Origin: Delftia sp. PS-11
GTDB lineage: Bacteria; Pseudomonadota; Gammaproteobacteria; Burkholderiales; Burkholderiaceae_C
Length of the DNA stretch: 64,000 nucleotides
NCBI RefSeq assembly: GCF_029870285.1
Contig: NZ_JACSYA010000001.1
Coordinates: 1 to 64,000 of the forward strand
Reading direction: 5' to 3'
In this document: one piece after another, positions 1 to 64,000 of the stretch
Numbering within the stretch: position 1 is the first letter of the stretch
Layout of the letters: each line of letters begins with the position of its first letter
Notes under the pieces: generated by a model
Seen by the model: only the letters and a program-made list of their open reading frames with translations
The model's database searches: none
Told to the model about the DNA's origin: nothing
Made by a program: the position numbers and the translations under genes

Positions 1-51
1 GCAGCATCGCAGATTGCGCAAGTTCTGGCGAACTTCTGGTTCACACCACTA

Positions 52-68
52 GGGAAGGTCTGCACAAA
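52..68 (+). repeat. Left terminal inverted repeat of the IS5-family element
   Basis: This 17-bp end matches the inverted right end at 14 positions, with mismatches at positions 2, 8 and 14. It directly follows the CTAG at 49-52. Confidence 0.8.
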
Positions 69-209
69 GCGGTGTTCGGCAGGATAGTGCGTTGATTTGA
101 ACAAAGACACGCCCCAAATGCCCTAAGCCGCCAGGCTTGGCCGTCTGGTGAGTCGCTTGCGGCCCTGATTTGCGGGAAATCCCGCCGCATTGGGCCATTT
201 CGGGCGCAC

Positions 210-1172
210 TCATCCCTGCTGCGCCAAAAATTTGCCTCGCACCATCCACAGGTTGGACAGTGCAAACAGCGTGAACAACTGGGCCGTGTTCTTCTTGAGC
301 CCACGGTAGCGCACCCTGACGTGGCCGAACTGCCTCTTGATCACCCTGAAGGGGTGCTCCACCTTGGCCCTGATGCTGGCCTTGACCCGTTCCAGTTCGT
401 CGATCAGAACATCCAGCGGGTCGTCTTCTTTGAGTGCTGCGCGCTTTCCTGGGCGCATGGCGATGTGCCAGCGCACATCAGCCTTGGCATCGGGCCTCTT
501 GGCTGCCCCTTGGTAGCCCGCATCACAGAAGGCGTCGATCTCCTGGCCATGCAACAAGCTGGCCGCCTCCAGCACATCGTTGACGTTGCCTGCCGTGCCA
601 CGCACGGTATGCACCAGCCCCGAGTCAGCATCGACTCCGATGTGGGCCTTCATGCCGAAGTACCACTGGTTGCCCTTCTTGCTCTGGTGCATCTCAGGGT
701 CCCGCGCATGGCCTGCGTTCTTGGTGGAACTGGGCGCAGCAATGAGCGTGGCATCCACTACGGTGCCCGCTCGCAGCAGCAGGCCCTTGGCCTCTAGCAG
801 TTCGTTGATGGTCGCCAGGATCTGGGGCGCCAGCTTGTGCTCTTCGAGCACGTGGCGGAACCTCAGGATCGTGCTCTCGTCGGGCAGGCGCTCATCCCAA
901 CCTCCCAGGCCGGCAAAGTCCCGAAACAGGGGCACATCGTGCAGCGCTTCTTCCATGGCAGGATCGCTCAGGGTGAACCACTGTTGTATGAAATGAATGC
1001 GCAGTATGGCCTCGATGCAAAACGGCGGCCGTCCCCGTCTGCCTGCTGGCATGTAGGGGGCGATCAGCGAGACCAGATCGCCCCAAGGCACAACCCGTTC
1101 CATCTCGTCCAGGAACTCGCGTTTGCGCGTGCGTTTGCTCGACGATCCCAGTCCCAGGCTTTGCTGCTTCAT
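210..1172 (-). CDS. IS5-family DDE transposase
   Basis: This 320-residue protein cuts and joins the ends of the surrounding insertion sequence. It starts MKQQSLGLG, close to the right inverted repeat, and has an N-terminal helix-rich domain containing PPFCIEAILRIHFIQQW. The DDE catalytic core shows VVDATLIAAPS (first Asp), FCDAGYQGA (second Asp) and the KVEHPFRVIKRQFG segment with the catalytic Glu in the RxxxExxFxxxK arrangement. The frame is complete with no frameshift. The family usually has 310-330 residues, so this is full length. It is the only gene in the element. Confidence 0.95.
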   Translation of the reverse strand: MKQQSLGLGSSSKRTRKREFLDEMERVVPWGDLVSLIAPYMPAGRRGRPPFCIEAILRIHFIQQWFTLSDPAMEEALHDVPLFRDFAGLGGWDERLPDESTILRFRHVLEEHKLAPQILATINELLEAKGLLLRAGTVVDATLIAAPSSTKNAGHARDPEMHQSKKGNQWYFGMKAHIGVDADSGLVHTVRGTAGNVNDVLEAASLLHGQEIDAFCDAGYQGAAKRPDAKADVRWHIAMRPGKRAALKEDDPLDVLIDELERVKASIRAKVEHPFRVIKRQFGHVRVRYRGLKKNTAQLFTLFALSNLWMVRGKFLAQQG

Positions 1173-1223
1173 GCCGGTATCGTCTCAGCAGCCTGGGTTG
1201 GTGGCAAGCACAGGTCGCCGGGA

Positions 1224-1240
1224 TTTATGCAGGCCTTCTC
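1224..1240 (-). repeat. Right terminal inverted repeat of the IS5-family element
   Basis: Read on the minus strand this is GAGAAGGCCTGCATAAA, the partner of the left end. CTAG overlaps its outer edge at 1240-1243. Confidence 0.8.
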
Positions 1241-1336
1241 TAGGCGGACTCTTTTTGCATGGATGTGCATCATCCACAGAATCCATGATATTGAAAGATG
1301 CAGCATTGCGGCTCAACCCAGCCATACAACCCATAG

Positions 1337-1982
1337 AGAGAAAAGAAAAAAAGATTATTTGACAACTCAAACCCAGAAATTGTCAAATGGGATATTACAG
1401 TTTGCAGACATCGATCAGAATTACCCCCAAAAGAAAGATTTAATATAAATATCGGCTACATAGAAAAAATGGCAACAGAAAAAGCAATCCCCTATGTAAT
1501 ATTCAACACTAAAAGAGATATAAACTATACAGAAAAGAAGGGCCTATATTTAAGTTTTTTACGTTTGGATAAGATCTCTTGAAAATCCAATACACAGGCA
1601 AAAAGAAGTCGTCTCAACCACTTCAAAATACTTTACATGCCTGAATGATAAAAGGTAGAAAAAAATTGAATGCAAAAACTGCCAAACCATTGACCTTAGA
1701 AAGGTCAAAATAATTTCCGACAACAAGGAATATTACCCAAAACAGTTCGTGCACAGGCCCAGCAAGAATGGTGCCCTGCTAGATACTCCTCCGGTTCTGA
1801 TGGACATCGATGGGGTTGATGAATTCTCCGCAGAACTGGAAACCGTGTTATTTTTCGAAATAGCACTCAGGCCCATACATTTCACGATGGTGCCACCACC
1901 GCTCTATTTCAAAGGCATCAAGGTGCCGCTGCCTACCTGCTTCTTTGAACCATTTGACTACATGACTGGAGAATGGGCGTAA
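1337..1982 (+). pseudogene. Decayed AT-rich gene of unknown function
   Basis: A strongly AT-rich stretch (well under 45% GC, against about 67% around it) holds fragments of one probable reading frame. Frame A runs open from 1337 to a TGA at 1580-1582 and includes an internal Met at 1469 (MATEKAIPYVIF). A frameshift near 1575-1582 moves the coding signal to frame B, which continues through one in-frame TAG at 1656 to a TAA at 1980-1982, with the end piece FFEPFDYMTGEWA. The joined pieces read like a globular protein of roughly 200 residues without membrane segments. I do not recognise the family. Compositionally it resembles horizontally acquired cargo such as toxin-immunity or restriction-associated genes, but that is only an inference. 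The longest intact part, from a GTG at 1749, could encode 77 residues. Confidence 0.5.
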
Positions 1983-2155
1983 ACCAGCCAACTTTCAATT
2001 AAAAATTCATTCATAAACATCTGAAGCCATATAGAAAATCACCACGTAAAATCCTGAGAGTGCGTCTAAAAGAGTCCAGTACGGCGACGAATTGATGCAA
2101 TTGAAAATCAGGAAATCACGTCATCGATGCATGCATGCTGATATTTTTTCCGCCA

Positions 2156-2195
2156 GCCACACCTATGCCTGAAAGGATGCGGGCATAGGTGTGGC
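2156..2195 (-). terminator. Strong hairpin downstream of the HD-GYP gene
   Basis: A perfect 14-bp inverted repeat (GCCACACCTATGCC / GGCATAGGTGTGGC) with a 12-nt loop lies seven bases beyond the stop codon of the REC-HD-GYP gene. There is no U-tract on the minus-strand transcript, so it may act as a Rho-assisted terminator or as a 3'-end stabilising stem. Confidence 0.55.
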
Positions 2196-2202
2196 ATCAG
2201 GC

Positions 2203-3542
2203 TCATGACTGCCGTATCGGCCGGATGTCCAGCACGATGCGCACGCCTTCGGTCATGGCGTAGCGGCGGATGCGGGAGATCATTTCGGCGTTGAGCACAT
2301 GGCCAGCGGACAGCAGCAGGAAGCCTTCCTTGGAGAGCAGGTCCTTGCCCAGCTGCATGCCGGGCTGCACATCGTCCAGGTCCACGGTTTCGAGCTGGGG
2401 CGGCTTGGCTTTTTCCTGCTGAGTGACGTGCAGGAAGACGTCCACGACTTCCGGGTCGAACTGCGAGCCGCGCCCGCGCTGGATGATGGCCTTGGCTTCC
2501 TGCTCGGTCAGTGGCGCGCCGGTCAGGTGGCCGTGTGTGAGGTCGTCATAGGCGTCCACCAGGGCGATGATGCGTGCGCCCAGGGGGATGTCATGGCCGG
2601 CAAGGCGCTCGGGAAAGCCGCCGCCGTCGAAGCGTTCGTGGTGGTAGCGGATGAGCTGGGCGACTGCGTGGTGGTCTTCCATGGCGGTGAGGGCCTGGGC
2701 TCCCAGCACGGGGTGGCGCTGGTAGATGCGCATTTCCTCGGGCTGAAGACGGCCCACCGGCTTGGCCAGCAGCGCATCGGACATGGCCATGAAGCCGATG
2801 TCGTGCAGCAGGCTGGCCACGAAGATGTCCTGGCTTTCCTCTTTGGAGCAGCCCATGGCGATGGCGATGCGCCGGGCCAGCACGGCCACGCGCTTGCCGC
2901 TGCCGGCCAGCACGCTGCTGCGCAGTTCCATGAGGCTGGAGAAGATGCGGATGCTGGTCAGGTAGTTGTGCTTGAGCCGCTCGTAGGCCTGGTGCAGTTC
3001 GGCCGTGCGCTCCTGGATGCGCGACTCCAGCGAAGTGTTGAGGTGCTTGAGCTCTTCGTTTTGCCGGGCGGTCAGCTGCTGCAGGTCAGCGCGCTCGCGC
3101 TCAAGGCGCTGGTATTCAGCGGCCTGGCGTACCGTCAGGCGCAGTTCCAGTTCGTCCCAGGGCTTGTGGATGTAGCGGTAGATCTGGCCTTCGTTGATGG
3201 CGGCGACCGTGGCGTTCATGTCGGAATAGCCGGTCAGCAGGATGCGCGCGGTCTGCGGCCAGCGGGCTCGCGCCTGGGCCAGCAGGGTGGCGCCGTCCAT
3301 GCCGGGCATGCGCATGTCGCTGAGCAGGACATCGATTTTTTCGCGCTCCATGATCTGCAGGGCTTCGGCGCCGCTGCCGGCCTGGAGCACTTTGCAGTCC
3401 GGCGCCCGCAGGGCGCGCCTGAGAGCGGCCAGGATGCTGGGCTCGTCGTCCACGCACAGCACGCTCCAGGTCGGTGTGCTCGGGGGCGTTTCGCCGGGTA
3501 CGGCAGGGGCTGAAGCCATGTCAGGGGCGATGGCAAGATCCG

Positions 3543-3546
<4 letters not shown>
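2203..3546 (-). CDS. Response regulator with C-terminal HD-GYP domain
   Basis: This 447-residue protein has an N-terminal receiver domain (about residues 28-145: VDDEP, phospho-acceptor Asp77 in LLSDMRMPGM, and KPW) followed by a long coiled coil (about 150-200) and an HD-GYP-like phosphodiesterase domain (about 205-390). HD-GYP domains hydrolyse cyclic di-GMP. The HD pair is present (LLHDIGF, 248-249) but the following Lys of the usual HDIGK is Phe, and GYP reads GFP in HHERFDGGGFP, so activity is not certain. The start at 3546 is chosen because its ATG overlaps the TGA of the upstream kinase (ATGA), suggesting translational coupling. An open extension further upstream is the kinase gene read in another frame. 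It is probably the output protein of the kinase encoded before it. Confidence 0.9.
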
Positions 3547-4513
<967 letters not shown>

Positions 4514-4517
<4 letters not shown>

Positions 4518-5365
4518 GGGGTTTTCAGGTGGTGGACGAGCTCCTGGACTTCCTGTTCTATCGGCGCATGCAGCGCGAGGGCTGCATCCGGGGTGAACCG
4601 CAGCCGCTGCCAGGCTTCTTCGCTGGAGCGCGGAGGCACGACATCGCATCCGCCCCCCATGCCCAGCGCATGTGCCATGACATCGGCCACGTGCGCGACG
4701 TCGGCCAGGGGGTGGGCCACGCCCGGGTTGTGGTGCAGGCCGATGGCGGCAACGACTTCGGGGGCAAAGCCCCAGTGCGAGCAGACCCAGCCGCCGATCT
4801 CGGCATGGCTGATGCCCAGCAGCGTCTGCTCGGCCTCATGGCGTGGCAGTCCCTGGCGCGCACTCCACGCGTTGGCCTGGGCGGCATGCTGCGGATAGTG
4901 GCTCTCCAGGATCAGGCGCCCCACGTCATGCAGCAGTCCGACCGAGAATCCGGCAGCGTCATCGATGCCGCAGGACTGCGCGATCCGCCGGGCCGCCACG
5001 CCGCAGGCCATGCTGTGCTGCCAGGCCGCCATCATTTGCGCCGAGCGGGCATACCGTGCCTCGAATGGCAGGGTGACCGCCGATGCCAGGGCCAGGCAGC
5101 AGATCTGGCTGGTGCCCAGGATGCGTATGCCGTCATGGATGGAGGTGACGCGCCCGCTCACACCATAGAAGGGGGAGTTGGCCAGCCTGAGCACCTTGGC
5201 GGACAGGGCCTGGTCCAGGCTCATGGCCTCTTCGAGGTCTTCGAGCGGGGAGTCGTTGCCCACCAGGCTGAGCAGCCTCAGCACCACGGCGGGCGGGGAT
5301 GGCAGGCGCTGTATCTCGCGCGCAAGTTCGGCGCGATCCAGCATGAGCGGCATGGATGGCATCAC
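4514..5365 (-). CDS. HDOD-domain signalling protein
   Basis: This 283-residue protein is almost entirely an HDOD domain, a non-catalytic relative of HD phosphohydrolases used as a regulatory scaffold. Recognisable parts are LPSPPAVVLRLLSLVGN near the start, SLDQALSAKVLRLANSPFYG, and VGLLHDVGRLILE. A purine-rich GGAGG lies just upstream of GTG (5365) and ATG (5362); either could be the start. The 91 bases between it and the upstream hub gene include a possible 28-codon frame (from about 5448, MHRLPLPFPL) that ends ATGTGATG over this start and may couple translation. The stop overlaps the kinase start. Its role in the cluster is probably to bring kinase and c-di-GMP proteins together, by analogy with other HDOD proteins. 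Confidence 0.88.
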
Positions 5366-5456
5366 ATCGCCTCCTCAAGCGTCGCAAAGCGCGCCGCCAG
5401 CGCAAGGTCCGCAGGCGGCAGGGGGAAAGGCAGTGGCAGCCTGTGCATGATGCATG

Positions 5457-8363
5457 CTAACAAGAAGTTTCGCTCAGAGTGAGCAACATGCCGCGCGGCG
5501 CGGCAGCGCCCGTGGCATCCATCGGATGCAGATGCACCTGCCAGAGCCGCCCCTGCAGCGTGACACGAGGCTGCGGCCCGGCAATGGCGTCGAGCTTCAG
5601 GCCCGGCAGCAGGGCGCCGGCACTGGCACCGAGCAGACCGGCCTGGGGGCCCCACAGGCGCTGCGCTTCACGGTTGGCCATGGCAACGGTGCCGTCGGGC
5701 GCCACGCCCAGCACCGGCCAGGGCAGGTGGTCCACCACGTCGCGTGCGGCGTCGGCACGGGTGGCCTCGCGGTCTATCTGCTGCTGCTGGGTGGCCAGCA
5801 CGGCTTCCAGGCGTTCGTTGACCTGGGCCAGTGCCGTGTTGGCGCAAACGACTTCACGGGCCAGGCGCTTGTTGTCGTCCGACATTTCCTTTTGCCGGAA
5901 TCCCTCCTGCACATGCTGGCGCAGGCGTTCGTCGTCCCAGGGTTTGGTCAGGAAGCGGTAGATGGCGCCTTCGTTGACGGCATCGGTGATCGATTGCAGT
6001 TCGGTGTAGCCGGAAAGGACCATGCGGATGGTGTCCGGGTACAGTTCCTTGGCGCGGCGCAGGAACTCGACGCCTGTCATGCCAGGCATGCGCTGGTCGG
6101 ACAGCACCACGTCCACGTCGTACTCCGCCATGCGCTGCAGCCCTTCGGTGGCGCTGAGCGCCGTCACGATGCGGTAGCCGTCGCGGCGGAAAAGGCGTTT
6201 GAGCGAGGCCACGATGTGGGGTTCGTCATCGACCAGCAGCAGGGTTCTTTCGCGCCGCCGCGTCAGCAGGCTGTCGGGCAGGCGGATGCGCTCGGCCAGC
6301 ATGCGGGTCAGCGCCTGGGCATCGGCAGCTTCGGCGAACACCGGGCCCTGCATGCGGTCGCAGCCGTTGGCGATCAGCAACGTGAGCTGGCCCGTGGTCT
6401 GCACGCCTTCGGCCAGCACCTGCATCTGCAGGCCATGGGCCATATTGATGATGGCCCGGGTCAGGGAGACATCGCCCGTGGCGGCGGTGACGTCGGGCAC
6501 GCAGGAGGGGTGCACCTTGATGACGTCGATGGGCAGGGTGCGCAGCAGCCCCAGGTTGGTGAAGCCCGAGCCGAAGTCACCCAGGCTCAGCTCGATCCCA
6601 TGGGCCCGCAGCCGCGTCAGGGTATGCAGCAGCTTTTGCATGTCGCTGAGCAGGGCCTGCTCGCTGATTTCGATGCCCAGCATGCCGGGCGCGATGCGGT
6701 GGGCGGCCATGGACTGCGCGATTTTCTCGACGATGTCGGGCTGCAGCAGCTCCAGTGAGGACAGGCCCAGGTGCAGGCGCGGGGCGCGCAGGCCTTCGCG
6801 CTCCCAGGCGGCCAGCTGGGCGCAGGCCGCATCGCGCATCCAGTCGCCCAGCATCACGATCAGCCCGGTCTGCAGGGCAATGGGCAAGAACTCCTGGGCG
6901 GGCACGGGCCCCAGCTCCCCGCTGTTCCAGCACAGCAGTACCTGCATGCCGACCATCTCGCCATCGGCCAGGCTGGCCTGGGGCTGGTATTGCAGGCACA
7001 GCTCGCCGAGCTGCGCTGCGCGCCGCAGGCCGGACTCCAGGGCGATGCGGCGCAGGGCGGCTGCGCGCGTGGCAGGCGTATAGAAGGCAATCGGGTCGCC
7101 CATGGAGCTGGTGTCCATGCGCGCCGTCTGCGCGGCCTCCAGCAGCTGGCTGGCGGTTTCGGCATCGGCCGGAAAGCGCGCCACGCCGACACGCGCGCCG
7201 GGCACGATCTCGGCGGCGCCCAGGCGCTCGGCGCGCGCCATGGCGGCCACGATGGCCTGCGCGTGGTGGGCTCCGGTCATGTCCAGCGCGGAGCTTTCGG
7301 GCGACAAAAGCATGGCGAATTCGCCACCGTCGATACGCGCCACGGTGTCGCCCGCTTCCATCAACGCCGCCAGCCGGGAGGCAACGGCCATGGCCATGGC
7401 ATCGCCGGCGCCATAGCCCATGGCCTGCTTGAGATGGTCCACCTGATCGACCTGCACGGACAGCAGCAGAAAGTGCTGGGGGTCCCAGTGGGCGCGGTGC
7501 ACGGCTGCATCGATCTGGTCGAGCAGCTGGGTGCGGTTGGCCAGTCCGGTGACCTCGTCATGGTTGGCCAGTTCGTGGATGCGCTTTTCCGCTTCGCGCT
7601 GGGCGGTGATGTCCTGCAGGATCACATAGCCGTGCTGGCGCCCGTCTGCGCCGGTCTCGACCATGCCGCGCTGGAGCACTTCCAGGCGGCGGCCATCGCT
7701 GCGCAGCAGGCGGTGCTGGAATTCGAAGGGCTCGTCCATGATGGCGCCGCGCCAGATGGACAGCACATAGCCACGCTCGTCACGGGGTATCCAGCGCAGC
7801 ATGCGCAAAATGCTGCGGGGCCGCTCCGAGACAGGCAGCCCCAGCAGGCTGAACAGGCCCGCCGAGCACAGGGCCTCGCCCCGCTGGAGGTCGAATTCCG
7901 CCGATCCGCTGCGGCCGATGGACTCGGCCTGCTCCAGCATGCGCACGCGCCAGTTCGAGGACATGGTCACCTGCTGCAGGTCGGCGTTCTCCACGATGGT
8001 GGCCAGCACGGTGCCCGGGCCGAAAGCGGGCACCTGCCGCAAAAAGGCATGGCCTGCGAACCGTGCGCCCGATGCCGTTGTGCAATCGATCTGCAAGCCC
8101 CCTTTGGGCTGCGCGTTCAGCCGCGTCCACAGCTGGGGCGCCAGTGCCTGCAGCCGCACGGGGTCCGAGCGCACGGCGCTGTCGTCGCAGCCCAGGCGCC
8201 GGGCCAGGTAGGTGTTGATCAGTTGGGGGCTGCCCTCGACCAGCACGCACAGGCCCACCGGAAGCGCATCGAAGAGCAGGCCTCTTGGCTCTGGCCCGGA
8301 CCATGCCAGCCGGGCGCCTTCTGACGCCGAGGCACCGGTGCTGGAGATGGCGTTCTTGTGCAT
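5457..8363 (-). CDS. PAS-GGDEF-EAL-REC-PAS hub protein with degenerate catalytic motifs
   Basis: A 968-residue soluble multidomain protein. In order: N-terminal PAS-like region, a clearer PAS (about 160-255, ending VILQDITAQREAEKRI), GGDEF (about 265-430), EAL (about 440-680), receiver (about 706-825, LLLVDDEPHIVASLKRLF, phospho-Asp756 in VVLSDQRMPGM), coiled coil and a final PAS. The GGDEF signature reads IDGGEF (344-349) and the EAL signature is replaced by MQVLLCW (473-479), with GDFG where DDFG is expected, although AEGVQT is kept. Both enzyme domains are therefore probably inactive and may bind GTP or c-di-GMP instead. The start at 8363 has GGGAGG eight bases upstream. The receiver resembles that of the HD-GYP protein further along the cluster, suggesting a shared kinase. 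Confidence 0.88.
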   Translation of the reverse strand: MHKNAISSTGASASEGARLAWSGPEPRGLLFDALPVGLCVLVEGSPQLINTYLARRLGCDDSAVRSDPVRLQALAPQLWTRLNAQPKGGLQIDCTTASGARFAGHAFLRQVPAFGPGTVLATIVENADLQQVTMSSNWRVRMLEQAESIGRSGSAEFDLQRGEALCSAGLFSLLGLPVSERPRSILRMLRWIPRDERGYVLSIWRGAIMDEPFEFQHRLLRSDGRRLEVLQRGMVETGADGRQHGYVILQDITAQREAEKRIHELANHDEVTGLANRTQLLDQIDAAVHRAHWDPQHFLLLSVQVDQVDHLKQAMGYGAGDAMAMAVASRLAALMEAGDTVARIDGGEFAMLLSPESSALDMTGAHHAQAIVAAMARAERLGAAEIVPGARVGVARFPADAETASQLLEAAQTARMDTSSMGDPIAFYTPATRAAALRRIALESGLRRAAQLGELCLQYQPQASLADGEMVGMQVLLCWNSGELGPVPAQEFLPIALQTGLIVMLGDWMRDAACAQLAAWEREGLRAPRLHLGLSSLELLQPDIVEKIAQSMAAHRIAPGMLGIEISEQALLSDMQKLLHTLTRLRAHGIELSLGDFGSGFTNLGLLRTLPIDVIKVHPSCVPDVTAATGDVSLTRAIINMAHGLQMQVLAEGVQTTGQLTLLIANGCDRMQGPVFAEAADAQALTRMLAERIRLPDSLLTRRRERTLLLVDDEPHIVASLKRLFRRDGYRIVTALSATEGLQRMAEYDVDVVLSDQRMPGMTGVEFLRRAKELYPDTIRMVLSGYTELQSITDAVNEGAIYRFLTKPWDDERLRQHVQEGFRQKEMSDDNKRLAREVVCANTALAQVNERLEAVLATQQQQIDREATRADAARDVVDHLPWPVLGVAPDGTVAMANREAQRLWGPQAGLLGASAGALLPGLKLDAIAGPQPRVTLQGRLWQVHLHPMDATGAAAPRGMLLTLSETSC

Positions 8364-8469
8364 GCGATCCTCCCTGCCGTCCGGACGGTATGTATCCTGC
8401 CGATCCATTGTCATCAGAGCGCGGGCTTCTGGCAATTAAGGGTTTGGCCCACGGTATATCCACCCAGGC

Positions 8470-10029
8470 TCAGCGCAGTGTGAACACCTCCAGCGACCGC
8501 TCCAGTGTCTTGGCACTGGAGCGCAGCGACCCCGCTGCGCCGGCGGACTGCTCGACCAGCGCCGCGTTTTGCTGGGTGACGGAGTCGAGCTGGGCCACGG
8601 CCTCGTTGACCTGGGCGATGCGCACGGACTGCTCGCGGGTGGCAACGCTGATCTGGTGCACCAGTTCGCTGACGCGGCCCACGGCATCGACCATGCCGTC
8701 GATGGTCTGGCCAGCGGCATCCATGCGCGCGTTGCCTTCGTTGATGCCCTCTACCGTGCGGTTGATCAGGCCGCTGATTTCCTTGGCGGCCGACGCGCTG
8801 CGCTGGGCCAGCGCGCGCACCTCGCCGGCCACCACGGCAAAGCCCCTGCCCTGCTCGCCTGCGCGCGCGGCCTCCACCGCTGCGTTGAGCGCCAGCAGGT
8901 TGGTCTGGAAGGCAATGCTTTCGATGACGCCGATGATCTCGCTCATGCGCCGCGATGACGTCCGGATGTGCTCCATGGCCTCGCCGACCTGGGCGATGGC
9001 GGAGCCACTGTGCTGTGCAACCTGGCGGCTCTGGTCGCTTTCCCTGGCCATGAGCTGGGCCGTATCGGCCGTCTGCGCCACGGTGCCTGCGATCTCTTCC
9101 ATCGAGGCTGCCGTCTGCTGCAGGCTGGAAGCCTGGGATTCGGTGCGCGCTGCCAGATCATGGCCGCCCTGGGCGATTTCATGGGCCGTGGTGGCAAAGC
9201 CGCGCATTTCACCGCGCACATCGCCGACCACCGCGCGCAGATTGATCTGAATCTGCTGCAGCCGCAGCATGAGCGCGCCCATGTCGCCGCTATAGCCATG
9301 CACCAGTTCCGTGCCCAGGTTGCAGCTGGCGATATCGGCGGCAAAACGGCTGGCCTGCTGCAGTCCCTGCACGCAGTTTTGCTGGAATCGCCACAGCGCA
9401 AAGCCGCCACCGGCCAGCAGCGCCGCCAGCCGCGCGCCCCAGGCTGCAGGCCCTTCCCAGCCCAGCAGGTCGGGCAGCATGGCTGCCAGGCCCGTGGCGC
9501 CCAGCATCAGCGCCATGCGCCCGGCCAGGCCCAGGTCGCTGCAGCGGTCCCACAGGCCTGCCATGCTGGTGCGCCGCAATTGACCGCCGCGCAGGCGTAG
9601 CGTTTCGCGGCCAGCCTCGGCTTCGGAGCGCATGCGCGCATAAAGCGCTTCGGCGGCCTCGATTTCCGCAGCAGTGGGCTTGGTGCGCACCGACAGGTAG
9701 CCACGCGGTTTGCCCGCTTCCATGATGGGGGTGACGTTGGCGCGCACCCAGTAGTGGTCGCCGTTCTTGCGCCGGTTCTTGACCAGCGCAGTCCAGGGGT
9801 AGCCCCGCGCAATGGTGCGCCACATGTCCTTGAAGGCGGCCGCCGGCATGTCGGGGTGGCGGATGAGGTTGTGCGGCTGATCGATCAGCTCCTCATACGA
9901 ATAGCCGCTGACGCGCACGAAAGCCGGGTTGCAATGGATGATTTCGCCCTTGGTATTGGTCACGGAGACCAGCAGCTCATCTCCGGGAAAATCATAATTG
10001 CACTGACTGACTGGCAAGTTAATGCGCAT
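8470..10029 (-). CDS. PAS-containing methyl-accepting chemotaxis protein (Aer-like)
   Basis: This 519-residue chemoreceptor has an N-terminal PAS domain (about 15-120; [21 protein letters not shown]), two closely spaced hydrophobic segments (about 170-215) and a cytoplasmic signalling domain. The hairpin tip is [20 protein letters not shown], followed by [18 protein letters not shown]. There is no periplasmic ligand domain, so it probably senses an internal signal such as redox state through PAS, as Aer does. The start at 10029 has AAGGAG eight bases upstream and a sigma-28-like promoter about 35 bases upstream. It sits on the same strand before the c-di-GMP and HD-GYP signalling genes, with 106 bp to the hub gene. 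No pentapeptide for CheR binding is visible at the C-terminus. Confidence 0.92.
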
Positions 10030-10062
10030 GGAAACCGCTCCTTGTATGTCTCTTGTTCTTGT

Positions 10063-10089
10063 GTATCGGCAAAAAAATGCCAAAGGAAA
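10063..10089 (-). promoter_or_regulatory. Candidate sigma-28 (FliA) promoter of the chemoreceptor gene
   Basis: The minus strand carries GCCGATAC at 10070-10063, seven of eight matches to the FliA -10 element GCCGATAA. The expected -35 (TAAA about 15 bases upstream) is poor, reading TTTC at about 10089-10086. The position, about 35 bases before the start codon of a chemoreceptor gene, is where such a promoter is expected. Confidence 0.5.
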
Positions 10090-10218
10090 CCGTGAAATTC
10101 CTGGCCTCGGAAACACAATTTCACATCTTCCAAATCATCGCACAGTGCGAAAGCCATCTGACAATGCACAGATATGGTGCATTTTTTCAAGCGCATGCAC
10201 TCGATCCGGAGTGCTATT

Positions 10219-11496
10219 TCAGAACAGTTGGGGGGTGTAGGGGTCGCTGTCCGGCGCTGGTGAAACAGGACCGCGCAGCAATTGCTCGCGCGCCAGGGGG
10301 TTGCCGGCCGTGGCCAGCCAGTCGGCCGTGCGCACCAGGTTGCCTGCGCGCACTCCCAGCAGGCGCAGCCGCCGGGTCAGCGGCACGCGCTTGAGGCACA
10401 GGCCCGCAGCGCGGCGCAGGGCGCTGGCGTCGTCCACGGGCAACTCCAGGGTGAGGTCGCGCGTAGCGGTGCGAAAGTCATCGTAGCGCAGCTTGATGCC
10501 CACGGTACGGCCCATGTAGCCCTTGCGCACCAGATCGGCCGCCAGGCGCTCGCACAGGTGCGTGAAGATGGCGCCCAGTTCGGCGCGGTCATGCACCGCG
10601 TGCAGGTCGCGCTCGAAGGTGGTTTCCCGGCTCATGGACACGGGTTCGCTGTGCGTGACCACGGGCCGGTCGTCCCGCCCCCAGGAGGCTTCGTGCAGCC
10701 AGTGCCCGTAGGAGCGGCCAAACCAGTGCACAAGCTGGGGCAGGCTTTGCGCGGCCAGATCGCCGATGGTGTGGATGCCCTGGGACTGCAGGCGCGCATC
10801 GGCCTTGGGGCCGATGCCGTTGATCTTGCGGCAGGCCAGCGGCCAGATCAGCGGCTGCAGGTCGCCGGGCTGGACGATGGAGATGCCGTTGGGCTTGTGG
10901 AATTCGCTGGCCATCTTGGCCAGCAGCTTGTTGGGCGCCACGCCGATGGAGCAGGTCAGCCCCGTGGCATCGAAGATGGATTTCTGGATCAGCCGGGCCA
11001 GCACGCGCCCGCCCTCGCGCTGGCCGCCGGGCACTGCGGTGAAGTCGATGTAGACCTCGTCCACGCCCCGGTCTTCCATCTGCGGCGCGATGGAGACGAT
11101 GATGTCCTTGAAGGCGCGCGAGAAGCGCCGCACCTCGGCAAAGTCCACCGGCAGCAAGATGGCCTGCGGGCACAGGCGCGCCGCTTTCATCATGCCCATG
11201 GCGGAACCTACGCCGAACTGCCGCGCAGCATAGGTGGCGGTGGTGATCACGCCCCGGCCCACGTAGTCCTTGAGCCTCGGGAAGGCATCGGCCGGGATCT
11301 CGTGCAGCCGCCCGGCATAGCGGGCATGCAGCGCTTCGTCGCGCGGGCTGCGGCCGCCGCCGATGACGACGGGCAGGCCCTTGAGCTGCGGATAGCGCAG
11401 CAGTTCCACCGAGGCATAGAAGGCATCCATGTCCAGGTGGGCAATGCGGCGGGGAAGGTCCGCTGGCGCAGGGGGCGTGGCTAAGGTGTCGGGCAC
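10219..11496 (-). CDS. dinB: DNA polymerase IV (Y-family translesion polymerase)
   Basis: A 425-residue Y-family polymerase that copies damaged templates. The first catalytic block is HLDMDAFYASVELLRYP, and the second carboxylate block is RGVDEVYIDFT. CSIGVAPNKLLAKMASEFHKP belongs to the palm, and INGIGPKADARL is the helix-hairpin-helix of the thumb. It is longer than the 351-residue E. coli protein, which is normal in this group. The start is GTG at 11496. A LexA box lies 20 bases upstream and the -10 element GATAAT (11508-11503) is so close that the transcript may start at the GTG itself. The C-terminus DPYTPQLF lacks an obvious extended beta-clamp motif beyond QLF. Confidence 0.94.
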   Translation of the reverse strand: MPDTLATPPAPADLPRRIAHLDMDAFYASVELLRYPQLKGLPVVIGGGRSPRDEALHARYAGRLHEIPADAFPRLKDYVGRGVITTATYAARQFGVGSAMGMMKAARLCPQAILLPVDFAEVRRFSRAFKDIIVSIAPQMEDRGVDEVYIDFTAVPGGQREGGRVLARLIQKSIFDATGLTCSIGVAPNKLLAKMASEFHKPNGISIVQPGDLQPLIWPLACRKINGIGPKADARLQSQGIHTIGDLAAQSLPQLVHWFGRSYGHWLHEASWGRDDRPVVTHSEPVSMSRETTFERDLHAVHDRAELGAIFTHLCERLAADLVRKGYMGRTVGIKLRYDDFRTATRDLTLELPVDDASALRRAAGLCLKRVPLTRRLRLLGVRAGNLVRTADWLATAGNPLAREQLLRGPVSPAPDSDPYTPQLF

Positions 11497-11501
11497 GCCC
11501 C

Positions 11502-11531
11502 CATTATCGTAGCAACTGTGTATTCATACAG
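11502..11531 (-). promoter_or_regulatory. LexA (SOS) box over the dinB promoter
   Basis: CTGTGTATTCATACAG at 11516-11531 is a perfect CTGT-N8-ACAG operator. It covers the -35 region of a promoter whose -10 element is GATAAT on the minus strand at 11508-11503. This fits SOS-induced expression of dinB. Confidence 0.88.
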
Positions 11532-11543
11532 CTTACTATCCAT

Positions 11544-12482
11544 TCATCCCTGGAGGCAGATGAGCACCAGACCCAGGACCATGAGGCACATGCCGGCTTT
11601 CTCCTGGGGGCTCAGGCTTTCGCTGAGCACGCGGCGCGAGACGATGTAGCTGAACACCACCTCGACCATGCCCAGCGTGCGCACGGGCGCCGCGCCTTGC
11701 ATGGCATAGGCGGTGAACCAGGCCAGCGAGGCAGCCGCGCCCATGCCGCCAGCCAGCAGCGAGATGCGCCAGGCGCGCAGGATGGGGCGCAGCCCTTGCG
11801 CATGGGTGCGCGCAATCCAGGTGCCCAGGCCCAGAGTCTGCATGAGCTGGGCGATGAGCACGCCCCAGGCGCCCGACAGCCAGGGCGAGGCCTCGCCCAG
11901 CCGTGCCAGCTCGACAGCGCCGCCACGGTAGCCGATGGTGGCGATGGCAAAGCAGGCGCCGCAGGCCAGGCCATAGAGCGCGCTGCGGCTGGCCCAGGCG
12001 GACAGCGACAGCATCTGCCCGCGCGGCGGCAGCGAAAGGATGAGCACGCCCAGTGTGGCCAGCGCCATGGCCATGAGGGCCGTGGCCGTGGGCAGCTCGT
12101 GCAGGAAGACGGCAGCGAACAGCGCCACCTGCAGCACCTCGGTCTTGGACAGGGTGACGGCCACGGCGAAGTTGCGCTCCTTCATGGCCAGCAGCAGGGC
12201 CGCCGTGGCCGCGACCTGGAAGAAGGCGCCCAGCGCGATCCAGCCCAGGTAGGCCCAGGAGAACTGGGGCAGCGTCCAGCCCCCCTCACGGCCGGCGTAC
12301 AGCGCCAGCAGGTAAAGGCCGGCAAACGGCAGGCCGTAAAGAAAACGCACCAGCGTGGCAGGCAAGGTGCCGAGCCCGGCCGTCAGCGAACGCTGGGCCG
12401 TGTTGCGCACGGTCTGTGCGGCGGCGGCAAAGAGCACCACGGGCACCCACAGCCAGGTCAGGTCTTGGACAGAGGAAAGCAT
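11544..12482 (-). CDS. EamA/DMT-family membrane transporter
   Basis: A 312-residue inner-membrane protein with about ten hydrophobic segments, consistent with the duplicated five-helix EamA unit of drug/metabolite transporters. Examples are LTWLWVPVVLFAAAAQTV near the start, and SYIVSRRVLSESLSPQEKAGM with a last helix MVLGLVLICL at the end, typical of EamA carriers. The start at 12482 (MLSSVQDLTW) places the first helix directly at the N-terminus; an in-frame upstream extension is low complexity and was rejected. Substrate cannot be told. It lies 201 bp downstream of an AraC-type regulator on the same strand, which may control it. Confidence 0.85.
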   Translation of the reverse strand: MLSSVQDLTWLWVPVVLFAAAAQTVRNTAQRSLTAGLGTLPATLVRFLYGLPFAGLYLLALYAGREGGWTLPQFSWAYLGWIALGAFFQVAATAALLLAMKERNFAVAVTLSKTEVLQVALFAAVFLHELPTATALMAMALATLGVLILSLPPRGQMLSLSAWASRSALYGLACGACFAIATIGYRGGAVELARLGEASPWLSGAWGVLIAQLMQTLGLGTWIARTHAQGLRPILRAWRISLLAGGMGAAASLAWFTAYAMQGAAPVRTLGMVEVVFSYIVSRRVLSESLSPQEKAGMCLMVLGLVLICLQG

Positions 12483-12683
12483 GCAAAGCAAACAGGACTT
12501 GCGCAGACAGCGCGCAAAGGCAGCGGCCAGCATAGCCGCAGGCTGCCGCCCGGGCGCACGCGCTTGGCGAGGGCTGCCCCGCCCGGCAGCGAAACAGGCG
12601 GCTGTGCGCACTGCGCGCAGCCGCGCTGGCTCTGGCAGGCCGCACCGGCAGGCAGCACGCACCTCGCCAAAGACGCTGGCCGC

Positions 12684-13511
12684 TCAGGCAGCCTGCGTGC
12701 AGAAGGCCGAGGGTGACATGCCGAAATGGCGGCGGAATGCCAGCGAATAGGCGCTGTGGCTTTCGTAGCCGGCGTCCAGCGCCACTTGCACAATGGGCCG
12801 CCCGGCCAGCAGAGCCTGCATGGAGGACAGCAGCCGGGCACGCTGGCGCCAGCGGCCAAAGCTCAGACCGGTGGCCCGCAGGAAATGGCGGTGGAAGGTT
12901 TTTTCGCCCATGGCCAGCCGCGCGGCCCAGTCGCCGGCCGTGGCCGCCAGGTCCGTGGCGCCGCTGCCATCGGCCAGCGCGCGGCAGACAGCGGCCATGC
13001 GCCCATCTTGCGGCCAGGGCAGATGCAGGGGCACGACGGCTGGCTGGCGCAGCTCCTGCAGCAGCAGTGCAACGAGCAGGCGGTCGCGCGGGCCGCGCTG
13101 CGCACCGGGGCTCCAGCGGGCCACCTCGCTGATCAGTTCGCGCAGCAGGGGCGAGACTTCGATCACGCAGTCCGCATCGGGCAGGCTGGCCGCCGCCTGC
13201 GCATCGACAAACAGGCTGCGCACCTGCACCGCGCCGCGCATGCGCAGGGCATGGGGCACGCCCGCGCGCAGCCAGACGCCGCGCGTGGGCGGCACCACCC
13301 AGCGCCCGCTGCGCGCGCGCACCTCCAGCACGCCCTGCACGGCGTACAGCAATTGCCCGCAGGCGTGGGAGTGCTCCGCGACTTCCAGCCCCGCTGGATA
13401 GTCGGCGGCCACGCCGGTCACGGGCAGAGGCGCCGCTGCCTGCAGCTCGGGCAGGCCGGCATGGCCGCAGGCGATGGCGGTCAGGGCGGTCAGATCGGTG
13501 TCGGCAGGCAT
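12684..13511 (-). CDS. AraC-family transcriptional regulator with cupin sensor
   Basis: A 275-residue regulator. The N-terminal half is a cupin-type sensor (GLEVAEHSHACGQLLYAVQGVLEV, VPPTRGVWLRAGVPHALRM), and the C-terminal about 100 residues form the double helix-turn-helix: WAARLAMGEKTFHRHFLRATG, then IVQVALDAGYESHSAYSLAFRRHFGMSPSAF. The start at 13511 (MPADTDL) is preferred to an upstream one because the cupin begins soon after it. Family members of this build often regulate an adjacent exporter, so the EamA gene downstream is the likely target; this is inference. It is divergent from leuA across 297 bp. Confidence 0.9.
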   Translation of the reverse strand: MPADTDLTALTAIACGHAGLPELQAAAPLPVTGVAADYPAGLEVAEHSHACGQLLYAVQGVLEVRARSGRWVVPPTRGVWLRAGVPHALRMRGAVQVRSLFVDAQAAASLPDADCVIEVSPLLRELISEVARWSPGAQRGPRDRLLVALLLQELRQPAVVPLHLPWPQDGRMAAVCRALADGSGATDLAATAGDWAARLAMGEKTFHRHFLRATGLSFGRWRQRARLLSSMQALLAGRPIVQVALDAGYESHSAYSLAFRRHFGMSPSAFCTQAA

Positions 13512-13613
13512 TTTGTCTATTTCTATGGAAAAAAGATCAATTCTATAAAGACAGACAAACACCCCATCCCTAAGCTGGCACCTGTTGTCCTGTTCTTTGC
13601 CTGCCACCGCACC

Positions 13614-13808
13614 ATGCACTGCCTGCCTTCGCTGCACCTACGTCCCCTGGCCCATGGCCGGGGTCAGGGCGCCTGCGCAGGCGCCGCATTTCGCACCGAC
13701 TCCCCCTGACCCCGGCCCGGCGCAGCTTCCCTGAAGGGAGGCCAGGGGAGCGGGGCTGCCGGACCAGACCGGCAGCTGCCATCCCCCTGCCCGCCCTGCG
13801 AGGTCCGA
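13614..13808 (+). promoter_or_regulatory. Structured leader of leuA with a leucine-containing short frame
   Basis: Upstream of leuA a 31-codon frame (13614-13709) begins M-H-C-L-P-S-L-H-L-R-P-L, with four Leu in the first twelve codons. It runs into a perfect 14-bp inverted repeat, GGCCGGGGTCAGGG (13656-13669) and CCCTGACCCCGGCC (13704-13717), whose loop contains the palindrome GCGCCTGCGCAGGCGC. A second stem, CTGCCGG/CCGGCAG, follows just before the gene. This resembles a translation-coupled attenuator, but no U-tract is visible, so a Rho-dependent or purely structural role is equally possible. Confidence 0.35.
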
Positions 13809-15503
13809 ATGCATCCACATCCCGCATCCAAATACCGTTCTTTCCCGGCCATTGACCTGCCTGACCGCCAATGGCCATCGCGTCAGCTGGCGCAGGCGCC
13901 CGTCTGGCTGTCCACCGATCTGCGCGACGGCAATCAGGCGCTGTTCGAGCCCATGAATCGCGAACGCAAGCTGCGCCTGTTCCACGAGCTGGTGCGCATC
14001 GGATTCAAGGAGATCGAGGTGGGCTTTCCCTCGGCCTCGCAGACCGATGACAGCATCGTGCGCCACCTGATCGGCGAGGGGCTGATCCCGGAAGACGTGA
14101 CTCCCATGGTCATCACCCAGCTGCGCGAGGACCTGATCCGCGCCACGGTGGACAGCGTGCGGGGCGCACGCCGCGTGATCGTGCATTTCTACAACGCGAT
14201 CGCGCCGGCCTGGCGCGAGATCGTCTTCGGCATGGACGTGCCTGCCATCATCGCCATGGTCGAGCGCCATATCGCGCTGCTGCGCGAGCTGACCGCTGCC
14301 CACCCCGAGACCGAATGGGTGCTGCAGTACTCGCCCGAGACCTTTTGCATGGCAGAGCTGGAGGTCTCTCTGGCCGTGTGCAATGCCGCCATCCGCGCCT
14401 GGGATTCAGGCCCTGCGCGGCCGATGATCATCAACCTGCCGACGACGGTGGAGGTGAGCACGGCCAATGTCTTCGCCGACCAGATCGAGTGGATGCACCG
14501 GCGGCTGGAGCGGCGCGAGCACATCGTGCTGTCGGTGCATCCGCACAACGACCGGGGCACGGGGGTGGCCTGCGCCGAGCAGGCCCTGCTGGCCGGCGCC
14601 CAGCGCGTGGAAGGCTGCCTGTTCGGCAATGGCGAGCGCAGCGGCAATCTGGATGTGGTGACGCTGGCGCTGAATCTGTACACCCAGGGCATTGCGCCGG
14701 GGCTGGATTTTTCGGACATTGCCGCCGTGGCGCGCATCGCCGAGGAGTGCACGGCGCTGCCCATCCATCCGCGCCATCCGTATGTGGGCGATCTGGTATT
14801 CACGGCGTTTTCGGGATCGCACCAGGATGCCATCGCCAAGGGCTTTGCGGCGCAAAGGCCCGATGCCCCCTGGCGCGTGCCTTATCTGCCCATCGATCCG
14901 CAGGACCTGGGCCGCACCTATGACAGCATCGTGCGGGTCAACAGCCAGTCGGGCAAGGGCGGCATTGCCTTTTTGCTGGAGCGCGACCACGGCGTGCGCA
15001 TGCCAAGGCGCATGCAGGTGGAGTTCAGTGCCGTGGTACAGAGACAGGCCGATGCCAGCGAGGCCGAGCTGGCCAGCGAAGACCTGTGGAATCTGTTCGA
15101 GGCCACCTACCTTGACCCCAGGGATCTGCCCTGGCAGTACCTGGGCCATCAGTTGCACGGCAGCGCCAGGGGCCAGGGTGTCACGCTGGATGTGGCATAT
15201 GCCGGGGGCGACAGGCTGCAGCTGCATGGCGAGGGCAGCGGCCCCATCGAGGCTGTGGCGGCGGCCATCGGCCAGCACCTGGGCCGGACGCTGCGCATCG
15301 ACCACTACGAAGAGCGCAGCCTGGGCCAGGGCGCAGGCGCCACGGCGCTGGCAATGGTCGAGGCCGCCCTGCCCGGCGTAGCCGGCACGCGCTTTGGCGC
15401 AGGGCGCCATGCCAATATCGTGACGGCCTCCATCCTGGCAGTGCTGCAGGCTGCCGGGCGTCTGGCTGTGGCGGCGCGGCAGGCGGCTCAGGACCGGGGG
15501 TAG
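13809..15503 (+). CDS. leuA: 2-isopropylmalate synthase
   Basis: This 564-residue enzyme condenses 2-oxoisovalerate with acetyl-CoA, the first step of leucine synthesis. The HMGL-like TIM-barrel domain shows STDLRDGNQALFEPM, SVHPHNDRGTGVACAE and GCLFGNGERSGNLDVVTL with the metal-binding His residues. A C-terminal regulatory domain (about 440-560) follows, where leucine feedback normally acts. Length and motifs fit the longer LeuA class found in Actinobacteria, fungi and some Betaproteobacteria rather than the roughly 515-residue E. coli form. It is monocistronic, with a structured leader upstream, and its last 16 bases overlap the converging hydroxy-acid oxidase gene. Confidence 0.95.
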   Translation: MHPHPASKYRSFPAIDLPDRQWPSRQLAQAPVWLSTDLRDGNQALFEPMNRERKLRLFHELVRIGFKEIEVGFPSASQTDDSIVRHLIGEGLIPEDVTPMVITQLREDLIRATVDSVRGARRVIVHFYNAIAPAWREIVFGMDVPAIIAMVERHIALLRELTAAHPETEWVLQYSPETFCMAELEVSLAVCNAAIRAWDSGPARPMIINLPTTVEVSTANVFADQIEWMHRRLERREHIVLSVHPHNDRGTGVACAEQALLAGAQRVEGCLFGNGERSGNLDVVTLALNLYTQGIAPGLDFSDIAAVARIAEECTALPIHPRHPYVGDLVFTAFSGSHQDAIAKGFAAQRPDAPWRVPYLPIDPQDLGRTYDSIVRVNSQSGKGGIAFLLERDHGVRMPRRMQVEFSAVVQRQADASEAELASEDLWNLFEATYLDPRDLPWQYLGHQLHGSARGQGVTLDVAYAGGDRLQLHGEGSGPIEAVAAAIGQHLGRTLRIDHYEERSLGQGAGATALAMVEAALPGVAGTRFGAGRHANIVTASILAVLQAAGRLAVAARQAAQDRG

Positions 15504-16657
15504 GTGCCGGGCAGCAGGATGGAGCTGTCCACCGTATCGATCTGCGTGTGGCCGCAAAAGGCCATGGTGGTTTCCAGCTCTTTCTGGATGATCTGCAGCG
15601 CACGCGTGACGCCGTCCTGGCCATAGGCACCCAGGCCGTAGAGGAAGCTGCGCCCGATCATGGTGCCCTGCGCGCCCAGGGCGCGTGCCTTGAGCACATC
15701 CTGGCCGCTGCGGATGCCGCCATCCATCCAGACTTCGATGCGCCGGCCCGCCGCCTCGGCGATGGCTGGCAGGGCCTCGATGGACGAGGGCGCGCCGTCG
15801 AGCTGGCGGCCGCCGTGGTTGCTGACGACCAGCGCATCGGCGCCGCTGTCGGCCGCCAGGCGCGCGTCCTCGGCATCCATGATGCCTTTGAGGATGAGCT
15901 TGCCGCCCCACAGCTTTTTGATGCGCTCCACATCGCCCCAGTTGAGGCTGGGGTCGAACTGGCTGGCCGTCCAGGAGGACAGCGAACTCATGTCGGCCAC
16001 GCCGTCCACATGGCCGACGATGTTGCCGAAGCTGCGGCGCCTGGTGCCCAGCATGCCCAGGCACCAGTGCGGCTTGGTCGCCAGATTGATCAGATTGCGC
16101 AGCGTGGGCTTCGGGGGCGTGGACAGGCCGTTCTTGATGTCCTTGTGGCGCTGGCCCAGGATCTGCAGGTCCAGCGTCAGCACCAGGGCAGAGCAGTTGG
16201 CGGCGCGGGCGCGCTCGATCAGGCGCTCCATGAAGCGGCGGTCGCGCATCACATAGAGCTGGAACCAGAACGGATGGCGCCCCGTGTGCTCGGCAATGTC
16301 CTCGATGGAGCAGATGCTCATGGTGGACAGCGTGAACGGAATGCCAAAAGCCTTGGCCGCGCGCGCGCCCAGGATTTCGCCATCGGCGTGCTGCATGCCC
16401 GTCAGGCCCGTGGGCGCGATGGCCACGGGCATGGCGACGTCCTGGCCGATCATGGTGGTGCGCGTGCTGCGCCCCTCCATGTTCACGGCCACGCGCTGGC
16501 GCAGCTTGATTTTCTGGAAGTCGTCCTCGTTGGCGCGGTAGGTGCCCTGGGTGTAGGAGCCCGAGTCGGCATAGTCATAGAACATGCGCGGCACGCGGCG
16601 CTGTGCCACGGCGCGCAGGTCTTCGATGCAGGTGATTTTGGAGAGATCGGTTGCCAC
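15488..16657 (-). CDS. FMN-dependent alpha-hydroxy-acid oxidase/dehydrogenase (LldD-like)
   Basis: A 389-residue flavoenzyme of the lactate dehydrogenase/glycolate oxidase family, oxidising an L-2-hydroxy acid to the 2-oxo acid. Family marks are PVAIAPTGLTGMQHADGE near the N-terminus, FQLYVMRDR in the barrel, VVSNHGGRQLDGAPSS with the active-site His and Arg, and VWMDGGIRSGQDVLKARALGA with the FMN-phosphate site. The best start is GTG at 16657 (V/M-ATDLSKITC); the long open frame upstream is antisense to pbpC. Substrate (lactate, glycolate, mandelate) cannot be resolved. It converges on leuA with a 16-base overlap. Confidence 0.9.
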   Translation of the reverse strand: MATDLSKITCIEDLRAVAQRRVPRMFYDYADSGSYTQGTYRANEDDFQKIKLRQRVAVNMEGRSTRTTMIGQDVAMPVAIAPTGLTGMQHADGEILGARAAKAFGIPFTLSTMSICSIEDIAEHTGRHPFWFQLYVMRDRRFMERLIERARAANCSALVLTLDLQILGQRHKDIKNGLSTPPKPTLRNLINLATKPHWCLGMLGTRRRSFGNIVGHVDGVADMSSLSSWTASQFDPSLNWGDVERIKKLWGGKLILKGIMDAEDARLAADSGADALVVSNHGGRQLDGAPSSIEALPAIAEAAGRRIEVWMDGGIRSGQDVLKARALGAQGTMIGRSFLYGLGAYGQDGVTRALQIIQKELETTMAFCGHTQIDTVDSSILLPGTYPRS

Positions 16658-16820
16658 TTTTTTTCCAGCCTTGTTGGGACCCGCCGCTTGCGGGACTGGC
16701 TTGCATGGTAGTGCGCAGTCCGTGCTTTCGCCATGCGCCCAGGGTTGAAGAGATTTGCGTGCGCATTGAAATTTTCTGCATCGCTGCAAATCTCTGGACT
16801 GCTGCAATGGCATGGTCAGT

Positions 16821-19121
16821 TCAGCGTACGCCTGCCACGCCCGCGCCACGCACCTCGACCTGCACGCTGTCGAGCACCTGTCCGGCAGCGTCCAGCAGTT
16901 CGATGCGGTGGCGGCCGGGCCAGGGCATCCAGGCTGCGGCGGCGCCCCGGCCGATCTCGCTTTGCGGCGCAGGGGGCGAGCCCGGCAGGCTGACCAGGCG
17001 CCAGCGCAGGCCCGCATCCTTCCAGCCCGCAGCGGACGCCCCGCCTGTGGGCCGGGCGGCCAGCTGCACGCGCTGGCGGTCCGGGGGAATGTCAGGGTCG
17101 ATCGCCAGCACCGTGCCATCGACCGGGCGGGAGATGCGCGCGGACGAAGCCGCCGCCGCGCCGCGCGCCTTGCCGCCGGGCGCGGCCATGCCGGAGTCCA
17201 TGGCGAACATGTCCTGCTGCGTTCCGGCCACGAACCATTCGCTGCGCGCGCTCTCCAGGGGCTGGCCCGATGCCGGGTCCGGCCCGAAGCGCACGGCCTG
17301 CCGCACCACACCGGCTGGCGCCTGGGGCGTGCGGCTGGGCAGGCGCGCGTGCAGGTGGGCCATGATGGCGGCCCAGACTGGCGCAGCGCCGCTGGTGCCG
17401 CTGACCGAATGCATAGCATCGCCGCTGGCATTGCCCACCCAGACGCCCACGGTGTAGCGCTGCGACCAGCCCACGGCCCAGTTGTCGCGCATGTCCTTGC
17501 TGGTGCCGGTCTTGACGGCTGTCCAGAAGCGCGTGGCCAGCACGCTGTCAGTGCCGAAGGTGGGCGCGCGCGCCATGTTGTCCGACAGCATGTCGCCCAC
17601 GATGAAGGCGGCGCGCGCATCAAGGGCCTGCACGGGCGCAGCCTGCCGCGCGCCTGCGGCCTGCGGGTCCCAGCGCGCTGGCGCCATCTGCCCGCCATTG
17701 GCCAGCGCGCGGTAGGCGTTGGTCAGCTGCAGCAGAGGCACTTCGGCGCTGCCCAGCGCCAGGCTGTAGCCGTAGTAGCCGCCGCTTTCGCGCAGGGGCA
17801 GGCCCAGGCGCCGCAGCTGGGTGAAAAACGCCTCGGGCGTGACCATGACCAGGGTGCGCACGGCGGGCACATTGAGCGACGAGGCCAGCGCCGTGCGCGC
17901 CGACACCCAGCCCTTGAAGCGCCGGTCGTAGTTCTGCGGAATGTAGAGCCCGCTTTGCGTGGCGATATGGGCGGAGGAGTCCTCGATCAGCGAGGCGGCA
18001 GTCAGACGCCGCTCGGCAATGGCCTGTGCGTAGAGAAAGGGCTTGAGCGTGGAGCCGGGCTGGCGCAGCGCGATGACGCCATCGACCTCGGCCGCCTGGC
18101 TCAGAGCCCCCGAGGAGCCCACCCAGGCCAGCACATCGCCCGTGGCGTTGTCGAGCACGACCACGGCGCCGTCCTCGACGTTGCGCCCCTGCAGCTCGCG
18201 CAGGTGCTGCTGCAGGCTTTGCACGGCAAAGCGCTGCACGGGCGCGCTCAATGTGGAGCGCACCCGGGTCTGCCCCCTGGCCCAGGGCTGCGCCAGCAGG
18301 CGGCGCGCCAGATGCGGCGCCACGCCTTCGCTGGCAGGCCACTGGCGCCGCTGCAGCACGCTGGCCGTGAGCAGTTCCATGGCTGCACAGTCGCGCGCTG
18401 CCGCATCCTCGGGGGCCAGTGCCTGCAGCACGCCACAGGCGCGCCGGCCCACGCGCTCGGGGGAGGCATTGGGCGCACGCACCAGGGCTGCGGCAATGGC
18501 GGCCTCGCGCGCGTCCAGACCGTGCGGCGCCTTGCCGAACAGGCTGCGCGCCAGCGCATCGATGCCGACGATCTCGCCCCGGAAAGGCACCAGGTTCAGA
18601 TAGGCTTCCAGGATCTGGTCCTTGCGCCAGCGCCGGTCCAGCACCTGGGCGGCCACGGTCTGGCCGAGCTTTTGCACCACGCTGCGCCCACCCGGGCCCT
18701 GGCGCCAGTCGCCATCGAGCAGGCCCGCGAGCTGCATGGTGATGGTGCTGGCGCCGCGCGTGCGCTGGTTCCAGAGGTTGCCCCAGGCGGCGGCTGACAC
18801 GGCGGCCCAGTCCACGCCGCTGTGCTCGTAGAAGCGCTGGTCTTCGCTGAACACCAGGGCCGTGCGCAACGCATGCGAGACATCGGCCAGCGCCACCCAG
18901 TCGCCACGGCGCACGCTGGCATCGGTGCGCTGGCGCTGCAGCACTTCACCCTCGCGCGAGAGCAGCTCGGTTTCGGACGAGCGATGGGCCTGGCGCACTT
19001 CGGCAAAGCCGGGCAGCGCATGGGCGCTGCCGGTGCCGGCGGACAGCAGCAGCGCCAGCAGCACAGCGCCAGGGCGCCGCGCACGCAGGGCGCCAAGGGA
19101 AAGAAGCCGGGAATCATTCAT
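16821..19121 (-). CDS. pbpC: Penicillin-binding protein 1C
   Basis: A 766-residue bifunctional peptidoglycan synthase with an N-terminal signal or anchor segment (PGAVLLALLLSAGTGSAHA). The glycosyltransferase domain has EDQRFYEHSGVDW and RGASTITMQLAGLL. The transpeptidase domain has PGSTLKPF with the active-site Ser, SSLN, and KTGTS. A C-terminal beta domain typical of PBP1C follows (about 690-766). The start MNDSRL at 19121 gives a normal N-terminus; a start at 19163 is also open. In many bacteria pbpC is adjacent to the alpha-2-macroglobulin gene; here that gene lies upstream on the same strand with three genes in between, suggesting an interrupted partnership. Confidence 0.93.
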   Translation of the reverse strand: MNDSRLLSLGALRARRPGAVLLALLLSAGTGSAHALPGFAEVRQAHRSSETELLSREGEVLQRQRTDASVRRGDWVALADVSHALRTALVFSEDQRFYEHSGVDWAAVSAAAWGNLWNQRTRGASTITMQLAGLLDGDWRQGPGGRSVVQKLGQTVAAQVLDRRWRKDQILEAYLNLVPFRGEIVGIDALARSLFGKAPHGLDAREAAIAAALVRAPNASPERVGRRACGVLQALAPEDAAARDCAAMELLTASVLQRRQWPASEGVAPHLARRLLAQPWARGQTRVRSTLSAPVQRFAVQSLQQHLRELQGRNVEDGAVVVLDNATGDVLAWVGSSGALSQAAEVDGVIALRQPGSTLKPFLYAQAIAERRLTAASLIEDSSAHIATQSGLYIPQNYDRRFKGWVSARTALASSLNVPAVRTLVMVTPEAFFTQLRRLGLPLRESGGYYGYSLALGSAEVPLLQLTNAYRALANGGQMAPARWDPQAAGARQAAPVQALDARAAFIVGDMLSDNMARAPTFGTDSVLATRFWTAVKTGTSKDMRDNWAVGWSQRYTVGVWVGNASGDAMHSVSGTSGAAPVWAAIMAHLHARLPSRTPQAPAGVVRQAVRFGPDPASGQPLESARSEWFVAGTQQDMFAMDSGMAAPGGKARGAAAASSARISRPVDGTVLAIDPDIPPDRQRVQLAARPTGGASAAGWKDAGLRWRLVSLPGSPPAPQSEIGRGAAAAWMPWPGRHRIELLDAAGQVLDSVQVEVRGAGVAGVR

Positions 19122-19193
19122 GGAGCCGGCATTGTCCGTCTTTGCTGCGGCCTGGTGGCACACCGGGCTGCAGGCGGCGGATCGTGCGCAGAG

Positions 19194-19583
19194 TCAGGCG
19201 GCAATCGGCTCGCGCAGCTGGAACATATTGCCCTCGGGGTCCATCGCGTTGCAGACGCGAAAGCCGGAGCCCTGCCAGGACTGCGTCCACAGCTGGCCGC
19301 CATGGGCGGCAATCAGCGGGCGCACGGCCGCGAAGCTGGGCACCGAGGCAAAGAACTTGATGGCCACGTTCTCGCGCGGCTGGGGCGGCTCGGTGATGGT
19401 GATGTGTCGGGCAATGGCCTCGGGCACGGCATGCAGCACCATTTGCAGGTCGGGCGACTGCAGCACGATGAGCTCGGGCGTGTGGTGCTGCATGCGCATG
19501 CCCAGCACCTCCATGTAGAACAACGCCAGCCTGTCGGGCTGCTTGGCATAGATGAACAAACCTGCGGACGCGGGACCGGACAT
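19194..19583 (-). CDS. VOC (glyoxalase/bleomycin-resistance fold) family protein
   Basis: A 129-residue single-module vicinal-oxygen-chelate protein. Typical pieces are LALFYMEVLGMRM (first helix after strand 1), a central strand GGQLWTQSWQG, and CNAMDPEGNMFQLREP near the end with the metal-ligand Glu position. GAGGAG lies six bases before the ATG at 19583. The family includes isomerases, dioxygenases and resistance proteins, so the reaction cannot be assigned. It stands alone on the minus strand between pbpC and an amidase gene. Confidence 0.85.
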   Translation of the reverse strand: MSGPASAGLFIYAKQPDRLALFYMEVLGMRMQHHTPELIVLQSPDLQMVLHAVPEAIARHITITEPPQPRENVAIKFFASVPSFAAVRPLIAAHGGQLWTQSWQGSGFRVCNAMDPEGNMFQLREPIAA

Positions 19584-19646
19584 GCTGCTCCTCTGTGACG
19601 ATGGAGCACCTACTTTAGCACCGCGCCAGCCATGCCTGTGCACCGA

Positions 19647-21047
19647 TCACAGCGTGGGATGCCGCAAGTGCCAGTCCGTGGCCTGCTGCAGCGCCCAGCC
19701 TGCGCGCACCAGCAGATCCTCGCGCCAGTCCCCGGCCACCAGCTGAAAGCCCACGGGCTCGCCCTGGGCCGTGCAGGGGCCGGGCAGCGTGATTGTGGGA
19801 CTGCCCGTCAGGTCGAAGGGACAGGTATAGCGCAGCATGCCGGCGAACAGTTCTGCATCGGAGCCGAAGCTGGCCATGCGCTGCAGCGTGGGAGCGGCAT
19901 AGGCGGTGGCCGGCACCAGAAGCAGATCAACCTGCGTGAACAGTGCACGCACACGGCCCGTGAAATCGGCCCGGCGCAGCAGCAGGCGCTGGTAGTCGGT
20001 GGCAGACAGGCCCAGTCCCAGGTCAATCAGGCCCGCCAGCCCCGGCCCATAGGATGCGCGCTGCGCGGGAAAGGTCGCAGCATGGGCCACGGCGGTCTCG
20101 ACGGCGCACAGCGCCGGCCAGTCCAGAACAGCCTGCACCGCGTCGGGAAAGCGCACTTCAAGCACGCTGGCACCCAGGCGCTGTACCCAGGTCAGCGCCT
20201 CCTGCACGGCATGCAGGCTGGGCGCATCCACCCCCTGCATCGCCCACTGGCGGTCCAGGCCTACGCGCAGCCCGGACAAGCCGCGCGTCATCGTCGCCAG
20301 ATAATCGGGGACGCTGCGCTGGCTGGCCGTGGGATCGCATGCATCGGCGCCAGCGATCGCCGCCAGGATGGCTGCGGCATCGGCGGCGCTGCGCGCCATG
20401 GGGCCGATATGGTCCAGCGACGCCGCCAGCTCGAACGCGCCATGGCGGCTGACCCGCCCCCAGGTCGGCTTCAGGCCGGTGATGCCGTTGGCAGCGGACG
20501 GAAAACGGATGGAGCCGCCGGTATCGGTGCCCAGCGCGCCAAAGCACAGGCCTGCCGCCGTGGCCACGCCCGAGCCGCTGGACGATGCGCCGGGCCACAG
20601 CTGCGCGCCCCAGGGGTTGACCGGGGGCTGCACTTCGGGGTGGTGATCGGCAAAGGCGCCTTCGGTCTGTTGCAGCTTGCCGAGGATGACAGCCCCCGCC
20701 TCGCGCAGGCGGCGCACCACGGTCGCGTCCTCGGCAGGGCGATGATCGCGGTGCAGCGTCATGCCATGCGTGGTGGGAATGCCCTGGGTCCACAGCAGGT
20801 CCTTGAGCGCCAGCGGCACGCCATGCAGCGCGCCACGGTGCAGGCCTTCGGCGATCTCCCGGTCGGCGCGGCGCGCATCCTCCAAGGCCTGCTCGGCCAT
20901 GACCGTCACGTAGCTGCGCAACCGCGCATCCATGGCCTCGATGCGCGCCAGCATGTGGCGGGTCACCTGCTGTGAAGAGATGCGTCGGGACTGGATTTCG
21001 CGCCCCACTTCCAGCAGGCTGAGGTAGTGCAATTCGTCGTCGTTCAT
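19647..21047 (-). CDS. Amidase-signature family hydrolase
   Basis: A 466-residue amidase with the Ser-cisSer-Lys triad. The Lys is in VPLALKDLLWTQG, the cis-Ser in GASSSGSGVATAAG and the nucleophile in GTDTGGSIRFPSAANG. CPFDLTGSPTITLP near the C-terminus is also typical of the family. The start at 21047 (MNDDELHYL) has GGAGG seven bases upstream. It is a stand-alone amidase, not GatA: no gatB or gatC lies nearby. Substrate is unknown. Confidence 0.92.
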   Translation of the reverse strand: MNDDELHYLSLLEVGREIQSRRISSQQVTRHMLARIEAMDARLRSYVTVMAEQALEDARRADREIAEGLHRGALHGVPLALKDLLWTQGIPTTHGMTLHRDHRPAEDATVVRRLREAGAVILGKLQQTEGAFADHHPEVQPPVNPWGAQLWPGASSSGSGVATAAGLCFGALGTDTGGSIRFPSAANGITGLKPTWGRVSRHGAFELAASLDHIGPMARSAADAAAILAAIAGADACDPTASQRSVPDYLATMTRGLSGLRVGLDRQWAMQGVDAPSLHAVQEALTWVQRLGASVLEVRFPDAVQAVLDWPALCAVETAVAHAATFPAQRASYGPGLAGLIDLGLGLSATDYQRLLLRRADFTGRVRALFTQVDLLLVPATAYAAPTLQRMASFGSDAELFAGMLRYTCPFDLTGSPTITLPGPCTAQGEPVGFQLVAGDWREDLLVRAGWALQQATDWHLRHPTL

Positions 21048-21290
21048 GGCGAACCTCCGGATATCCAGCTTTGCGATGCCGTCTGCGTGATGCCATGGCG
21101 CGCCCGAAGTCCTGGCAACTGACGCGGTAAGGAGCGCCGCAGGCGGCGGATCAGGCATCCGCAGGCAAGGCAGCCAAAGCTGCCCGTCCCATGCTAGCAA
21201 CGGGCTGCGCGCACTGGAGCACAGGCGGCGACAGCATTGCAGACACAGTCAAGGCAAATGGCGGACAGCATGCGCCATGCAGCGGCATGC

Positions 21291-21818
21291 TCAGGCCGCC
21301 AGCCGCGCGATGGTGGCCGGCGCAATGACGCGGTGCGCCGGCGTCACGCCCAGCATGTAGATGCGGCCCAGGGCGTTGTGTACGTGGACCACGGTGGACA
21401 TGGCGACGGTGGTCATGGCCGAAGACAGGCCCTGGGCGCTGGGCAGCTTCATGAGGGAGACCTGCACGTCCAGATGGCGGTCGCTGTCGCCGAGCACGAC
21501 TTCGCCGTCGCTCAGCGAGTGGATGCGGAAGATGCCGGCGCGGTCGCCCACGCGGTAGCTGGCCGCGTCCCGCCCGGCATCGATGCCGCTGAGCGCGCCC
21601 AGGTCCTTGATGCCGAAGGGCGCCACCACGCGGTTGCGCAGGCGCATCAGCCCATCGATCCAGCCCGGCGTGCGCGACACGCAGCGCAGGTACAGCGCCA
21701 TGGGGCTGCTGCCATCGTCAGGCAGCTGTACCTGGTAGCTGTCGTGGAAGTAGGCGGTCTTGAGGCGCTCCTGCAGGGCGCTGCCCGCAGGAACCGGGGA
21801 GGAGATGACTTGGGCCAT
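21291..21818 (-). CDS. DUF2867 family protein
   Basis: This 175-residue protein matches the DUF2867 pattern: FHDSYQVQLPDD near the start, then GWIDGLMRLRNRVVAPFGIKDL, FRIHSLSDGEVVLGDSDRHLDVQVSL and a closing VVHVHNALGRIYMLGVTPAH. It has no signal peptide or membrane segment, and its function is unknown. In some proteins this domain is fused to NAD(P)-dependent reductases, but here it is alone. Its ATG lies only 14 bases past the U-tract of the alpha-2-macroglobulin terminator, leaving almost no space for a promoter. Confidence 0.82.
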   Translation of the reverse strand: MAQVISSPVPAGSALQERLKTAYFHDSYQVQLPDDGSSPMALYLRCVSRTPGWIDGLMRLRNRVVAPFGIKDLGALSGIDAGRDAASYRVGDRAGIFRIHSLSDGEVVLGDSDRHLDVQVSLMKLPSAQGLSSAMTTVAMSTVVHVHNALGRIYMLGVTPAHRVIAPATIARLAA

Positions 21819-21832
21819 GGCGTGGATGATGC

Positions 21833-21881
21833 AAAAAAAGGGGCGGTCCCGCCAGCCATCATAGGCCGCAGGACCGCCCCC
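21833..21881 (-). terminator. Rho-independent terminator of the alpha-2-macroglobulin gene
   Basis: On the minus strand a 10-bp stem (GGGGCGGTCC / GGACCGCCCC, 21-base loop region) is followed directly by seven T residues. It sits 14 bases beyond the stop codon. Confidence 0.9.
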
Positions 21882-21894
21882 TTCCGTCAGCGCC

Positions 21895-24800
21895 TCAGCG
21901 TTTGTCGGCGACCTTGACGCGGGCGTTGGGCGACTCGCCGAACATCTCCGGCGCGTACAGCGCCTCCACCCGTGTGGGCGGCAGCGCGAAGTCGCCGGCG
22001 TTGTTCAGGCGCACGGTGTACTCCAGGCGCGTGCTGCCCTTGGGCAGGTACTGGTAGTAGGCGCGGTAGGCCTCGAAGCTGCGCTCTTCGTAGGCGAGCC
22101 AGCCATCGCCCTCGCGGCGTTCGCCGCCCGAGGCGATTTCCGAGTCGCGGCCAAGCCCGCCGCCCAGAATGGCAGCTCCGGTGGGCACGGGGTCGGTGAT
22201 GGCCACCCAGGTCATGTCGGACCTGGCCTGGATGTCCAGCGTCACGCGCAGCACGTCGCCGCGCGTGTACTGGCCCTTGGCGGCCTGCTCCACGGGCTGC
22301 ACCGTACGCTTGATGGTGTAGCCGGCGCTGAACGGCTCCTTGAGCTGCACGGCCGCCACGGATTGCAGCGTGAGCCAGGGCTTGCCCGTGCCCTGCTGGG
22401 TGACGGTCAGCGGGCTCTTGCGCGCATCGCCCAGGGCGGTCCATGGCAGGAACATGGTGTTGTTGCGCAGGCTGCCCAGCAGGGTCGGCGCGCCGAAGCT
22501 GGCGCGCTGATGGGGCACGCCTTCGGCATCGCTGGCGCGCACGCGGGCGACCTGGCTCCAGTCCACACGCTCCTGGGCGCTGCCCAGCGCGGCCTGCGTG
22601 GTGCCGGTGACGGGCGTAGCCTCGAACTGCTGCGAGAAACGCTGCAGCGCCAGCGCGCCCCAGAGGTTGGCCGTGGTCGTGCCCCAGGCGCCGCCGCTCT
22701 GGCGCGTGATGAAGCCATTGGCCAGGCGCGGCAGGTCTTCCTTCCAGGCGGGGTCGTCCATGTTCACGAGCATCAGGCGCGCGAGGTTGACGTCGGGGCC
22801 TTGCATCAGCCACCACCACTGGTCGTCTTGCTCGGTGCTGAAGCCCACGCGCGAGCCCTGGAAGCTCAGGCGCGCGCGCAGGATCTGCTGGGCCTGGGCC
22901 AGCTGCTGCTCGCGCTGGGGCAGCTCGCGCATGTGCTTGAGCAGGGAGATCCAGTCGATGAGCGCATGCGTGGGCCAGTCGTTGGGCGCGATGCGGATGC
23001 TATCGAGCATGCGGGCGCTGGCGCGGCCCGAAAGCGACAGGGCCTGGATGGCGGCCAGCTTGCGCATATCCAGATCCTTGCGCGGGCTCCAGAAGTCACG
23101 CTGTATGCGGCCCTCGACGAAGGCCACCAGGCCGTTTTCCATGCGCTCGCGTTCCGAGGCGGGCAGCACGAAGCGCTTGTCCACGCCCTGGGCCAGGTCC
23201 GACAGGTTGAGCAGGTGGGCCGTCAGGGTGTCGCTGCCCCGGCTGGCGCTGCTGCTGCCCAGCGGGAAGTAGCTGGCCAGGCCGTCGCCATCGAGGTAGC
23301 TGGGCAGCTGGGCCATCGTGCCCTGCCAGAGGCTGGCATCGTTCATGCCCACGGCCTTGCTGGTGACCTGCTCCAGGCAGCTATAAGGGTAGCGCGCCCA
23401 CCAGTCGCGGATGGCAGGCAGGCCTTCGGCCAGCCTGGGCGCCAGCGACATGCGCAGTCCGCCACGGCCCGGCAATGCATCGGCGGGCGGCTGCACGGGC
23501 AGGCTGATGCTGCCATCGACCTGCATCAGGGTGGCCTGCTGCACCGTGAGCGGCACGGCAGGGATGATGCGCTGAACCACCTTGAGCCTGTCGCTGGCGG
23601 GCTTGTCGCCGCCGGAGAGGTCACGCGCCTCGATCTCCCAGATCAGTGCTTCGGCCCGCGTCTGGCCCAGTTGGGCCGGGGCGGTGACGTTCCAGGCGAC
23701 CTCGCGGGCCTCGCCTGCGGGAACATCCACGGTCTGCGCTGCGGGCTCCAGCAGGGTGGCGCGCGGCGTGACCTGGACCTTCATGGCCTTGGCCGAGGTG
23801 TTGCGCAGGGTGACCTGGGCGCGGAACTGGTCTTCCTCGCGCACCAGCGGCGGCAGGCCGCTGATGATCTGCAGGTCCTGGGCTGTGCGGATGGCGGCCT
23901 GGCCCGTGCCGAACAGGGCCAGACCGTGGTCGGCAACGGCCACCACCTGGAAGGTGGTCAGCGCGTCGTTGAGCGGCACGCTGACCTGGGCCTTGCCCTG
24001 GGCATCGAGCACCAGGCGCGGGTTCCACAGCAGCAGCGTATCGAACAGTTCGCGCGTGGGACTGCGCCCGCCGCCGCCGCCGGCGGCCACGGCCTTGCGT
24101 CCGTAGTGGCGCCGCCCGATCACTTCCATCTGCGCGGTGGAGGTCTGCACGCCCCAGCTGCGCCGGCGCAGCATGGCGTCGGCCAGTTGCCAGCTGTCAT
24201 TGGGCATGAGTTCCAGCAGCGCCTGGTCCACGGCGGCCAGGGCCACTTCGGCGCCCGCAGCGGGCTTGCCATCGGGCAGGGTGCCGGTGATGGTGATTTT
24301 TGCCGTGCCGCGCACCTGGTAGCTGGGCTGGTCGGCGGCCACCTTGATGTCGATGCGGTGGGCCCTGGTGCCCACGCGCAGCTCGGCCATGCCCAGCCGG
24401 TAGGCGGGCTTGGACAGATCGACCAGGGCCGTGGGCGCCGCATATTCCTTGCCCTCATGCCAGAAGGCGTTCCACCATTCGCGCGGCGCCTTGAAGCCCC
24501 AGGTGAAGAAGCTGTACCAGGGCACCTCCTGCAGGCGTCCGCGCAGGGCGAGCACGCTCACATAGACATTGGGCCCCCATTCGGGCTGGATTTTGACCTC
24601 TACGGTAGGGTTCTGGCCATTGAGCTGCACGACCTGCGTGCTGACGATGCCTTCACGCTCCACGGCCACCAGGGCGGTGGCATGGCGGAAGGGCATGCGC
24701 ACCTGCAGGCGCGCAGTCTCGCCGGGTTCGTAGCTGCGCTTTTCCGGCAGCACGTCCATGCGGTCATGGTCTTCGGCGCCGAACCACAGCTCGCCCTGGC

Positions 24801-27800
24801 GGGTGACCCAGACGCTGGTGGCGGCCTGGGCGCTGCGGCCCTCCTTGTCGGAGGCCGTGACGATGAGCTCGACCTCGCCGGGCTGCGACAGCTGGGCCTC
24901 GCACTGCACCATGCCCTGGGCATCGCTCTGGCCCGTGCACACCGTGCCCATGGACTTGAGCGTGGTCTGGTTGTCGTAGCTGTAGAAGCCGCCGACCAGG
25001 CGCTTGCGGCTGGTGGTGGTCACGCGCGAGATGGCTTCAACCTTGACCGGCACGCCGGCCTGGGGCTTGCCATCGAGCCTCAGCGCCAGCGCCTGGAACT
25101 GCAGCTTGCGGCCCGTGGTGATCCAGCTTTCGGCGCGCACGCCCGCCACCACGGCCGAGGGCCACAGGGTGTGGGTGCTGCGCAGGGTCTGCATTTCGCC
25201 GTTGGGGTCGGCGTAGGTGGCCTCGATCAGCAGTTCGCGCGGCTCGCGCAGCTTGGGCAGGTTCTCGATCTTGATCTTGCCCAGCCCGTTGCGGTCCAGC
25301 GTAACGGGCAGCTTGTCGGCTACGACTTTGCTGTCCTGCACGGCCGTGGCTTCTTCATCGTCGCTGCGGCCGCTGTCGTCGGCGCTGCGCGGCGGCGAGA
25401 ACTGGAAGCCGGGCCAGTCGCCGGTGCCGGCAGAGGTCGAGCGCATCAGCGCCGAGACGCGCACCGGCAGGTTGGCGGCAGCGCCACCGGCCACATAGTT
25501 GATCTGCACCTGCACGAGCAGGCTGGAGACGCCCACCAGGGGCTTTTTGCTCTCGGGGCCCACGCGGCCCTCGAACACGGGCAGGCGGAATTCCTCGACG
25601 CGGAAACTTCCGGTGCCGAAGCGGCTGCCGCTGCCGTCCTGCTGGCGCAGCTCCACCGAATAGGAGCCCAGCTTGGCGGCCTTGGGCACGGCAAAGCTGT
25701 TTTCGGCGCTGAGGCCGCCAGTGGCTGTCTGGCGCCAGACGATGGGCTGGGTGTACTCCTGGCCGCTGCCGTCATGGGTCAGAACGAGCTGCGTGGGACG
25801 CTGCTCGGGCAGGGCCAGACCACCCTTGCCGATGCCGGTTTCCGTGCGCAGCAGGTGCTTCATGGACACGGTCTCGCCGGCGCGCAGCAGCGTACGGTCG
25901 AAGATGGTGTGGGCCACCTCGTCGCGCCGGGCACTGCTGCTGGTGGGCACATTGAAGCGCCAGGGCTCGATGCCGCGCTGCCAGTCGCTCCAGGTGAAGG
26001 CCAGCTCCTGCTGGCCATCCTTGCCCTGGGCGCGGGCGCTGACGAAATAGGCGGGGGCGCGGTAGCCGTTTTGTCCGTTGCATTGGGGCGCGTCGGGCGA
26101 CAGGCCCTCGAAGCGCGCCACGCCGCTGGCATCGGTCTGGGCCGAGGCCAGCACCTTGCCATTGCAGTCGGAGACCTGGACCCGGGCATTGGCCACGACC
26201 TGACCCTTGTCCAGCGTGGTCACCCAGGCTGCCGAGTTCTCGCGGCCCAGCTTGAAGTGCACGGACAGGTTGGTCACCAGCGCCGTGGTGCGCACATACA
26301 TGCTGCGCTGAGCGCCGTAGCGCTCATCGAGCAGCGACTGGCCCAGCAGCGGCGAGGCGATCTCGACCACATGAAAGCCCGGCGGCAAGGGAATGCCGAC
26401 CACTTCGAAGGGGCGCGGGTCGCCCTTGACGGGCTTGGGCAGCTCCAGTGTCCTGACATCGCTCTTGCCTGCCAGCAGCGACAGCATGCGCGTCTGCACA
26501 TAGCTGCGGTTGCTGTCTTCGATGACCGGCGGCAGCGGGCCGGTGACATCGCGGGAGGCGCGCTTGCGATCGATCTCGTAGCTGTCGTACTCGGCCACGC
26601 GGCGCATCCAGGCGATGATTTCGGCATCGCTGCCCGGCTGCCGGGTGCGGACCTGGCTGGCATCGAGCGCCTTGGTGGCCAGGTTGGACTCCACGTTGCG
26701 CAGCGTCACGGGCAGCAGGGCCGGCCCGTCCGGGCCTTCGGCATAGCGCTCGACGATGCCGAATGGCGAGGCCGCGAACTTGGCCAGCGGGGGCATAGGG
26801 CCCGTGCCCACGGACAGCGGGAACATGGCGGCATTGGCCAGGGTGCGTCCGGCCGCATCCTTGAACTGCGGCGGCAGCTCCACCTTGTAGCTGGCACTGG
26901 CCTGCAGCGTGGCAGGAAAGCGCACGCCCTGCACCAGCGAATCCTCGCCAGGCTTTTCACCGTATTCGGACTCGATGATGGGCGCCACCTTGGCGGCGCC
27001 GCCGCTCAGGCGGATGCCCTCGGCCAGCTTGCGCGGCACAGGGGCGCTGAAGCTCAGGCGCATGGGCCGGATCGGCAGGCAGGCGGCCTGGGCGTTTTCA
27101 CGCTCGCAGCGGAATTCGGCCGTGAAAGGCTGGTTGACGCGGTACTCGAACACCTTGTCCTGGCGGCTGGCCACGCCGCCGGGCGTGGCCACGCCGGCGC
27201 CGAAGACCAGCTTCATGGCTGCGCCGGCAGTCAGGCGCCGGTTGCAGGCCAACGTGGCGTACTGCTGCGGGTTGCGGGCCGCATCCTGGGCCCAGCCACG
27301 GTGGCCGAGCAGCGCCTCGCGCTCCTTGCCTTCGATCAGGCGCACGGGAATGCGCTCGCCCACGCCTTCGGACGTGCACCACACATGCTTTTGCAGGCTC
27401 TGTGCGGTGGCTGGTCCCGACAGCCGCAGCGCGAAAAACTGTTCTTCATCGACCGATTCGTAGCCGCCGGGCTCGATGTCGAGCACGGCCGGCCCGCCGG
27501 TCTGGAACTGGTAGCTGGCAGCGCCCGTGACCACGGCGCCGGAGGGCGACTTCAGGCCATCCACCAGCTTTGCCGTGCAGCGCATGCCTGGCGGCAGGTC
27601 CTGTGCGAAGTCGAATACCCATTCGCGGTCGCTGGTCCAGCGGCCCGTGCCCTTGGCGGCCTGGGCATCGCTGCAGCTGAGCGTGACGGGCGCCGCAGCC
27701 TTGGGGTCTCCAAAGCGCACGGCAGCGCCATCGAACTGGACCACGACCTGGCCGACCCTGGCCACCTCCCCTTGCGGACTGAACTGGCGAACGCCCAGCG

Positions 27801-27885
27801 CATGCGCAGACAGGGCGGCAGAGCCCAGCCACAGCGCCAGGCCCCAGCGGCGCAGGACAGCCCCCTGCGGCCGCCGGTCCGGCAT
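21895..27885 (-). CDS. Bacterial alpha-2-macroglobulin (YfhM/ECAM-like)
   Basis: A very large protein (1996 residues from ATG 27885; 2007 from 27918) with an N-terminal signal peptide (RRWGLALWLGSAALSAHA). These proteins trap proteases in the periplasm by means of a reactive thioester. The thioester motif is intact: YPYSCLEQ, with Cys1503. MG repeats and the bait region precede it (about 350-1300), and the thioester and receptor-like domains follow. Unlike E. coli YfhM no lipobox Cys follows the signal peptide, so it is probably soluble in the periplasm. It ends with a strong terminator. The related pbpC lies downstream on the same strand, separated by three genes. A long frame on the opposite strand is a high-GC shadow. 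Confidence 0.93.
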   Translation of the reverse strand: MPDRRPQGAVLRRWGLALWLGSAALSAHALGVRQFSPQGEVARVGQVVVQFDGAAVRFGDPKAAAPVTLSCSDAQAAKGTGRWTSDREWVFDFAQDLPPGMRCTAKLVDGLKSPSGAVVTGAASYQFQTGGPAVLDIEPGGYESVDEEQFFALRLSGPATAQSLQKHVWCTSEGVGERIPVRLIEGKEREALLGHRGWAQDAARNPQQYATLACNRRLTAGAAMKLVFGAGVATPGGVASRQDKVFEYRVNQPFTAEFRCERENAQAACLPIRPMRLSFSAPVPRKLAEGIRLSGGAAKVAPIIESEYGEKPGEDSLVQGVRFPATLQASASYKVELPPQFKDAAGRTLANAAMFPLSVGTGPMPPLAKFAASPFGIVERYAEGPDGPALLPVTLRNVESNLATKALDASQVRTRQPGSDAEIIAWMRRVAEYDSYEIDRKRASRDVTGPLPPVIEDSNRSYVQTRMLSLLAGKSDVRTLELPKPVKGDPRPFEVVGIPLPPGFHVVEIASPLLGQSLLDERYGAQRSMYVRTTALVTNLSVHFKLGRENSAAWVTTLDKGQVVANARVQVSDCNGKVLASAQTDASGVARFEGLSPDAPQCNGQNGYRAPAYFVSARAQGKDGQQELAFTWSDWQRGIEPWRFNVPTSSSARRDEVAHTIFDRTLLRAGETVSMKHLLRTETGIGKGGLALPEQRPTQLVLTHDGSGQEYTQPIVWRQTATGGLSAENSFAVPKAAKLGSYSVELRQQDGSGSRFGTGSFRVEEFRLPVFEGRVGPESKKPLVGVSSLLVQVQINYVAGGAAANLPVRVSALMRSTSAGTGDWPGFQFSPPRSADDSGRSDDEEATAVQDSKVVADKLPVTLDRNGLGKIKIENLPKLREPRELLIEATYADPNGEMQTLRSTHTLWPSAVVAGVRAESWITTGRKLQFQALALRLDGKPQAGVPVKVEAISRVTTTSRKRLVGGFYSYDNQTTLKSMGTVCTGQSDAQGMVQCEAQLSQPGEVELIVTASDKEGRSAQAATSVWVTRQGELWFGAEDHDRMDVLPEKRSYEPGETARLQVRMPFRHATALVAVEREGIVSTQVVQLNGQNPTVEVKIQPEWGPNVYVSVLALRGRLQEVPWYSFFTWGFKAPREWWNAFWHEGKEYAAPTALVDLSKPAYRLGMAELRVGTRAHRIDIKVAADQPSYQVRGTAKITITGTLPDGKPAAGAEVALAAVDQALLELMPNDSWQLADAMLRRRSWGVQTSTAQMEVIGRRHYGRKAVAAGGGGGRSPTRELFDTLLLWNPRLVLDAQGKAQVSVPLNDALTTFQVVAVADHGLALFGTGQAAIRTAQDLQIISGLPPLVREEDQFRAQVTLRNTSAKAMKVQVTPRATLLEPAAQTVDVPAGEAREVAWNVTAPAQLGQTRAEALIWEIEARDLSGGDKPASDRLKVVQRIIPAVPLTVQQATLMQVDGSISLPVQPPADALPGRGGLRMSLAPRLAEGLPAIRDWWARYPYSCLEQVTSKAVGMNDASLWQGTMAQLPSYLDGDGLASYFPLGSSSASRGSDTLTAHLLNLSDLAQGVDKRFVLPASERERMENGLVAFVEGRIQRDFWSPRKDLDMRKLAAIQALSLSGRASARMLDSIRIAPNDWPTHALIDWISLLKHMRELPQREQQLAQAQQILRARLSFQGSRVGFSTEQDDQWWWLMQGPDVNLARLMLVNMDDPAWKEDLPRLANGFITRQSGGAWGTTTANLWGALALQRFSQQFEATPVTGTTQAALGSAQERVDWSQVARVRASDAEGVPHQRASFGAPTLLGSLRNNTMFLPWTALGDARKSPLTVTQQGTGKPWLTLQSVAAVQLKEPFSAGYTIKRTVQPVEQAAKGQYTRGDVLRVTLDIQARSDMTWVAITDPVPTGAAILGGGLGRDSEIASGGERREGDGWLAYEERSFEAYRAYYQYLPKGSTRLEYTVRLNNAGDFALPPTRVEALYAPEMFGESPNARVKVADKR

Positions 27886-28253
27886 TTCTTCGATATCCCG
27901 TGTGCAATGCACCCCCATGGCGGCAATCCCTTCTGGCGGGCACTGGCGGCCCGTTGTTTTATTGGAATGAGCAGGTTTTCGGCAATGGCGCGGCCACAGC
28001 AGGGCCAGGCGGCTGAAAACCACTGCGCGGGATGATAACGGCCCCCCATGACACCGGCCCAGATGGCATGCGAACCATGCGCATTCGCCTTGTATCGTTA
28101 TGTAAAAGCATTGCGCGATCAATGCGTCATATCCGTTTGACCACAAAGCAATACCGTCTGTCAGCAAGTGTTACAAGGCGAAAAAGCGGCTGCATATACT
28201 TGGCCGATATGCCGCGCCGGATTGGCGCCAGTCCATTGACCGAGCTGCACGCC
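27886..28253 (+). other. Divergent intergenic region
   Basis: This 368-bp region separates the minus-strand alpha-2-macroglobulin gene from the plus-strand membrane protein gene. It contains a dyad, GCATTG-N6-CAATGC (28108-28125), in an AT-richer stretch that may hold the promoters. I see no convincing gene; a GTG/ATG start for either neighbour further inside the region is possible (27918 on minus, 28209 on plus). Confidence 0.4.
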
Positions 28254-29549
28254 ATGCCTACTCCCCGCACACCGCCGCCGTTCTGGCACCGGCTCAATAG
28301 TTTTTTTGCCTTTCCCCTGCAGCCGCAGCCCCTGGGCTATGCGCTGCTGCTGGCTTTCAGCAGCCTGCTGTTCAAGGTGCTGTTTTTTCTGCCGGCGCCG
28401 CTGTCGATTGCACTGATCGAGATCGGCATTCTGCTGGCAGCAAGCCGCTATGGTTTCAAGGTCACGGCGCTGGGCGCGCAGGGCATGGCACGCGCCGCCG
28501 ATTTCCCGCGCGAACTGGAGCCGGACTGGGTCCATCTGCCCTGGAAGCTGTTCGCCATCCTGGTGGTGCAGGCCACCGTCGCGGGCTGGTGCCTGCGCAT
28601 GAGCCAGGGGCTGGGGCAGCTGGCGCTGCTGGCCATGTCCTGCATGCTGCCGGCCAGCATCATCGTGCTGGTGCAGACGGCCAGCCTGTTTGCGGCGCTC
28701 AATCCGATGCGCAGCCTGGAGACCATCCGTATCATCGGCAAGCCCTATGCGCTGCTGTGCTTTTTCCTGTTCCTGCTGAGCAGCGGCTCGCAGATCGCGA
28801 TGACGCTGCTGCTGCCCCTGTTCAGCGGCCTCATCCTGCTGCCGCTGTTCAATTTCGCGCTGATCTACTTCAGCTGGGTCATGGCCAGCCTGCTGGGCTA
28901 TGTGATGTACCAGCACCATGAGGCCCTGGGCATCGAGGCCGTGGACAGTCCCGACAGCGTGCCGGGCGGTGCCCCTGCGCTCACGCCTGCGCAGATCGCG
29001 CGCCAGCAGCTCGATGCCGAGGTGGCAGAGCGCCTCGACAGCGGCGATATGGCGGGTGCGCTGGGTCTGGCCTACGAGGATCAGCGCACACGTCCCGACG
29101 ATGCGCATGCACAGCGCCGCTACCACCGGCTGCTGCTGTTGTCGGACAAGACGCCCACGCTGCTGGACCATGGCCGCCGCTTCGTTGCGCTGCTGCTGCG
29201 CCAGGGCCAGACTTCCGAGGCGCTCAAGGTGTTCAAGGCCTGCCGTGGCAAGGAAAACACGTTCGCCCTGGACGATGCAGACCAGGCCCTGGCGCTGGCG
29301 CAAAGCGCCTGGCGCGCAGGCGACATGCAGGCCACGCAGGCCCTGATCTCCGGTTTCGACAAGCGCTACAAGGGCCATGCCGCCATTCCGAGGGCCTATG
29401 AGCTGGCGGCGCGCCTGATGCTGCAGGGGTTCGGGCGCCGGGACATGGCGCAGGGCATCCTGGCTGCGCTGGAGGCGCGCTACCCCGACAGCGAGCAGAC
29501 GAAGGAGGTGCGCTGGCTGCTGCGCGATCAGGCAGCGGGATCGGCCTGA
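28254..29549 (+). CDS. Polytopic membrane protein with soluble repeat-like C-terminal half
   Basis: A 431-residue protein of unknown function. Residues about 20-225 contain six or so hydrophobic helices (LGYALLLAFSSLLFKVLFFL, PWKLFAILVVQATVAGWCL, PYALLCFFLFLL and others). From about residue 240 the chain is soluble, alpha-helical and TPR-like (AERLDSGDMAGALGLAYEDQ, ARLMLQGFGRRDMAQGILAA). The start MPTPRTPPPFWH at 28254 is preferred, with 28209 as an alternative. Its 3' end overlaps the converging rhomboid protease gene by 22 bases. The rhomboid has the same layout of membrane half plus helical repeat half, hinting at a joint role in membrane protein quality control; that is inference only. 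Confidence 0.75.
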   Translation: MPTPRTPPPFWHRLNSFFAFPLQPQPLGYALLLAFSSLLFKVLFFLPAPLSIALIEIGILLAASRYGFKVTALGAQGMARAADFPRELEPDWVHLPWKLFAILVVQATVAGWCLRMSQGLGQLALLAMSCMLPASIIVLVQTASLFAALNPMRSLETIRIIGKPYALLCFFLFLLSSGSQIAMTLLLPLFSGLILLPLFNFALIYFSWVMASLLGYVMYQHHEALGIEAVDSPDSVPGGAPALTPAQIARQQLDAEVAERLDSGDMAGALGLAYEDQRTRPDDAHAQRRYHRLLLLSDKTPTLLDHGRRFVALLLRQGQTSEALKVFKACRGKENTFALDDADQALALAQSAWRAGDMQATQALISGFDKRYKGHAAIPRAYELAARLMLQGFGRRDMAQGILAALEARYPDSEQTKEVRWLLRDQAAGSA

Positions 29550-31015
29550 GCCTGCTGCTGCAGTGTCCGCGTGATGGCCTCGTCCGGCGCCCACCGCTGC
29601 AGCTGGGGCAGCCAGGCAAGGGCGCGCTGCGCCAGCCCCTGCTGCAGCAGGCCGTTGGCCAGAAGGCACAGGGTCTCGCCCAGGCCCGGCAGCGCGGGCG
29701 CGGTCTGCACCAGCGCGCGGCACAGCGCCTCGGCGTCATCGAACTCGCGCCCGCGCGTGAAGCGGCGCACCAGCCGCGCCATGTCCTCGGGGGCAATCCG
29801 CGCGCCCGGCCGGGCCAGATCCAGGTAGCTGCGGTAGCTGGCGTGCTGCCAGGCCAGCGTGGCGGCATCGCGCCCGGGCAGCCGGAAAATGCGCCGCGCC
29901 GCGCGGTGAAAGTCCTCGCTGGCGGGCGCATAGCGCGCTGCGGCAAACCAGGCGCGCAGCACCTGCATGTCGCCGGGCCGCAGCCGGGCTGCGGCGCGCC
30001 ACTCGCGCAGGGCGTTGTCCGTGTCCAGCGCCTGCCCGAATTTCCGGGCCCTGGCCACATGGGCCTCGAAGCCATCATCGGCCTGGGCAGGCGGGCGCGC
30101 CTGCGCTGTCAGAGGGTTGCGGCGCAGGTACAGGGCCATCAGCGCCGCCCCCGTGACCAGCCCGCCCAGGTGGGCCATATAGGCCACGCCGCGCCCGCCC
30201 ACCAGATGCTGCAGCAGTTCGTTGGCGATCCAGGCCGGCAGCAGGATCAGGGCTGGCGCGGTCACGTAGTTGAAATAGAAGAACAGCTGGTAGAAAAAGC
30301 GGATGCGCCGCAGCCGGTACATCACCGCATACATGCCCATCAGCGCGGATACTGCGCCCGAAGCGCCCAGGCCGTAGCTGCCCATGCCGGCATAGGCCCA
30401 GCCCGCCAGCAGCGAGCCGCCCACGGCGCCCAGCAGGTAAAACAGCAGGTAGGTGCCACGCCCCAGCGCCAGCTCGACCGAGAAGCCGAACATGAACAGA
30501 AACAGCATGTTGCCCAGCAGATGGCCGGTGCTGCCGTGCAAAAACGCCGCCGTGAGCCAGGTGGCAGGGCGCAGCGGCGCATCCGGCTCGAAGCTCTGCG
30601 ACCAGCGCTGGGTGAAGGGGGCCGGCTGCAGGGATTCATAGCGGCTGCGCGCCGACTGCCATGGCCCGTGCCGGGGATCGCTGGCAGGCACGGCCTGGCC
30701 CGAACGCAGGCGCTGCTGGAACGCCTGCTGCATTTCCATGAACGCCAGCAGCGGCTCGACGGCGCCCCGCTTTTGCAGCGCCCTGGCCTGACGGGCCTTG
30801 GGCGAGCCCGTCTCTTCAAGCCAGGCGACGAACAGAGGGATCTCGATCGAGGGCAGCACGCTGGACGCATAGAACTGCGCGGCGCGCTGCCGCGCCCTTT
30901 CCTCGGCGGCCTGCGGCCCCCAGAACACCAGCATGTTCACGAGGATCAGCAGCGCCGTCATCCAGGGCGGATTGCGCCAGCGGGGCCGGTCCTGCAGCGG
31001 GATCGCGTAGAACAT
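29528..31015 (-). CDS. Rhomboid-family intramembrane serine protease with C-terminal helical domain
   Basis: A 495-residue protein. After a first helix (TALLILVNMLVFWG) comes an unusual 120-residue soluble insert, then the rhomboid core: HLLGNMLFLFMFGFSVEL, the catalytic Ser in GASGAVSALMG, and the catalytic His in AYMAHLGGLVTGAAL. The residues after about 315 form a soluble helical, TPR-like tail. Rhomboids cleave substrates within the membrane. At nearly 500 residues it is about twice the usual bacterial length because of the insert and the tail. It converges on, and overlaps by 22 bases, a membrane protein that also has a repeat-like tail. Confidence 0.9.
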   Translation of the reverse strand: MFYAIPLQDRPRWRNPPWMTALLILVNMLVFWGPQAAEERARQRAAQFYASSVLPSIEIPLFVAWLEETGSPKARQARALQKRGAVEPLLAFMEMQQAFQQRLRSGQAVPASDPRHGPWQSARSRYESLQPAPFTQRWSQSFEPDAPLRPATWLTAAFLHGSTGHLLGNMLFLFMFGFSVELALGRGTYLLFYLLGAVGGSLLAGWAYAGMGSYGLGASGAVSALMGMYAVMYRLRRIRFFYQLFFYFNYVTAPALILLPAWIANELLQHLVGGRGVAYMAHLGGLVTGAALMALYLRRNPLTAQARPPAQADDGFEAHVARARKFGQALDTDNALREWRAAARLRPGDMQVLRAWFAAARYAPASEDFHRAARRIFRLPGRDAATLAWQHASYRSYLDLARPGARIAPEDMARLVRRFTRGREFDDAEALCRALVQTAPALPGLGETLCLLANGLLQQGLAQRALAWLPQLQRWAPDEAITRTLQQQAQADPAA

Positions 31016-31044
31016 GGCGCCCCGCCTGCCTGGAACGCGCGGAT

Positions 31045-32040
31045 TTATTGCGGCTGGAAGCCGCTGGTCTGGATGATGCGCTTCCAGACACGGGTATAGG
31101 CCTGCTCGCGCTCGGCCAGCTGCTGGGGCGACATATGGCCCACGGTCAGGCCCAGGGCGGTGAGCTGGCTGTGCACATCGGGCTGGCGCAGCACGGCAGC
31201 GACCGCCGCCGAGAAGCGCTCGATGAAGGCCTGGGGCGTGCCCCGGGGCGCATAGATGCCGTAGTAGGGCATGTCCTCGAAGCCCTTGACGCCCTGCTCG
31301 GCCAGCGTGGGCACATCCGGCATGGCAGCCTGGCGCCGGGTGCCCAGCACGCCGATCACGCGCAGCTTGCCGGCCTTGTGGTTTTCCATGAAGTCCTGCA
31401 CCGAGGCGATGCCGGCCGGGATCTGGTTGCCCAGCATGTCCGCCAGCATGGGCGCGCTGCCCCGGTAGGGCGCGGCCACCAGGTCCAGCCTGTAGTGCTC
31501 ACCCAGCAGCCTGACCAGGAACTCGGGCGTGGACGCGGGCGCGGGAATGCCCACGCTGCCGCGCCGGGCGCCCTGGCGCACCCACTCCACATACTCGGCC
31601 AGATTGCGCGCCGGCGTGCCGCTGGAGACGGCCAGCGCGTTGACGAAGGTCGCAAAGCCGGCCACGGGCACGAAGTCATGGGACGGATCGAAGCCCGGCT
31701 TCTTCACCACCTGGGGCAGGATGGAGATGGTGTGGTCATGCGTCAGGAACAGGGTATGGCCATCGGCCGGCGCCGACTTGAGCACCTGCGCCGCGATCTG
31801 GCCGCCCGCGCCGGGGCGGTTGTCCACGATCACCGACAGGCCCAGTTCGTCCTTGAGCCGGTCGGCCAGCAGCCGCGCAATCGCATCCGTGCCGCCGCCC
31901 GGGGGAAACCCCACGAGGATGCGGATGGGCTGCTGGGATGGCTGCTGGGACCAGGCCAGCGGCGTCAGGGCCGTGGATGCCAGGGCTGCGCCTGCGGTGC
32001 GCAGGCCCAGGGAAAGGAGATGGCGGCGGGATGGGGCCAT
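31045..32040 (-). CDS. Bug-family (TctC-type) solute-binding protein
   Basis: A 331-residue exported binding protein. The N-terminus MAPSRRHLLSLGLRTAGAAL has a twin-arginine-like signal, with the mature protein starting near QQPSQQPIRILVGF. Family marks are VGFPPGGGTDAIARLLAD, VDNRPGAGGQIAAQVL and the later VPTLAEQGVKGFE. Bug proteins are abundant in Comamonadaceae and bind small carboxylates or other metabolites for tripartite tricarboxylate transporters; no tctA or tctB lies nearby, so it is an orphan. The start at 32040 has GGAGC upstream. It lies 28 bases after argH on the same strand and may be cotranscribed. Confidence 0.9.
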   Translation of the reverse strand: MAPSRRHLLSLGLRTAGAALASTALTPLAWSQQPSQQPIRILVGFPPGGGTDAIARLLADRLKDELGLSVIVDNRPGAGGQIAAQVLKSAPADGHTLFLTHDHTISILPQVVKKPGFDPSHDFVPVAGFATFVNALAVSSGTPARNLAEYVEWVRQGARRGSVGIPAPASTPEFLVRLLGEHYRLDLVAAPYRGSAPMLADMLGNQIPAGIASVQDFMENHKAGKLRVIGVLGTRRQAAMPDVPTLAEQGVKGFEDMPYYGIYAPRGTPQAFIERFSAAVAAVLRQPDVHSQLTALGLTVGHMSPQQLAEREQAYTRVWKRIIQTSGFQPQ

Positions 32041-32068
32041 GGTGTCTGCTCCGTGCAATTGCCGCCGC

Positions 32069-33538
32069 TCAGGCCTGGCGGGCCTGCAGGCGCTGCAGGT
32101 GACGGGCCAGTTGGGCACGCACCTGGGCAGGCGCCGTGCCGCCCAGAGTGTTGCGGGCGTTGAGCGAGCCTTCCAGGCTCAGCGCATCGAAGACATCGGC
32201 CTCGATGCCGGGATTGAAGGCCTGCAGCTCGGCCAGCGGCAGCTCGGTCAGGTCCACGCCCTTTTGCGAGGCCAGCTTGACGGCGTGGGCCACGGTCTCA
32301 TGCGCGTCGCGGAAGGGCAGGCCCTTCTTGACCAGGTAGTCGGCCAGATCGGTGGCCGTGGCATAGCCCTTGAGCGCGGCTGCGCGCATGGCCTGGGCGT
32401 TGACGCTGATGCCGCCGTGCTTGACGCCCGTGGCCGGGTCGGCCTGCCCGCCAATCATCTCGGCGAAGATGCGCAGCGTGTCCTTGAGGGTGTCCACCGT
32501 ATCGAACAGCGGCTCCTTGTCTTCCTGGTTGTCCTTGTTGTAGGCCAGGGGCTGGCCCTTCATCAGGGTGATCAGGCCCATCAGGTGGCCGACCACGCGG
32601 CCGGTCTTGCCGCGCGCCAGTTCGGGCACGTCGGGGTTCTTCTTCTGGGGCATGATGGACGAGCCCGTGGTGAAGCGGTCGGCGATGCGGATGAAGCCGA
32701 AGTTCTGGCTCATCCAGATGATCAGCTCTTCCGACAGGCGGCTCACGTGCACCATGCACAGGCTGGCGGCAGCGGTGAATTCGATGGCGAAGTCGCGGTC
32801 GCTGACGCCGTCGAGCGAGTTCTGGCAGACGCCTTCCATGCCCAGGGTGCGCGCCACGCGCTCGCGGTCCAGCGGGTAGGTGGTGCCGGCCAGCGCGGCG
32901 CTGCCCAGCGGCAGCACATTGACGCGGCGGCGCACGTCCAGCATGCGCTCGGCATCGCGCTTGAACATTTCCACATAGGCCAGCAGATGGTGGGCAAAGC
33001 TCACGGGCTGGGCCACCTGCAGGTGGGTGAAGCCGGGCAGGATCACATCCACATTCTTCTCAGCCACTTCGACCAGGGACAGCTGCAGCTCGCCCAGCAG
33101 GCCTGCGATCAGGTCGATCTCGCCGCGCAGCCACAGGCGCACGTCGGTGGCCACCTGGTCATTGCGGCTGCGGCCCGTGTGCAGGCGCTTGCCGGCATCG
33201 CCGACCAGCTGGGTCAGGCGGGCCTCGATGTTCAGGTGCACATCTTCGAGGTCCAGCTTCCATTCGAACTGGCCGGACTCGATCTCCTGCGTGATCCGGG
33301 CCATGCCGCTGCGGATGGCGGCATGGTCGTCGGCGCTGATGATGCCCTGCGCCGCCAGCATCTCGGCATGCGCCAGGCTGCCTGCGATATCGGCCTGCCA
33401 CAGGCGCTTGTCGAAGAACACGCTGGAGGTATAGCGCTTGACCAGATCGCTCATGGGCTCTTCAAAGAGAGCGGACCAGGCCTGGGCCTTGGTGTCGAGC
33501 TGGTTGTGCGAGGCGGACGTTGGTTGAGTGGCAGACAT
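32069..33538 (-). CDS. argH: Argininosuccinate lyase
   Basis: This 489-residue fumarase/aspartase-superfamily enzyme splits argininosuccinate to arginine and fumarate, the last step of arginine synthesis. Motifs include [53 protein letters not shown] and the superfamily signature [15 protein letters not shown] with the catalytic Ser. Length is close to the usual 460-470 plus a short N-terminal extension ([13 protein letters not shown]). It is transcribed divergently from the LytS-type kinase gene, with 227 bp between them, and no other arg gene is present in the window. Confidence 0.97.
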
Positions 33539-33700
33539 GTGAAGGCGACGATCGTCGAAAAGCCCGCGGGCGGCAGGAAGGGCCCGCGCGAAGCAGAAAG
33601 CGAAGATTCTATCGATCTGCGCCGCGCCAGGCCCGCCCGTGCCGCGCATGACCTCGGTCAGTTCCGTGGCACATGCGCAGCATGCGCGCAGCAGGCGGGC

Positions 33701-33729
33701 TGGGCAGGCCGGCACGCCTTGCCCATAAT
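33701..33729 (+). promoter_or_regulatory. Candidate sigma-70 promoter of the LytS/LytTR operon
   Basis: TGGGCA (33701-33706) and CATAAT (33724-33729) are spaced by 17 bases and would start transcription about 30 bases before the kinase ATG at 33766. Confidence 0.45.
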
Positions 33730-33765
33730 CCGGGTCGCCCCTGCAGGTTGCTTCATCCGACACAC

Positions 33766-34842
33766 ATGCCGCCGACACCCTCTGCCTCGCCAGCGCTGCG
33801 CCCTGCCCTGGTCTTTGACGCCTGCAGCGTCGGCGTGGTGCTGCGCGCCGTGCTGTTCGTGCAGGCTGTCGTGGCCACGGCAGCGATGTTCATGGCCGAC
33901 TCGGCGTGGGGCTGGCTGCAGGCCATGGCCCTGCTGACAGGCGCCAGCCTGCCGGGCACCCTGGCATGGCTGGTCTGCGCCTGCCTGCTCAAGCGCCCTT
34001 TGCAGCGCCTGCCTGCGCGCGGGCAGTATGCGGCCGGCGTGCTGCTGGGCGCGCTGGCGGGCCTGTATGCCTGCGCCATGCTGCAGCTGGCCGGCAGCGC
34101 CAGCGCCCCGTGGCTGGCCAGCGCCACCAGCGGCGCGCTACTGGCGGCCCTGCTGGTGGCCGCGCTGGTGCTGCGCGCGCGCGGCCATATGCCCGCTGAC
34201 ACCCAGGCGCGGCTGGCCGAGCTGCAGTCGCGCATCCGTCCGCACTTTCTGTTCAACACGCTCAACAGCGCCATTGCCCTGGTGCGCGCAGAGCCCGCCA
34301 AGGCCGAGACCTTGCTCGAAGATCTCAGCGACCTGTTCCGCTATGCGCTGGCCGAGCCGCACAGCACAGCCACGCTGGCCGAGGAAATCGAACTGGCCCA
34401 ACGCTATCTGGCCATCGAGCAGGTGCGCTTTGGCGAACGGCTGCAGGTGCAGTGGCAGCTCGATACCAGCGTGCACCATGCGCTGCTGCCGCCGCTGCTG
34501 CTGCAGCCGCTGGTGGAAAACGCCATCCGCCACGGCGTGGAGCCCAGCGCGCATGGCGGCAAGCTGCAGGTGCGCACCGAACGCCGTGGCGACCTGGTGG
34601 AGGTGCGCATCACCAACAGCCTGCCGCACGGCGCGGCCACGCCAGCGGCCACGCGCGGCCACGGCATGGCCCTGGCCAATGTCAGGGCCCGGCTGTCGCT
34701 GCTGCATGACCTGCAGGCCAGCCTGCAGGCGCGCACCCTCCAGGGGCATTTTGTGGTGCGCCTGACATTTCCGCTGCCGCAGCCCACAGCGCGCCCGAGC
34801 AACGCCTCTGCGAAAAAGAACCATGCACATCCTGATCGTTGA
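33766..34842 (+). CDS. LytS-type membrane sensor histidine kinase
   Basis: A 358-residue kinase with four hydrophobic segments in the first 140 residues ([37 protein letters not shown] and others). The His_kinase domain follows, with the phospho-acceptor in [19 protein letters not shown] and an HATPase with [17 protein letters not shown]. There is no separate periplasmic sensor domain. Its 3' end overlaps the LytTR regulator gene by 20 bases, the usual arrangement for a cognate pair of the AlgZ/AlgR or LytS/LytR type. Signal and targets are unknown. Confidence 0.92.
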
Positions 34843-35608
34843 CGATGAAGCGCTGGCCCGCGCGCGCCTGCGCACGCTGCTGGCCGATGTCCAGGCCTGC
34901 GCCAGCACCGGTGCCAACGCCCTGCCCGGACTGCCCTTTCATGTGAGCGAAGCCGCCGACGCGGGCCAGGCCCTGGCGGTGCTGCAGGCGCCCGGCCCGC
35001 GCCCGGTGGAGCTGGTGCTGCTGGACATCCACATGCCGGGCCAGGATGGCCTGGCGCTGGCCCATGCGCTGCGCCGCCTGTCTCTGGCTCCGGCCGTGGT
35101 TTTCGTCACGGCGCATGCCAGCCATGCGGTGCAGGCTTTCGATCTGGATGCCGTCGATTACCTGACCAAGCCCGTGCGCCGTGAGCGGCTGCAGCAGGCG
35201 CTGGCCAAGGCGGTGCGCGCCGCACCGCTGCAGGCGGCTGCGGAGCGTGACGCGGGGCCGGTGCTGCTGATCCAGGACCGGGGCGCTACCGTGCGGCTGC
35301 CACTGTCCGAGGTGCTGTATCTGAAGGCCGAGCAGAAGTACGTGACGGTGCGCACCGTGGCGCGCAGCTACATTCTGGACGGCGCGCTGGCCGAGCTGGA
35401 GGCGCGCCATGCCGACCGGCTGCTGCGGGTGCACCGCAACGCCCTGGTGGCGCGCAGCGCGCTGCGCAGCCTGGAGCGTCACGATGACCCCGGCGAGGGG
35501 GAAGGCTGGGCCCTGCGCCTGCATGGCGTGCCAGAGCTGCTGGCTGTCTCGCGCCGCCAGCTGCCCCTGGTGCGCGCTGCCATCCGCGACGAGGGGCAGA
35601 CCGGCTGA
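34823..35608 (+). CDS. LytTR-family response regulator (AlgR-like)
   Basis: A 261-residue regulator with an N-terminal receiver domain ([15 protein letters not shown]; phospho-Asp in VLLDIHMPGQDGLALA; Lys in DYLTKPVRRERLQQAL) and a C-terminal LytTR DNA-binding domain (EVLYLKAEQKYVTVRT, LRVHRNALVARSALRSLERH). The ATG lies inside the end of the kinase gene (20-base overlap), so the two are surely coupled. LytTR regulators control surface polysaccharide, motility or transport genes in related bacteria; the target here cannot be read from the sequence. Confidence 0.93.
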   Translation: MHILIVDDEALARARLRTLLADVQACASTGANALPGLPFHVSEAADAGQALAVLQAPGPRPVELVLLDIHMPGQDGLALAHALRRLSLAPAVVFVTAHASHAVQAFDLDAVDYLTKPVRRERLQQALAKAVRAAPLQAAAERDAGPVLLIQDRGATVRLPLSEVLYLKAEQKYVTVRTVARSYILDGALAELEARHADRLLRVHRNALVARSALRSLERHDDPGEGEGWALRLHGVPELLAVSRRQLPLVRAAIRDEGQTG

Positions 35609-35618
35609 GGCCCGGGGC

Positions 35619-37100
35619 TCAGGCCATTTTGCGGGAGAGATCCCACATGGCATCGACCAGCAGGTCGATATCGCGCGCGTCGTGCCACAGGTGGGTGGAG
35701 ACGCGCACGCCGTAGTGGTCCGCAGCAGCGCCGATCACCGCGAAGTTGGAGTTGCGGATGACGAAGCCCTGCGGATAGTCGCTGAGCATGCGCGCCACGA
35801 AGGTCGAGGACTTGGTGCCGTTCATCACGTCGTCCTTGTTCTGGAACGGGTTGAAGCAGGTCAGTGCCGACAGCAGCTTGGGATCGTCCTTGGGCGAATA
35901 CAGCGAATCGATGCCCCAGCGCTCGACGATCTTCTCCTTGAGGTAGGACGACAGTGTCAGGTCATAGGTTTCGATCTTCTTGCGGCCGATGCTGTCCCAC
36001 TGGGCGCAGGCCTGGGCCAGCGCCATGAACATGGGCGTGTGCACGCTGCCGCAGGCAGTGACCGATGCGGCGATGTCGAAGGTTTCCTTGGACGTGGTCG
36101 TCCGCTCCAGGGCCGGATAGGTGCTGGTGTGCACTGGATACCACTTGGGCAGGGGCAGCGGGTTGGAGGCGCGGATTTTATTGCGGATGATGAGAATGCC
36201 CGTCGAGCCCGGCCCGCACTGCCATTTGTGGCCTGCGCCCGACATGAAGTCCATGCCCAGGTCGGCATAGTTGTAGGCCATCATGCCCGGCAGGTGGGCG
36301 CCATCCACGATGCTGATCAGGCCATGCGCCCTGACCACGCCCATGAGGTCGGCGATCGGCAGCATGGTGCCGGTCTTGTAGGTGGGGGAAGACCACATCA
36401 TGGCGCGCACGCGCTTGCCCTGGGCCTTGAGCGCGCGGATGCGCTCGTCGAACAGGCTCACATAGGTGGCAGCCGTCTGGTTGTTGCCCACGGGCAGCGC
36501 GATGCGCGAGACCTCGATGCCATAGCGGTCCTGGGCGATCTTCAAAGGCGTGTCGCCGCCGCCATGCTCGTGGTTGGTGGTCACCACCACATCGCCGCGC
36601 TGCCAGTCCAGTCCCAGAATGGCATGGCACATGCCAGAGGAGGTGTTGGCCGAGAAGGCCAGCTCGTCGGCATCCACGCCAAAGCCCGGCGCCACCTGGC
36701 GGCGCAGGTCCAGCAGGTTGCTGTAGCCATTGCCTGAATCGGCCGCCTTCTTGCGGTTTTCGGCATCGAACAGGTCCAGCACCAGCTTGGGCATGGAGCC
36801 CGCCGTGCCGATGTTCATGTAAGTCTTCTCGGGCTTGAGGATGAACATGTTCTGCACATCGGTCCAGAAGGCCTCATCGCGCATGAGCTGCTCGCGCAGG
36901 GCCTGGGCCGTTGTCTGCGCATTGCCGCTGCCGCAGGCCGCCAGCAGCGGGCCCAGCGTGGCCGCGCCCGTGCCATAGCCCAGCATGCGCAGGAAGTCAC
37001 GGCGCTTGGAACTCCAGCGGGCCGGGTAGCCGCCCTCGGGGCTGGCTGCCACGGCAGGGGCGAGGCAAGGGGCGGCATCGGCAGGTTGTTGTACGTTCAT
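35619..37100 (-). CDS. Tat-exported class V aminotransferase-fold PLP enzyme, predicted lipoprotein
   Basis: A 493-residue PLP enzyme of the isopenicillin N epimerase-like class V aminotransferase family. The N-terminus has a twin-arginine signal (SSKRRDFLRMLGYGTG) and then a lipobox (PLLAACGSG), predicting export in folded, cofactor-loaded form and attachment as a lipoprotein. The PLP region shows MWSSPTYKTGTMLPI, SIVDGAHLPGMMAYN with the cofactor Asp, and the Schiff-base Lys in SGAGHKWQCGPGSTG. The nearest described relatives by layout are the Tat-exported PvdN-type enzymes of pyoverdine maturation, but no siderophore genes lie in the window. AGGAGCG precedes the ATG. It is 16 bases downstream of the lipoprotein RidA gene and surely in one operon with it. 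Substrate is unknown. Confidence 0.88.
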   Translation of the reverse strand: MNVQQPADAAPCLAPAVAASPEGGYPARWSSKRRDFLRMLGYGTGAATLGPLLAACGSGNAQTTAQALREQLMRDEAFWTDVQNMFILKPEKTYMNIGTAGSMPKLVLDLFDAENRKKAADSGNGYSNLLDLRRQVAPGFGVDADELAFSANTSSGMCHAILGLDWQRGDVVVTTNHEHGGGDTPLKIAQDRYGIEVSRIALPVGNNQTAATYVSLFDERIRALKAQGKRVRAMMWSSPTYKTGTMLPIADLMGVVRAHGLISIVDGAHLPGMMAYNYADLGMDFMSGAGHKWQCGPGSTGILIIRNKIRASNPLPLPKWYPVHTSTYPALERTTTSKETFDIAASVTACGSVHTPMFMALAQACAQWDSIGRKKIETYDLTLSSYLKEKIVERWGIDSLYSPKDDPKLLSALTCFNPFQNKDDVMNGTKSSTFVARMLSDYPQGFVIRNSNFAVIGAAADHYGVRVSTHLWHDARDIDLLVDAMWDLSRKMA

Positions 37101-37116
37101 GGGGCGCTCCTGGCAA

Positions 37117-37587
37117 TCAGCGGCGGCCCACAACGGCCGAGATTTCGATCTTCACGTCGCGCGGCAGGCGTGCGACTTCCACCGTGGCCCGCGCCGGGGC
37201 CGCCGTCTTGAAATACTCGCCATAGACCTTGTTCATGGCGGCGAACTCGTTGAGGTCCTTCATGAACACCGAGGTCGAGAGCACGTCCTCATAGGACAGC
37301 CCCTGCGAGCGCAGCTGGGCGCCGATATGCTCCAGCACGGTGCGGGTCTGCTCCTCGATGGTCGTGCCCTGGATGGCCGTGCCCTGGGCGTTCAGCGGCA
37401 GCATGCCAGAGAAATAAATGGTGCTGCCGTGCGCCACCATCTGCGAGTACGGGCCGATGGCTGGGGGGACCTGCGTGGTTGACAGCACCTCGCGCTTGTT
37501 CTGTGCAGCGCAGCCCGTCAGGACCACGGCCATGACGGCTGTGCCGCAGGCCAGCGCCATACGCATCGGACTCGATCGTTTCACCAT
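37117..37587 (-). CDS. RidA-family enamine/imine deaminase, predicted lipoprotein
   Basis: A 156-residue RidA protein with an export signal ending in a lipobox (AVMAVVLTGCAAQ). RidA proteins hydrolyse reactive enamines and imines released by PLP enzymes and are normally cytosolic; this one is predicted to be anchored outside the inner membrane. The fold motifs are complete: PPAIGPYSQMVAHGSTIYFSG, SVFMKDLNEFAAMNKVYGEYF, and PARATVEVARLPRDVKIEIS with the catalytic Arg and the late Glu, so it should be active. AGGAGG lies seven bases before ATG 37587. The next gene, 16 bases downstream, encodes an exported PLP enzyme, the natural source of RidA substrates. Confidence 0.9.
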   Translation of the reverse strand: MVKRSSPMRMALACGTAVMAVVLTGCAAQNKREVLSTTQVPPAIGPYSQMVAHGSTIYFSGMLPLNAQGTAIQGTTIEEQTRTVLEHIGAQLRSQGLSYEDVLSTSVFMKDLNEFAAMNKVYGEYFKTAAPARATVEVARLPRDVKIEISAVVGRR

Positions 37588-37791
37588 GACGTTTCCTCCT
37601 TTTGAAACCGGAAAACCAGAAAAAAGACGCAACACCCCATCGCCTGGAAAATGCTTCTCAGGCATTGAAAAAACAATGGGGCAATCAAAAAAACCCAGGA
37701 ATTTGAAAACCAGAATTCAGATCATTGGGTTGGCGAGGAAATTCTAGGCAGATATTTAGCCAGAAAGATCATCATTTTTCCCTTACGTACC

Positions 37792-37824
37792 ACTACGCAG
37801 AAAGATTTGCGCATGACTACGCAG
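37792..37824 (+). repeat. Direct repeat ACTACGCAG, 24 bp apart
   Basis: ACTACGCAG occurs at 37792-37800 and again at 37816-37824, between the RidA gene and the kinase operon. The spacing is a little over two helical turns, so it could be a pair of regulator sites, perhaps for the NarL-type regulator encoded nearby. Confidence 0.35.
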
Positions 37825-37885
37825 ATGATGGGCTGTAGTGCATTTCCCCCACCATACTCAATCTGGCGCATGGGAAGCCGCAGGT

Positions 37886-37902
37886 TGCACCACTGCGGTG
37901 CA
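37886..37902 (+). promoter_or_regulatory. NtrC-type enhancer site
   Basis: TGCACCACTGCGGTGCA has the 17-bp layout TGCACY-N5-GGTGCA of the NtrC (NRI) consensus, with both half-sites perfect; it extends to a 19-bp dyad, TTGCACC/GGTGCAA. Its centre lies about 87 bases before the transcription start predicted from the sigma-54 promoter downstream, a normal distance for an enhancer. Confidence 0.65.
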
Positions 37903-37954
37903 AATCACTGATACACACCCCTCGGCTCACGGTGAATCACGCTGTGCAACAGCA

Positions 37955-37970
37955 TGGCATGGAATCTGCT
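37955..37970 (+). promoter_or_regulatory. Sigma-54 (RpoN) promoter
   Basis: TGGCATGGAATCTGCT matches TGGCAC-N5-TTGCW at all but two defined positions and keeps the invariant GG and GC at exact spacing. The predicted start is about 37981 on the plus strand. With the upstream NtrC site this suggests nitrogen-limitation control of whatever follows. Confidence 0.6.
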
Positions 37971-37980
37971 TCAAACCTTC

Positions 37981-38106
37981 TGTCGAGAAAATAATGCACT
38001 GCGGCAGGAAAAAATCATATCCAGGGCGATGGCTTTTTAAATCAACCACTGCAACAGAATGTATCTCTCTATTTGGCGGGACGATTTTTGCTGCGCCATA
38101 TTTTTT
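37981..38106 (+). ncRNA. Possible nitrogen-regulated small RNA or long 5' leader
   Basis: From the predicted sigma-54 start to the next gene there are 280 bases without a convincing protein frame. A hairpin, ATTTGGCG (38071-38078) with CGCCATAT (38094-38101; one mismatch), is followed by a run of T, which could end a transcript of about 125 nt. If termination is incomplete the same RNA would be the leader of the kinase operon. Only position and structure support this. Confidence 0.25.
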
Positions 38107-38260
38107 CAAATATTTTTGATGGTTTTGAAGCCCCATGAAAAAGAAGGCAGGAGAAATATCCGGGCCGTCCCGCAGCACCCTCGGCAGCATCTGGACAAGC
38201 GTTCCGGCATGCCCTGCGCGAAACCCCTGTTGACAGAAATCAAGCCAAGGAAAACAAAGA

Positions 38261-39697
38261 GTGCCATCACTCTCCATGCAGGCCGCCATGCAACTTCCAC
38301 TGAAATTTGCGCTGCTGTCGATCCTGGCCATGCTGGCCGCCCTGGGCCTGGTCGCAGCCACCGTGCAGCACCAGACGCTGGCGCTCGCGCACCAGGAGCG
38401 TGAGCTGGTCGAGGCCGCCTACCTGCACAGCAAGGAAACCGAGCTGCGGCACTACGTGCAGCTTGCCAGCAGTGCGCTGGCACGCATCCAGGCCGGCGGC
38501 GAGGATACCCCTGCCCTGCAGCGGCTGGCGCTGGACACGCTGGCGCAGATGCGGTTTGGGGAAGACGGCTACTTTTTCGTCTATGACGGCGACGGCAAGG
38601 TGCTGCTGGACCCCTTGCAGATGGGGCTGGCGGGCGTGGACCTGTGCGATCCGGGCAGCCCCGCCAGCGCCGGGCCCGCCAACCGCATCCTCGACAAGGC
38701 GCGCAGCGGCGGCGGCATCGTGCACTACAACTGGCACAAGCCTTCGTCCCAGCGCATGGTCGACAAGCTGGGCTATGTCACCACGGTGCCCGCCTGGGGC
38801 TGGTCGCTGGGCACGGGCCTGTATCTGGACGATGTGCAGGAGGCGCTGCGCAAGATCGACGAAAGCGCGCAGGCCAATATCGAAGCCACGCGCTGGCGCA
38901 TCCTGGGGATTGCCGCGCTGGGTATCGTGCTGATCGGCGTGGCGGGCATGGCCCTGTACCTCAGCGACCACCGGATATCGAGCAGCAAGCTGCAGCAGCT
39001 GGCCCAGCGCGTCGTGCGCTCGCAGGAAGAAGAGCGCACGCGCGTGGCGCGCGAGCTGCATGACGGCGTGGTGCAGGTGCTGGTGTCGTCGAAATTCCTG
39101 CTCGAAACCGCGCAGGCCCAGCTGCGCCAGCTGGCGCAGCAAACGCCCGGAGTCGTACCGCGCATGGTGGACCAGGGCCTGGAACGCATCAACCATGCGC
39201 TGCTGGAAATCCGCCGCGTCTCCCACGGGCTGCGCCCCGCACTGCTCGATGACCTGGGCCTGGCGCCCGCGCTGGCGCTGATGAGCCAGCAGATGCACAG
39301 CGACGGCGGCACGCACATGCGCTTTGCCACGCACGGCGAGGCACGCGCGCTGCCCGGCGGCCATGCCACGGCGCTGTTCCGTGTGGCCCAGGAGGCGGTG
39401 ATGAACGCGCAGATGCATGCGCAGGCCGCCCGCATCGAGGTGTCGCTGCACTTCCAGCGCCGCCGCGTCATGCTCGAAGTGCACGACGACGGACAGGGCT
39501 TCGACATGGGGCGCGTGCAGCGCGACGGCCAGGGCGGCATCGGCCTGCGCAATATGCGCGAGCGCATAGAAGGGCTGGGCGGCAGGCTGAACATCCACTC
39601 CGGCCGGCAAGGCACGCGCCTGATCGCCACACTGCCGCTGGAGGCAGATGCCACGGCATCACCATCCCACACCGAACTGGCACAGGCGGCCCTATGA
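38261..39697 (+). CDS. Cache-domain sensor histidine kinase of the NarX/UhpB (HisKA_3) type
   Basis: A 478-residue kinase: first membrane helix (FALLSILAMLAALGLVAATV), a single-Cache-type periplasmic domain (about 40-215, with MRFGEDGYFFVYDGDGKVLL and GYVTTVPAWGWSLGTGLYLD), second helix (ILGIAALGIVLIGVAGMALY), and HisKA_3 with the phospho-acceptor in RTRVARELHDGVVQVLV. The HATPase part includes VAQEAVMNAQMHAQA and GQGGIGLRNMRERIEGLGG. GTG 38261 has AAGGA upstream; ATG 38276 and 38288 are alternatives. It is coupled by an ATGA overlap to a NarL-type regulator and preceded by the NtrC/sigma-54 elements. Cache domains bind small ligands such as organic acids or amino acids; the ligand is unknown. 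Confidence 0.92.
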   Translation: MPSLSMQAAMQLPLKFALLSILAMLAALGLVAATVQHQTLALAHQERELVEAAYLHSKETELRHYVQLASSALARIQAGGEDTPALQRLALDTLAQMRFGEDGYFFVYDGDGKVLLDPLQMGLAGVDLCDPGSPASAGPANRILDKARSGGGIVHYNWHKPSSQRMVDKLGYVTTVPAWGWSLGTGLYLDDVQEALRKIDESAQANIEATRWRILGIAALGIVLIGVAGMALYLSDHRISSSKLQQLAQRVVRSQEEERTRVARELHDGVVQVLVSSKFLLETAQAQLRQLAQQTPGVVPRMVDQGLERINHALLEIRRVSHGLRPALLDDLGLAPALALMSQQMHSDGGTHMRFATHGEARALPGGHATALFRVAQEAVMNAQMHAQAARIEVSLHFQRRRVMLEVHDDGQGFDMGRVQRDGQGGIGLRNMRERIEGLGGRLNIHSGRQGTRLIATLPLEADATASPSHTELAQAAL

Positions 39698-40365
39698 CCC
39701 AAGCCATACGCATCCTTCTGGTGGACGACCACCCTCTCGTGCGCGACGGCGTGTCCATGCGCCTGCAGGCCACGGAACATCTGCGCGTCGCGGGCGAGGC
39801 CGCCAGCCTGGCCGAAGCGCTGGCGCTGGCGGGGCCACTGGCGCCCGATATCGTGCTCACCGACATCCGCATGCCTGGCGCCAGCGGCATTGACCTTGCG
39901 GCACGGTTCCGCGAGCAGCACCCGCTGGTGCGCGTGCTGGTGCTGTCCATGCACGAGGACCCGGAGTATGTGCGCCGCGCCGTGGCCCTGGGCGCGCGCG
40001 GCTATGTGCTCAAGGATGCGCCGGCCCAGCAGCTCATCGAAGCCATCGAGACAGTGCATCGTGGCGGCCACTACTTCAGCCCTGGCCTGCGCCCCGTGGC
40101 AGAGGCGCCCCTGCCCGCGCCCGGCAGGGCCCTGACACCACGCGAGGCCAGCGTGCTGCAGTGGGTGGCCGAAGGCCGCTCGAACAAGGAAATCGCCGCC
40201 CTGATGGGCACCTCGGTGCGCACCGTGGAGACCCACCGCCTGCACCTGCGCCGCAAGCTGCGCATCGACGGCCAGGCGGCCTTCATCAAGTACGCCGTGG
40301 ACCACGCCGATCTGCTGACCGGCGCACGGCAGGCTCCTGTCAGTGCGTGTGCGCCGCCCCGCTGA
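39694..40365 (+). CDS. NarL/LuxR-type response regulator
   Basis: A 223-residue regulator with a receiver domain (ILLVDDHPLVRDGV; phospho-Asp in IVLTDIRMPGASGIDLA; YVLKDAPAQQLIEAI) and a C-terminal LuxR helix-turn-helix (LTPREASVLQWVAEGRSNKE, then GTSVRTVETHRLHLRRKL). It overlaps the kinase gene by four bases (ATGA), so it is its partner. Its last 26 bases overlap the converging ZIP transporter gene. The paired ACTACGCAG sequences in the upstream intergenic region are candidate sites for it. Confidence 0.94.
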   Translation: MTQAIRILLVDDHPLVRDGVSMRLQATEHLRVAGEAASLAEALALAGPLAPDIVLTDIRMPGASGIDLAARFREQHPLVRVLVLSMHEDPEYVRRAVALGARGYVLKDAPAQQLIEAIETVHRGGHYFSPGLRPVAEAPLPAPGRALTPREASVLQWVAEGRSNKEIAALMGTSVRTVETHRLHLRRKLRIDGQAAFIKYAVDHADLLTGARQAPVSACAPPR

Positions 40366-41179
40366 CCACGGTGACGAGCACGATGCCCAGCAGCAGCCAG
40401 CCCACCTGGGCCACGGTCTCGCGGGCGCTCAGGCGCTTTTGCAGCTGGGGAATCAGATCGGCCAGCGCCACATAGATGAAGCTGCTGGAGGCCACAGCCA
40501 GGAAGTAAGGCAGCAGATCCTGCAGCTGGCCCACCAGGAAATAGCCGGTCACGCCGCCCAGTGTGGTCACGGCACCGGCCATGGAGACCTTGATCAGGGC
40601 CACGCGCCGGTTGGTGCTGGACTGGCGCAGCACCACCAGATCGCCCATGTGGTGCGGCACCTCGTGGGCCAGCACCGACACGGCGGCAATCAGACCCAGG
40701 CGCAGGTCGGCCATGAAGGCCGAGGCGATCAGCACGCCGTCGCCAAAGCAGTGCACACTGTCGCCGGTCAGCACGGCCCAGCCGCTGCCGCTGCGTCCAT
40801 GGCCGTGCCCATGGGCGTGGCTGTGTTCATGGTCATGGCTGTGTTCATGATGGTGCGCATGCTCCCCATGGGCATGGCCGTGGGCCTCGCCATGCTCGTG
40901 CCCGTGGTGCCACAGTTCCGCCTTGGACAGGAGAAAGAAGAACACCAGGCCCACCAGCAGCGTGATGAACAGGTCATGCGCTCCGGCCTCGCTCTCGAAC
41001 GCTTCGGGCAGCAGGTGCATGAAGGCCGTGGCCAGCAGCGCGCCTGCGGCCAGGCTCAGCAGCCGCTGGGGCATCATCCCCGCAGAACGTGCCGCCCCCA
41101 CACCCATCAACAAAGCGGCCACCCAGACACTGCCAATACCAGCAGCCAGGGTGGCCAGAATGATTGCTCCCAACGTCAT
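40340..41179 (-). CDS. ZIP-family divalent metal transporter
   Basis: A 279-residue membrane protein with eight predicted helices that imports Zn or a similar metal. The large cytoplasmic loop (about residues 90-130) is unusually His-rich (repeats such as [20 protein letters not shown]). The transport site shows [13 protein letters not shown] and [15 protein letters not shown], the paired histidine motifs of helices 4 and 5; the first has D where HNxxDG is usual. The protein ends AAHTH. It converges on the NarL-type regulator gene with a 26-base overlap. Confidence 0.92.
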
Positions 41180-41372
41180 AGCGATCCGTGCTTCAACCGT
41201 ATGCCTTTGCAGGCGAAACCTGCCAATTCTGCAGGAAAACGGGCCCGGACGCTGGCGCGGCCTGCGTTCCCATGGAGGGTGCAGGCCGCGATGGCGCGGG
41301 CCCTTGGAATCAGCCTACATGAGCTGTCAAGCCCCCTGGCGGCAGATGCGCCCAGGGGAGCGGTGGCTGCGG

Positions 41373-42266
41373 TTATTGCACGCCGTGCTGCTGGAACCAG
41401 GCCAGCATGCGCTTCCAGCCGTCGCCGGCCGCCTGCTCGCGGTAGCTGGGCCGGTAGTCGGCATGGAAGGCATGGGGCGCATCGGGATAGACCACGAACT
41501 CCGAGGCCCTGGCAGCGGTGCTCCCCTGCTTGAGGGCCTCGCGCATGCGCTCCACGGACTCCAGGGGAATGCCCGTGTCCTGCCCGCCATACAGGCCGAG
41601 CACGGGTGCCTTGAGGCCGGACACCAGCTCCAGTGGGTGGCGTGGCTGCAACGCGGTCTTGGCGCCTTCCAGGCGGCCGTACCAGGCCACACCGGCCTTG
41701 ACCGGGCCATGGGCTGCGTAGAGCCAGGTGATGCGCCCGCCCCAGCAAAAGCCCGTGATGGCCGCACGCGCCGTGTCGCCGCCCTGGGTGGCGGCCCACT
41801 GCAGCGCTGCATCCAGGTCGCCCATGACCTGCTCGTCGGGCACCTTGGAGACCAGCTCGCTCATGAGCCTGGCGATTTCGCCATAGGCCTTGGGGTCGCC
41901 CTGGCGCGCATACAGATCGGGGGCGATCGCCAGATAGCCGGCGCGCGCCAGGCGCCGGCAGGTGTCGGCGATGTACTCATGCACGCCAAAAATCTCGGAA
42001 ACCACCAGCACCACGGGCAGGTCTTTCCTGCCTGCAGGCGCAGCGCGGTAGGCCGGCACCTGGAAGCCCTGGGAGGCGAAGCGGACCTCGCCTGCGGTCA
42101 GGCCATCGGCCGGTGTGGATATGGCCGTCTGGGCCATCAGCGGCGTAGCTGCCGCTGCATAGCCCAGGCCCAGGGCCGTCTGCAAGGCCAGCCGCCGCGA
42201 AGGGCCGGCCTCGCCGCTGCGCCCCGGAACCAGGGCCATCAGGTCCTGCTGCTGATCATCACGCAT
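41373..42266 (-). CDS. Dienelactone hydrolase family protein, probably exported
   Basis: A 297-residue alpha/beta hydrolase. The Cys-Asp-His triad is complete: GFCWGGRITWLYAA with the nucleophile Cys, YGGQDTGIP with the Asp, and PHAFHADYRPSYRE with the His. The N-terminus PSRRLALQTALGLGYAAAA followed by TPLMAQ looks like a Tat-type signal, so the protein may act in the periplasm. GAGGAG lies six bases before ATG 42266. That ribosome-binding site lies inside the end of the broken HXXEE gene upstream. Substrate is unknown; the family includes lactonases and esterases. Confidence 0.9.
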   Translation of the reverse strand: MRDDQQQDLMALVPGRSGEAGPSRRLALQTALGLGYAAAATPLMAQTAISTPADGLTAGEVRFASQGFQVPAYRAAPAGRKDLPVVLVVSEIFGVHEYIADTCRRLARAGYLAIAPDLYARQGDPKAYGEIARLMSELVSKVPDEQVMGDLDAALQWAATQGGDTARAAITGFCWGGRITWLYAAHGPVKAGVAWYGRLEGAKTALQPRHPLELVSGLKAPVLGLYGGQDTGIPLESVERMREALKQGSTAARASEFVVYPDAPHAFHADYRPSYREQAAGDGWKRMLAWFQQHGVQ

Positions 42267-42550
42267 GCATTGCTCCTCGGTATTGAGAAGCGGCCAAGTC
42301 TACGCTGCCTGCGTGATGGCCGCGCGGCGCTGCCGCCAGCGGCGCGCAGAGGCCCTGGGCCAGTGTCAATACGAGCATGGTCGCAAGCCAGGGCTCAGGC
42401 GCATACAGCCTTGGCAGGCAGCTGGGTGGGCAATGCCTGAACAGGCTGATGCGCCCCCCCCCGCCACTCTTCTGCATTGTGCAGCGCAAATACAGCCAGC
42501 AGCGCCAGCCAAAGCCATCGGCGTTCATGCACAACCGTGGTGGATTGCAT
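42259..42550 (-). pseudogene. Frameshifted and truncated HXXEE-domain membrane protein gene
   Basis: A strong ribosome-binding site (GGGAGGGAG) precedes ATG 42550, giving MQSTTVVHERRWLWLALLAV with the family's HxxEE signature in FALHNAEEW. The frame then hits a run of nine G (C on the plus strand, 42454-42462). Losing one G would join it to RISLFRHCPPSCLPRLYAP and a second helix, ATMLVLTLAQGL, ending at 42259. As sequenced the frame continues into a different, shorter tail ending at 42395. Even the repaired product has about 96 residues against the usual 150 or more, so the 3' part is also lost. Function of the family is unknown. Confidence 0.6.
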
Positions 42551-42645
42551 GCTCCCTCCCATCGCCGGACATGGTGCAGCGGCTTGCGCAGGATCGGTTG
42601 TAGCGTGCACTGAAGCCGGCCACACACCGCCTTCAGCGCATGCAC

Positions 42646-45486
42646 TCAGTGCGCCTTGTCCCAGTCGGGGCCTACGCCGACCTCGGCCAGCAGGGGCACC
42701 TTCAGCTCGGCCACGCCCGCCATCAGGCGCGGAATCTCGGCGCGCAGCCAGTCCACATCCCTCTCGGGCAGCTCGAACACCAGTTCGTCGTGCACCTGCA
42801 TGATGACGCGGACACTGGGGCGCGTGGCATCGAGTTCAGCCTGCACGGCGACCATGGCCTTCTTGATGAGGTCGGCAGCCGTTCCCTGCATGGGTGCGTT
42901 GATGGCCTGGCGCTCCGCGCCCTTCTTGCGCGGGCCGCTGCCGCCATTGATCTCCGGCAGATACAGGCGCCGGCCGAAGACGGTCTCCACATAGCCGTGC
43001 GCGCGCGCGAATTCCACCGTTTCATCCATGTAGCGCTTGACGCCCGGATAGCGCTGGAAATAGCGGTCGATGTAGGCGGCTGCGGCCTTGGTCTCGATGC
43101 CGAGGTTCTTGGCCAGGCCAAAGCTGCTCATGCCGTAGATCAGGCCGAAATTGATGACCTTGGCATAGCGGCGCTGCTCGCTGCTGACCTGCTCCAGCGC
43201 CACGCCGAAGACTTCCGCAGCCGTGGCGCGGTGCACGTCGCGGCCCTCCTGGAAGGCGCGCAGCAGCGATTCGTCGCCCGACAGGTGGGCCATGATGCGC
43301 AGCTCAATCTGCGAATAGTCGGCGCTGGCGATCACATGGCCGGGCGCGGCGATGAAGGCTTCGCGCACGCGCCGGCCTTCGGGCGTGCGGATGGGAATGT
43401 TCTGCAGGTTGGGCTCGTTGCTGGACAGGCGACCCGTCACGGCCACCGCCTGGGCATAGTGCGTGTGCACGCGGCCCGTGCGCGGCAGCGCCAGCTGGGC
43501 CAGCTTGTCTGTGTAGGTGCCCTTGAGCTTGGACAGGCTGCGGTGCTCCAGCAGCTTGGCGGGCAGCGGGTAGTCCTCGGCCAGCTTCTCCAGCACCTCC
43601 TCGTCGGTGCTGCGCGCGCCTGTGGCGGTCTTTTTCACCACGGGCATGCCCAGCTTGTCGAAGAAGATCTCGCCCAGCTGCTTGGGGCTGGCCAGGTTGA
43701 AAGGCTGGCCGGCGATCTCGTAGGCTTGCTGCTCCAGCTGCACGATGCGCTGGCCCAGGTCGTTGCTCTGCCGGGCCAGCGTGGCCGCGTCGATGAGCAC
43801 GCCATTGCGCTCGATGCGAAACAGCGCCTCGCTGGTGGCGATCTCCAGCTCGTAAATGCCGCGCAGGCCCGCATGTTCCTGCAGCTGGGGCCAGAGCACA
43901 CGGTGCACATCCAGCGTCTGGTCGGCATCCTCGCAGGCATAGGCCGCCGCCTTGTCCACCGGCACCTGGGCAAACGGTATCTGGTGCACGCCCTTGCCAC
44001 ACAGGTCCTCGTAGCTGATGCCCGTGCGCTGGACATGGCGCAGCGCCAGGCTGGCCAGACCGTGGGGACGGTGCACTTCGAGCACATAGCTTTGCAGCAT
44101 GGTGTCGTGCACATAGCCGCGCACCTCGATGCCCGCATTGGCAAAAACATGGCGGTCGTACTTCACATGCTGGCCCAGCTTGGGCCGGGACGCATCCTCC
44201 AGCCAGGGCCGCAGGCGCGCCAGCACCTCATCCACCGGCAGCTGCTCGGGCGCATCCGGGCCGGCATGGCGCAGCGGAATGTAGGCGGCAGCGCCGGGCT
44301 CCACACTCAGCGAGATGCCGACAATCTCGGCGCGCATCTCATCGAGCGAAGTGGTCTCGGTATCCAGGGCCGTGAGTTCGGCCGCCTGCACCCTGGCCAG
44401 CCAGCGGTCCAGCGCTTCCCAGGTCAGCACCACGTCATAGGCCAGCGTGCGCTGCTGGACGGCCTCGGCATCGGCCGTGGCCTGGACGGACTCGGCCTGC
44501 TCCTCGGCGAACATGTCGCCCGTGGACTGGTCGGCGCGCGGCCTGGCCGCCTTGCGCCCGGTCTGGACGGCCTCGACCGGGTCGGGTTCGGGCGCGGCAC
44601 CGCCCAGCGCACGCGCCAGGCCTTTGAAGCCGTAGCGCTCGTAGAAGCTGCGCAGCGGCGCGGTGTCAGGGTCACGCATGGCCAGGGCCTGCAGGCCGGG
44701 CATGCCGGGCACCTGGGCGTCCAGATCGCAATCGGTCTTCATGGTCACCAGCTGGCGGCTCAGGGCCAGCTGGCCCGAGGCGATGGCATCGCGCAGATTC
44801 TGGCCGGCCACGCCCTTGATGCTGCCGGCAGCGGCGATCAGGCCGTCGAGCGTGCCGTGCTCGGCCAGCCACTTGGCCGCCGTCTTGGGGCCGACCTTGG
44901 CCACGCCGGGCACGTTGTCCACGGCATCGCCGACCAGGGCCTGGTAATCGATCATCAGCGTGGGCGGCACGCCGAACTCGGCCGTCACGCCGGCCACGTC
45001 GCGGCGCTTGCCGCTCATGGTGTCCATGACCATGATGTGCTCGTCCACCAGCTGCGACAGATCCTTGTCGCCGCTGGAGATCACCACCTGAACGCCCTGG
45101 GCGGCAGCAGCCTTGGCCAGCGTGCCGATCACATCATCGGCTTCCACACCCTGAATGGCCAGCACCGGCCAGCCCAGCAGGCGCACCACCTCGTGGATGG
45201 GCTCGATCTGCGCGCGCAGATCGTCGGGCATGGGCGCGCGGTGGGCCTTGTATTCGGGGTACAGCGCATCGCGGAAGGTCGGTCCGCTGGTGTCGAACAC
45301 ACAGGCCGCATATTCGGCAGGGACTTCCTTTTTCAGCGCCTGGAGCATGTTGATCATGCCGCGAATGGCGCCCGTGGCGGGGCTGGCCGGGTTGCCGGGC
45401 TCGGCGCGCAGGTCCGGCATGGCGTGGTAGGCGCGGTACAGGTAGCTGGAGCCGTCGATCAGCACCAGGGTCTTGGAATTGCTCAT
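42646..45486 (-). CDS. polA: DNA polymerase I
   Basis: A 946-residue family A polymerase for Okazaki-fragment processing and repair. The 5'-nuclease domain starts TLVLIDGSSYLYRAYHAMPD and has ISSGDKDLSQLV and VGDAVDNVPGVAKVGPKTA. The 3'-5' exonuclease domain keeps LTALDTETTSLDEM and VKYDRHVFANAG, so proofreading is probably active. The polymerase domain has IASADYSQIELRIMAHLSGD, NFGLIYGMSSFGLAKNLG and IMQVHDELVFELPE. The start at 45486 (MSNSKTLVL) gives the standard N-terminus. It is divergent from the DUF2782 gene with 71 bp between them, the usual Burkholderiales arrangement. A long opposite-strand frame is a shadow. Confidence 0.97.
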   Translation of the reverse strand: MSNSKTLVLIDGSSYLYRAYHAMPDLRAEPGNPASPATGAIRGMINMLQALKKEVPAEYAACVFDTSGPTFRDALYPEYKAHRAPMPDDLRAQIEPIHEVVRLLGWPVLAIQGVEADDVIGTLAKAAAAQGVQVVISSGDKDLSQLVDEHIMVMDTMSGKRRDVAGVTAEFGVPPTLMIDYQALVGDAVDNVPGVAKVGPKTAAKWLAEHGTLDGLIAAAGSIKGVAGQNLRDAIASGQLALSRQLVTMKTDCDLDAQVPGMPGLQALAMRDPDTAPLRSFYERYGFKGLARALGGAAPEPDPVEAVQTGRKAARPRADQSTGDMFAEEQAESVQATADAEAVQQRTLAYDVVLTWEALDRWLARVQAAELTALDTETTSLDEMRAEIVGISLSVEPGAAAYIPLRHAGPDAPEQLPVDEVLARLRPWLEDASRPKLGQHVKYDRHVFANAGIEVRGYVHDTMLQSYVLEVHRPHGLASLALRHVQRTGISYEDLCGKGVHQIPFAQVPVDKAAAYACEDADQTLDVHRVLWPQLQEHAGLRGIYELEIATSEALFRIERNGVLIDAATLARQSNDLGQRIVQLEQQAYEIAGQPFNLASPKQLGEIFFDKLGMPVVKKTATGARSTDEEVLEKLAEDYPLPAKLLEHRSLSKLKGTYTDKLAQLALPRTGRVHTHYAQAVAVTGRLSSNEPNLQNIPIRTPEGRRVREAFIAAPGHVIASADYSQIELRIMAHLSGDESLLRAFQEGRDVHRATAAEVFGVALEQVSSEQRRYAKVINFGLIYGMSSFGLAKNLGIETKAAAAYIDRYFQRYPGVKRYMDETVEFARAHGYVETVFGRRLYLPEINGGSGPRKKGAERQAINAPMQGTAADLIKKAMVAVQAELDATRPSVRVIMQVHDELVFELPERDVDWLRAEIPRLMAGVAELKVPLLAEVGVGPDWDKAH

Positions 45487-45522
45487 GCAGCGATTGTGCA
45501 CGTGCAGGCCCGCCAGCGGGCC

Positions 45523-45551
45523 GGGACAGGTCTGATCACACGTCCTACAAT
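45523..45551 (+). promoter_or_regulatory. Sigma-70 promoter placing the start at the DUF2782 ATG
   Basis: GGGACA (45523-45528) and TACAAT (45546-45551) are spaced by 17 bases. The normal seven-base distance to +1 falls on the A of ATG 45558, and there is no ribosome-binding site, which predicts a leaderless mRNA. Confidence 0.55.
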
Positions 45552-45557
45552 GCAGGC

Positions 45558-45920
45558 ATGCGCGCCGCACCACTTCTCCTGCTCCTGAGCCTGGCCGCCA
45601 GTTCCGTGCTGGCCCAAAATTCCACGCCTGCCCCGGCCGCCGATACCACGGCCGCCGCGCCGGGTGCTCCGGCCCCGTCCGCCCAAGAAGGGCGCGACCG
45701 GGCGCAGCAGCGCGTGGAACGCATCCATATCGAGGATGGTGGCAGCCGTGTGGACGAATTGCGCATTGGCGGCCAGACCCGCAACATCACGGTGCAGCCC
45801 AAGGTCGGCGACATGCCGGCCTACGAGGTGCAATCCAACGACGGCGCGCGCGCTTCGCGCAGCCGCGGCGACGGCGACGGCACCAACGGCACGCGCGTCT
45901 GGAACCTCAAGCAGTTCTGA
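45558..45920 (+). CDS. Exported DUF2782 family protein
   Basis: A 120-residue protein with a cleavable signal peptide (LLLLLSLAASSVLA, then QNSTPAP), an Ala/Pro-rich linker and the DUF2782 core (about 50-120): VERIHIEDGGSRVDELRIGG, then NITVQPKVGDMPAYEVQ and the C-terminal RVWNLKQF. Its function is unknown. The gene lies between polA and thrB in many Burkholderiales, as here. It is probably translated from a leaderless mRNA and is followed by a strong hairpin. Confidence 0.88.
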   Translation: MRAAPLLLLLSLAASSVLAQNSTPAPAADTTAAAPGAPAPSAQEGRDRAQQRVERIHIEDGGSRVDELRIGGQTRNITVQPKVGDMPAYEVQSNDGARASRSRGDGDGTNGTRVWNLKQF

Positions 45921-45935
45921 GCCTGCCACGCCAAT

Positions 45936-45973
45936 GCCAAAAGGGCAGCTCCTGAAAGGGCTGCCCTTTTGGC
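45936..45973 (+). terminator. Hairpin terminator after the DUF2782 gene
   Basis: A perfect 14-bp inverted repeat (GCCAAAAGGGCAGC / GCTGCCCTTTTGGC) with a 10-nt loop follows the stop codon by 15 bases. The T-run lies inside the 3' arm rather than after it. Confidence 0.7.
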
Positions 45974-46024
45974 GTACACGACCTATCAACGATTTCCGCC
46001 GTCCCTCGCGGCCGGCACTGCAAC

Positions 46025-46981
46025 ATGGCCGTTTTCACCGAAGTCTCCGAGAAAGACGCACGCGAGCTGCTGCGCCGCATGTCCCTGGGCTCCCTCAAGG
46101 AGCTGCGCGGCATCCAGGGCGGCATCGAAAATACCAACTACTTTCTCACCACCGACCAGGGCGAGTGGGTGTTGACCCTGTTCGAGCGCCTGACTGCCGA
46201 ACAGCTGCCGTTCTACCTGCACCTGATGAAGCATCTGGCGCATGCCGGCATTCCCGTGCCCGATCCGCAGGCAGAAACGCGCAGCGGCGACATTTTGCTG
46301 CGCGTGTGCGGCAAGCCGGCCTCCATCGTCAACCGCCTGCCCGGCAAAAGCGAGCTGTCACCGGCCCCCGCCCACTGCGCGGCCGTGGGCGAGATGCTGG
46401 CGCGCATGCATCTGGCCGGGCGCGGCTACGAGCGCCAGCAGCCCAACCTGCGCGGCCTGCCTTGGTGGAACGAGACCGTGCCCACGGTGATCCCGCACAT
46501 CGACGCACAGACCGCCGAGTTGCTGCGCTCGGAGCTGGCCTTCCAGAACCATGTGGCAGCCTCGCCTGCCTATGCGGGCCTGCCTCGCGGCCCCGTGCAT
46601 GCCGACCTGTTCCGCGACAACGTGATGTTCGAGGGCGAGCGGCTCACCGGCTTTTTCGATTTTTACTTCGCCGGCGTGGACAGCTGGCTGTTCGACCTGG
46701 CCGTCTGCCTCAACGACTGGTGTATCGACCATGCCACAGGCGCCCATGATGCAGCCAAGGCCCAGGCCATGATCGCCGCCTACCAGGGCGTGCGCCCTTT
46801 GAGCACCGAAGAGCGCGAACTGTTCAACCCCATGCTGCGCGCCGGGGCACTGCGTTTTTGGATCTCCCGGCTGTGGGACTTCTATCTGCCGCGCGAGGCA
46901 GCGATGCTGACGCCGCATGACCCCACCCACTTCGAGCGCGTGCTGCGCCAGCGTCTGGCCCATCCCGTGGCACTGGACTGA
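46025..46981 (+). CDS. thrB: Homoserine kinase (aminoglycoside phosphotransferase-fold type)
   Basis: A 318-residue kinase that phosphorylates homoserine in threonine synthesis. It is of the APH-fold type common in Betaproteobacteria, not the GHMP type of E. coli. Motifs: IQGGIENTNYFLTTDQGEWV in the N-lobe, GPVHADLFRDNVMFEGERL as the catalytic loop with the HxDxxxxN pattern, and GFFDFYFAGVDSWLFDLAVC as the metal-binding segment. Length is normal. It lies between the DUF2782 gene and a BPSS1780-type membrane protein gene, a conserved neighbourhood in Burkholderiales. Confidence 0.95.
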   Translation: MAVFTEVSEKDARELLRRMSLGSLKELRGIQGGIENTNYFLTTDQGEWVLTLFERLTAEQLPFYLHLMKHLAHAGIPVPDPQAETRSGDILLRVCGKPASIVNRLPGKSELSPAPAHCAAVGEMLARMHLAGRGYERQQPNLRGLPWWNETVPTVIPHIDAQTAELLRSELAFQNHVAASPAYAGLPRGPVHADLFRDNVMFEGERLTGFFDFYFAGVDSWLFDLAVCLNDWCIDHATGAHDAAKAQAMIAAYQGVRPLSTEERELFNPMLRAGALRFWISRLWDFYLPREAAMLTPHDPTHFERVLRQRLAHPVALD

Positions 46982-47128
46982 GCGCCTGCGGGGCGGCGTG
47001 GCCAAAGAAGGCAAGGGATTTGCAGGCAGCGGCATGGCATCCTCAGGTACAGTCGCCGCTGACGGGCTGCCATCGCAAGGCCGGGCGCAAGGCCCGGTGG
47101 CTGATGGGCTCCTGCCTTTTTCCACCCC

Positions 47129-47953
47129 ATGAAACTTCTCATCGTTCCTGCCCGCACCGGCCTGCAATGGGTGCAGCTGGGCATCCGCACCTTCCGCCAG
47201 CAGCCGCTGGCGCTGGCGGCGCTGTTCTTCCTGTCCATGGCCGCCATGTCGCTGGTCACCGCACTGCCCCTGATCGGCCCGGCCATCGCGCTGGGCCTGC
47301 TGCCGGCCACCTCGCTGGCGATGATGGTGGCGGCGGCAGAGGCCTCGCATGGCCGCGCGCCCACGCCGGCGCTGCTGCTGGTGGCCTTTCGCACCGGCCG
47401 CCAGCGCCTGCACTCCATGCTCACGCTGGGCGCCATGTATGCCAGCGGATTCCTGCTGATCATGGGCCTGTCCATGCTGGTCGATGATGGCCAGTTCGCC
47501 AGCGTCTATCTGGGCGGCGAGCCGCTGACGCGCGAAATCGCCGAGTCCCCCGACTTCCAGGCCGCCATGTGGCTGAGCATGGGCCTGTACCTGCCGCTGT
47601 CGCTGCTGTTCTGGCATGCGCCCGGACTCGTGCACTGGCACAACATCCCCCCCGTGAAGGCCTTGTTCTTCAGCATGGTGGCCTGCGTGCGCAACATCGG
47701 CGCCCTGATCGTCTTCGGGCTGGGCTGGATGGGCGTCTTCATCGCCGCCGGCATGCTCATGGCGCTGGTCAGCAGCCTGCTGGCCCAGGCCGTGGGCGGC
47801 ATCGCCAGCGGCCTGATGGTGGCCACGGCCATGCTGCTGGCCGCGATGTTCTTCACCTCGATTGTCTTCACCTTCCGTGACTGCTTCGCCGCGCCCGATG
47901 CCAGCGATGGCAGCGATGCGATTGGCGCCGAGCCCCCCGGCTTTTCCGGCTGA
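47129..47953 (+). CDS. BPSS1780-type polytopic membrane protein
   Basis: A 274-residue membrane protein of unknown function with six or so hydrophobic segments (LALAALFFLSMAAMSLVTAL, GLLPATSLAMMVAAAE, LSMGLYLPLSLLFWHAPGLV, NIGALIVFGLGWMGVFIAAG and others). It begins MKLLIVPARTGLQWVQLGIR, a conserved start in Burkholderiales proteins found downstream of thrB. No catalytic motif is visible. A canonical terminator follows the stop codon. Confidence 0.85.
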   Translation: MKLLIVPARTGLQWVQLGIRTFRQQPLALAALFFLSMAAMSLVTALPLIGPAIALGLLPATSLAMMVAAAEASHGRAPTPALLLVAFRTGRQRLHSMLTLGAMYASGFLLIMGLSMLVDDGQFASVYLGGEPLTREIAESPDFQAAMWLSMGLYLPLSLLFWHAPGLVHWHNIPPVKALFFSMVACVRNIGALIVFGLGWMGVFIAAGMLMALVSSLLAQAVGGIASGLMVATAMLLAAMFFTSIVFTFRDCFAAPDASDGSDAIGAEPPGFSG

Positions 47954-47972
47954 TCCCCCATTCGACCCTGCC

Positions 47973-47999
47973 AAGGCCCCTCCGCGCGAGGGGCTTTTT
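47973..47999 (+). terminator. Rho-independent terminator
   Basis: The stem GCCCCTC/GAGGGGC with a five-base loop is followed by five T, 20 bases after the membrane protein stop codon. Confidence 0.9.
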
Positions 48000-48040
48000 G
48001 CTGGCTGCGCCGCATCCGCCTGCGTGCTGCAAGTGTGACG

Positions 48041-48091
48041 GCGTCACACAGCCGTCACATGAATGCCATCCGTCTGTCATGTGACCTGCAT
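48041..48091 (+). promoter_or_regulatory. Tandem PHO-box half-sites (PhoB operator)
   Basis: Five heptamers recur at exact 11-bp steps: GCGTCAC (48041), CCGTCAC (48052), ATGCCAT (48063), CTGTCAT (48074) and CCTGCAT (48085). CTGTCAT is the perfect PhoB half-site, and the others match it at four to six positions. The 11-bp phasing is that of tandem PHO boxes. The array ends about 100 bases before the phosphatase start codon. Confidence 0.75.
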
Positions 48092-48191
48092 AGCATGCCG
48101 TGCGGATGCCGGGCCTGAGTGCGCTGCACGGCATCCCGGCCCGCAACGCACCCCGAAGGGCCGGTGCAGACAACCCCATAACGGAAGCCCC

Positions 48192-50144
48192 ATGTCCCAA
48201 TCCACCCTGCTCTCCCGCCGCAAGGCACTGCAATTCCTGACCGGCGCCCCGCTGCTGCCGCTTGGCTCGGCTGTGTCCGCGACCAGCCTGCTGGCCGCCT
48301 GCGGTGGTGGCGATAATGGCCCGGCCAAGAACTACGTGTCGGCCAGCTTCACCTCGATGGATGCCCCCACGCTGGCCAATCCCCAGGCCATGGCCCGCAT
48401 GACGGTGGGCTCGCAGCTCAAGGTCCAGTTCAGCGACAACAGCACGCAGGCGTATGACCTGGGCTACCAGCCCTTCTTCGTCACCGGCGACGAAGTGCCC
48501 GACGGCAAGGGCGGCAAGATTCTGGCCGGCGGCTACTACGACATCAACAACAACAAGATCATCGACCGCACCGTGCCCGGCAGCGAGCGCCAGTTCTTCT
48601 CCGACTCGCCCGACGGCACTTCGCTGCTGACCGTGCCTGATGCCAAGGTCGATGGCGTCAAGGGCAAGCCCGTGTTTGCGGTGGTGCAGTTCGAATACAC
48701 CACCTGGGCCCAGGACGGCAAGACCGACATGTACGGCAAGCTGCCCTCGCCCATCGCCGTGCTGACGCTGGACCAGGACCAGACCACCGGCAAGCTCAGC
48801 CTGGTCAAGTACCACAACGTCGATACCTCCAAGGTCAATGGCCTGTGGATCACCTGCGGCGCCAGCCTCTCGCCCTGGGGCACCCACCTGTCCAGCGAAG
48901 AGTACGAGCCCGATGCCTTCGCAGCCTCCAACGCCCAGCTCAAGGCCTTCAGCCAGAATCTGTACGGCGACCCTTCCAAGGCCAACCCCTACCACTACGG
49001 CCACATGCCCGAGGTCACCGTCAACCCGGATGGCACGGCCAGCATCAAGAAGCATTTCTGCATGGGCCGCATCTCGCACGAGCTGGTGCAGGTCATGCCC
49101 GACCAGCGCACGGCCCTGATGGGCGATGACGCCACCAACAGCGCCTACTTCGTCTTCGTGGCCGACCGCGAAAAAGACCTGTCCTCCGGTTCGCTGTATG
49201 CCGCCAAGGTCGGCTCGGGCTTTTCCATCGACCCGGCCTCCGGCAGCGCCGCAGCGCTGACCTGGATCAAGCTGGGCTCGGCCACCAGCGCCGAAATCCA
49301 ACAACTGGCCAACACGCTCAAGCCCACGGACATCATGTCGGTGAGCGCGACCGACCCGGGCGATGCCAGCTACACCAAGATCACTGCCAACGGCAAGGTC
49401 GAGTGGATCAAGCTCAACCCCGGCATGGACAAGGCGGCCGCCTTCCTGGAAACACACCGCTACGCAGCGCTCAAAGGCGCCAGCATGGGCTTCACCAAGA
49501 TGGAAGGCACCACCGTCAACGCCAAGGACAAGATCGCCTACTCCGCGCTGCAGAACTGCGAAAAATCCATGGTGGCTGGCGATGCCGCCAACGTGCCCGG
49601 CAACGGCGTCTCCATCCCCAAGCAGCTCAAGGCCGGCGCCGTGATGGCGCTGAACCTGCGCGGTGGCCAGAAGGACACGGCAGGCAACGCCATCAACAGC
49701 GAATGGATGCCCGTGGACACCAAGGCCCTGCTGGCCGGCGAGGACATCACGGCCGACGCGCTGGGCAACACCGGCAACCCGAACAAGATCTGCAACCCCG
49801 ACAACCTCAAGTTCTCGGAAAAGATGCGCACCCTGTTCATTGGCGAGGACAGCGGCCAGCACGTCAACAACTTCCTGTGGGCCTACAACGTCGATACCAA
49901 GCAGCTGTCGCGCCTGATGTCGATTCCTGCCGGCGGCGAATCCACGGGCCTGCATGCCGTGGACGAAATCAACGGCTGGACCTACATCATGAGCAACTTC
50001 CAGCACGCCGGTGACTGGGGCGCCATCCACAACGTGGTCAAGTCCACGCTGGACCCGCTGATCAACACCAACTACCGTGGCAAGTTCGGTGCCGCCGTCG
50101 GCTACCTGACCGGCACTGCCAGCCAGCCCAAGCTGTCGGCCTGA
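48192..50144 (+). CDS. phoX: PhoX-type alkaline phosphatase (DUF839 family)
   Basis: A 650-residue exported phosphatase for releasing phosphate from organic esters. The N-terminus has a twin-arginine signal (SRRKALQFLTG) followed by a lipobox-like LLAACGGG. The body matches the PhoX/DUF839 family: LSPWGTHLSSEEYEPDAF, GRISHELVQVMPD, TALMGDDATNSAYFVFVADR and later CNPDNLKFSEKMRTLFIGED with SGQHVNNFLWAYNV. PhoX enzymes use Ca and Fe and are exported folded by Tat, in agreement with the signal. The tandem PHO boxes upstream support phosphate-starvation control. The gene is monocistronic, facing uvrD. Confidence 0.9.
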   Translation: MSQSTLLSRRKALQFLTGAPLLPLGSAVSATSLLAACGGGDNGPAKNYVSASFTSMDAPTLANPQAMARMTVGSQLKVQFSDNSTQAYDLGYQPFFVTGDEVPDGKGGKILAGGYYDINNNKIIDRTVPGSERQFFSDSPDGTSLLTVPDAKVDGVKGKPVFAVVQFEYTTWAQDGKTDMYGKLPSPIAVLTLDQDQTTGKLSLVKYHNVDTSKVNGLWITCGASLSPWGTHLSSEEYEPDAFAASNAQLKAFSQNLYGDPSKANPYHYGHMPEVTVNPDGTASIKKHFCMGRISHELVQVMPDQRTALMGDDATNSAYFVFVADREKDLSSGSLYAAKVGSGFSIDPASGSAAALTWIKLGSATSAEIQQLANTLKPTDIMSVSATDPGDASYTKITANGKVEWIKLNPGMDKAAAFLETHRYAALKGASMGFTKMEGTTVNAKDKIAYSALQNCEKSMVAGDAANVPGNGVSIPKQLKAGAVMALNLRGGQKDTAGNAINSEWMPVDTKALLAGEDITADALGNTGNPNKICNPDNLKFSEKMRTLFIGEDSGQHVNNFLWAYNVDTKQLSRLMSIPAGGESTGLHAVDEINGWTYIMSNFQHAGDWGAIHNVVKSTLDPLINTNYRGKFGAAVGYLTGTASQPKLSA

Positions 50145-50159
50145 GATCGGCCGATCCGG

Positions 50160-50221
50160 GGCAAGGCGGCCTGGCCGCTTTGCCACTGCCCGCGCCCCCT
50201 GCCATTGCGGCCAGGGGGCGC
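50160..50221 (+). terminator. Paired hairpins between convergent phoX and uvrD genes
   Basis: Two stems lie back to back: GGCAAGGCGGCC with GGCCGCTTTGCC (50160-50184, one G-U pair), and the perfect GCGCCCCCTG with CAGGGGGCGC (50192-50221). Neither has a T-run; they may act as a bidirectional terminator region. Confidence 0.5.
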
Positions 50222-50244
50222 TGGCGCTTTGCACGCCGTCAGGC

Positions 50245-52704
50245 TCACTCCACGACGGTCAGCTTGGCAATCGACAGCGCCAGCCACTTCGTGCCATGGC
50301 GGCCGAAGCTGACCTGGGCGCGCGCATCGTCGCCCGAGCCCTCCAGCGCCAGCACCTTGCCCTCGCCGAACTTGTTGTGGAACACCGCCAGGCCCACGCG
50401 CAGGCCATGGCCCGGCGCGGCCTTTTGCGGCGGCACGGGCGGGCTGGCAAAGACTTCGCTGCGCCAGCCATCGGCCTTGCTGCCAAAACCGCCACGGTCG
50501 CGCTGCCCGTAGCCAGCGCCCGCAGGCTTGGGCGCGAAGCTGCCAAAGCCGCCCTGGCGGGGCGTGATCCACTTGAGCGCCGCCTCGGGCAGCTCGTCGA
50601 AAAAGCGGCTCTTGACGTTGTAGCGCGTCTGGCCGTGCAGCAGCCGCGTCTGCGAGTGGCTCAGGTACAGGCGCTTGCGCGCCCGTGTGATGGCCACATA
50701 GGCCAGGCGCCGCTCTTCCTCCAGGCCGCCCCGGTCCATCATGGCATTCTCGTGCGGGAACAGCCCCTCTTCCACGCCGCCGATGAAGACGGCATCGAAC
50801 TCCAGCCCCTTGGAGGCATGCACTGTCATCAGCTGCACGGCATCCTGCCCGGCCTGGGCCTGGTTGTCGCCAGCCTCCAGCGCCGCATGGGTCAGGAACG
50901 CCGCCAGCGGCGACAGCGTCTCGCCGGTATCGGCATCGACCGCAGCCGCCGTCCCGACCGGCGGCCTGAGCGCCGCATCCAGCAGCGGCCGTGACAGATC
51001 CAGCCCCTGGCTGGCAGGGCTTTGCGCCAGCGCCGGTACTCCATCGTGCTCATCCAGCGGCAGGGCCACGGCATCGCGGCCAAAGCCTTCCTGGGTGACA
51101 AAGCTCTCGGCCGCGTTCACCAGTTCCTGCAGGTTTTCGATGCGGTCTGCGCCTTCGCGGTCATTGCGGTAATGCTCCAGCAGGCCGCTGTCCTCCTCGA
51201 CGATCTCGATGATCTGGCGCAGCGTGCGGCCCTGCGTCTGCTCGCGCAGCACATCCAGCCGGGCAAGGAAGGCCGACAGCTTGGTGCCGGTCGCGCCCGG
51301 CACGGCAGAGACGGCATCGTGCAGCGAGCAGCCCGCGCTGCGGGCCGCGTCCTGCAGCACCTCCAGGCTGCGCGCTCCGATGCCGCGCGGCGGAAAATTC
51401 ACCACGCGCAGAAAACTGGTGTCGTCGTGCGGGTTGTCCAGCAGGCGCAGATAGGCCAGGGCATGCTTGATCTCGGCGCGCTCGAAAAAGCGCAGCCCGC
51501 CATAGACGCGGTAGGGGATGGCAGCATTGAACAGCTGCGACTCGATCACGCGGCTTTGCGCATTGCTGCGGTACAGCACGGCGATCTCCTGGCGCTGCCA
51601 GCCGTCCTTTTTGACGAGCTGCTGAATCTCCTCGACCATCCACTGCGCCTCGGCCAGATCGGTGGGCGCCTCATAGATGCGCACAGGCTCGCCGGGGCCC
51701 TGCGTGGTGCGCAGGTTCTTGCCCAGGCGCTGGCTGTTGTGGCTGATCAGGGCATTGGCGCAATCGAGAATGTTGCTGTAGGAGCGGTAGTTCTGCTCCA
51801 GCTTGATCTGGCGGCGCACATCGAACTCGCGCACGAAATCCTGCATGTTGCCCACGCGCGCGCCACGGAAGGCATAGATGCTCTGGTCGTCATCGCCCAC
51901 AGCGATCACGCTGCCCGAGGCCTGCAGCTGCCCGTCCACCACATCCCCCGCCAGTTGCTTGAGCCACTGGTACTGCAGCCTGTTCGTGTCCTGGAACTCA
52001 TCGACCAGGATATGGCGAAAGCGCCGCTGGTAATGGGCGCGCAGATGGGCATCATCGCGCAGCAGCTCGAAGGAGCGCAGCATCAGCTCACCGAAATCGA
52101 CCACGCCCTCGCGCTGGCACTGGGCCTCGTAGAGCTGGTAGAGCTCGACCTTCTTGCGGGTGTCGGGGTCGGTGGCCACCACATCGCCGGGGCGCAGGCC
52201 ATCTTCCTTGCAGCCCGCGATGAAATACTGCAGCTGCTTCGGGGGAAAGCGCTCGTCGTCCACATCGAACTGCTTGCACAGGCGCTTGACAGCGGACAGC
52301 TGATCCTGGGTGTCCAGGATCTGGAAGGTGGCAGGCAGGCCCGCCGCCTGGTGGTGGGCCCGCAGCAGCCGGTGGCACAGGCCGTGGAAGGTGCCGATCC
52401 ACATGCCGCGCACGCTGTAGGGCAGCATGGCCGACAGACGCGCCAGCATTTCCTTGGCCGCCTTGTTGGTGAAGGTCACAGCCAGGATGGAGCCCGGCGT
52501 GGCCTGGCCTGTCTGCAGCAGCCAGGCGATGCGCGTGGTCAGCACCCGCGTCTTGCCCGAGCCGGCGCCAGCCAGAATCAGCGCATGGCCGGCCGGCAGC
52601 GTGACGGCAGCCAGCTGCTCCTCATTGAGGTTCGCCAGCAGGGGAGAGGAAGGGGCGGGCGGCGCGGCATCGGGCGCGCCGTCAAGCAGATCAATCGGGA
52701 ACAT
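50245..52704 (-). CDS. uvrD: UvrD/Rep-family 3'-5' DNA helicase
   Basis: An 819-residue superfamily 1A helicase. Motifs in order: Q motif LNEEQLAAV; Walker A ILAGAGSGKTRVLTTRI; Ia VTFTNKAAKEML; II ILVDEFQDTNRLQYQWL; III VIAVGDDDQSIYAFRGARV; IV QNYRSYSNIL; V VQLMTVHASKGLEFDAVFIG; VI RRLAYVAITRARKRLYL. The C-terminal 130 residues contain a Gly-rich linker (RQGGFGSFAPKPAGAGYGQR) and a Tudor-like end (GLAVFHNKFGEGKVLALEG), the RNA-polymerase-binding fold of UvrD/PcrA. That tail favours UvrD over Rep. The start at 52704 (MFPIDLLDG) is preferred. I see no LexA box upstream. Confidence 0.93.
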   Translation of the reverse strand: MFPIDLLDGAPDAAPPAPSSPLLANLNEEQLAAVTLPAGHALILAGAGSGKTRVLTTRIAWLLQTGQATPGSILAVTFTNKAAKEMLARLSAMLPYSVRGMWIGTFHGLCHRLLRAHHQAAGLPATFQILDTQDQLSAVKRLCKQFDVDDERFPPKQLQYFIAGCKEDGLRPGDVVATDPDTRKKVELYQLYEAQCQREGVVDFGELMLRSFELLRDDAHLRAHYQRRFRHILVDEFQDTNRLQYQWLKQLAGDVVDGQLQASGSVIAVGDDDQSIYAFRGARVGNMQDFVREFDVRRQIKLEQNYRSYSNILDCANALISHNSQRLGKNLRTTQGPGEPVRIYEAPTDLAEAQWMVEEIQQLVKKDGWQRQEIAVLYRSNAQSRVIESQLFNAAIPYRVYGGLRFFERAEIKHALAYLRLLDNPHDDTSFLRVVNFPPRGIGARSLEVLQDAARSAGCSLHDAVSAVPGATGTKLSAFLARLDVLREQTQGRTLRQIIEIVEEDSGLLEHYRNDREGADRIENLQELVNAAESFVTQEGFGRDAVALPLDEHDGVPALAQSPASQGLDLSRPLLDAALRPPVGTAAAVDADTGETLSPLAAFLTHAALEAGDNQAQAGQDAVQLMTVHASKGLEFDAVFIGGVEEGLFPHENAMMDRGGLEEERRLAYVAITRARKRLYLSHSQTRLLHGQTRYNVKSRFFDELPEAALKWITPRQGGFGSFAPKPAGAGYGQRDRGGFGSKADGWRSEVFASPPVPPQKAAPGHGLRVGLAVFHNKFGEGKVLALEGSGDDARAQVSFGRHGTKWLALSIAKLTVVE

Positions 52705-52829
52705 GCCCCATTGTAGAAAGCCGCTGCGTCCCGGCCGCCACCGCCATGGATTTCCCTGGCGCCCAGGCACATATGCGCAGGCCTATAACCTGTATAACGC
52801 CGAGGCCAGGGAGCCTGCGAAGGCCGGGG

Positions 52830-53001
52830 TATAGAATCAACCACCGGGCCCAAGTTTCTTGCGGTCCGGTTTTTTGTGCCCGGGCCGCTGCCGCCCTGGC
52901 GGCGCAGCCTGCCTGCGCCACACGCAAGACCGGTCTCCAAGCCAAGCGCCCCATCGCGCAGGGATGTTCCTGCCGCGACCTTTCATGGAGCTTGGAATCA
53001 G
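52830..53001 (+). promoter_or_regulatory. Promoter and GC-rich leader of guaC
   Basis: A -10 element TATAGAAT (52830-52837) would start a leader of about 158 nt. Its first part holds CCGGGCCC (52844-52851), which can pair either through CCGGGC with GCCCGG (52878-52883) or through GGCCC with GGGCC (52882-52886), around a loop ending in six T. Competing pairings of this kind could be regulatory, but the palindromic nature of the arms makes them easy to form by chance. Confidence 0.3.
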
Positions 53002-53979
53002 ATGGAAATCTTCGACTACGACAACATCCTGCTGCTGCCGCGCAAGTGCCGCGTGGAAAGCCGTTCGGAATGTGACGCCAGCGTGGAGCTGGGCGGGCGC
53101 TCGTTCCGCATTCCGGCCGTGCCTGCCAACATGAAAACGGTGGTGGATGAGAACATCTGCACCTGGCTGGCCCGCAACGGCTACTTCTACGTCATGCACC
53201 GCTTCGATCTGGACAACGTCCAGTTCGTGCGCGACATGCATGCCAAAGGCTGCTTCGCGTCCATCTCGCTGGGTGTCAAGAAGCCGGACTACGACACCGT
53301 GGACCGTTTCGTCGCCGAAGGCCTGTGCCCCGAATACATCACCATCGACATCGCCCACGGCCATGCCGACAGCGTGAAAAACATGATCGGCTACCTCAAG
53401 GACAAGCTGCCTCGGGCCTTCGTGATCGCGGGCAACGTGGGCACGCCCGAGGCCGTGATCGATCTGGAAAACTGGGGCGCGGACGCCACCAAGGTCGGCA
53501 TCGGCCCCGGCAAGGTCTGCATCACCAAGCTCAAGACGGGCTTTGGCACGGGCGGCTGGCAGTTGTCGGCGCTCAAGTGGTGCGCGCGCGTGGCGACCAA
53601 GCCCATCATCGCCGACGGCGGCATCCGCAGCCATGGCGACATTGCCAAGAGCGTGCGCTTTGGCGCCACCATGGTGATGATCGGTTCGCTGTTTGCAGGC
53701 CATGAGGAATCGCCGGGCCAGACCGTCGAGGAAAACGGCCAGCGCTTCAAGGAATACTATGGCTCGGCCTCGGACTTCAACAAGGGCGAGTACAAGCATG
53801 TCGAGGGCAAGCGCATTCTTGAGCCGGTCAAGGGCCACCTGGCTGACACCCTGATCGAGATGGAACAGGACGTGCAAAGCTCGATCAGCTACGCCGGCGG
53901 CAAGAAGCTGATGGACATCCGCAAGGTCAACTACGTGATCCTGGGCGGCGACAATGCGGGCGAGCATCTGCTGATGTAG
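53002..53979 (+). CDS. guaC: GMP reductase (GuaC2 type)
   Basis: A 325-residue TIM-barrel enzyme of the IMPDH/GMPR family that reduces GMP to IMP with NADPH in purine salvage. It starts [20 protein letters not shown]. The catalytic loop is [20 protein letters not shown] with the active-site Cys, and the phosphate site is [20 protein letters not shown]. There are no CBS domains, which separates it from GuaB. Length fits the shorter GuaC2 class. It is divergent from uvrD, has a long GC-rich leader, and is followed by a terminator. Confidence 0.93.
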
Positions 53980-54002
53980 CAGCACGCCGGCACCAGGCAC
54001 CA

Positions 54003-54024
54003 GGGCGGCTCAGGCCGCCTTTTT
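54003..54024 (+). terminator. Rho-independent terminator of guaC
   Basis: The stem GGCGGC/GCCGCC with loop TCAG is followed by five T, about 25 bases after the stop codon. Confidence 0.85.
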
Positions 54025-54051
54025 CACGTCCGGACAACACAGAAAAGAGAC

Positions 54052-54945
54052 ATGAACACCACCGCATCCCCCCGCCTCAAGATCGCCGTGCTGGGCACAG
54101 GCATGATGGGCCTGCCCATGGCCCGGCGCCTGGCGCAGGCCGGCCACGAGGTCCATGCCTGGAACCGCACGCGTGCCAAGGCAGAGCCCCTGGCCGGCGA
54201 CGGCGCCACCGTGCACGACACGGCCGCCGAAGCCGTGCGCGGCATGGACTGCGTGATCAGCCTGCTGGAAAACGGCAGCGTGGTGGGCGATGTGCTGTTC
54301 GCCCAGGGCGCCGCCCAGGCCATGGCACCGGGCAGCCTGTTCATCGACATGGCCTCGATACAGCCCGCCGAAGCACGCGAGCACGCCCGGCGGCTGCAGG
54401 CGCTGGGCCTGCGCCACCTCGATGCGCCCGTCTCCGGCGGCACCCTGGGTGCCGAAGCCGGCACGCTGGCCATCATGGCAGGCGGCGATGCGGCGGACTT
54501 CGAGCGCGCCCTGCCTGTCTTCGCCCACCTGGGCCGGGCCACCCTGGTCGGACCGCATGGCGCAGGCCAGCTGGCCAAGCTGGCCAATCAGATGATCGTG
54601 GGCATCACCATCGGCGCCGTGGCCGAAGCCCTGCTGCTGGCCGAGCGCGGCGGCGCGGACCCGGCCAAGGTGCGCGAGGCCATTGCGGGAGGCTTCGCCG
54701 ACAGCCGCATCCTGCAGGTCCATGGCGAGCGCATGGTGCAGCGCGACTTCGCGCCGCGCGGACGCATGACCGTGCAGGACAAGGACATGCGCAATGCACT
54801 GGCCACGGCCACGGAGCTGGGCTTCGATGCGCCGGTCACGGCGCTGCTGGGCCAGCTCTACGCCGAAGGCGTGGCACAGGGCCTGGGCGATCTGGACCAG
54901 AGCGGCCTGTTCGTCGCGCTGGCGCGGCGCAACGCCATGGATTAA
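54052..54945 (+). CDS. 3-hydroxyisobutyrate dehydrogenase family oxidoreductase
   Basis: A 297-residue NAD(P)-dependent beta-hydroxyacid dehydrogenase. The Rossmann start is LKIAVLGTGMMGLPMARRLA, the substrate-binding signature is HLDAPVSGGTLGAEAGTLAI, and the catalytic Lys is in GAGQLAKLANQMIVG. The family includes 3-hydroxyisobutyrate dehydrogenase, tartronate semialdehyde reductase (GlxR) and related enzymes. The sequence does not decide between them, and no glyoxylate or valine pathway gene is adjacent. It starts 28 bases after the guaC terminator. Confidence 0.9.
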   Translation: MNTTASPRLKIAVLGTGMMGLPMARRLAQAGHEVHAWNRTRAKAEPLAGDGATVHDTAAEAVRGMDCVISLLENGSVVGDVLFAQGAAQAMAPGSLFIDMASIQPAEAREHARRLQALGLRHLDAPVSGGTLGAEAGTLAIMAGGDAADFERALPVFAHLGRATLVGPHGAGQLAKLANQMIVGITIGAVAEALLLAERGGADPAKVREAIAGGFADSRILQVHGERMVQRDFAPRGRMTVQDKDMRNALATATELGFDAPVTALLGQLYAEGVAQGLGDLDQSGLFVALARRNAMD

Positions 54946-55023
54946 AAAAATCACCCATCTCGCTGCAGAGCCGCAAAAAATCGCGCATAATTGCGGTCTC
55001 GTTTGCACAGCAGGCGATATCTG

Positions 55024-55099
55024 GGGCTCTTAGCTCAGTCGGTAGAGCAGCGGACTCTTAATCCGTTGGTCGAGTGTTCGAATCACTCAGGGCCCACCA
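55024..55099 (+). tRNA. tRNA-Lys(CTT), copy 1
   Basis: A 76-nt cloverleaf with a 7-bp acceptor stem (GGGCTCT/AGGGCCC with one G-U pair), anticodon loop CTCTTAA (anticodon CTT, codon AAG), TTCGAAT T-loop and encoded CCA. A CATAAT -10 element at 54986-54991 would start the transcript about 26 bases upstream. It is the first of three identical copies. Confidence 0.97.
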
Positions 55100-55151
55100 G
55101 AATTTTTCAGACTAGGCAAAAGCCGAGTCTGACCCGTCGGAATTTCCGAGG

Positions 55152-55227
55152 GGGCTCTTAGCTCAGTCGGTAGAGCAGCGGACTCTTAATCCGTTGGTCG
55201 AGTGTTCGAATCACTCAGGGCCCACCA
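55152..55227 (+). tRNA. tRNA-Lys(CTT), copy 2
   Basis: Identical to copy 1. The 52-base spacer before it contains two short hairpins (CAGACT/AGTCTG and CGGAATTTCCG), probably processing or stability elements of one shared precursor. Confidence 0.97.
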
Positions 55228-55275
55228 AAATTTTCAACCTGATTGCATCAGGCTGATCGCATCGGAATACCCAGG

Positions 55276-55351
55276 GGGCTCTTAGCTCAGTCGGTAGAGC
55301 AGCGGACTCTTAATCCGTTGGTCGAGTGTTCGAATCACTCAGGGCCCACCA
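55276..55351 (+). tRNA. tRNA-Lys(CTT), copy 3
   Basis: Identical to copies 1 and 2. The 48-base spacer before it contains the hairpin CCTGATTGCATCAGG. The converging TRAP-type binding protein gene ends 30 bases downstream; I see no integrase gene or repeated tRNA 3' end beyond it. Confidence 0.97.
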
Positions 55352-55381
55352 AATCATGAAAAGCACTGCGCGGCACGCCGC

Positions 55382-56377
55382 TCAGTGCTTTTTCTTTTGG
55401 TACTCCATCAGCACGACCATGCTGCTGCGCCCGGCCTTGGCAACCCACTCCCGGGCAAAGCGCTCACCCAGAATATCCATCATCCTGTACAGGTCAGCCG
55501 AAGGCGCGGCCACAGACATGCGATTGTCCTGCAGCGCCTTCTTGCCGCGCTCGTCGGCCTGCCGCGCAAGCTCCCACCCCTCTTTCTCAGCCAGTGCCGC
55601 CATGCGCGTCACCGCCTGGCGCTCGCTCTCGCCAAGACTCCTCCAGGCCGCTTCGCTGGCACAGAGCATGTTCTTGGGAATCCAGGCCCTGATGTCCAGA
55701 AAGAACTTCATCACCCTCCATGCCTGGCTGTCAGCTCCTGTGGCACTGGAAGCCAGCATGGCATCGATGCCACCCTGCTCCAGGGCCTTGGAGACATCAT
55801 GGGCCGCCACCACCGCCTGCGTGCCCCAGACCTCGGCCAGCCGCGCACTCCAATCGCTCTGAACGCGCAGCCTGAGCCCCTTGAGATCCCCCATGCTGTT
55901 GACGGGGCGCCGGCAAAACAACCCCTGCGGCGGCCAGGGCACCGCATAGAGCAGGCGCACACCGTGCTGGTTCAGCAGGAAATCCTGCAGTACCGGCCGG
56001 GTCAGTTGCCAAAGGCGTGCCGCATCGTCAAAGCTTCGCGCCATGAAGGGCAGTGAATCCAGGCCCAGCAGCGGATGCAGGTGGGCATAGGAGGACATGA
56101 GGACTTCGCCAAAGGCGATTTCGTTGCGCTTCAAGGCAGGCAGCACCTCGTTCATCGGCTTGAGCGCCGAATCGGCAACCACTTCGATGGCCAGGGACTG
56201 GCGCGTGGCCGAAGCCACACGCTCGGAAAAGCTGCGCAGATTGCGGGTATGGAATACCTCTTCGCCGAATGCAGCACCAAGCTGCAGGCGGCGGGTTTTC
56301 GACCAGGCAGGCGCAGCGGACAGCGGCAGCATGGCCGAAGCCAGACCCGATGCGAAAACACGGCGAGACACACTCAT
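55382..56377 (-). CDS. TRAP-type (DctP family) solute-binding protein
   Basis: A 331-residue exported binding protein. The signal region MSVSRRVFASGLASAMLPLS has a twin-arginine-like start and ends near AAPAWS. DctP family marks are RSFSERVASATRQSLAIEV, ALKRNEIAFGEVLMSSYAH, the conserved LKGLRLRVQSDWSARLAEVW and the C-terminal helix region. AAGGAG lies seven bases before ATG 56377. TRAP transporters also need DctQ and DctM membrane subunits, which are not in the window, so it is an orphan. Tandem dyads lie in the region it shares with the divergent exporter gene. Confidence 0.88.
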   Translation of the reverse strand: MSVSRRVFASGLASAMLPLSAAPAWSKTRRLQLGAAFGEEVFHTRNLRSFSERVASATRQSLAIEVVADSALKPMNEVLPALKRNEIAFGEVLMSSYAHLHPLLGLDSLPFMARSFDDAARLWQLTRPVLQDFLLNQHGVRLLYAVPWPPQGLFCRRPVNSMGDLKGLRLRVQSDWSARLAEVWGTQAVVAAHDVSKALEQGGIDAMLASSATGADSQAWRVMKFFLDIRAWIPKNMLCASEAAWRSLGESERQAVTRMAALAEKEGWELARQADERGKKALQDNRMSVAAPSADLYRMMDILGERFAREWVAKAGRSSMVVLMEYQKKKH

Positions 56378-56466
56378 GGAACACTCCTTGGCAATAGCAA
56401 CAGGACCACACCCGCCCCGCTGCCAGTGCAGCCTGCGCACAGCGCATCGCGAGTCATTCTGTAATT

Positions 56467-56506
56467 CTATTGATTTTCATGATCGATAGATTGAAACTAT
56501 TTCAAT
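56467..56506. promoter_or_regulatory. Tandem inverted-repeat operators between DctP-type and MFS genes
   Basis: Two adjoining dyads, CTATTGA-N9-TCGATAG (56467-56489, one mismatch) and the perfect ATTGAAA-CTA-TTTCAAT (56490-56506), have centres 20 bp apart in an AT-rich patch between divergent genes. This looks like a dimeric regulator's paired sites, for example of the LysR type, although no such regulator gene is adjacent. Confidence 0.5.
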
Positions 56507-56655
56507 AGCATTACATGCCCCAAAGGGGCGAATCGGCAAGTGCGTGCCAGGCATCCGACAAGCCGCTACAGTGTCAGCCTGCCGCAAGACACTGGAGCAC
56601 GCGGCCCCTCCCGCGCCACCGGACACAGTCTGCGGCGCACCAACGCCTTGTCCGC

Positions 56656-57888
56656 ATGCCACCCAATCCACCACCGCTCTGGCAAGGCCCGCGCTGGGCC
56701 CTCGCCATCCTGCTTGCCATCCTGGGCATGCTGGGACCGTTCTCGATCGATACCTATATCCCGGCTTTCTCGGGCATCGCCCAGGCGCTGGATGCCACGC
56801 CGCTGCAGATGCAGCAGACGCTGTCGGCCTACCTGTTCGGCTTCGCGTTCATGAACCTTTTTCACGGCGCCATGTCCGACAGCTTTGGCCGCCGCCCCGT
56901 AGTGCTCTGGGGCCTGGCCGTTTTCACGCTGGCATCGGCAGGCTGCGCGCTGTCGCAGAGCATCACGCAGCTGGTGCTGTTTCGCGCGCTGCAGGGCCTG
57001 TCCACGGGCGCCGGCATCGTGGTCTCGCGCGCCGTGGTGCGCGACCTGTTTGCCCCCGCGCAGGCCCAGCGCGTCATGGCCCAGATCACCATCTTCTTCG
57101 GGGTCGCGCCCGCACTGGCCCCGGTGATCGGCGGCTGGCTGTTCGTGCACCTGGGCTGGGCTGCGGTGTTCTGGTTCCTGACCCTGGTGGGCATCGCCCT
57201 GTGGAGCATCAACTGGCGCTTCCTGCCCGAATCCCTGCCGGCCAGCCAGCGCCAGCCCTTTCGCTTCAAGCCGCTGATGCAGGGCTACAAGGCGCTGTGC
57301 AGCGATCCGCGTTTCGTACTGCTGGCCTTCGCCAGCGGCGTACCCTTCAATGGCATGTTCCTCTACGTGCTGTCGGCGCCCGCCTTCCTCGGCGACCTGC
57401 TGCAGCTGCAGCCGCAGCAGTTCTTCTGGTTCTTCGTGACCACCATCGCGGGCATCATGGGCGGCGCATGGGTCAGCGGGCGGCTGGCCGGGCGCATGGC
57501 GCCCAAGCGCCAGATCCGCAATGGCTTTCTGATCATGTGCCTGGTGTCCTTCGCCAACCTGGCAGCCAACCTGATCTGGCCGGCCCACGTGAGCTGGGCA
57601 CTGATTCCCGTGAGCATCTTCGCATTTGGCTGGGCCATGATGGTGCCCGTGGTAACGCTGCTGGTGCTGGACCTCCACCCCGAGCGGCGCGGCCTGGCCT
57701 CGTCGCTGCAGGCCGTGGTGGGCTCAACGGCCAACGGCATCGTCGCCGGCATGATCGCGCCGCTGGTCATGCACTCTGCGGTGCTGCTGGCCCTGGGCTC
57801 GGTCAGCATGATGCTGGTCGGGCTGGCCTCATGGATCTACCTGCACCACCGCTGGCCCGAGATCGGCCGCCACGCATCGAAAGCATGA
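56656..57888 (+). CDS. Bcr/CflA-type MFS drug-resistance exporter
   Basis: A 410-residue 12-helix transporter. Typical marks are MLGPFSIDTYIPAFSGIAQA in helix 1, GAMSDSFGRRPVVLWGL (MFS motif A in loop 2-3), FRALQGLSTGAGIVVSRAVV with the conserved Arg of helix 4, and FFGVAPALAPVIGGWLF (motif C of drug:H+ antiporters). The start ATG 56656 (MPPNPPPLWQGPRW) puts the first helix in the normal place; a longer frame upstream adds a low-complexity tail and was rejected. Substrate is unknown. It is divergent from the DctP-type gene. Confidence 0.92.
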   Translation: MPPNPPPLWQGPRWALAILLAILGMLGPFSIDTYIPAFSGIAQALDATPLQMQQTLSAYLFGFAFMNLFHGAMSDSFGRRPVVLWGLAVFTLASAGCALSQSITQLVLFRALQGLSTGAGIVVSRAVVRDLFAPAQAQRVMAQITIFFGVAPALAPVIGGWLFVHLGWAAVFWFLTLVGIALWSINWRFLPESLPASQRQPFRFKPLMQGYKALCSDPRFVLLAFASGVPFNGMFLYVLSAPAFLGDLLQLQPQQFFWFFVTTIAGIMGGAWVSGRLAGRMAPKRQIRNGFLIMCLVSFANLAANLIWPAHVSWALIPVSIFAFGWAMMVPVVTLLVLDLHPERRGLASSLQAVVGSTANGIVAGMIAPLVMHSAVLLALGSVSMMLVGLASWIYLHHRWPEIGRHASKA

Positions 57889-57913
57889 GCCGCCGCCTGC
57901 ATGCGCGCAGGCG

Positions 57914-59383
57914 CTATGGGCTGCCGGTGCGGCGGTCGAGCATCCGGTCCTTGTAATAGCGCGCCTTCTCGGCGTACATGGCCTGATCGGCGCGGGACAC
58001 GGCAGCTTCAACATGGCCGCCTGACTCACAACAGGCAATCCCCATGGAAAGGCTGACGGGCTGACCCGGGTAAAACTGGTTGTTGAGTTCCAGCAATGAC
58101 AGGATGCGCTGCTTGACCGCCTCGGCAGCACGCGTGTCGGACGCCGGCATCAGCACCATGAACTCATCGCCGCCGATGCGGGCTGCGCAGGCAGGCGTGT
58201 CCACGGCCTTGGCCAGCACTTCGCCCACGCGGCGCAGCATGTCGTCGCCCGCGGCATGGCCATGCTCGTCATTGGCCTCCTTGAGACCATTCATGTCGAT
58301 GGCGATCACGGCCAGCGGCCAGGGCCCCTTGCGCGCAAGGCGGTTGAGCTCCTCGATGTAGAAGGCACGGTTGCGCAGCTGGGTCAGCACATCGTGCTTG
58401 CCCAGATACTCCAGATAGGCCTCGGCCTTCTTGCGTGCCGTGATGTCCACCAGCGACAGCAGCACCAGCCCCCAGTCATCGGCATGGCCATCGAGCACGG
58501 CCAGCTGCATGTGGATGTGCAGCGCATCGCCGGACAGCGCGTAGTTGACGACCTCGCGGTGCTGCACAAGCTTGCCGCTCCAGAGATCCTGCAACTGCTC
58601 GGCAAAGGAGTCCACCATCTCGTCGCGGAACACCCGCCCCAGCTGACTCAGCAGGTGCTGCTTGTCGCTGGCGCAGAACATGCGCAGCGTCTGCCGGTTC
58701 ACGTCGATGACACGGATCTCCTGCATGCAGCGCGTGACGAACTCCGGGTGCACCTTGAGAAATGTCGTGAAATCGCTGATGCCCTGGGCGCGCACGCCAT
58801 CGAGCAGCCGCTTGATGACACTGAAGTCCTCGACCCACAGCGAAACGGGCGAATAGTCGAAAAGGTCGCGCGCATACTGCTCGCTCAGATGCAACTGCCG
58901 GGCGCCGCTCACCTCGGCCGTCACATCCTCCAGGGAAACCAGCACGCAGTCCCAGCGATCCTCATGGCCCGGCAGCACGCGGCCACGGACCTGCACATCG
59001 AGCCGGCGCCCGTCAAGGGTGTAGTTGACCGTGCGGTTGGCAAAACCCAGGGACCCCTCCCACAGCTCGATCAGCTCGCTCTCAAAGCCGGCATGCATGT
59101 CGTCGCGGAACACCTGATCGAGGCTGTCCAGCAGCGCCTGCTGGCTGGCCGCAGCGAACAGCTGCAGCGTGCGCTGGTTGACACGGATCACGCGCAGTGC
59201 AGTGCTGCTGTGGCGCAGCGCCTGCGGATGGGCTGCAAAATAGGCACGCAGATCGGTCACGCCTTCGGCACGCCACTGGTCAAACATTTTCTTCAGCGCG
59301 CTGTAGTCCTCCAACCATAGCGAAACAGGCGCGAGTTCGAACATGTGTTCGAAATCGACGCTGGATGTGATCAAAGACTCCAC
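57914..59383 (-). CDS. Diguanylate cyclase with duplicated PAS-like sensor module
   Basis: A 489-residue soluble protein. Two homologous sensor modules of about 155 residues stand in tandem: the first begins APVSLWLEDYSALKKMFDQW, the second SPVSLWVEDFSVIKRLLDGV, and each continues through a similar VNxQTLxxF segment to FRDDM/FRDEM and a PAS-like end (VLVSLEDVTAE; VLLSLVDITARKKAEAYLEY). The C-terminal GGDEF domain is intact (ARIGGDEFMVLMP), so it should make c-di-GMP; no RxxD inhibitory site is evident at the usual spot. The start is GTG 59383, with GGAGG six bases upstream; a longer upstream frame lacks support. Confidence 0.9.
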   Translation of the reverse strand: MESLITSSVDFEHMFELAPVSLWLEDYSALKKMFDQWRAEGVTDLRAYFAAHPQALRHSSTALRVIRVNQRTLQLFAAASQQALLDSLDQVFRDDMHAGFESELIELWEGSLGFANRTVNYTLDGRRLDVQVRGRVLPGHEDRWDCVLVSLEDVTAEVSGARQLHLSEQYARDLFDYSPVSLWVEDFSVIKRLLDGVRAQGISDFTTFLKVHPEFVTRCMQEIRVIDVNRQTLRMFCASDKQHLLSQLGRVFRDEMVDSFAEQLQDLWSGKLVQHREVVNYALSGDALHIHMQLAVLDGHADDWGLVLLSLVDITARKKAEAYLEYLGKHDVLTQLRNRAFYIEELNRLARKGPWPLAVIAIDMNGLKEANDEHGHAAGDDMLRRVGEVLAKAVDTPACAARIGGDEFMVLMPASDTRAAEAVKQRILSLLELNNQFYPGQPVSLSMGIACCESGGHVEAAVSRADQAMYAEKARYYKDRMLDRRTGSP

Positions 59384-59442
59384 AAGACACCTCCGGGCAG
59401 GAATTATGGCTGCCGCGCCCAATCCATCGCTGGCATCCGCCC

Positions 59443-59468
59443 AAAAAAAACCGGCCCTGCGGGCCGGT
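59443..59468 (-). terminator. Rho-independent terminator of the DEAD-box helicase gene
   Basis: On the minus strand a GC-rich stem (ACCGGCC/GGCCGGT) is followed by eight T, about 30 bases after the helicase stop codon. Confidence 0.92.
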
Positions 59469-59499
59469 CTGCTCAAGCTACGGCCCGAAGGCCGTCATA

Positions 59500-61491
59500 T
59501 CAGCGCGGTGCGCGCTTGCGCTCGCCACCCTGGGGCTGGTAGGGCTTGGGAGCGCTCTTGCCAAAGGCAGGACGGCGCTCGCCACCACCAAAGCCACGCG
59601 ATTCGCCGCCACCGAAGTTGCGCGACTCACCACCAAAGCCACGCGATTCGCCGGCAGCGCCACGGAAGCCGCCACCTTCGCGGCGGTCGCCGCCACGCGC
59701 AGCAGCCGGACGTTCGCCACCAAAGCCGCCACGACCATGGCCGCCTGCACCTTCGCGCTGGCCACCGCCAAAACTGCCAAAGCCGGACTTGCGGCCATAG
59801 CCCTCGGCATCACGGCGCGGACCGAAGCCGCGATCGCCACCGCCAAAGCCGCGCTGCTCGCCACGGTCGCCAAAGCTGCGCTCGCGCTCGCCGCCAAAGT
59901 TGCGCTCACGATCGCCGCCAAAGCTACGCTCACGATCACCACCGAAACCGCCACGATCACCGCCGCCAAAGCCGCGGCCACCACCACCATGGCGGCGGTC
60001 ACCGCCACGGCCTTCGAAGCCGCCACGGCGTCCGCCACGGCCTTCGCTGGCGCTGGGGAAGCGCTGCACGGGCTCCAGGCCGGGAATGACTTCGGCCTTG
60101 AACTGCTGGCGGCTGTAGCCTTCGATATCGAAGATGCGGCGGCGGTCACGGAACTCGGCAAAGGTCACGGCAATGCCTTCGCGCCCGGCGCGGCCCGTGC
60201 GGCCGATGCGGTGGGTGTAGTCCTCGGCCTTCATCGGCAGGCCGTAGTTGAAGACGTGGGTGATGGTGGGCACGTCAATGCCGCGCGCAGCCACATCGGT
60301 CGCCACCAGCACCTGCACCTGGCCATTGCGCAGTGCCATCAGGCGGCGGTTGCGCAGGCCCTGGCTCAGCGCGCCGTGCAGTGCCACGGCAGAGAAGCCA
60401 TCCTGCTGCAGATCATTGGCCAGGCCGTCGCACTCGACCTGGGTCGAAGCAAAGACGATGGCCTGGTTGATGGAAGTGTCGCGCAGCCAGTGGTCCAGCA
60501 TCTTGCGCTTGTGCTGGGAGTTGTCGGCCCAGAACAGCACCTGCTTGATGTTGGCATGCTTTTCCTGGGGAGTGTCGATGGTGATCTTCTTCACGCCCGA
60601 GCCGCCGTCGTGCATGACGCGCATGGCCAGCTGCTGGATGCGGGGCGCGAAAGTGGCGCTGAACATCATGGTCTGCTTGCGCTGAGCCGTCAGTTCATTG
60701 ATTTCCGCCAGATCGTCGGAGAAGCCCAGGTCCAGCATGCGGTCGGCCTCGTCCACCACCAGGAACTGCACCTGATCGAGCTTGATCTGCAGCGAGCGCT
60801 GCAGGTCCAGCAGACGGCCCGGCGTGGCCACGACGAGGTTGGCGTTTTGCAGCTTGGCAATCTGCAATTGGTAAGGCATGCCGCCCACCACGTTGGCGAT
60901 GCGGATGCCGCGGCAGTGCTTGACCAGCTCGATGGCGTCATGGGCCACCTGCTGGGCCAGTTCGCGCGTGGGGCACAGGATCAGGGCGCCGGGCACGGCC
61001 GCCTTGAAGTTGCGCGGATTGGTCGGGTCCTTGCGCTTGCTGCGCTTGGGCGCGGGCTGGCCGCTGGCGGCAGCTTCGGCGCACTGGCGCTCGTATTCGG
61101 CGCGCAGGCTGGCCTCTTCGTCGGCCTTTTGCTGAATCAGCGTGTGCAGCACGGGCAGCAGGAAGGCTGCCGTCTTGCCCGAGCCGGTCTGGCTGGACAC
61201 CATGAGGTCGATGAAGGCCTGACCTTCGCTGCCCATGGCCAGTGGGATGGCCTTTTCCTGCACGGCAGTGGGCTGGGTGTAGCCGAGGTCGGCCACGGCG
61301 CGCACCAGCTCTTCGGCCAGGCCCAGCTCGGCAAAGGCGTTGGGCAGCTCGGCTTCGATGGCCTCGGATTCGGCTTCGGCAGACAGCTCGGCGCCGGCAA
61401 CGGCAGCGTCCAGCAGCGAAGGTGTTTCGGCGGGTGCAAAAGAAGTATCAGCAGCGGCGATGGTGCCCTGCTCCAGAGAAATGTCGTTCAT
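59500..61491 (-). CDS. rhlE: DEAD-box RNA helicase with long RGG-rich tail (RhlE-like)
   Basis: A 663-residue ATP-dependent RNA helicase. The core has FAELGLAEELVRAVADLGY and the Q motif, SSQTGSGKT (motif I), ILCPTRELAQQV (Ia), VVATPGRLLDL (Ib), LVVDEADRMLDLGF (II), MMFSATFAP (III), AIVFASTQVECDGLA (IV), VATDVAARGIDVPTITHV (V) and HRIGRTGRAGR (VI). The last 175 residues are a low-complexity Gly/Arg/Phe-rich tail with repeats such as FGGDRERSFGGDRERNFGGE, suited to RNA binding and possibly condensate formation. A 50-residue acidic N-terminal extension is also present. It has a 309-bp upstream region and its own terminator. Confidence 0.93.
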   Translation of the reverse strand: MNDISLEQGTIAAADTSFAPAETPSLLDAAVAGAELSAEAESEAIEAELPNAFAELGLAEELVRAVADLGYTQPTAVQEKAIPLAMGSEGQAFIDLMVSSQTGSGKTAAFLLPVLHTLIQQKADEEASLRAEYERQCAEAAASGQPAPKRSKRKDPTNPRNFKAAVPGALILCPTRELAQQVAHDAIELVKHCRGIRIANVVGGMPYQLQIAKLQNANLVVATPGRLLDLQRSLQIKLDQVQFLVVDEADRMLDLGFSDDLAEINELTAQRKQTMMFSATFAPRIQQLAMRVMHDGGSGVKKITIDTPQEKHANIKQVLFWADNSQHKRKMLDHWLRDTSINQAIVFASTQVECDGLANDLQQDGFSAVALHGALSQGLRNRRLMALRNGQVQVLVATDVAARGIDVPTITHVFNYGLPMKAEDYTHRIGRTGRAGREGIAVTFAEFRDRRRIFDIEGYSRQQFKAEVIPGLEPVQRFPSASEGRGGRRGGFEGRGGDRRHGGGGRGFGGGDRGGFGGDRERSFGGDRERNFGGERERSFGDRGEQRGFGGGDRGFGPRRDAEGYGRKSGFGSFGGGQREGAGGHGRGGFGGERPAAARGGDRREGGGFRGAAGESRGFGGESRNFGGGESRGFGGGERRPAFGKSAPKPYQPQGGERKRAPR

Positions 61492-61800
61492 GAATGGCTC
61501 TAATCGAAAAGCACGCGCAGTCAGCGCTCTGCCACGCTTTTCTCGACGGTTGGGTCAACATCCACCGTCAGACTTGACCGGCCCTTCGCAAAAGGGCGGA
61601 TGGGCGTTTTTGGCTGGTCTGTCAGCCCTGAGTGCGCGGCGCCCTGCGGGCATGCCGCACACCGGCCGAAGACACATGGCGCAGGCCCTTGTGTGATGGA
61701 GATGTGCAAATTGCCCCTGTTGATGAGGCAAGACTGCTATTGTTGCATGCCTGGGGTTTTCCCGCAAGCCCGTTTCACGCCCCGGCGCTGGCCAATGCGC
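61492..61800 (-). other. Intergenic region and probable long 5' leader of the RNA helicase gene
   Basis: This 309-bp stretch lies between orn and the helicase gene, both on the minus strand. It contains a hairpin, GCCCTT/AAGGGC (61581-61597). I see no convincing gene. Long leaders are common in DEAD-box helicase genes that are cold-induced or autoregulated, but nothing here proves it. Confidence 0.35.
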
Positions 61801-62406
61801 TCAAACGCTCAACAATTGGGCGCGGTAGTGCTGCAGCTCGTCGATGGACTCATGCACATCGGCCAGCGCCGTATGGCGCTGGGCTTTCTTGAAGGACGCA
61901 TAGGCATCGGGCTTCCAGCGCCGGGCCAGCTCCTTGAGGGTGCTGACATCGATGTTGCGGTAGTGGAAGAAGTTGTTGAGCCTGGGCATGTAGCGCTCCA
62001 TGAAGCGCCGGTCCTGGGCGATGCTGTTGCCGCACAGCGGCGCCTTGCCCTTGTAGACGTACTGCGAGAGAAAGCGGATCAGCGCATCTTCGGCCTGCGC
62101 TTCGTTGGTGGTCGAGACCTTGACGCGCTCGATCAGGCCACTCTTGCCGTGCGTGCCCTTGTTCCAGGCATCCATGCCATCGAGCAGGGCATCGGACTGA
62201 TGAATGGCAAACACCGGCCCCTCGATGCGCGTGGACAGATCGGGACTGGTCACCACCACGGCAATCTCGATGATGCGGTCGGTATCGGGCTGAAGCCCCG
62301 TCATCTCGCAATCGAGCCAGACGAGGTTGAGATCGGACTTGGCCAGGGTGGCAGGCGGGACGGACCCGGCGTCATCGGGAATGCAGGCGCTGGAGGCTTC
62401 GGACAT
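61801..62406 (-). CDS. orn: Oligoribonuclease
   Basis: A 201-residue DEDDh 3'-5' exoribonuclease that degrades 2-5 nt RNAs and pGpG, the linear product of c-di-GMP breakdown by EAL enzymes. Motifs: [20 protein letters not shown] (ExoI), a central Asp region at [19 protein letters not shown] (ExoII) and [14 protein letters not shown] (ExoIII). A Ser/Ala-rich N-terminal extension of about 25 residues precedes the core. ATG 62406 is preferred to an in-frame TTG six bases upstream. It is divergent from the M48 protease gene with 29 bp between the start codons. Confidence 0.95.
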
Positions 62407-62435
62407 GGGCAAATTGTCGCCTACACTGCGGCCAC

Positions 62436-63737
62436 ATGGTTGCTACTGCCGATTTTTCCTCCTCGCTGTCCCTGCTGTTCGCCATCGCCGTGCTGGCCCA
62501 GTGGCTGCTGCGCGCCTGGCTGCTATCGCGTCAGGTGCGCCATGTGGCGCGCCACCGCAGCCAGGTGCCGGCTGCATTTTCGCAACGCATCGGACTGGAC
62601 GCCCACCAGAAGGCTGCCGACTATACGCTGGCCAAGGCGCGCGTGTCGCTGATTGACATGACACTGGGCGCAGCGGCGCTGCTGTGCTGGACGCTGCTGG
62701 GCGGGCTGGAAGCGCTGAACCAGTGGCTGCTGGGCCTGCTGGGCCCGGGCCTGTGGCAGCAGCTGGCACTGCTGGCGGGCTTTGCCCTGGTTTCGGGCCT
62801 GATCGAGTTGCCACTGTCTCTGTATCAGACCTTTGTGCTGGAGCAGCGCTTCGGCTTCAACCAGATGACGCTGCGCCTGTGGCTGGCCGACCTGCTGCGC
62901 TCCACCCTGGTCGGCGCGGCCATCGGCCTGCCCATCGCAGCCCTGATCCTGTGGCTCATGGGCTCGGCAGGCAGCCTCTGGTGGCTGTGGGCGTGGGCCA
63001 CATGGACGGGCTTCAACCTGCTGCTGATGTGGGTCTTCCCCAGCTTCATCGCGCCGCTGTTCAACCGGTTCGAGCCCCTGGCAGATGGCCCTCTCAAAGA
63101 GCGCGTGACCGCGCTGATGCAGCGCTGCGGCTTCGCGGCCAAGGGCTTGTTCGTCATGGACGGCAGCCGCCGCTCGGCCCATGCCAACGCCTATTTCACG
63201 GGCTTTGGCCATTCCAAGCGTGTGGTGTTCTTCGACACCCTGCTCAAACAGCTCGACGCCGACGAGGTCGAGGCCGTGCTGGCGCACGAACTGGGCCATT
63301 TCAGTCACCGCCACATCCTCAAGCGCATGCTGCTGATGTTTGCCGCCAGCCTGGCAGGCTTCGCCTTGCTGGGCTGGCTGTCGCAGCAGCTGTGGTTCTA
63401 CACGGGCCTGGGCGTGCGCCCCGGCCTGGAGCTGGCCCTGGGCCAGTCCGGCATGGGCACAGGCCACGAAGCCGTGGCCCTGCTGCTGTTCCTGCTGACG
63501 GTGCCTGTGTTCAGCTTCTTTGCCACGCCGCTGTTTTCGGCGCTGTCGCGGCGCGACGAGTTCGAGGCCGACGCCTACGCCATGCGCCAGGCCAGCGGCG
63601 CCCATCTGGCCCGCGCACTGCTCAAGCTCTACGAAGACAATGCCTCCACGCTGACCCCGGACCCCTGGTACGCGGGCTTTTACTACTCGCATCCGCCGGC
63701 GCTGGACAGGCTGGCGCGCATGCCTTCTCCCACCTGA
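62436..63737 (+). CDS. M48-family membrane metalloprotease (Ste24/CAAX protease-like)
   Basis: A 433-residue integral membrane zinc protease with at least six hydrophobic segments. The zinc site is [20 protein letters not shown] (HExxH), with the third ligand in [33 protein letters not shown] before it is a conserved family segment, and the N-terminal [20 protein letters not shown] matches Ste24-type proteins. Bacterial members serve membrane protein quality control. The stop lies 13 bases before the pterin dehydratase gene, so the two are probably cotranscribed. Confidence 0.93.
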
Positions 63738-63750
63738 AACCCATCACGAC

Positions 63751-64000
63751 ATGACGACACAACGCTTGCAACAACAGGACTGGACCACACAGCAGCGCCG
63801 CGCGCTGAGCACGGACGAACTGGGCAGCCAGCTGGCGACCCTGCCCGGCTGGGAACTCGACGGCAATGCCATCACCAAGACTTACGCATTCGTCAACTTC
63901 TACGAAACCATGGCTTTCGTGAACGCACTGGCACTGATCGCGCACCAGCAGGACCACCACCCGGATCTGACGGTGAGCTACAACCGCTGCGGCGTGCGCT
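63751..64000 (+). CDS. phhB: 4a-hydroxytetrahydrobiopterin dehydratase, 3' end cut off by the window
   Basis: The first 83 codons are present. The protein recycles 4a-hydroxytetrahydrobiopterin for phenylalanine hydroxylase. It starts MTTQRLQQQDWTTQQRRALS and shows LPGWELDGNAITKTYAFVNF and the active-site HQQDHHPDLTVSYN with its paired His. The full family length is about 95-115 residues, so only the last 15-30 are missing. The start is 13 bases after the M48 protease stop codon. Confidence 0.9.
   Translation, partial: MTTQRLQQQDWTTQQRRALSTDELGSQLATLPGWELDGNAITKTYAFVNFYETMAFVNALALIAHQQDHHPDLTVSYNRCGVR

Follow-up and report, generated by a model that had tools for sequence, protein, structure and literature searches.

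The locus analysed here raises the question of whether a PLP enzyme and a RidA protein can work together outside the inner membrane. RidA is a textbook agent of metabolite damage control that is generally regarded as working in the cytosol or in organelles, where it normally protects PLP enzymes. In the window (the whole 64,000-nucleotide stretch of Delftia sp. PS-11 DNA that was analysed), a ridA-like gene adjoins a class V PLP-enzyme gene. The original prediction placed the two genes 16 bp apart, each encoding an export signal and a lipobox, and we confirmed this from the coordinates and sequence of the window. The features of the locus are as follows.

37117..37587, minus strand: ridA-like gene, transcribed first of the pair (ATG at 37587, stop ending at 37117); 156 aa, RidA/YjgF archetype with a predicted lipoprotein signal
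37510..37587, minus strand: signal peptide of RidA with its LTGC lipobox; lipidation predicted at Cys26, Ala at +2
37101..37116, minus strand: 16-bp spacer between ridA and the PLP-enzyme gene
35619..37100, minus strand: class V (fold type I) PLP-enzyme gene with a predicted Tat signal (ATG at 37100, stop ending at 35619); 493 aa, assigned from PF00266, homologues and a model
36936..37100, minus strand: predicted Tat signal KRRDFLRM and lipobox LAAC of the PLP enzyme; predicted lipidated Cys56 directly after LAA, +2 residue Gly
36225..36227, minus strand: codon of Lys292 (GHKW), the predicted PLP Schiff-base lysine
37588..38260, no strand: intergenic region between the ridA-PLP pair and the divergent two-component genes, from the gene layout
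38261..39697, plus strand: MctS-like sensor histidine kinase with a Cache domain, divergent from the pair (sCache_2, 90.5 bits; HisKA_3; HATPase_c)
39694..40365, plus strand: MctR-like LuxR-type response regulator (Response_reg, GerE)

The sequence AAGGAGG lies upstream of the ridA start codon. The intergenic region likely holds the promoters of both divergent units; a scan for promoters and terminators returned about as many predictions as in shuffled sequence.

The RidA of the window scored 121.3 bits against PF01042 in Pfam (cut-off 27.3). It resembles the RidA/YjgF enamine-imine deaminases in exceeding the cut-off of the curated NCBIfam model TIGR00004 for Rid family detoxifying hydrolases (137.8 bits, cut-off 106.25), in keeping the catalytic Arg and Glu and in having a PLP-enzyme gene beside its own, but differs from them in its predicted signal peptide and lipobox. 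Its N-terminus reads MVKRSSPMRMALACGTAVMAVVLTGC followed by Ala, with cleavage and lipidation at the LTGC lipobox predicted from sequence. Arg133 and Glu148, which we take to be the counterparts of the catalytic Arg105 and Glu120 of E. coli RidA, were invariant in all 30 RidAs selected for the alignment, with or without a PLP partner, bearing out the expectation that both catalytic residues are kept. The Delftia sp. PS-11 genome (G000) has five PF01042 matches; in the other four proteins, no signal peptide was seen ahead of this domain. The RidA of the pair is the sole match to the RidA profile at E <= 1e-30, and the other four are divergent; this genome may therefore have no standard cytosolic RidA.

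Export signals were judged by motif and hydropathy throughout. We compared 66 paired loci from two collections in which some species occur twice, leaving out three copies of the window and one locus whose PLP gene is split between frames (L013) and keeping another that is split too (L046). The twin arginine of the PLP enzyme was present at all 66 loci, and R33-R34 were invariant in the 63 homologues chosen for alignment. The window enzyme itself, which carries SKRRDFLRM...GPLLAAC followed by Gly, scored 16.4 against the NCBIfam Tat-signal domain, just under the cut-off of 16.7. A lipobox was found in 50 of the PLP enzymes and in about 58 of the RidAs, the latter figure being 60 pattern matches less two judged false by eye (L043 and L108). 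All listed paired RidAs contain a stretch of 11 residues whose hydropathy averages at least 2.0; in those without a lipobox, this hydrophobic segment mostly has an AxA-type end. Thus, the predicted lipoboxes on both window proteins agree with the original claim that both are lipoproteins, but this is not constant among the 66 loci; since the twin arginine is universal and the lipoboxes are not, export appears to be the kept trait, whereas the lipid anchor varies. Of the 60 RidA pattern matches, 58 have Ala or Ser at +2; the 50 PLP enzymes with a lipobox all have Gly or Ser at this position, and Asp never occurs. By the E. coli rule, lipoproteins without Asp at +2 are sorted to the outer membrane, and we infer that both lipoproteins would be sorted there.

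The pairing extends well beyond this strain. We searched a family sample of 399 genomes with a profile of each protein (E up to 1e-80 for the PLP enzyme and up to 1e-42 for the RidA type) and found the PLP enzyme in 31 genomes, the RidA type in 33 and both in 30; G499 has the PLP enzyme only, and G529, G557 and G595 have RidA only. The Fisher p value for co-occurrence is about 1e-40, a figure that ignores kinship. The two genes are same-strand neighbours in all 30 genomes that have both, their domain matches lying 60-269 bp apart, and chance neighbourhood was therefore rejected. RidA comes first in 26 of these genomes and the PLP enzyme in four. Of 141 genera, 18 have the PLP enzyme, and in one genus represented by five genomes both genes are present in three and absent from two; this patchy spread, across genera and within one genus, argues for repeated joint gain or loss of the pair.

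Among named genomes, 38 of 80 loci found by RidA hold the pair, and the other 42 have no PLP match in the DNA examined (L028 and L056 end close to ridA). Paired loci were found in Comamonadaceae, Oxalobacteraceae (Massilia, Noviherbaspirillum), Zoogloeaceae (Cognatazoarcus) and Sphaerotilaceae (Rubrivivax, Roseateles), and also in the Alphaproteobacteria Methylopila, Chelatococcus, Hansschlegelia and Chenggangzhangella, which we take to be Rhizobiales. The pair, seen in both orders across Beta- and Alphaproteobacteria, is thus no peculiarity of a single strain. The split PLP genes of L013 and L046 represent two of the 38 paired loci; at L016, RidA is first by coordinates, and the stop-to-stop frames overlap. 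Clustering of neighbours at 56 loci revealed no conserved third enzyme in the operon. Besides the pair, the clusters comprised antisense frames and genes common to close kin only, two-component genes, a generic ABC-ATPase group and TctC-type binding proteins, which are a large family there; only the two-component genes were counted as conserved neighbours.

We built a RidA tree of 79 rows and 125 columns, 15 of the 94 RidAs having been excluded because they were short or nearly identical to others, and a PLP-enzyme tree of 52 rows after removal of copies, L013 and L046. The RidA tree has many open forks, and only its 100/100 split was used. Most Burkholderiales pairs have RidAs on one side of this split. 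The PLP enzymes of L049, L103, L108 and L109 fall inside the main Burkholderiales group (72-78% identical to that of the window); their RidAs lie across the split, and the PLP gene comes first. Conversely, L034, L036 and L040 have main-clade RidAs beside PLP enzymes only 33-34% identical to that of the window. Because different RidAs have come to adjoin different Tat PLP enzymes, the sequences provide strong evidence for a functional tie between RidA and the PLP enzyme. Given the flips in gene order and the exchange of RidA lineages, we rejected vertical inheritance of one frozen pair as the sole cause of adjacency.

Relatives outside the pair delimit this tie. In a phylum sample of 294 genomes, the PLP enzyme was present in five (G000 and G133 paired; G917, G920 and G962 unpaired) and the RidA type in 17, and no new pair was found; G920 has both genes far apart. 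The PLP homologues of G917, G920 and G962 carry Tat signals, are 34-36% identical to the window enzyme and have no adjacent RidA match (in G962, the contig stops some 580 bases beyond the gene). The relative in G499 (32% identity, Tat-like signal) likewise has no RidA neighbour. Because these Tat-signal relatives stand without RidA, the wider PLP-enzyme family as a whole would not need it, and the tie would hold for the sampled beta/alpha branch. In an order sample of 300 genomes, in which the PLP profile was used with E up to 1e-40, six had a PLP match, and RidA was adjacent only in G000 and G133. No RidA was found in the DNA examined around the relatives in G131, G169 and G263 (29-32% identical) or G038 (28%), and those of G131 and G263 have no Tat motif at their predicted starts. 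Relatives of 29-32% identity adjoin a Peptidase C26-like gene at L123:3219-5480, L124:3272-5691 and L125:4808-6951, assigned with Pfam for L123 and by look for the others. The RidA-less Tat relatives at L144:3134-7859 (G920) and L145:3047-7983 (G917) adjoin SBP_bac_3 solute-binding and GGDEF-EAL proteins, suggesting a sensing context.

We next consider what the PLP enzyme might do. The general family PF00266 was the only Pfam or NCBIfam match above its cut-off (73.7 bits, cut-off 21.5), and annotations of homologues vary between class V aminotransferase, isopenicillin-N epimerase and selenocysteine lyase. The closest relatives are from Delftia, that of D. tsuruhatensis being 97% identical over 406 tree columns. 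A model of the enzyme (mean pLDDT 85.7) has a fold of the PvdN / C-DES / SufS type. Identity with PvdN was rejected (69.8 bits against an NCBIfam cut-off of 650), as was SufS cysteine desulfurase (51 bits, cut-off 475.1), there being no Cys in residues 449-493, presumably the place of the SufS catalytic Cys. Membership of the EgtE/Egt2 C-S lyases was rejected too (32.6 bits against an EgtE cut-off of 400); Egt2 is a distant profile match (4e-26). The original prediction had pointed to PvdN-type Tat-exported PLP enzymes as known. The window enzyme has a predicted Tat signal, and PvdN ranks first in a fold comparison, but the enzyme is not PvdN (22% identity), and sequence profiles place cystine C-S lyase and Egt2 ahead of it. 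It further differs from PvdN in its predicted lipobox and predicted exported RidA partner. No pyoverdine gene was found among the eight window neighbours scanned with Pfam.

The enzyme shares its fold and the PLP lysine in GHKW with C-DES, the L-cysteine/L-cystine C-S lyase (1elq, 1n31): Lys292 is invariant in the 63 chosen aligned homologues and aligns with the C-DES lysine. Differences from C-DES are an identity of 21-22% and an activity that is, for the window enzyme, a prediction; we know of no export signal or RidA partner for C-DES. Gln294 and Cys295, which follow the PLP lysine in KWQC (residues 292-295), are invariant in the same 63 sequences, where C-DES has FA. C-DES and Egt2 carry out beta-elimination, and we infer by analogy that this is the simplest source of an imine among class V enzymes. 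The first rank of PvdN in the fold comparison counts against a C-S lyase, the PvdN reaction being a different one.

A Cache kinase and a LuxR-type regulator stand beside the pair at 23 of the 38 paired loci, including that of Cognatazoarcus (L049), which has a different RidA and flipped order; no two-component system was seen at the other 15 in the DNA examined (L043 has little upstream DNA). The window proteins share this architecture with Rhizobium MctS/MctR but score below the curated cut-offs, and membership was rejected: the kinase reached 373 bits of 700 (53%) and the regulator 212 of 300 (71%). They also differ in that no mctP-like permease occurs among the eight window neighbours scanned with Pfam. 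Since MctS/MctR control a permease for alanine, pyruvate and lactate (according to the part of PMC9100948 consulted), the likeness is weak evidence, by analogy, that would fit a pyruvate-type product.

Taken together, the conserved pairing in both orders, the exchange of partners and the kept export signals support the originally predicted extracytoplasmic PLP reaction with its own damage control, with chemistry and localisation deduced from sequence. We propose, with a probability of roughly 0.6, that the PLP enzyme of the exported pair releases a 2-imino acid outside the inner membrane and that RidA hydrolyses it to a 2-oxoacid and ammonia. RidA acts on imines from PLP enzymes such as threonine dehydratase (PMC4433059, in the part consulted); since RidA handles such imines and the Arg/Glu pair is kept, the partner enzyme probably releases an imino acid. 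PLP would be loaded in the cytoplasm and the folded enzyme exported via Tat, as reported for PvdN. PLP chemistry outside the inner membrane is established, because PvdN is exported folded with its PLP (consulted part of PMC6206403). Both window proteins would be anchored by lipid in the outer membrane, where they would meet on the same face. There, the PLP enzyme would convert an amino acid by beta-elimination of the C-S lyase type to 2-aminoacrylate/2-iminopropionate, which RidA would convert to pyruvate, and the divergent MctS-like Cache kinase would sense a small carboxylate, for example the reaction product. RidA would thereby both protect exported PLP enzymes, including its own partner, and finish the reaction. 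In a more specific form, which we offer tentatively, the enzyme would be an outer-membrane PLP lyase cleaving external cystine or cysteine S-conjugates, RidA on the same face would turn 2-aminoacrylate to pyruvate, and the Cache kinase would read pyruvate; this would be the first PLP-enzyme/RidA pair wholly outside the cytoplasm.

Other explanations for the pair must be weighed against release and hydrolysis of an imino acid. The PLP enzyme could act on an exported peptide or siderophore, tailoring its amino group by decarboxylation or transamination, as a PvdN- or PtaA-like enzyme, with RidA likely resolving an imine on a large substrate. The score far below the PvdN cut-off, the lack of any gene for a peptide synthetase or a siderophore in the Pfam scan of the eight neighbours and the silence on RidA of the PvdN literature, in the part of PMC6206403 consulted, make this role unlikely. 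A still less probable explanation is that RidA is a periplasmic holdase-like protector or small-ligand binder that does not act on the product of its partner, the genes being together only through co-regulation by the Cache two-component system. A Drosophila relative of RidA has chaperone activity in vitro (PMC4433059, in the part consulted), and the sensor pair is a frequent neighbour; yet neither catalytic residue, Arg or Glu, varies among the 30 aligned RidAs, and pairing persists at the 15 loci without the two-component system and with flipped order.

The same 15 loci, where no such kinase was seen, argue against a mainly sensory module, in which the exported PLP enzyme and RidA would produce, from an external amino acid, the ligand that the adjacent sensor detects, with nutrition and damage control secondary. 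The divergent kinase at the 23 other loci, its presence in Cognatazoarcus and the solute-binding and GGDEF-EAL proteins beside the two RidA-less relatives of the phylum sample speak for such a module, to which we give as little credence as to the holdase. The preferred reading remains an imine-releasing PLP enzyme with a RidA that hydrolyses its product.

The original prediction knew of no described lipoprotein RidA partner. In titles and abstract openings of the open-access papers listed by our searches, we likewise found neither a lipoprotein RidA nor a Tat PLP enzyme paired with RidA, but an imine maker outside the inner membrane with a RidA partner has precedents in L-amino acid oxidase (LAAO) systems. 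The consulted part of PMC5053998 describes a Gluconacetobacter lao-cccA-ridA operon, in which the imine-making LAAO, with RidA as its partner, is predicted to lie outside the inner membrane, and cites a periplasmic LAAO-RidA complex of Chlamydomonas. The pair is thus not wholly unprecedented. It shares with these modules an imine maker predicted outside the inner membrane, in Gluconacetobacter and here, and a RidA partner. Their imine maker, however, is an FAD oxidase, whereas that of the window is a PLP enzyme; no FAD amine oxidase gene was found beside ridA among the eight window neighbours scanned with Pfam, and that part of PMC5053998 reports no lipoprotein RidA for LAAO systems. Judged from its sequences, the pair with its export signals would be a PLP-based variant of an arrangement previously known with LAAO. 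Beyond the inner membrane, too, enamine/imine stress may then occur and be countered by a dedicated enzyme. As a removable system of two genes, the pair allows imine source and clean-up to be separated by deletion; it also opens a way to find the substrate of an uncharacterised Tat-signal PLP-enzyme family and raises the question of how the cofactor is retained by, or lost from, PLP enzymes in the periplasm.

RidAs of this type also occur in other settings. Signal-bearing RidAs without the PLP enzyme were found at L033, L035, L037 and L038, in the Chlorobiaceae loci L048 and L050, in G529 and elsewhere; in G824, the one genome opened of the 14 RidA-only genomes in the phylum sample, there was no PLP match and no signal peptide. 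At the two Chlorobiaceae loci (L048:841-5090 and L050:854-4966), two ABC genes lie downstream of the signal-bearing RidA; NCBIfam identifies the first of them in L048 as CydD (648 bits, cut-off 435). Since CydDC exports cysteine and glutathione to the periplasm, these loci may hold a further case of an exported RidA, here linked to thiols of the periplasm. At L120:3-2757 (G595), a RidA domain apparently forms the end of an open frame of 549 aa whose start is like that of an M20 amidohydrolase, with no signal seen, and the fused protein adjoins a gene resembling an ammonia-lyase by look. RidAs with a hydrophobic N-terminal extension, in most of which a second Met stands just before the RidA domain, were seen in Aminicenantes, Saccharicenans and one further bacterium (L058, L063, L066, L067, L069, L070, L072 and L073); the RidA gene of L058 follows an M20 peptidase gene.
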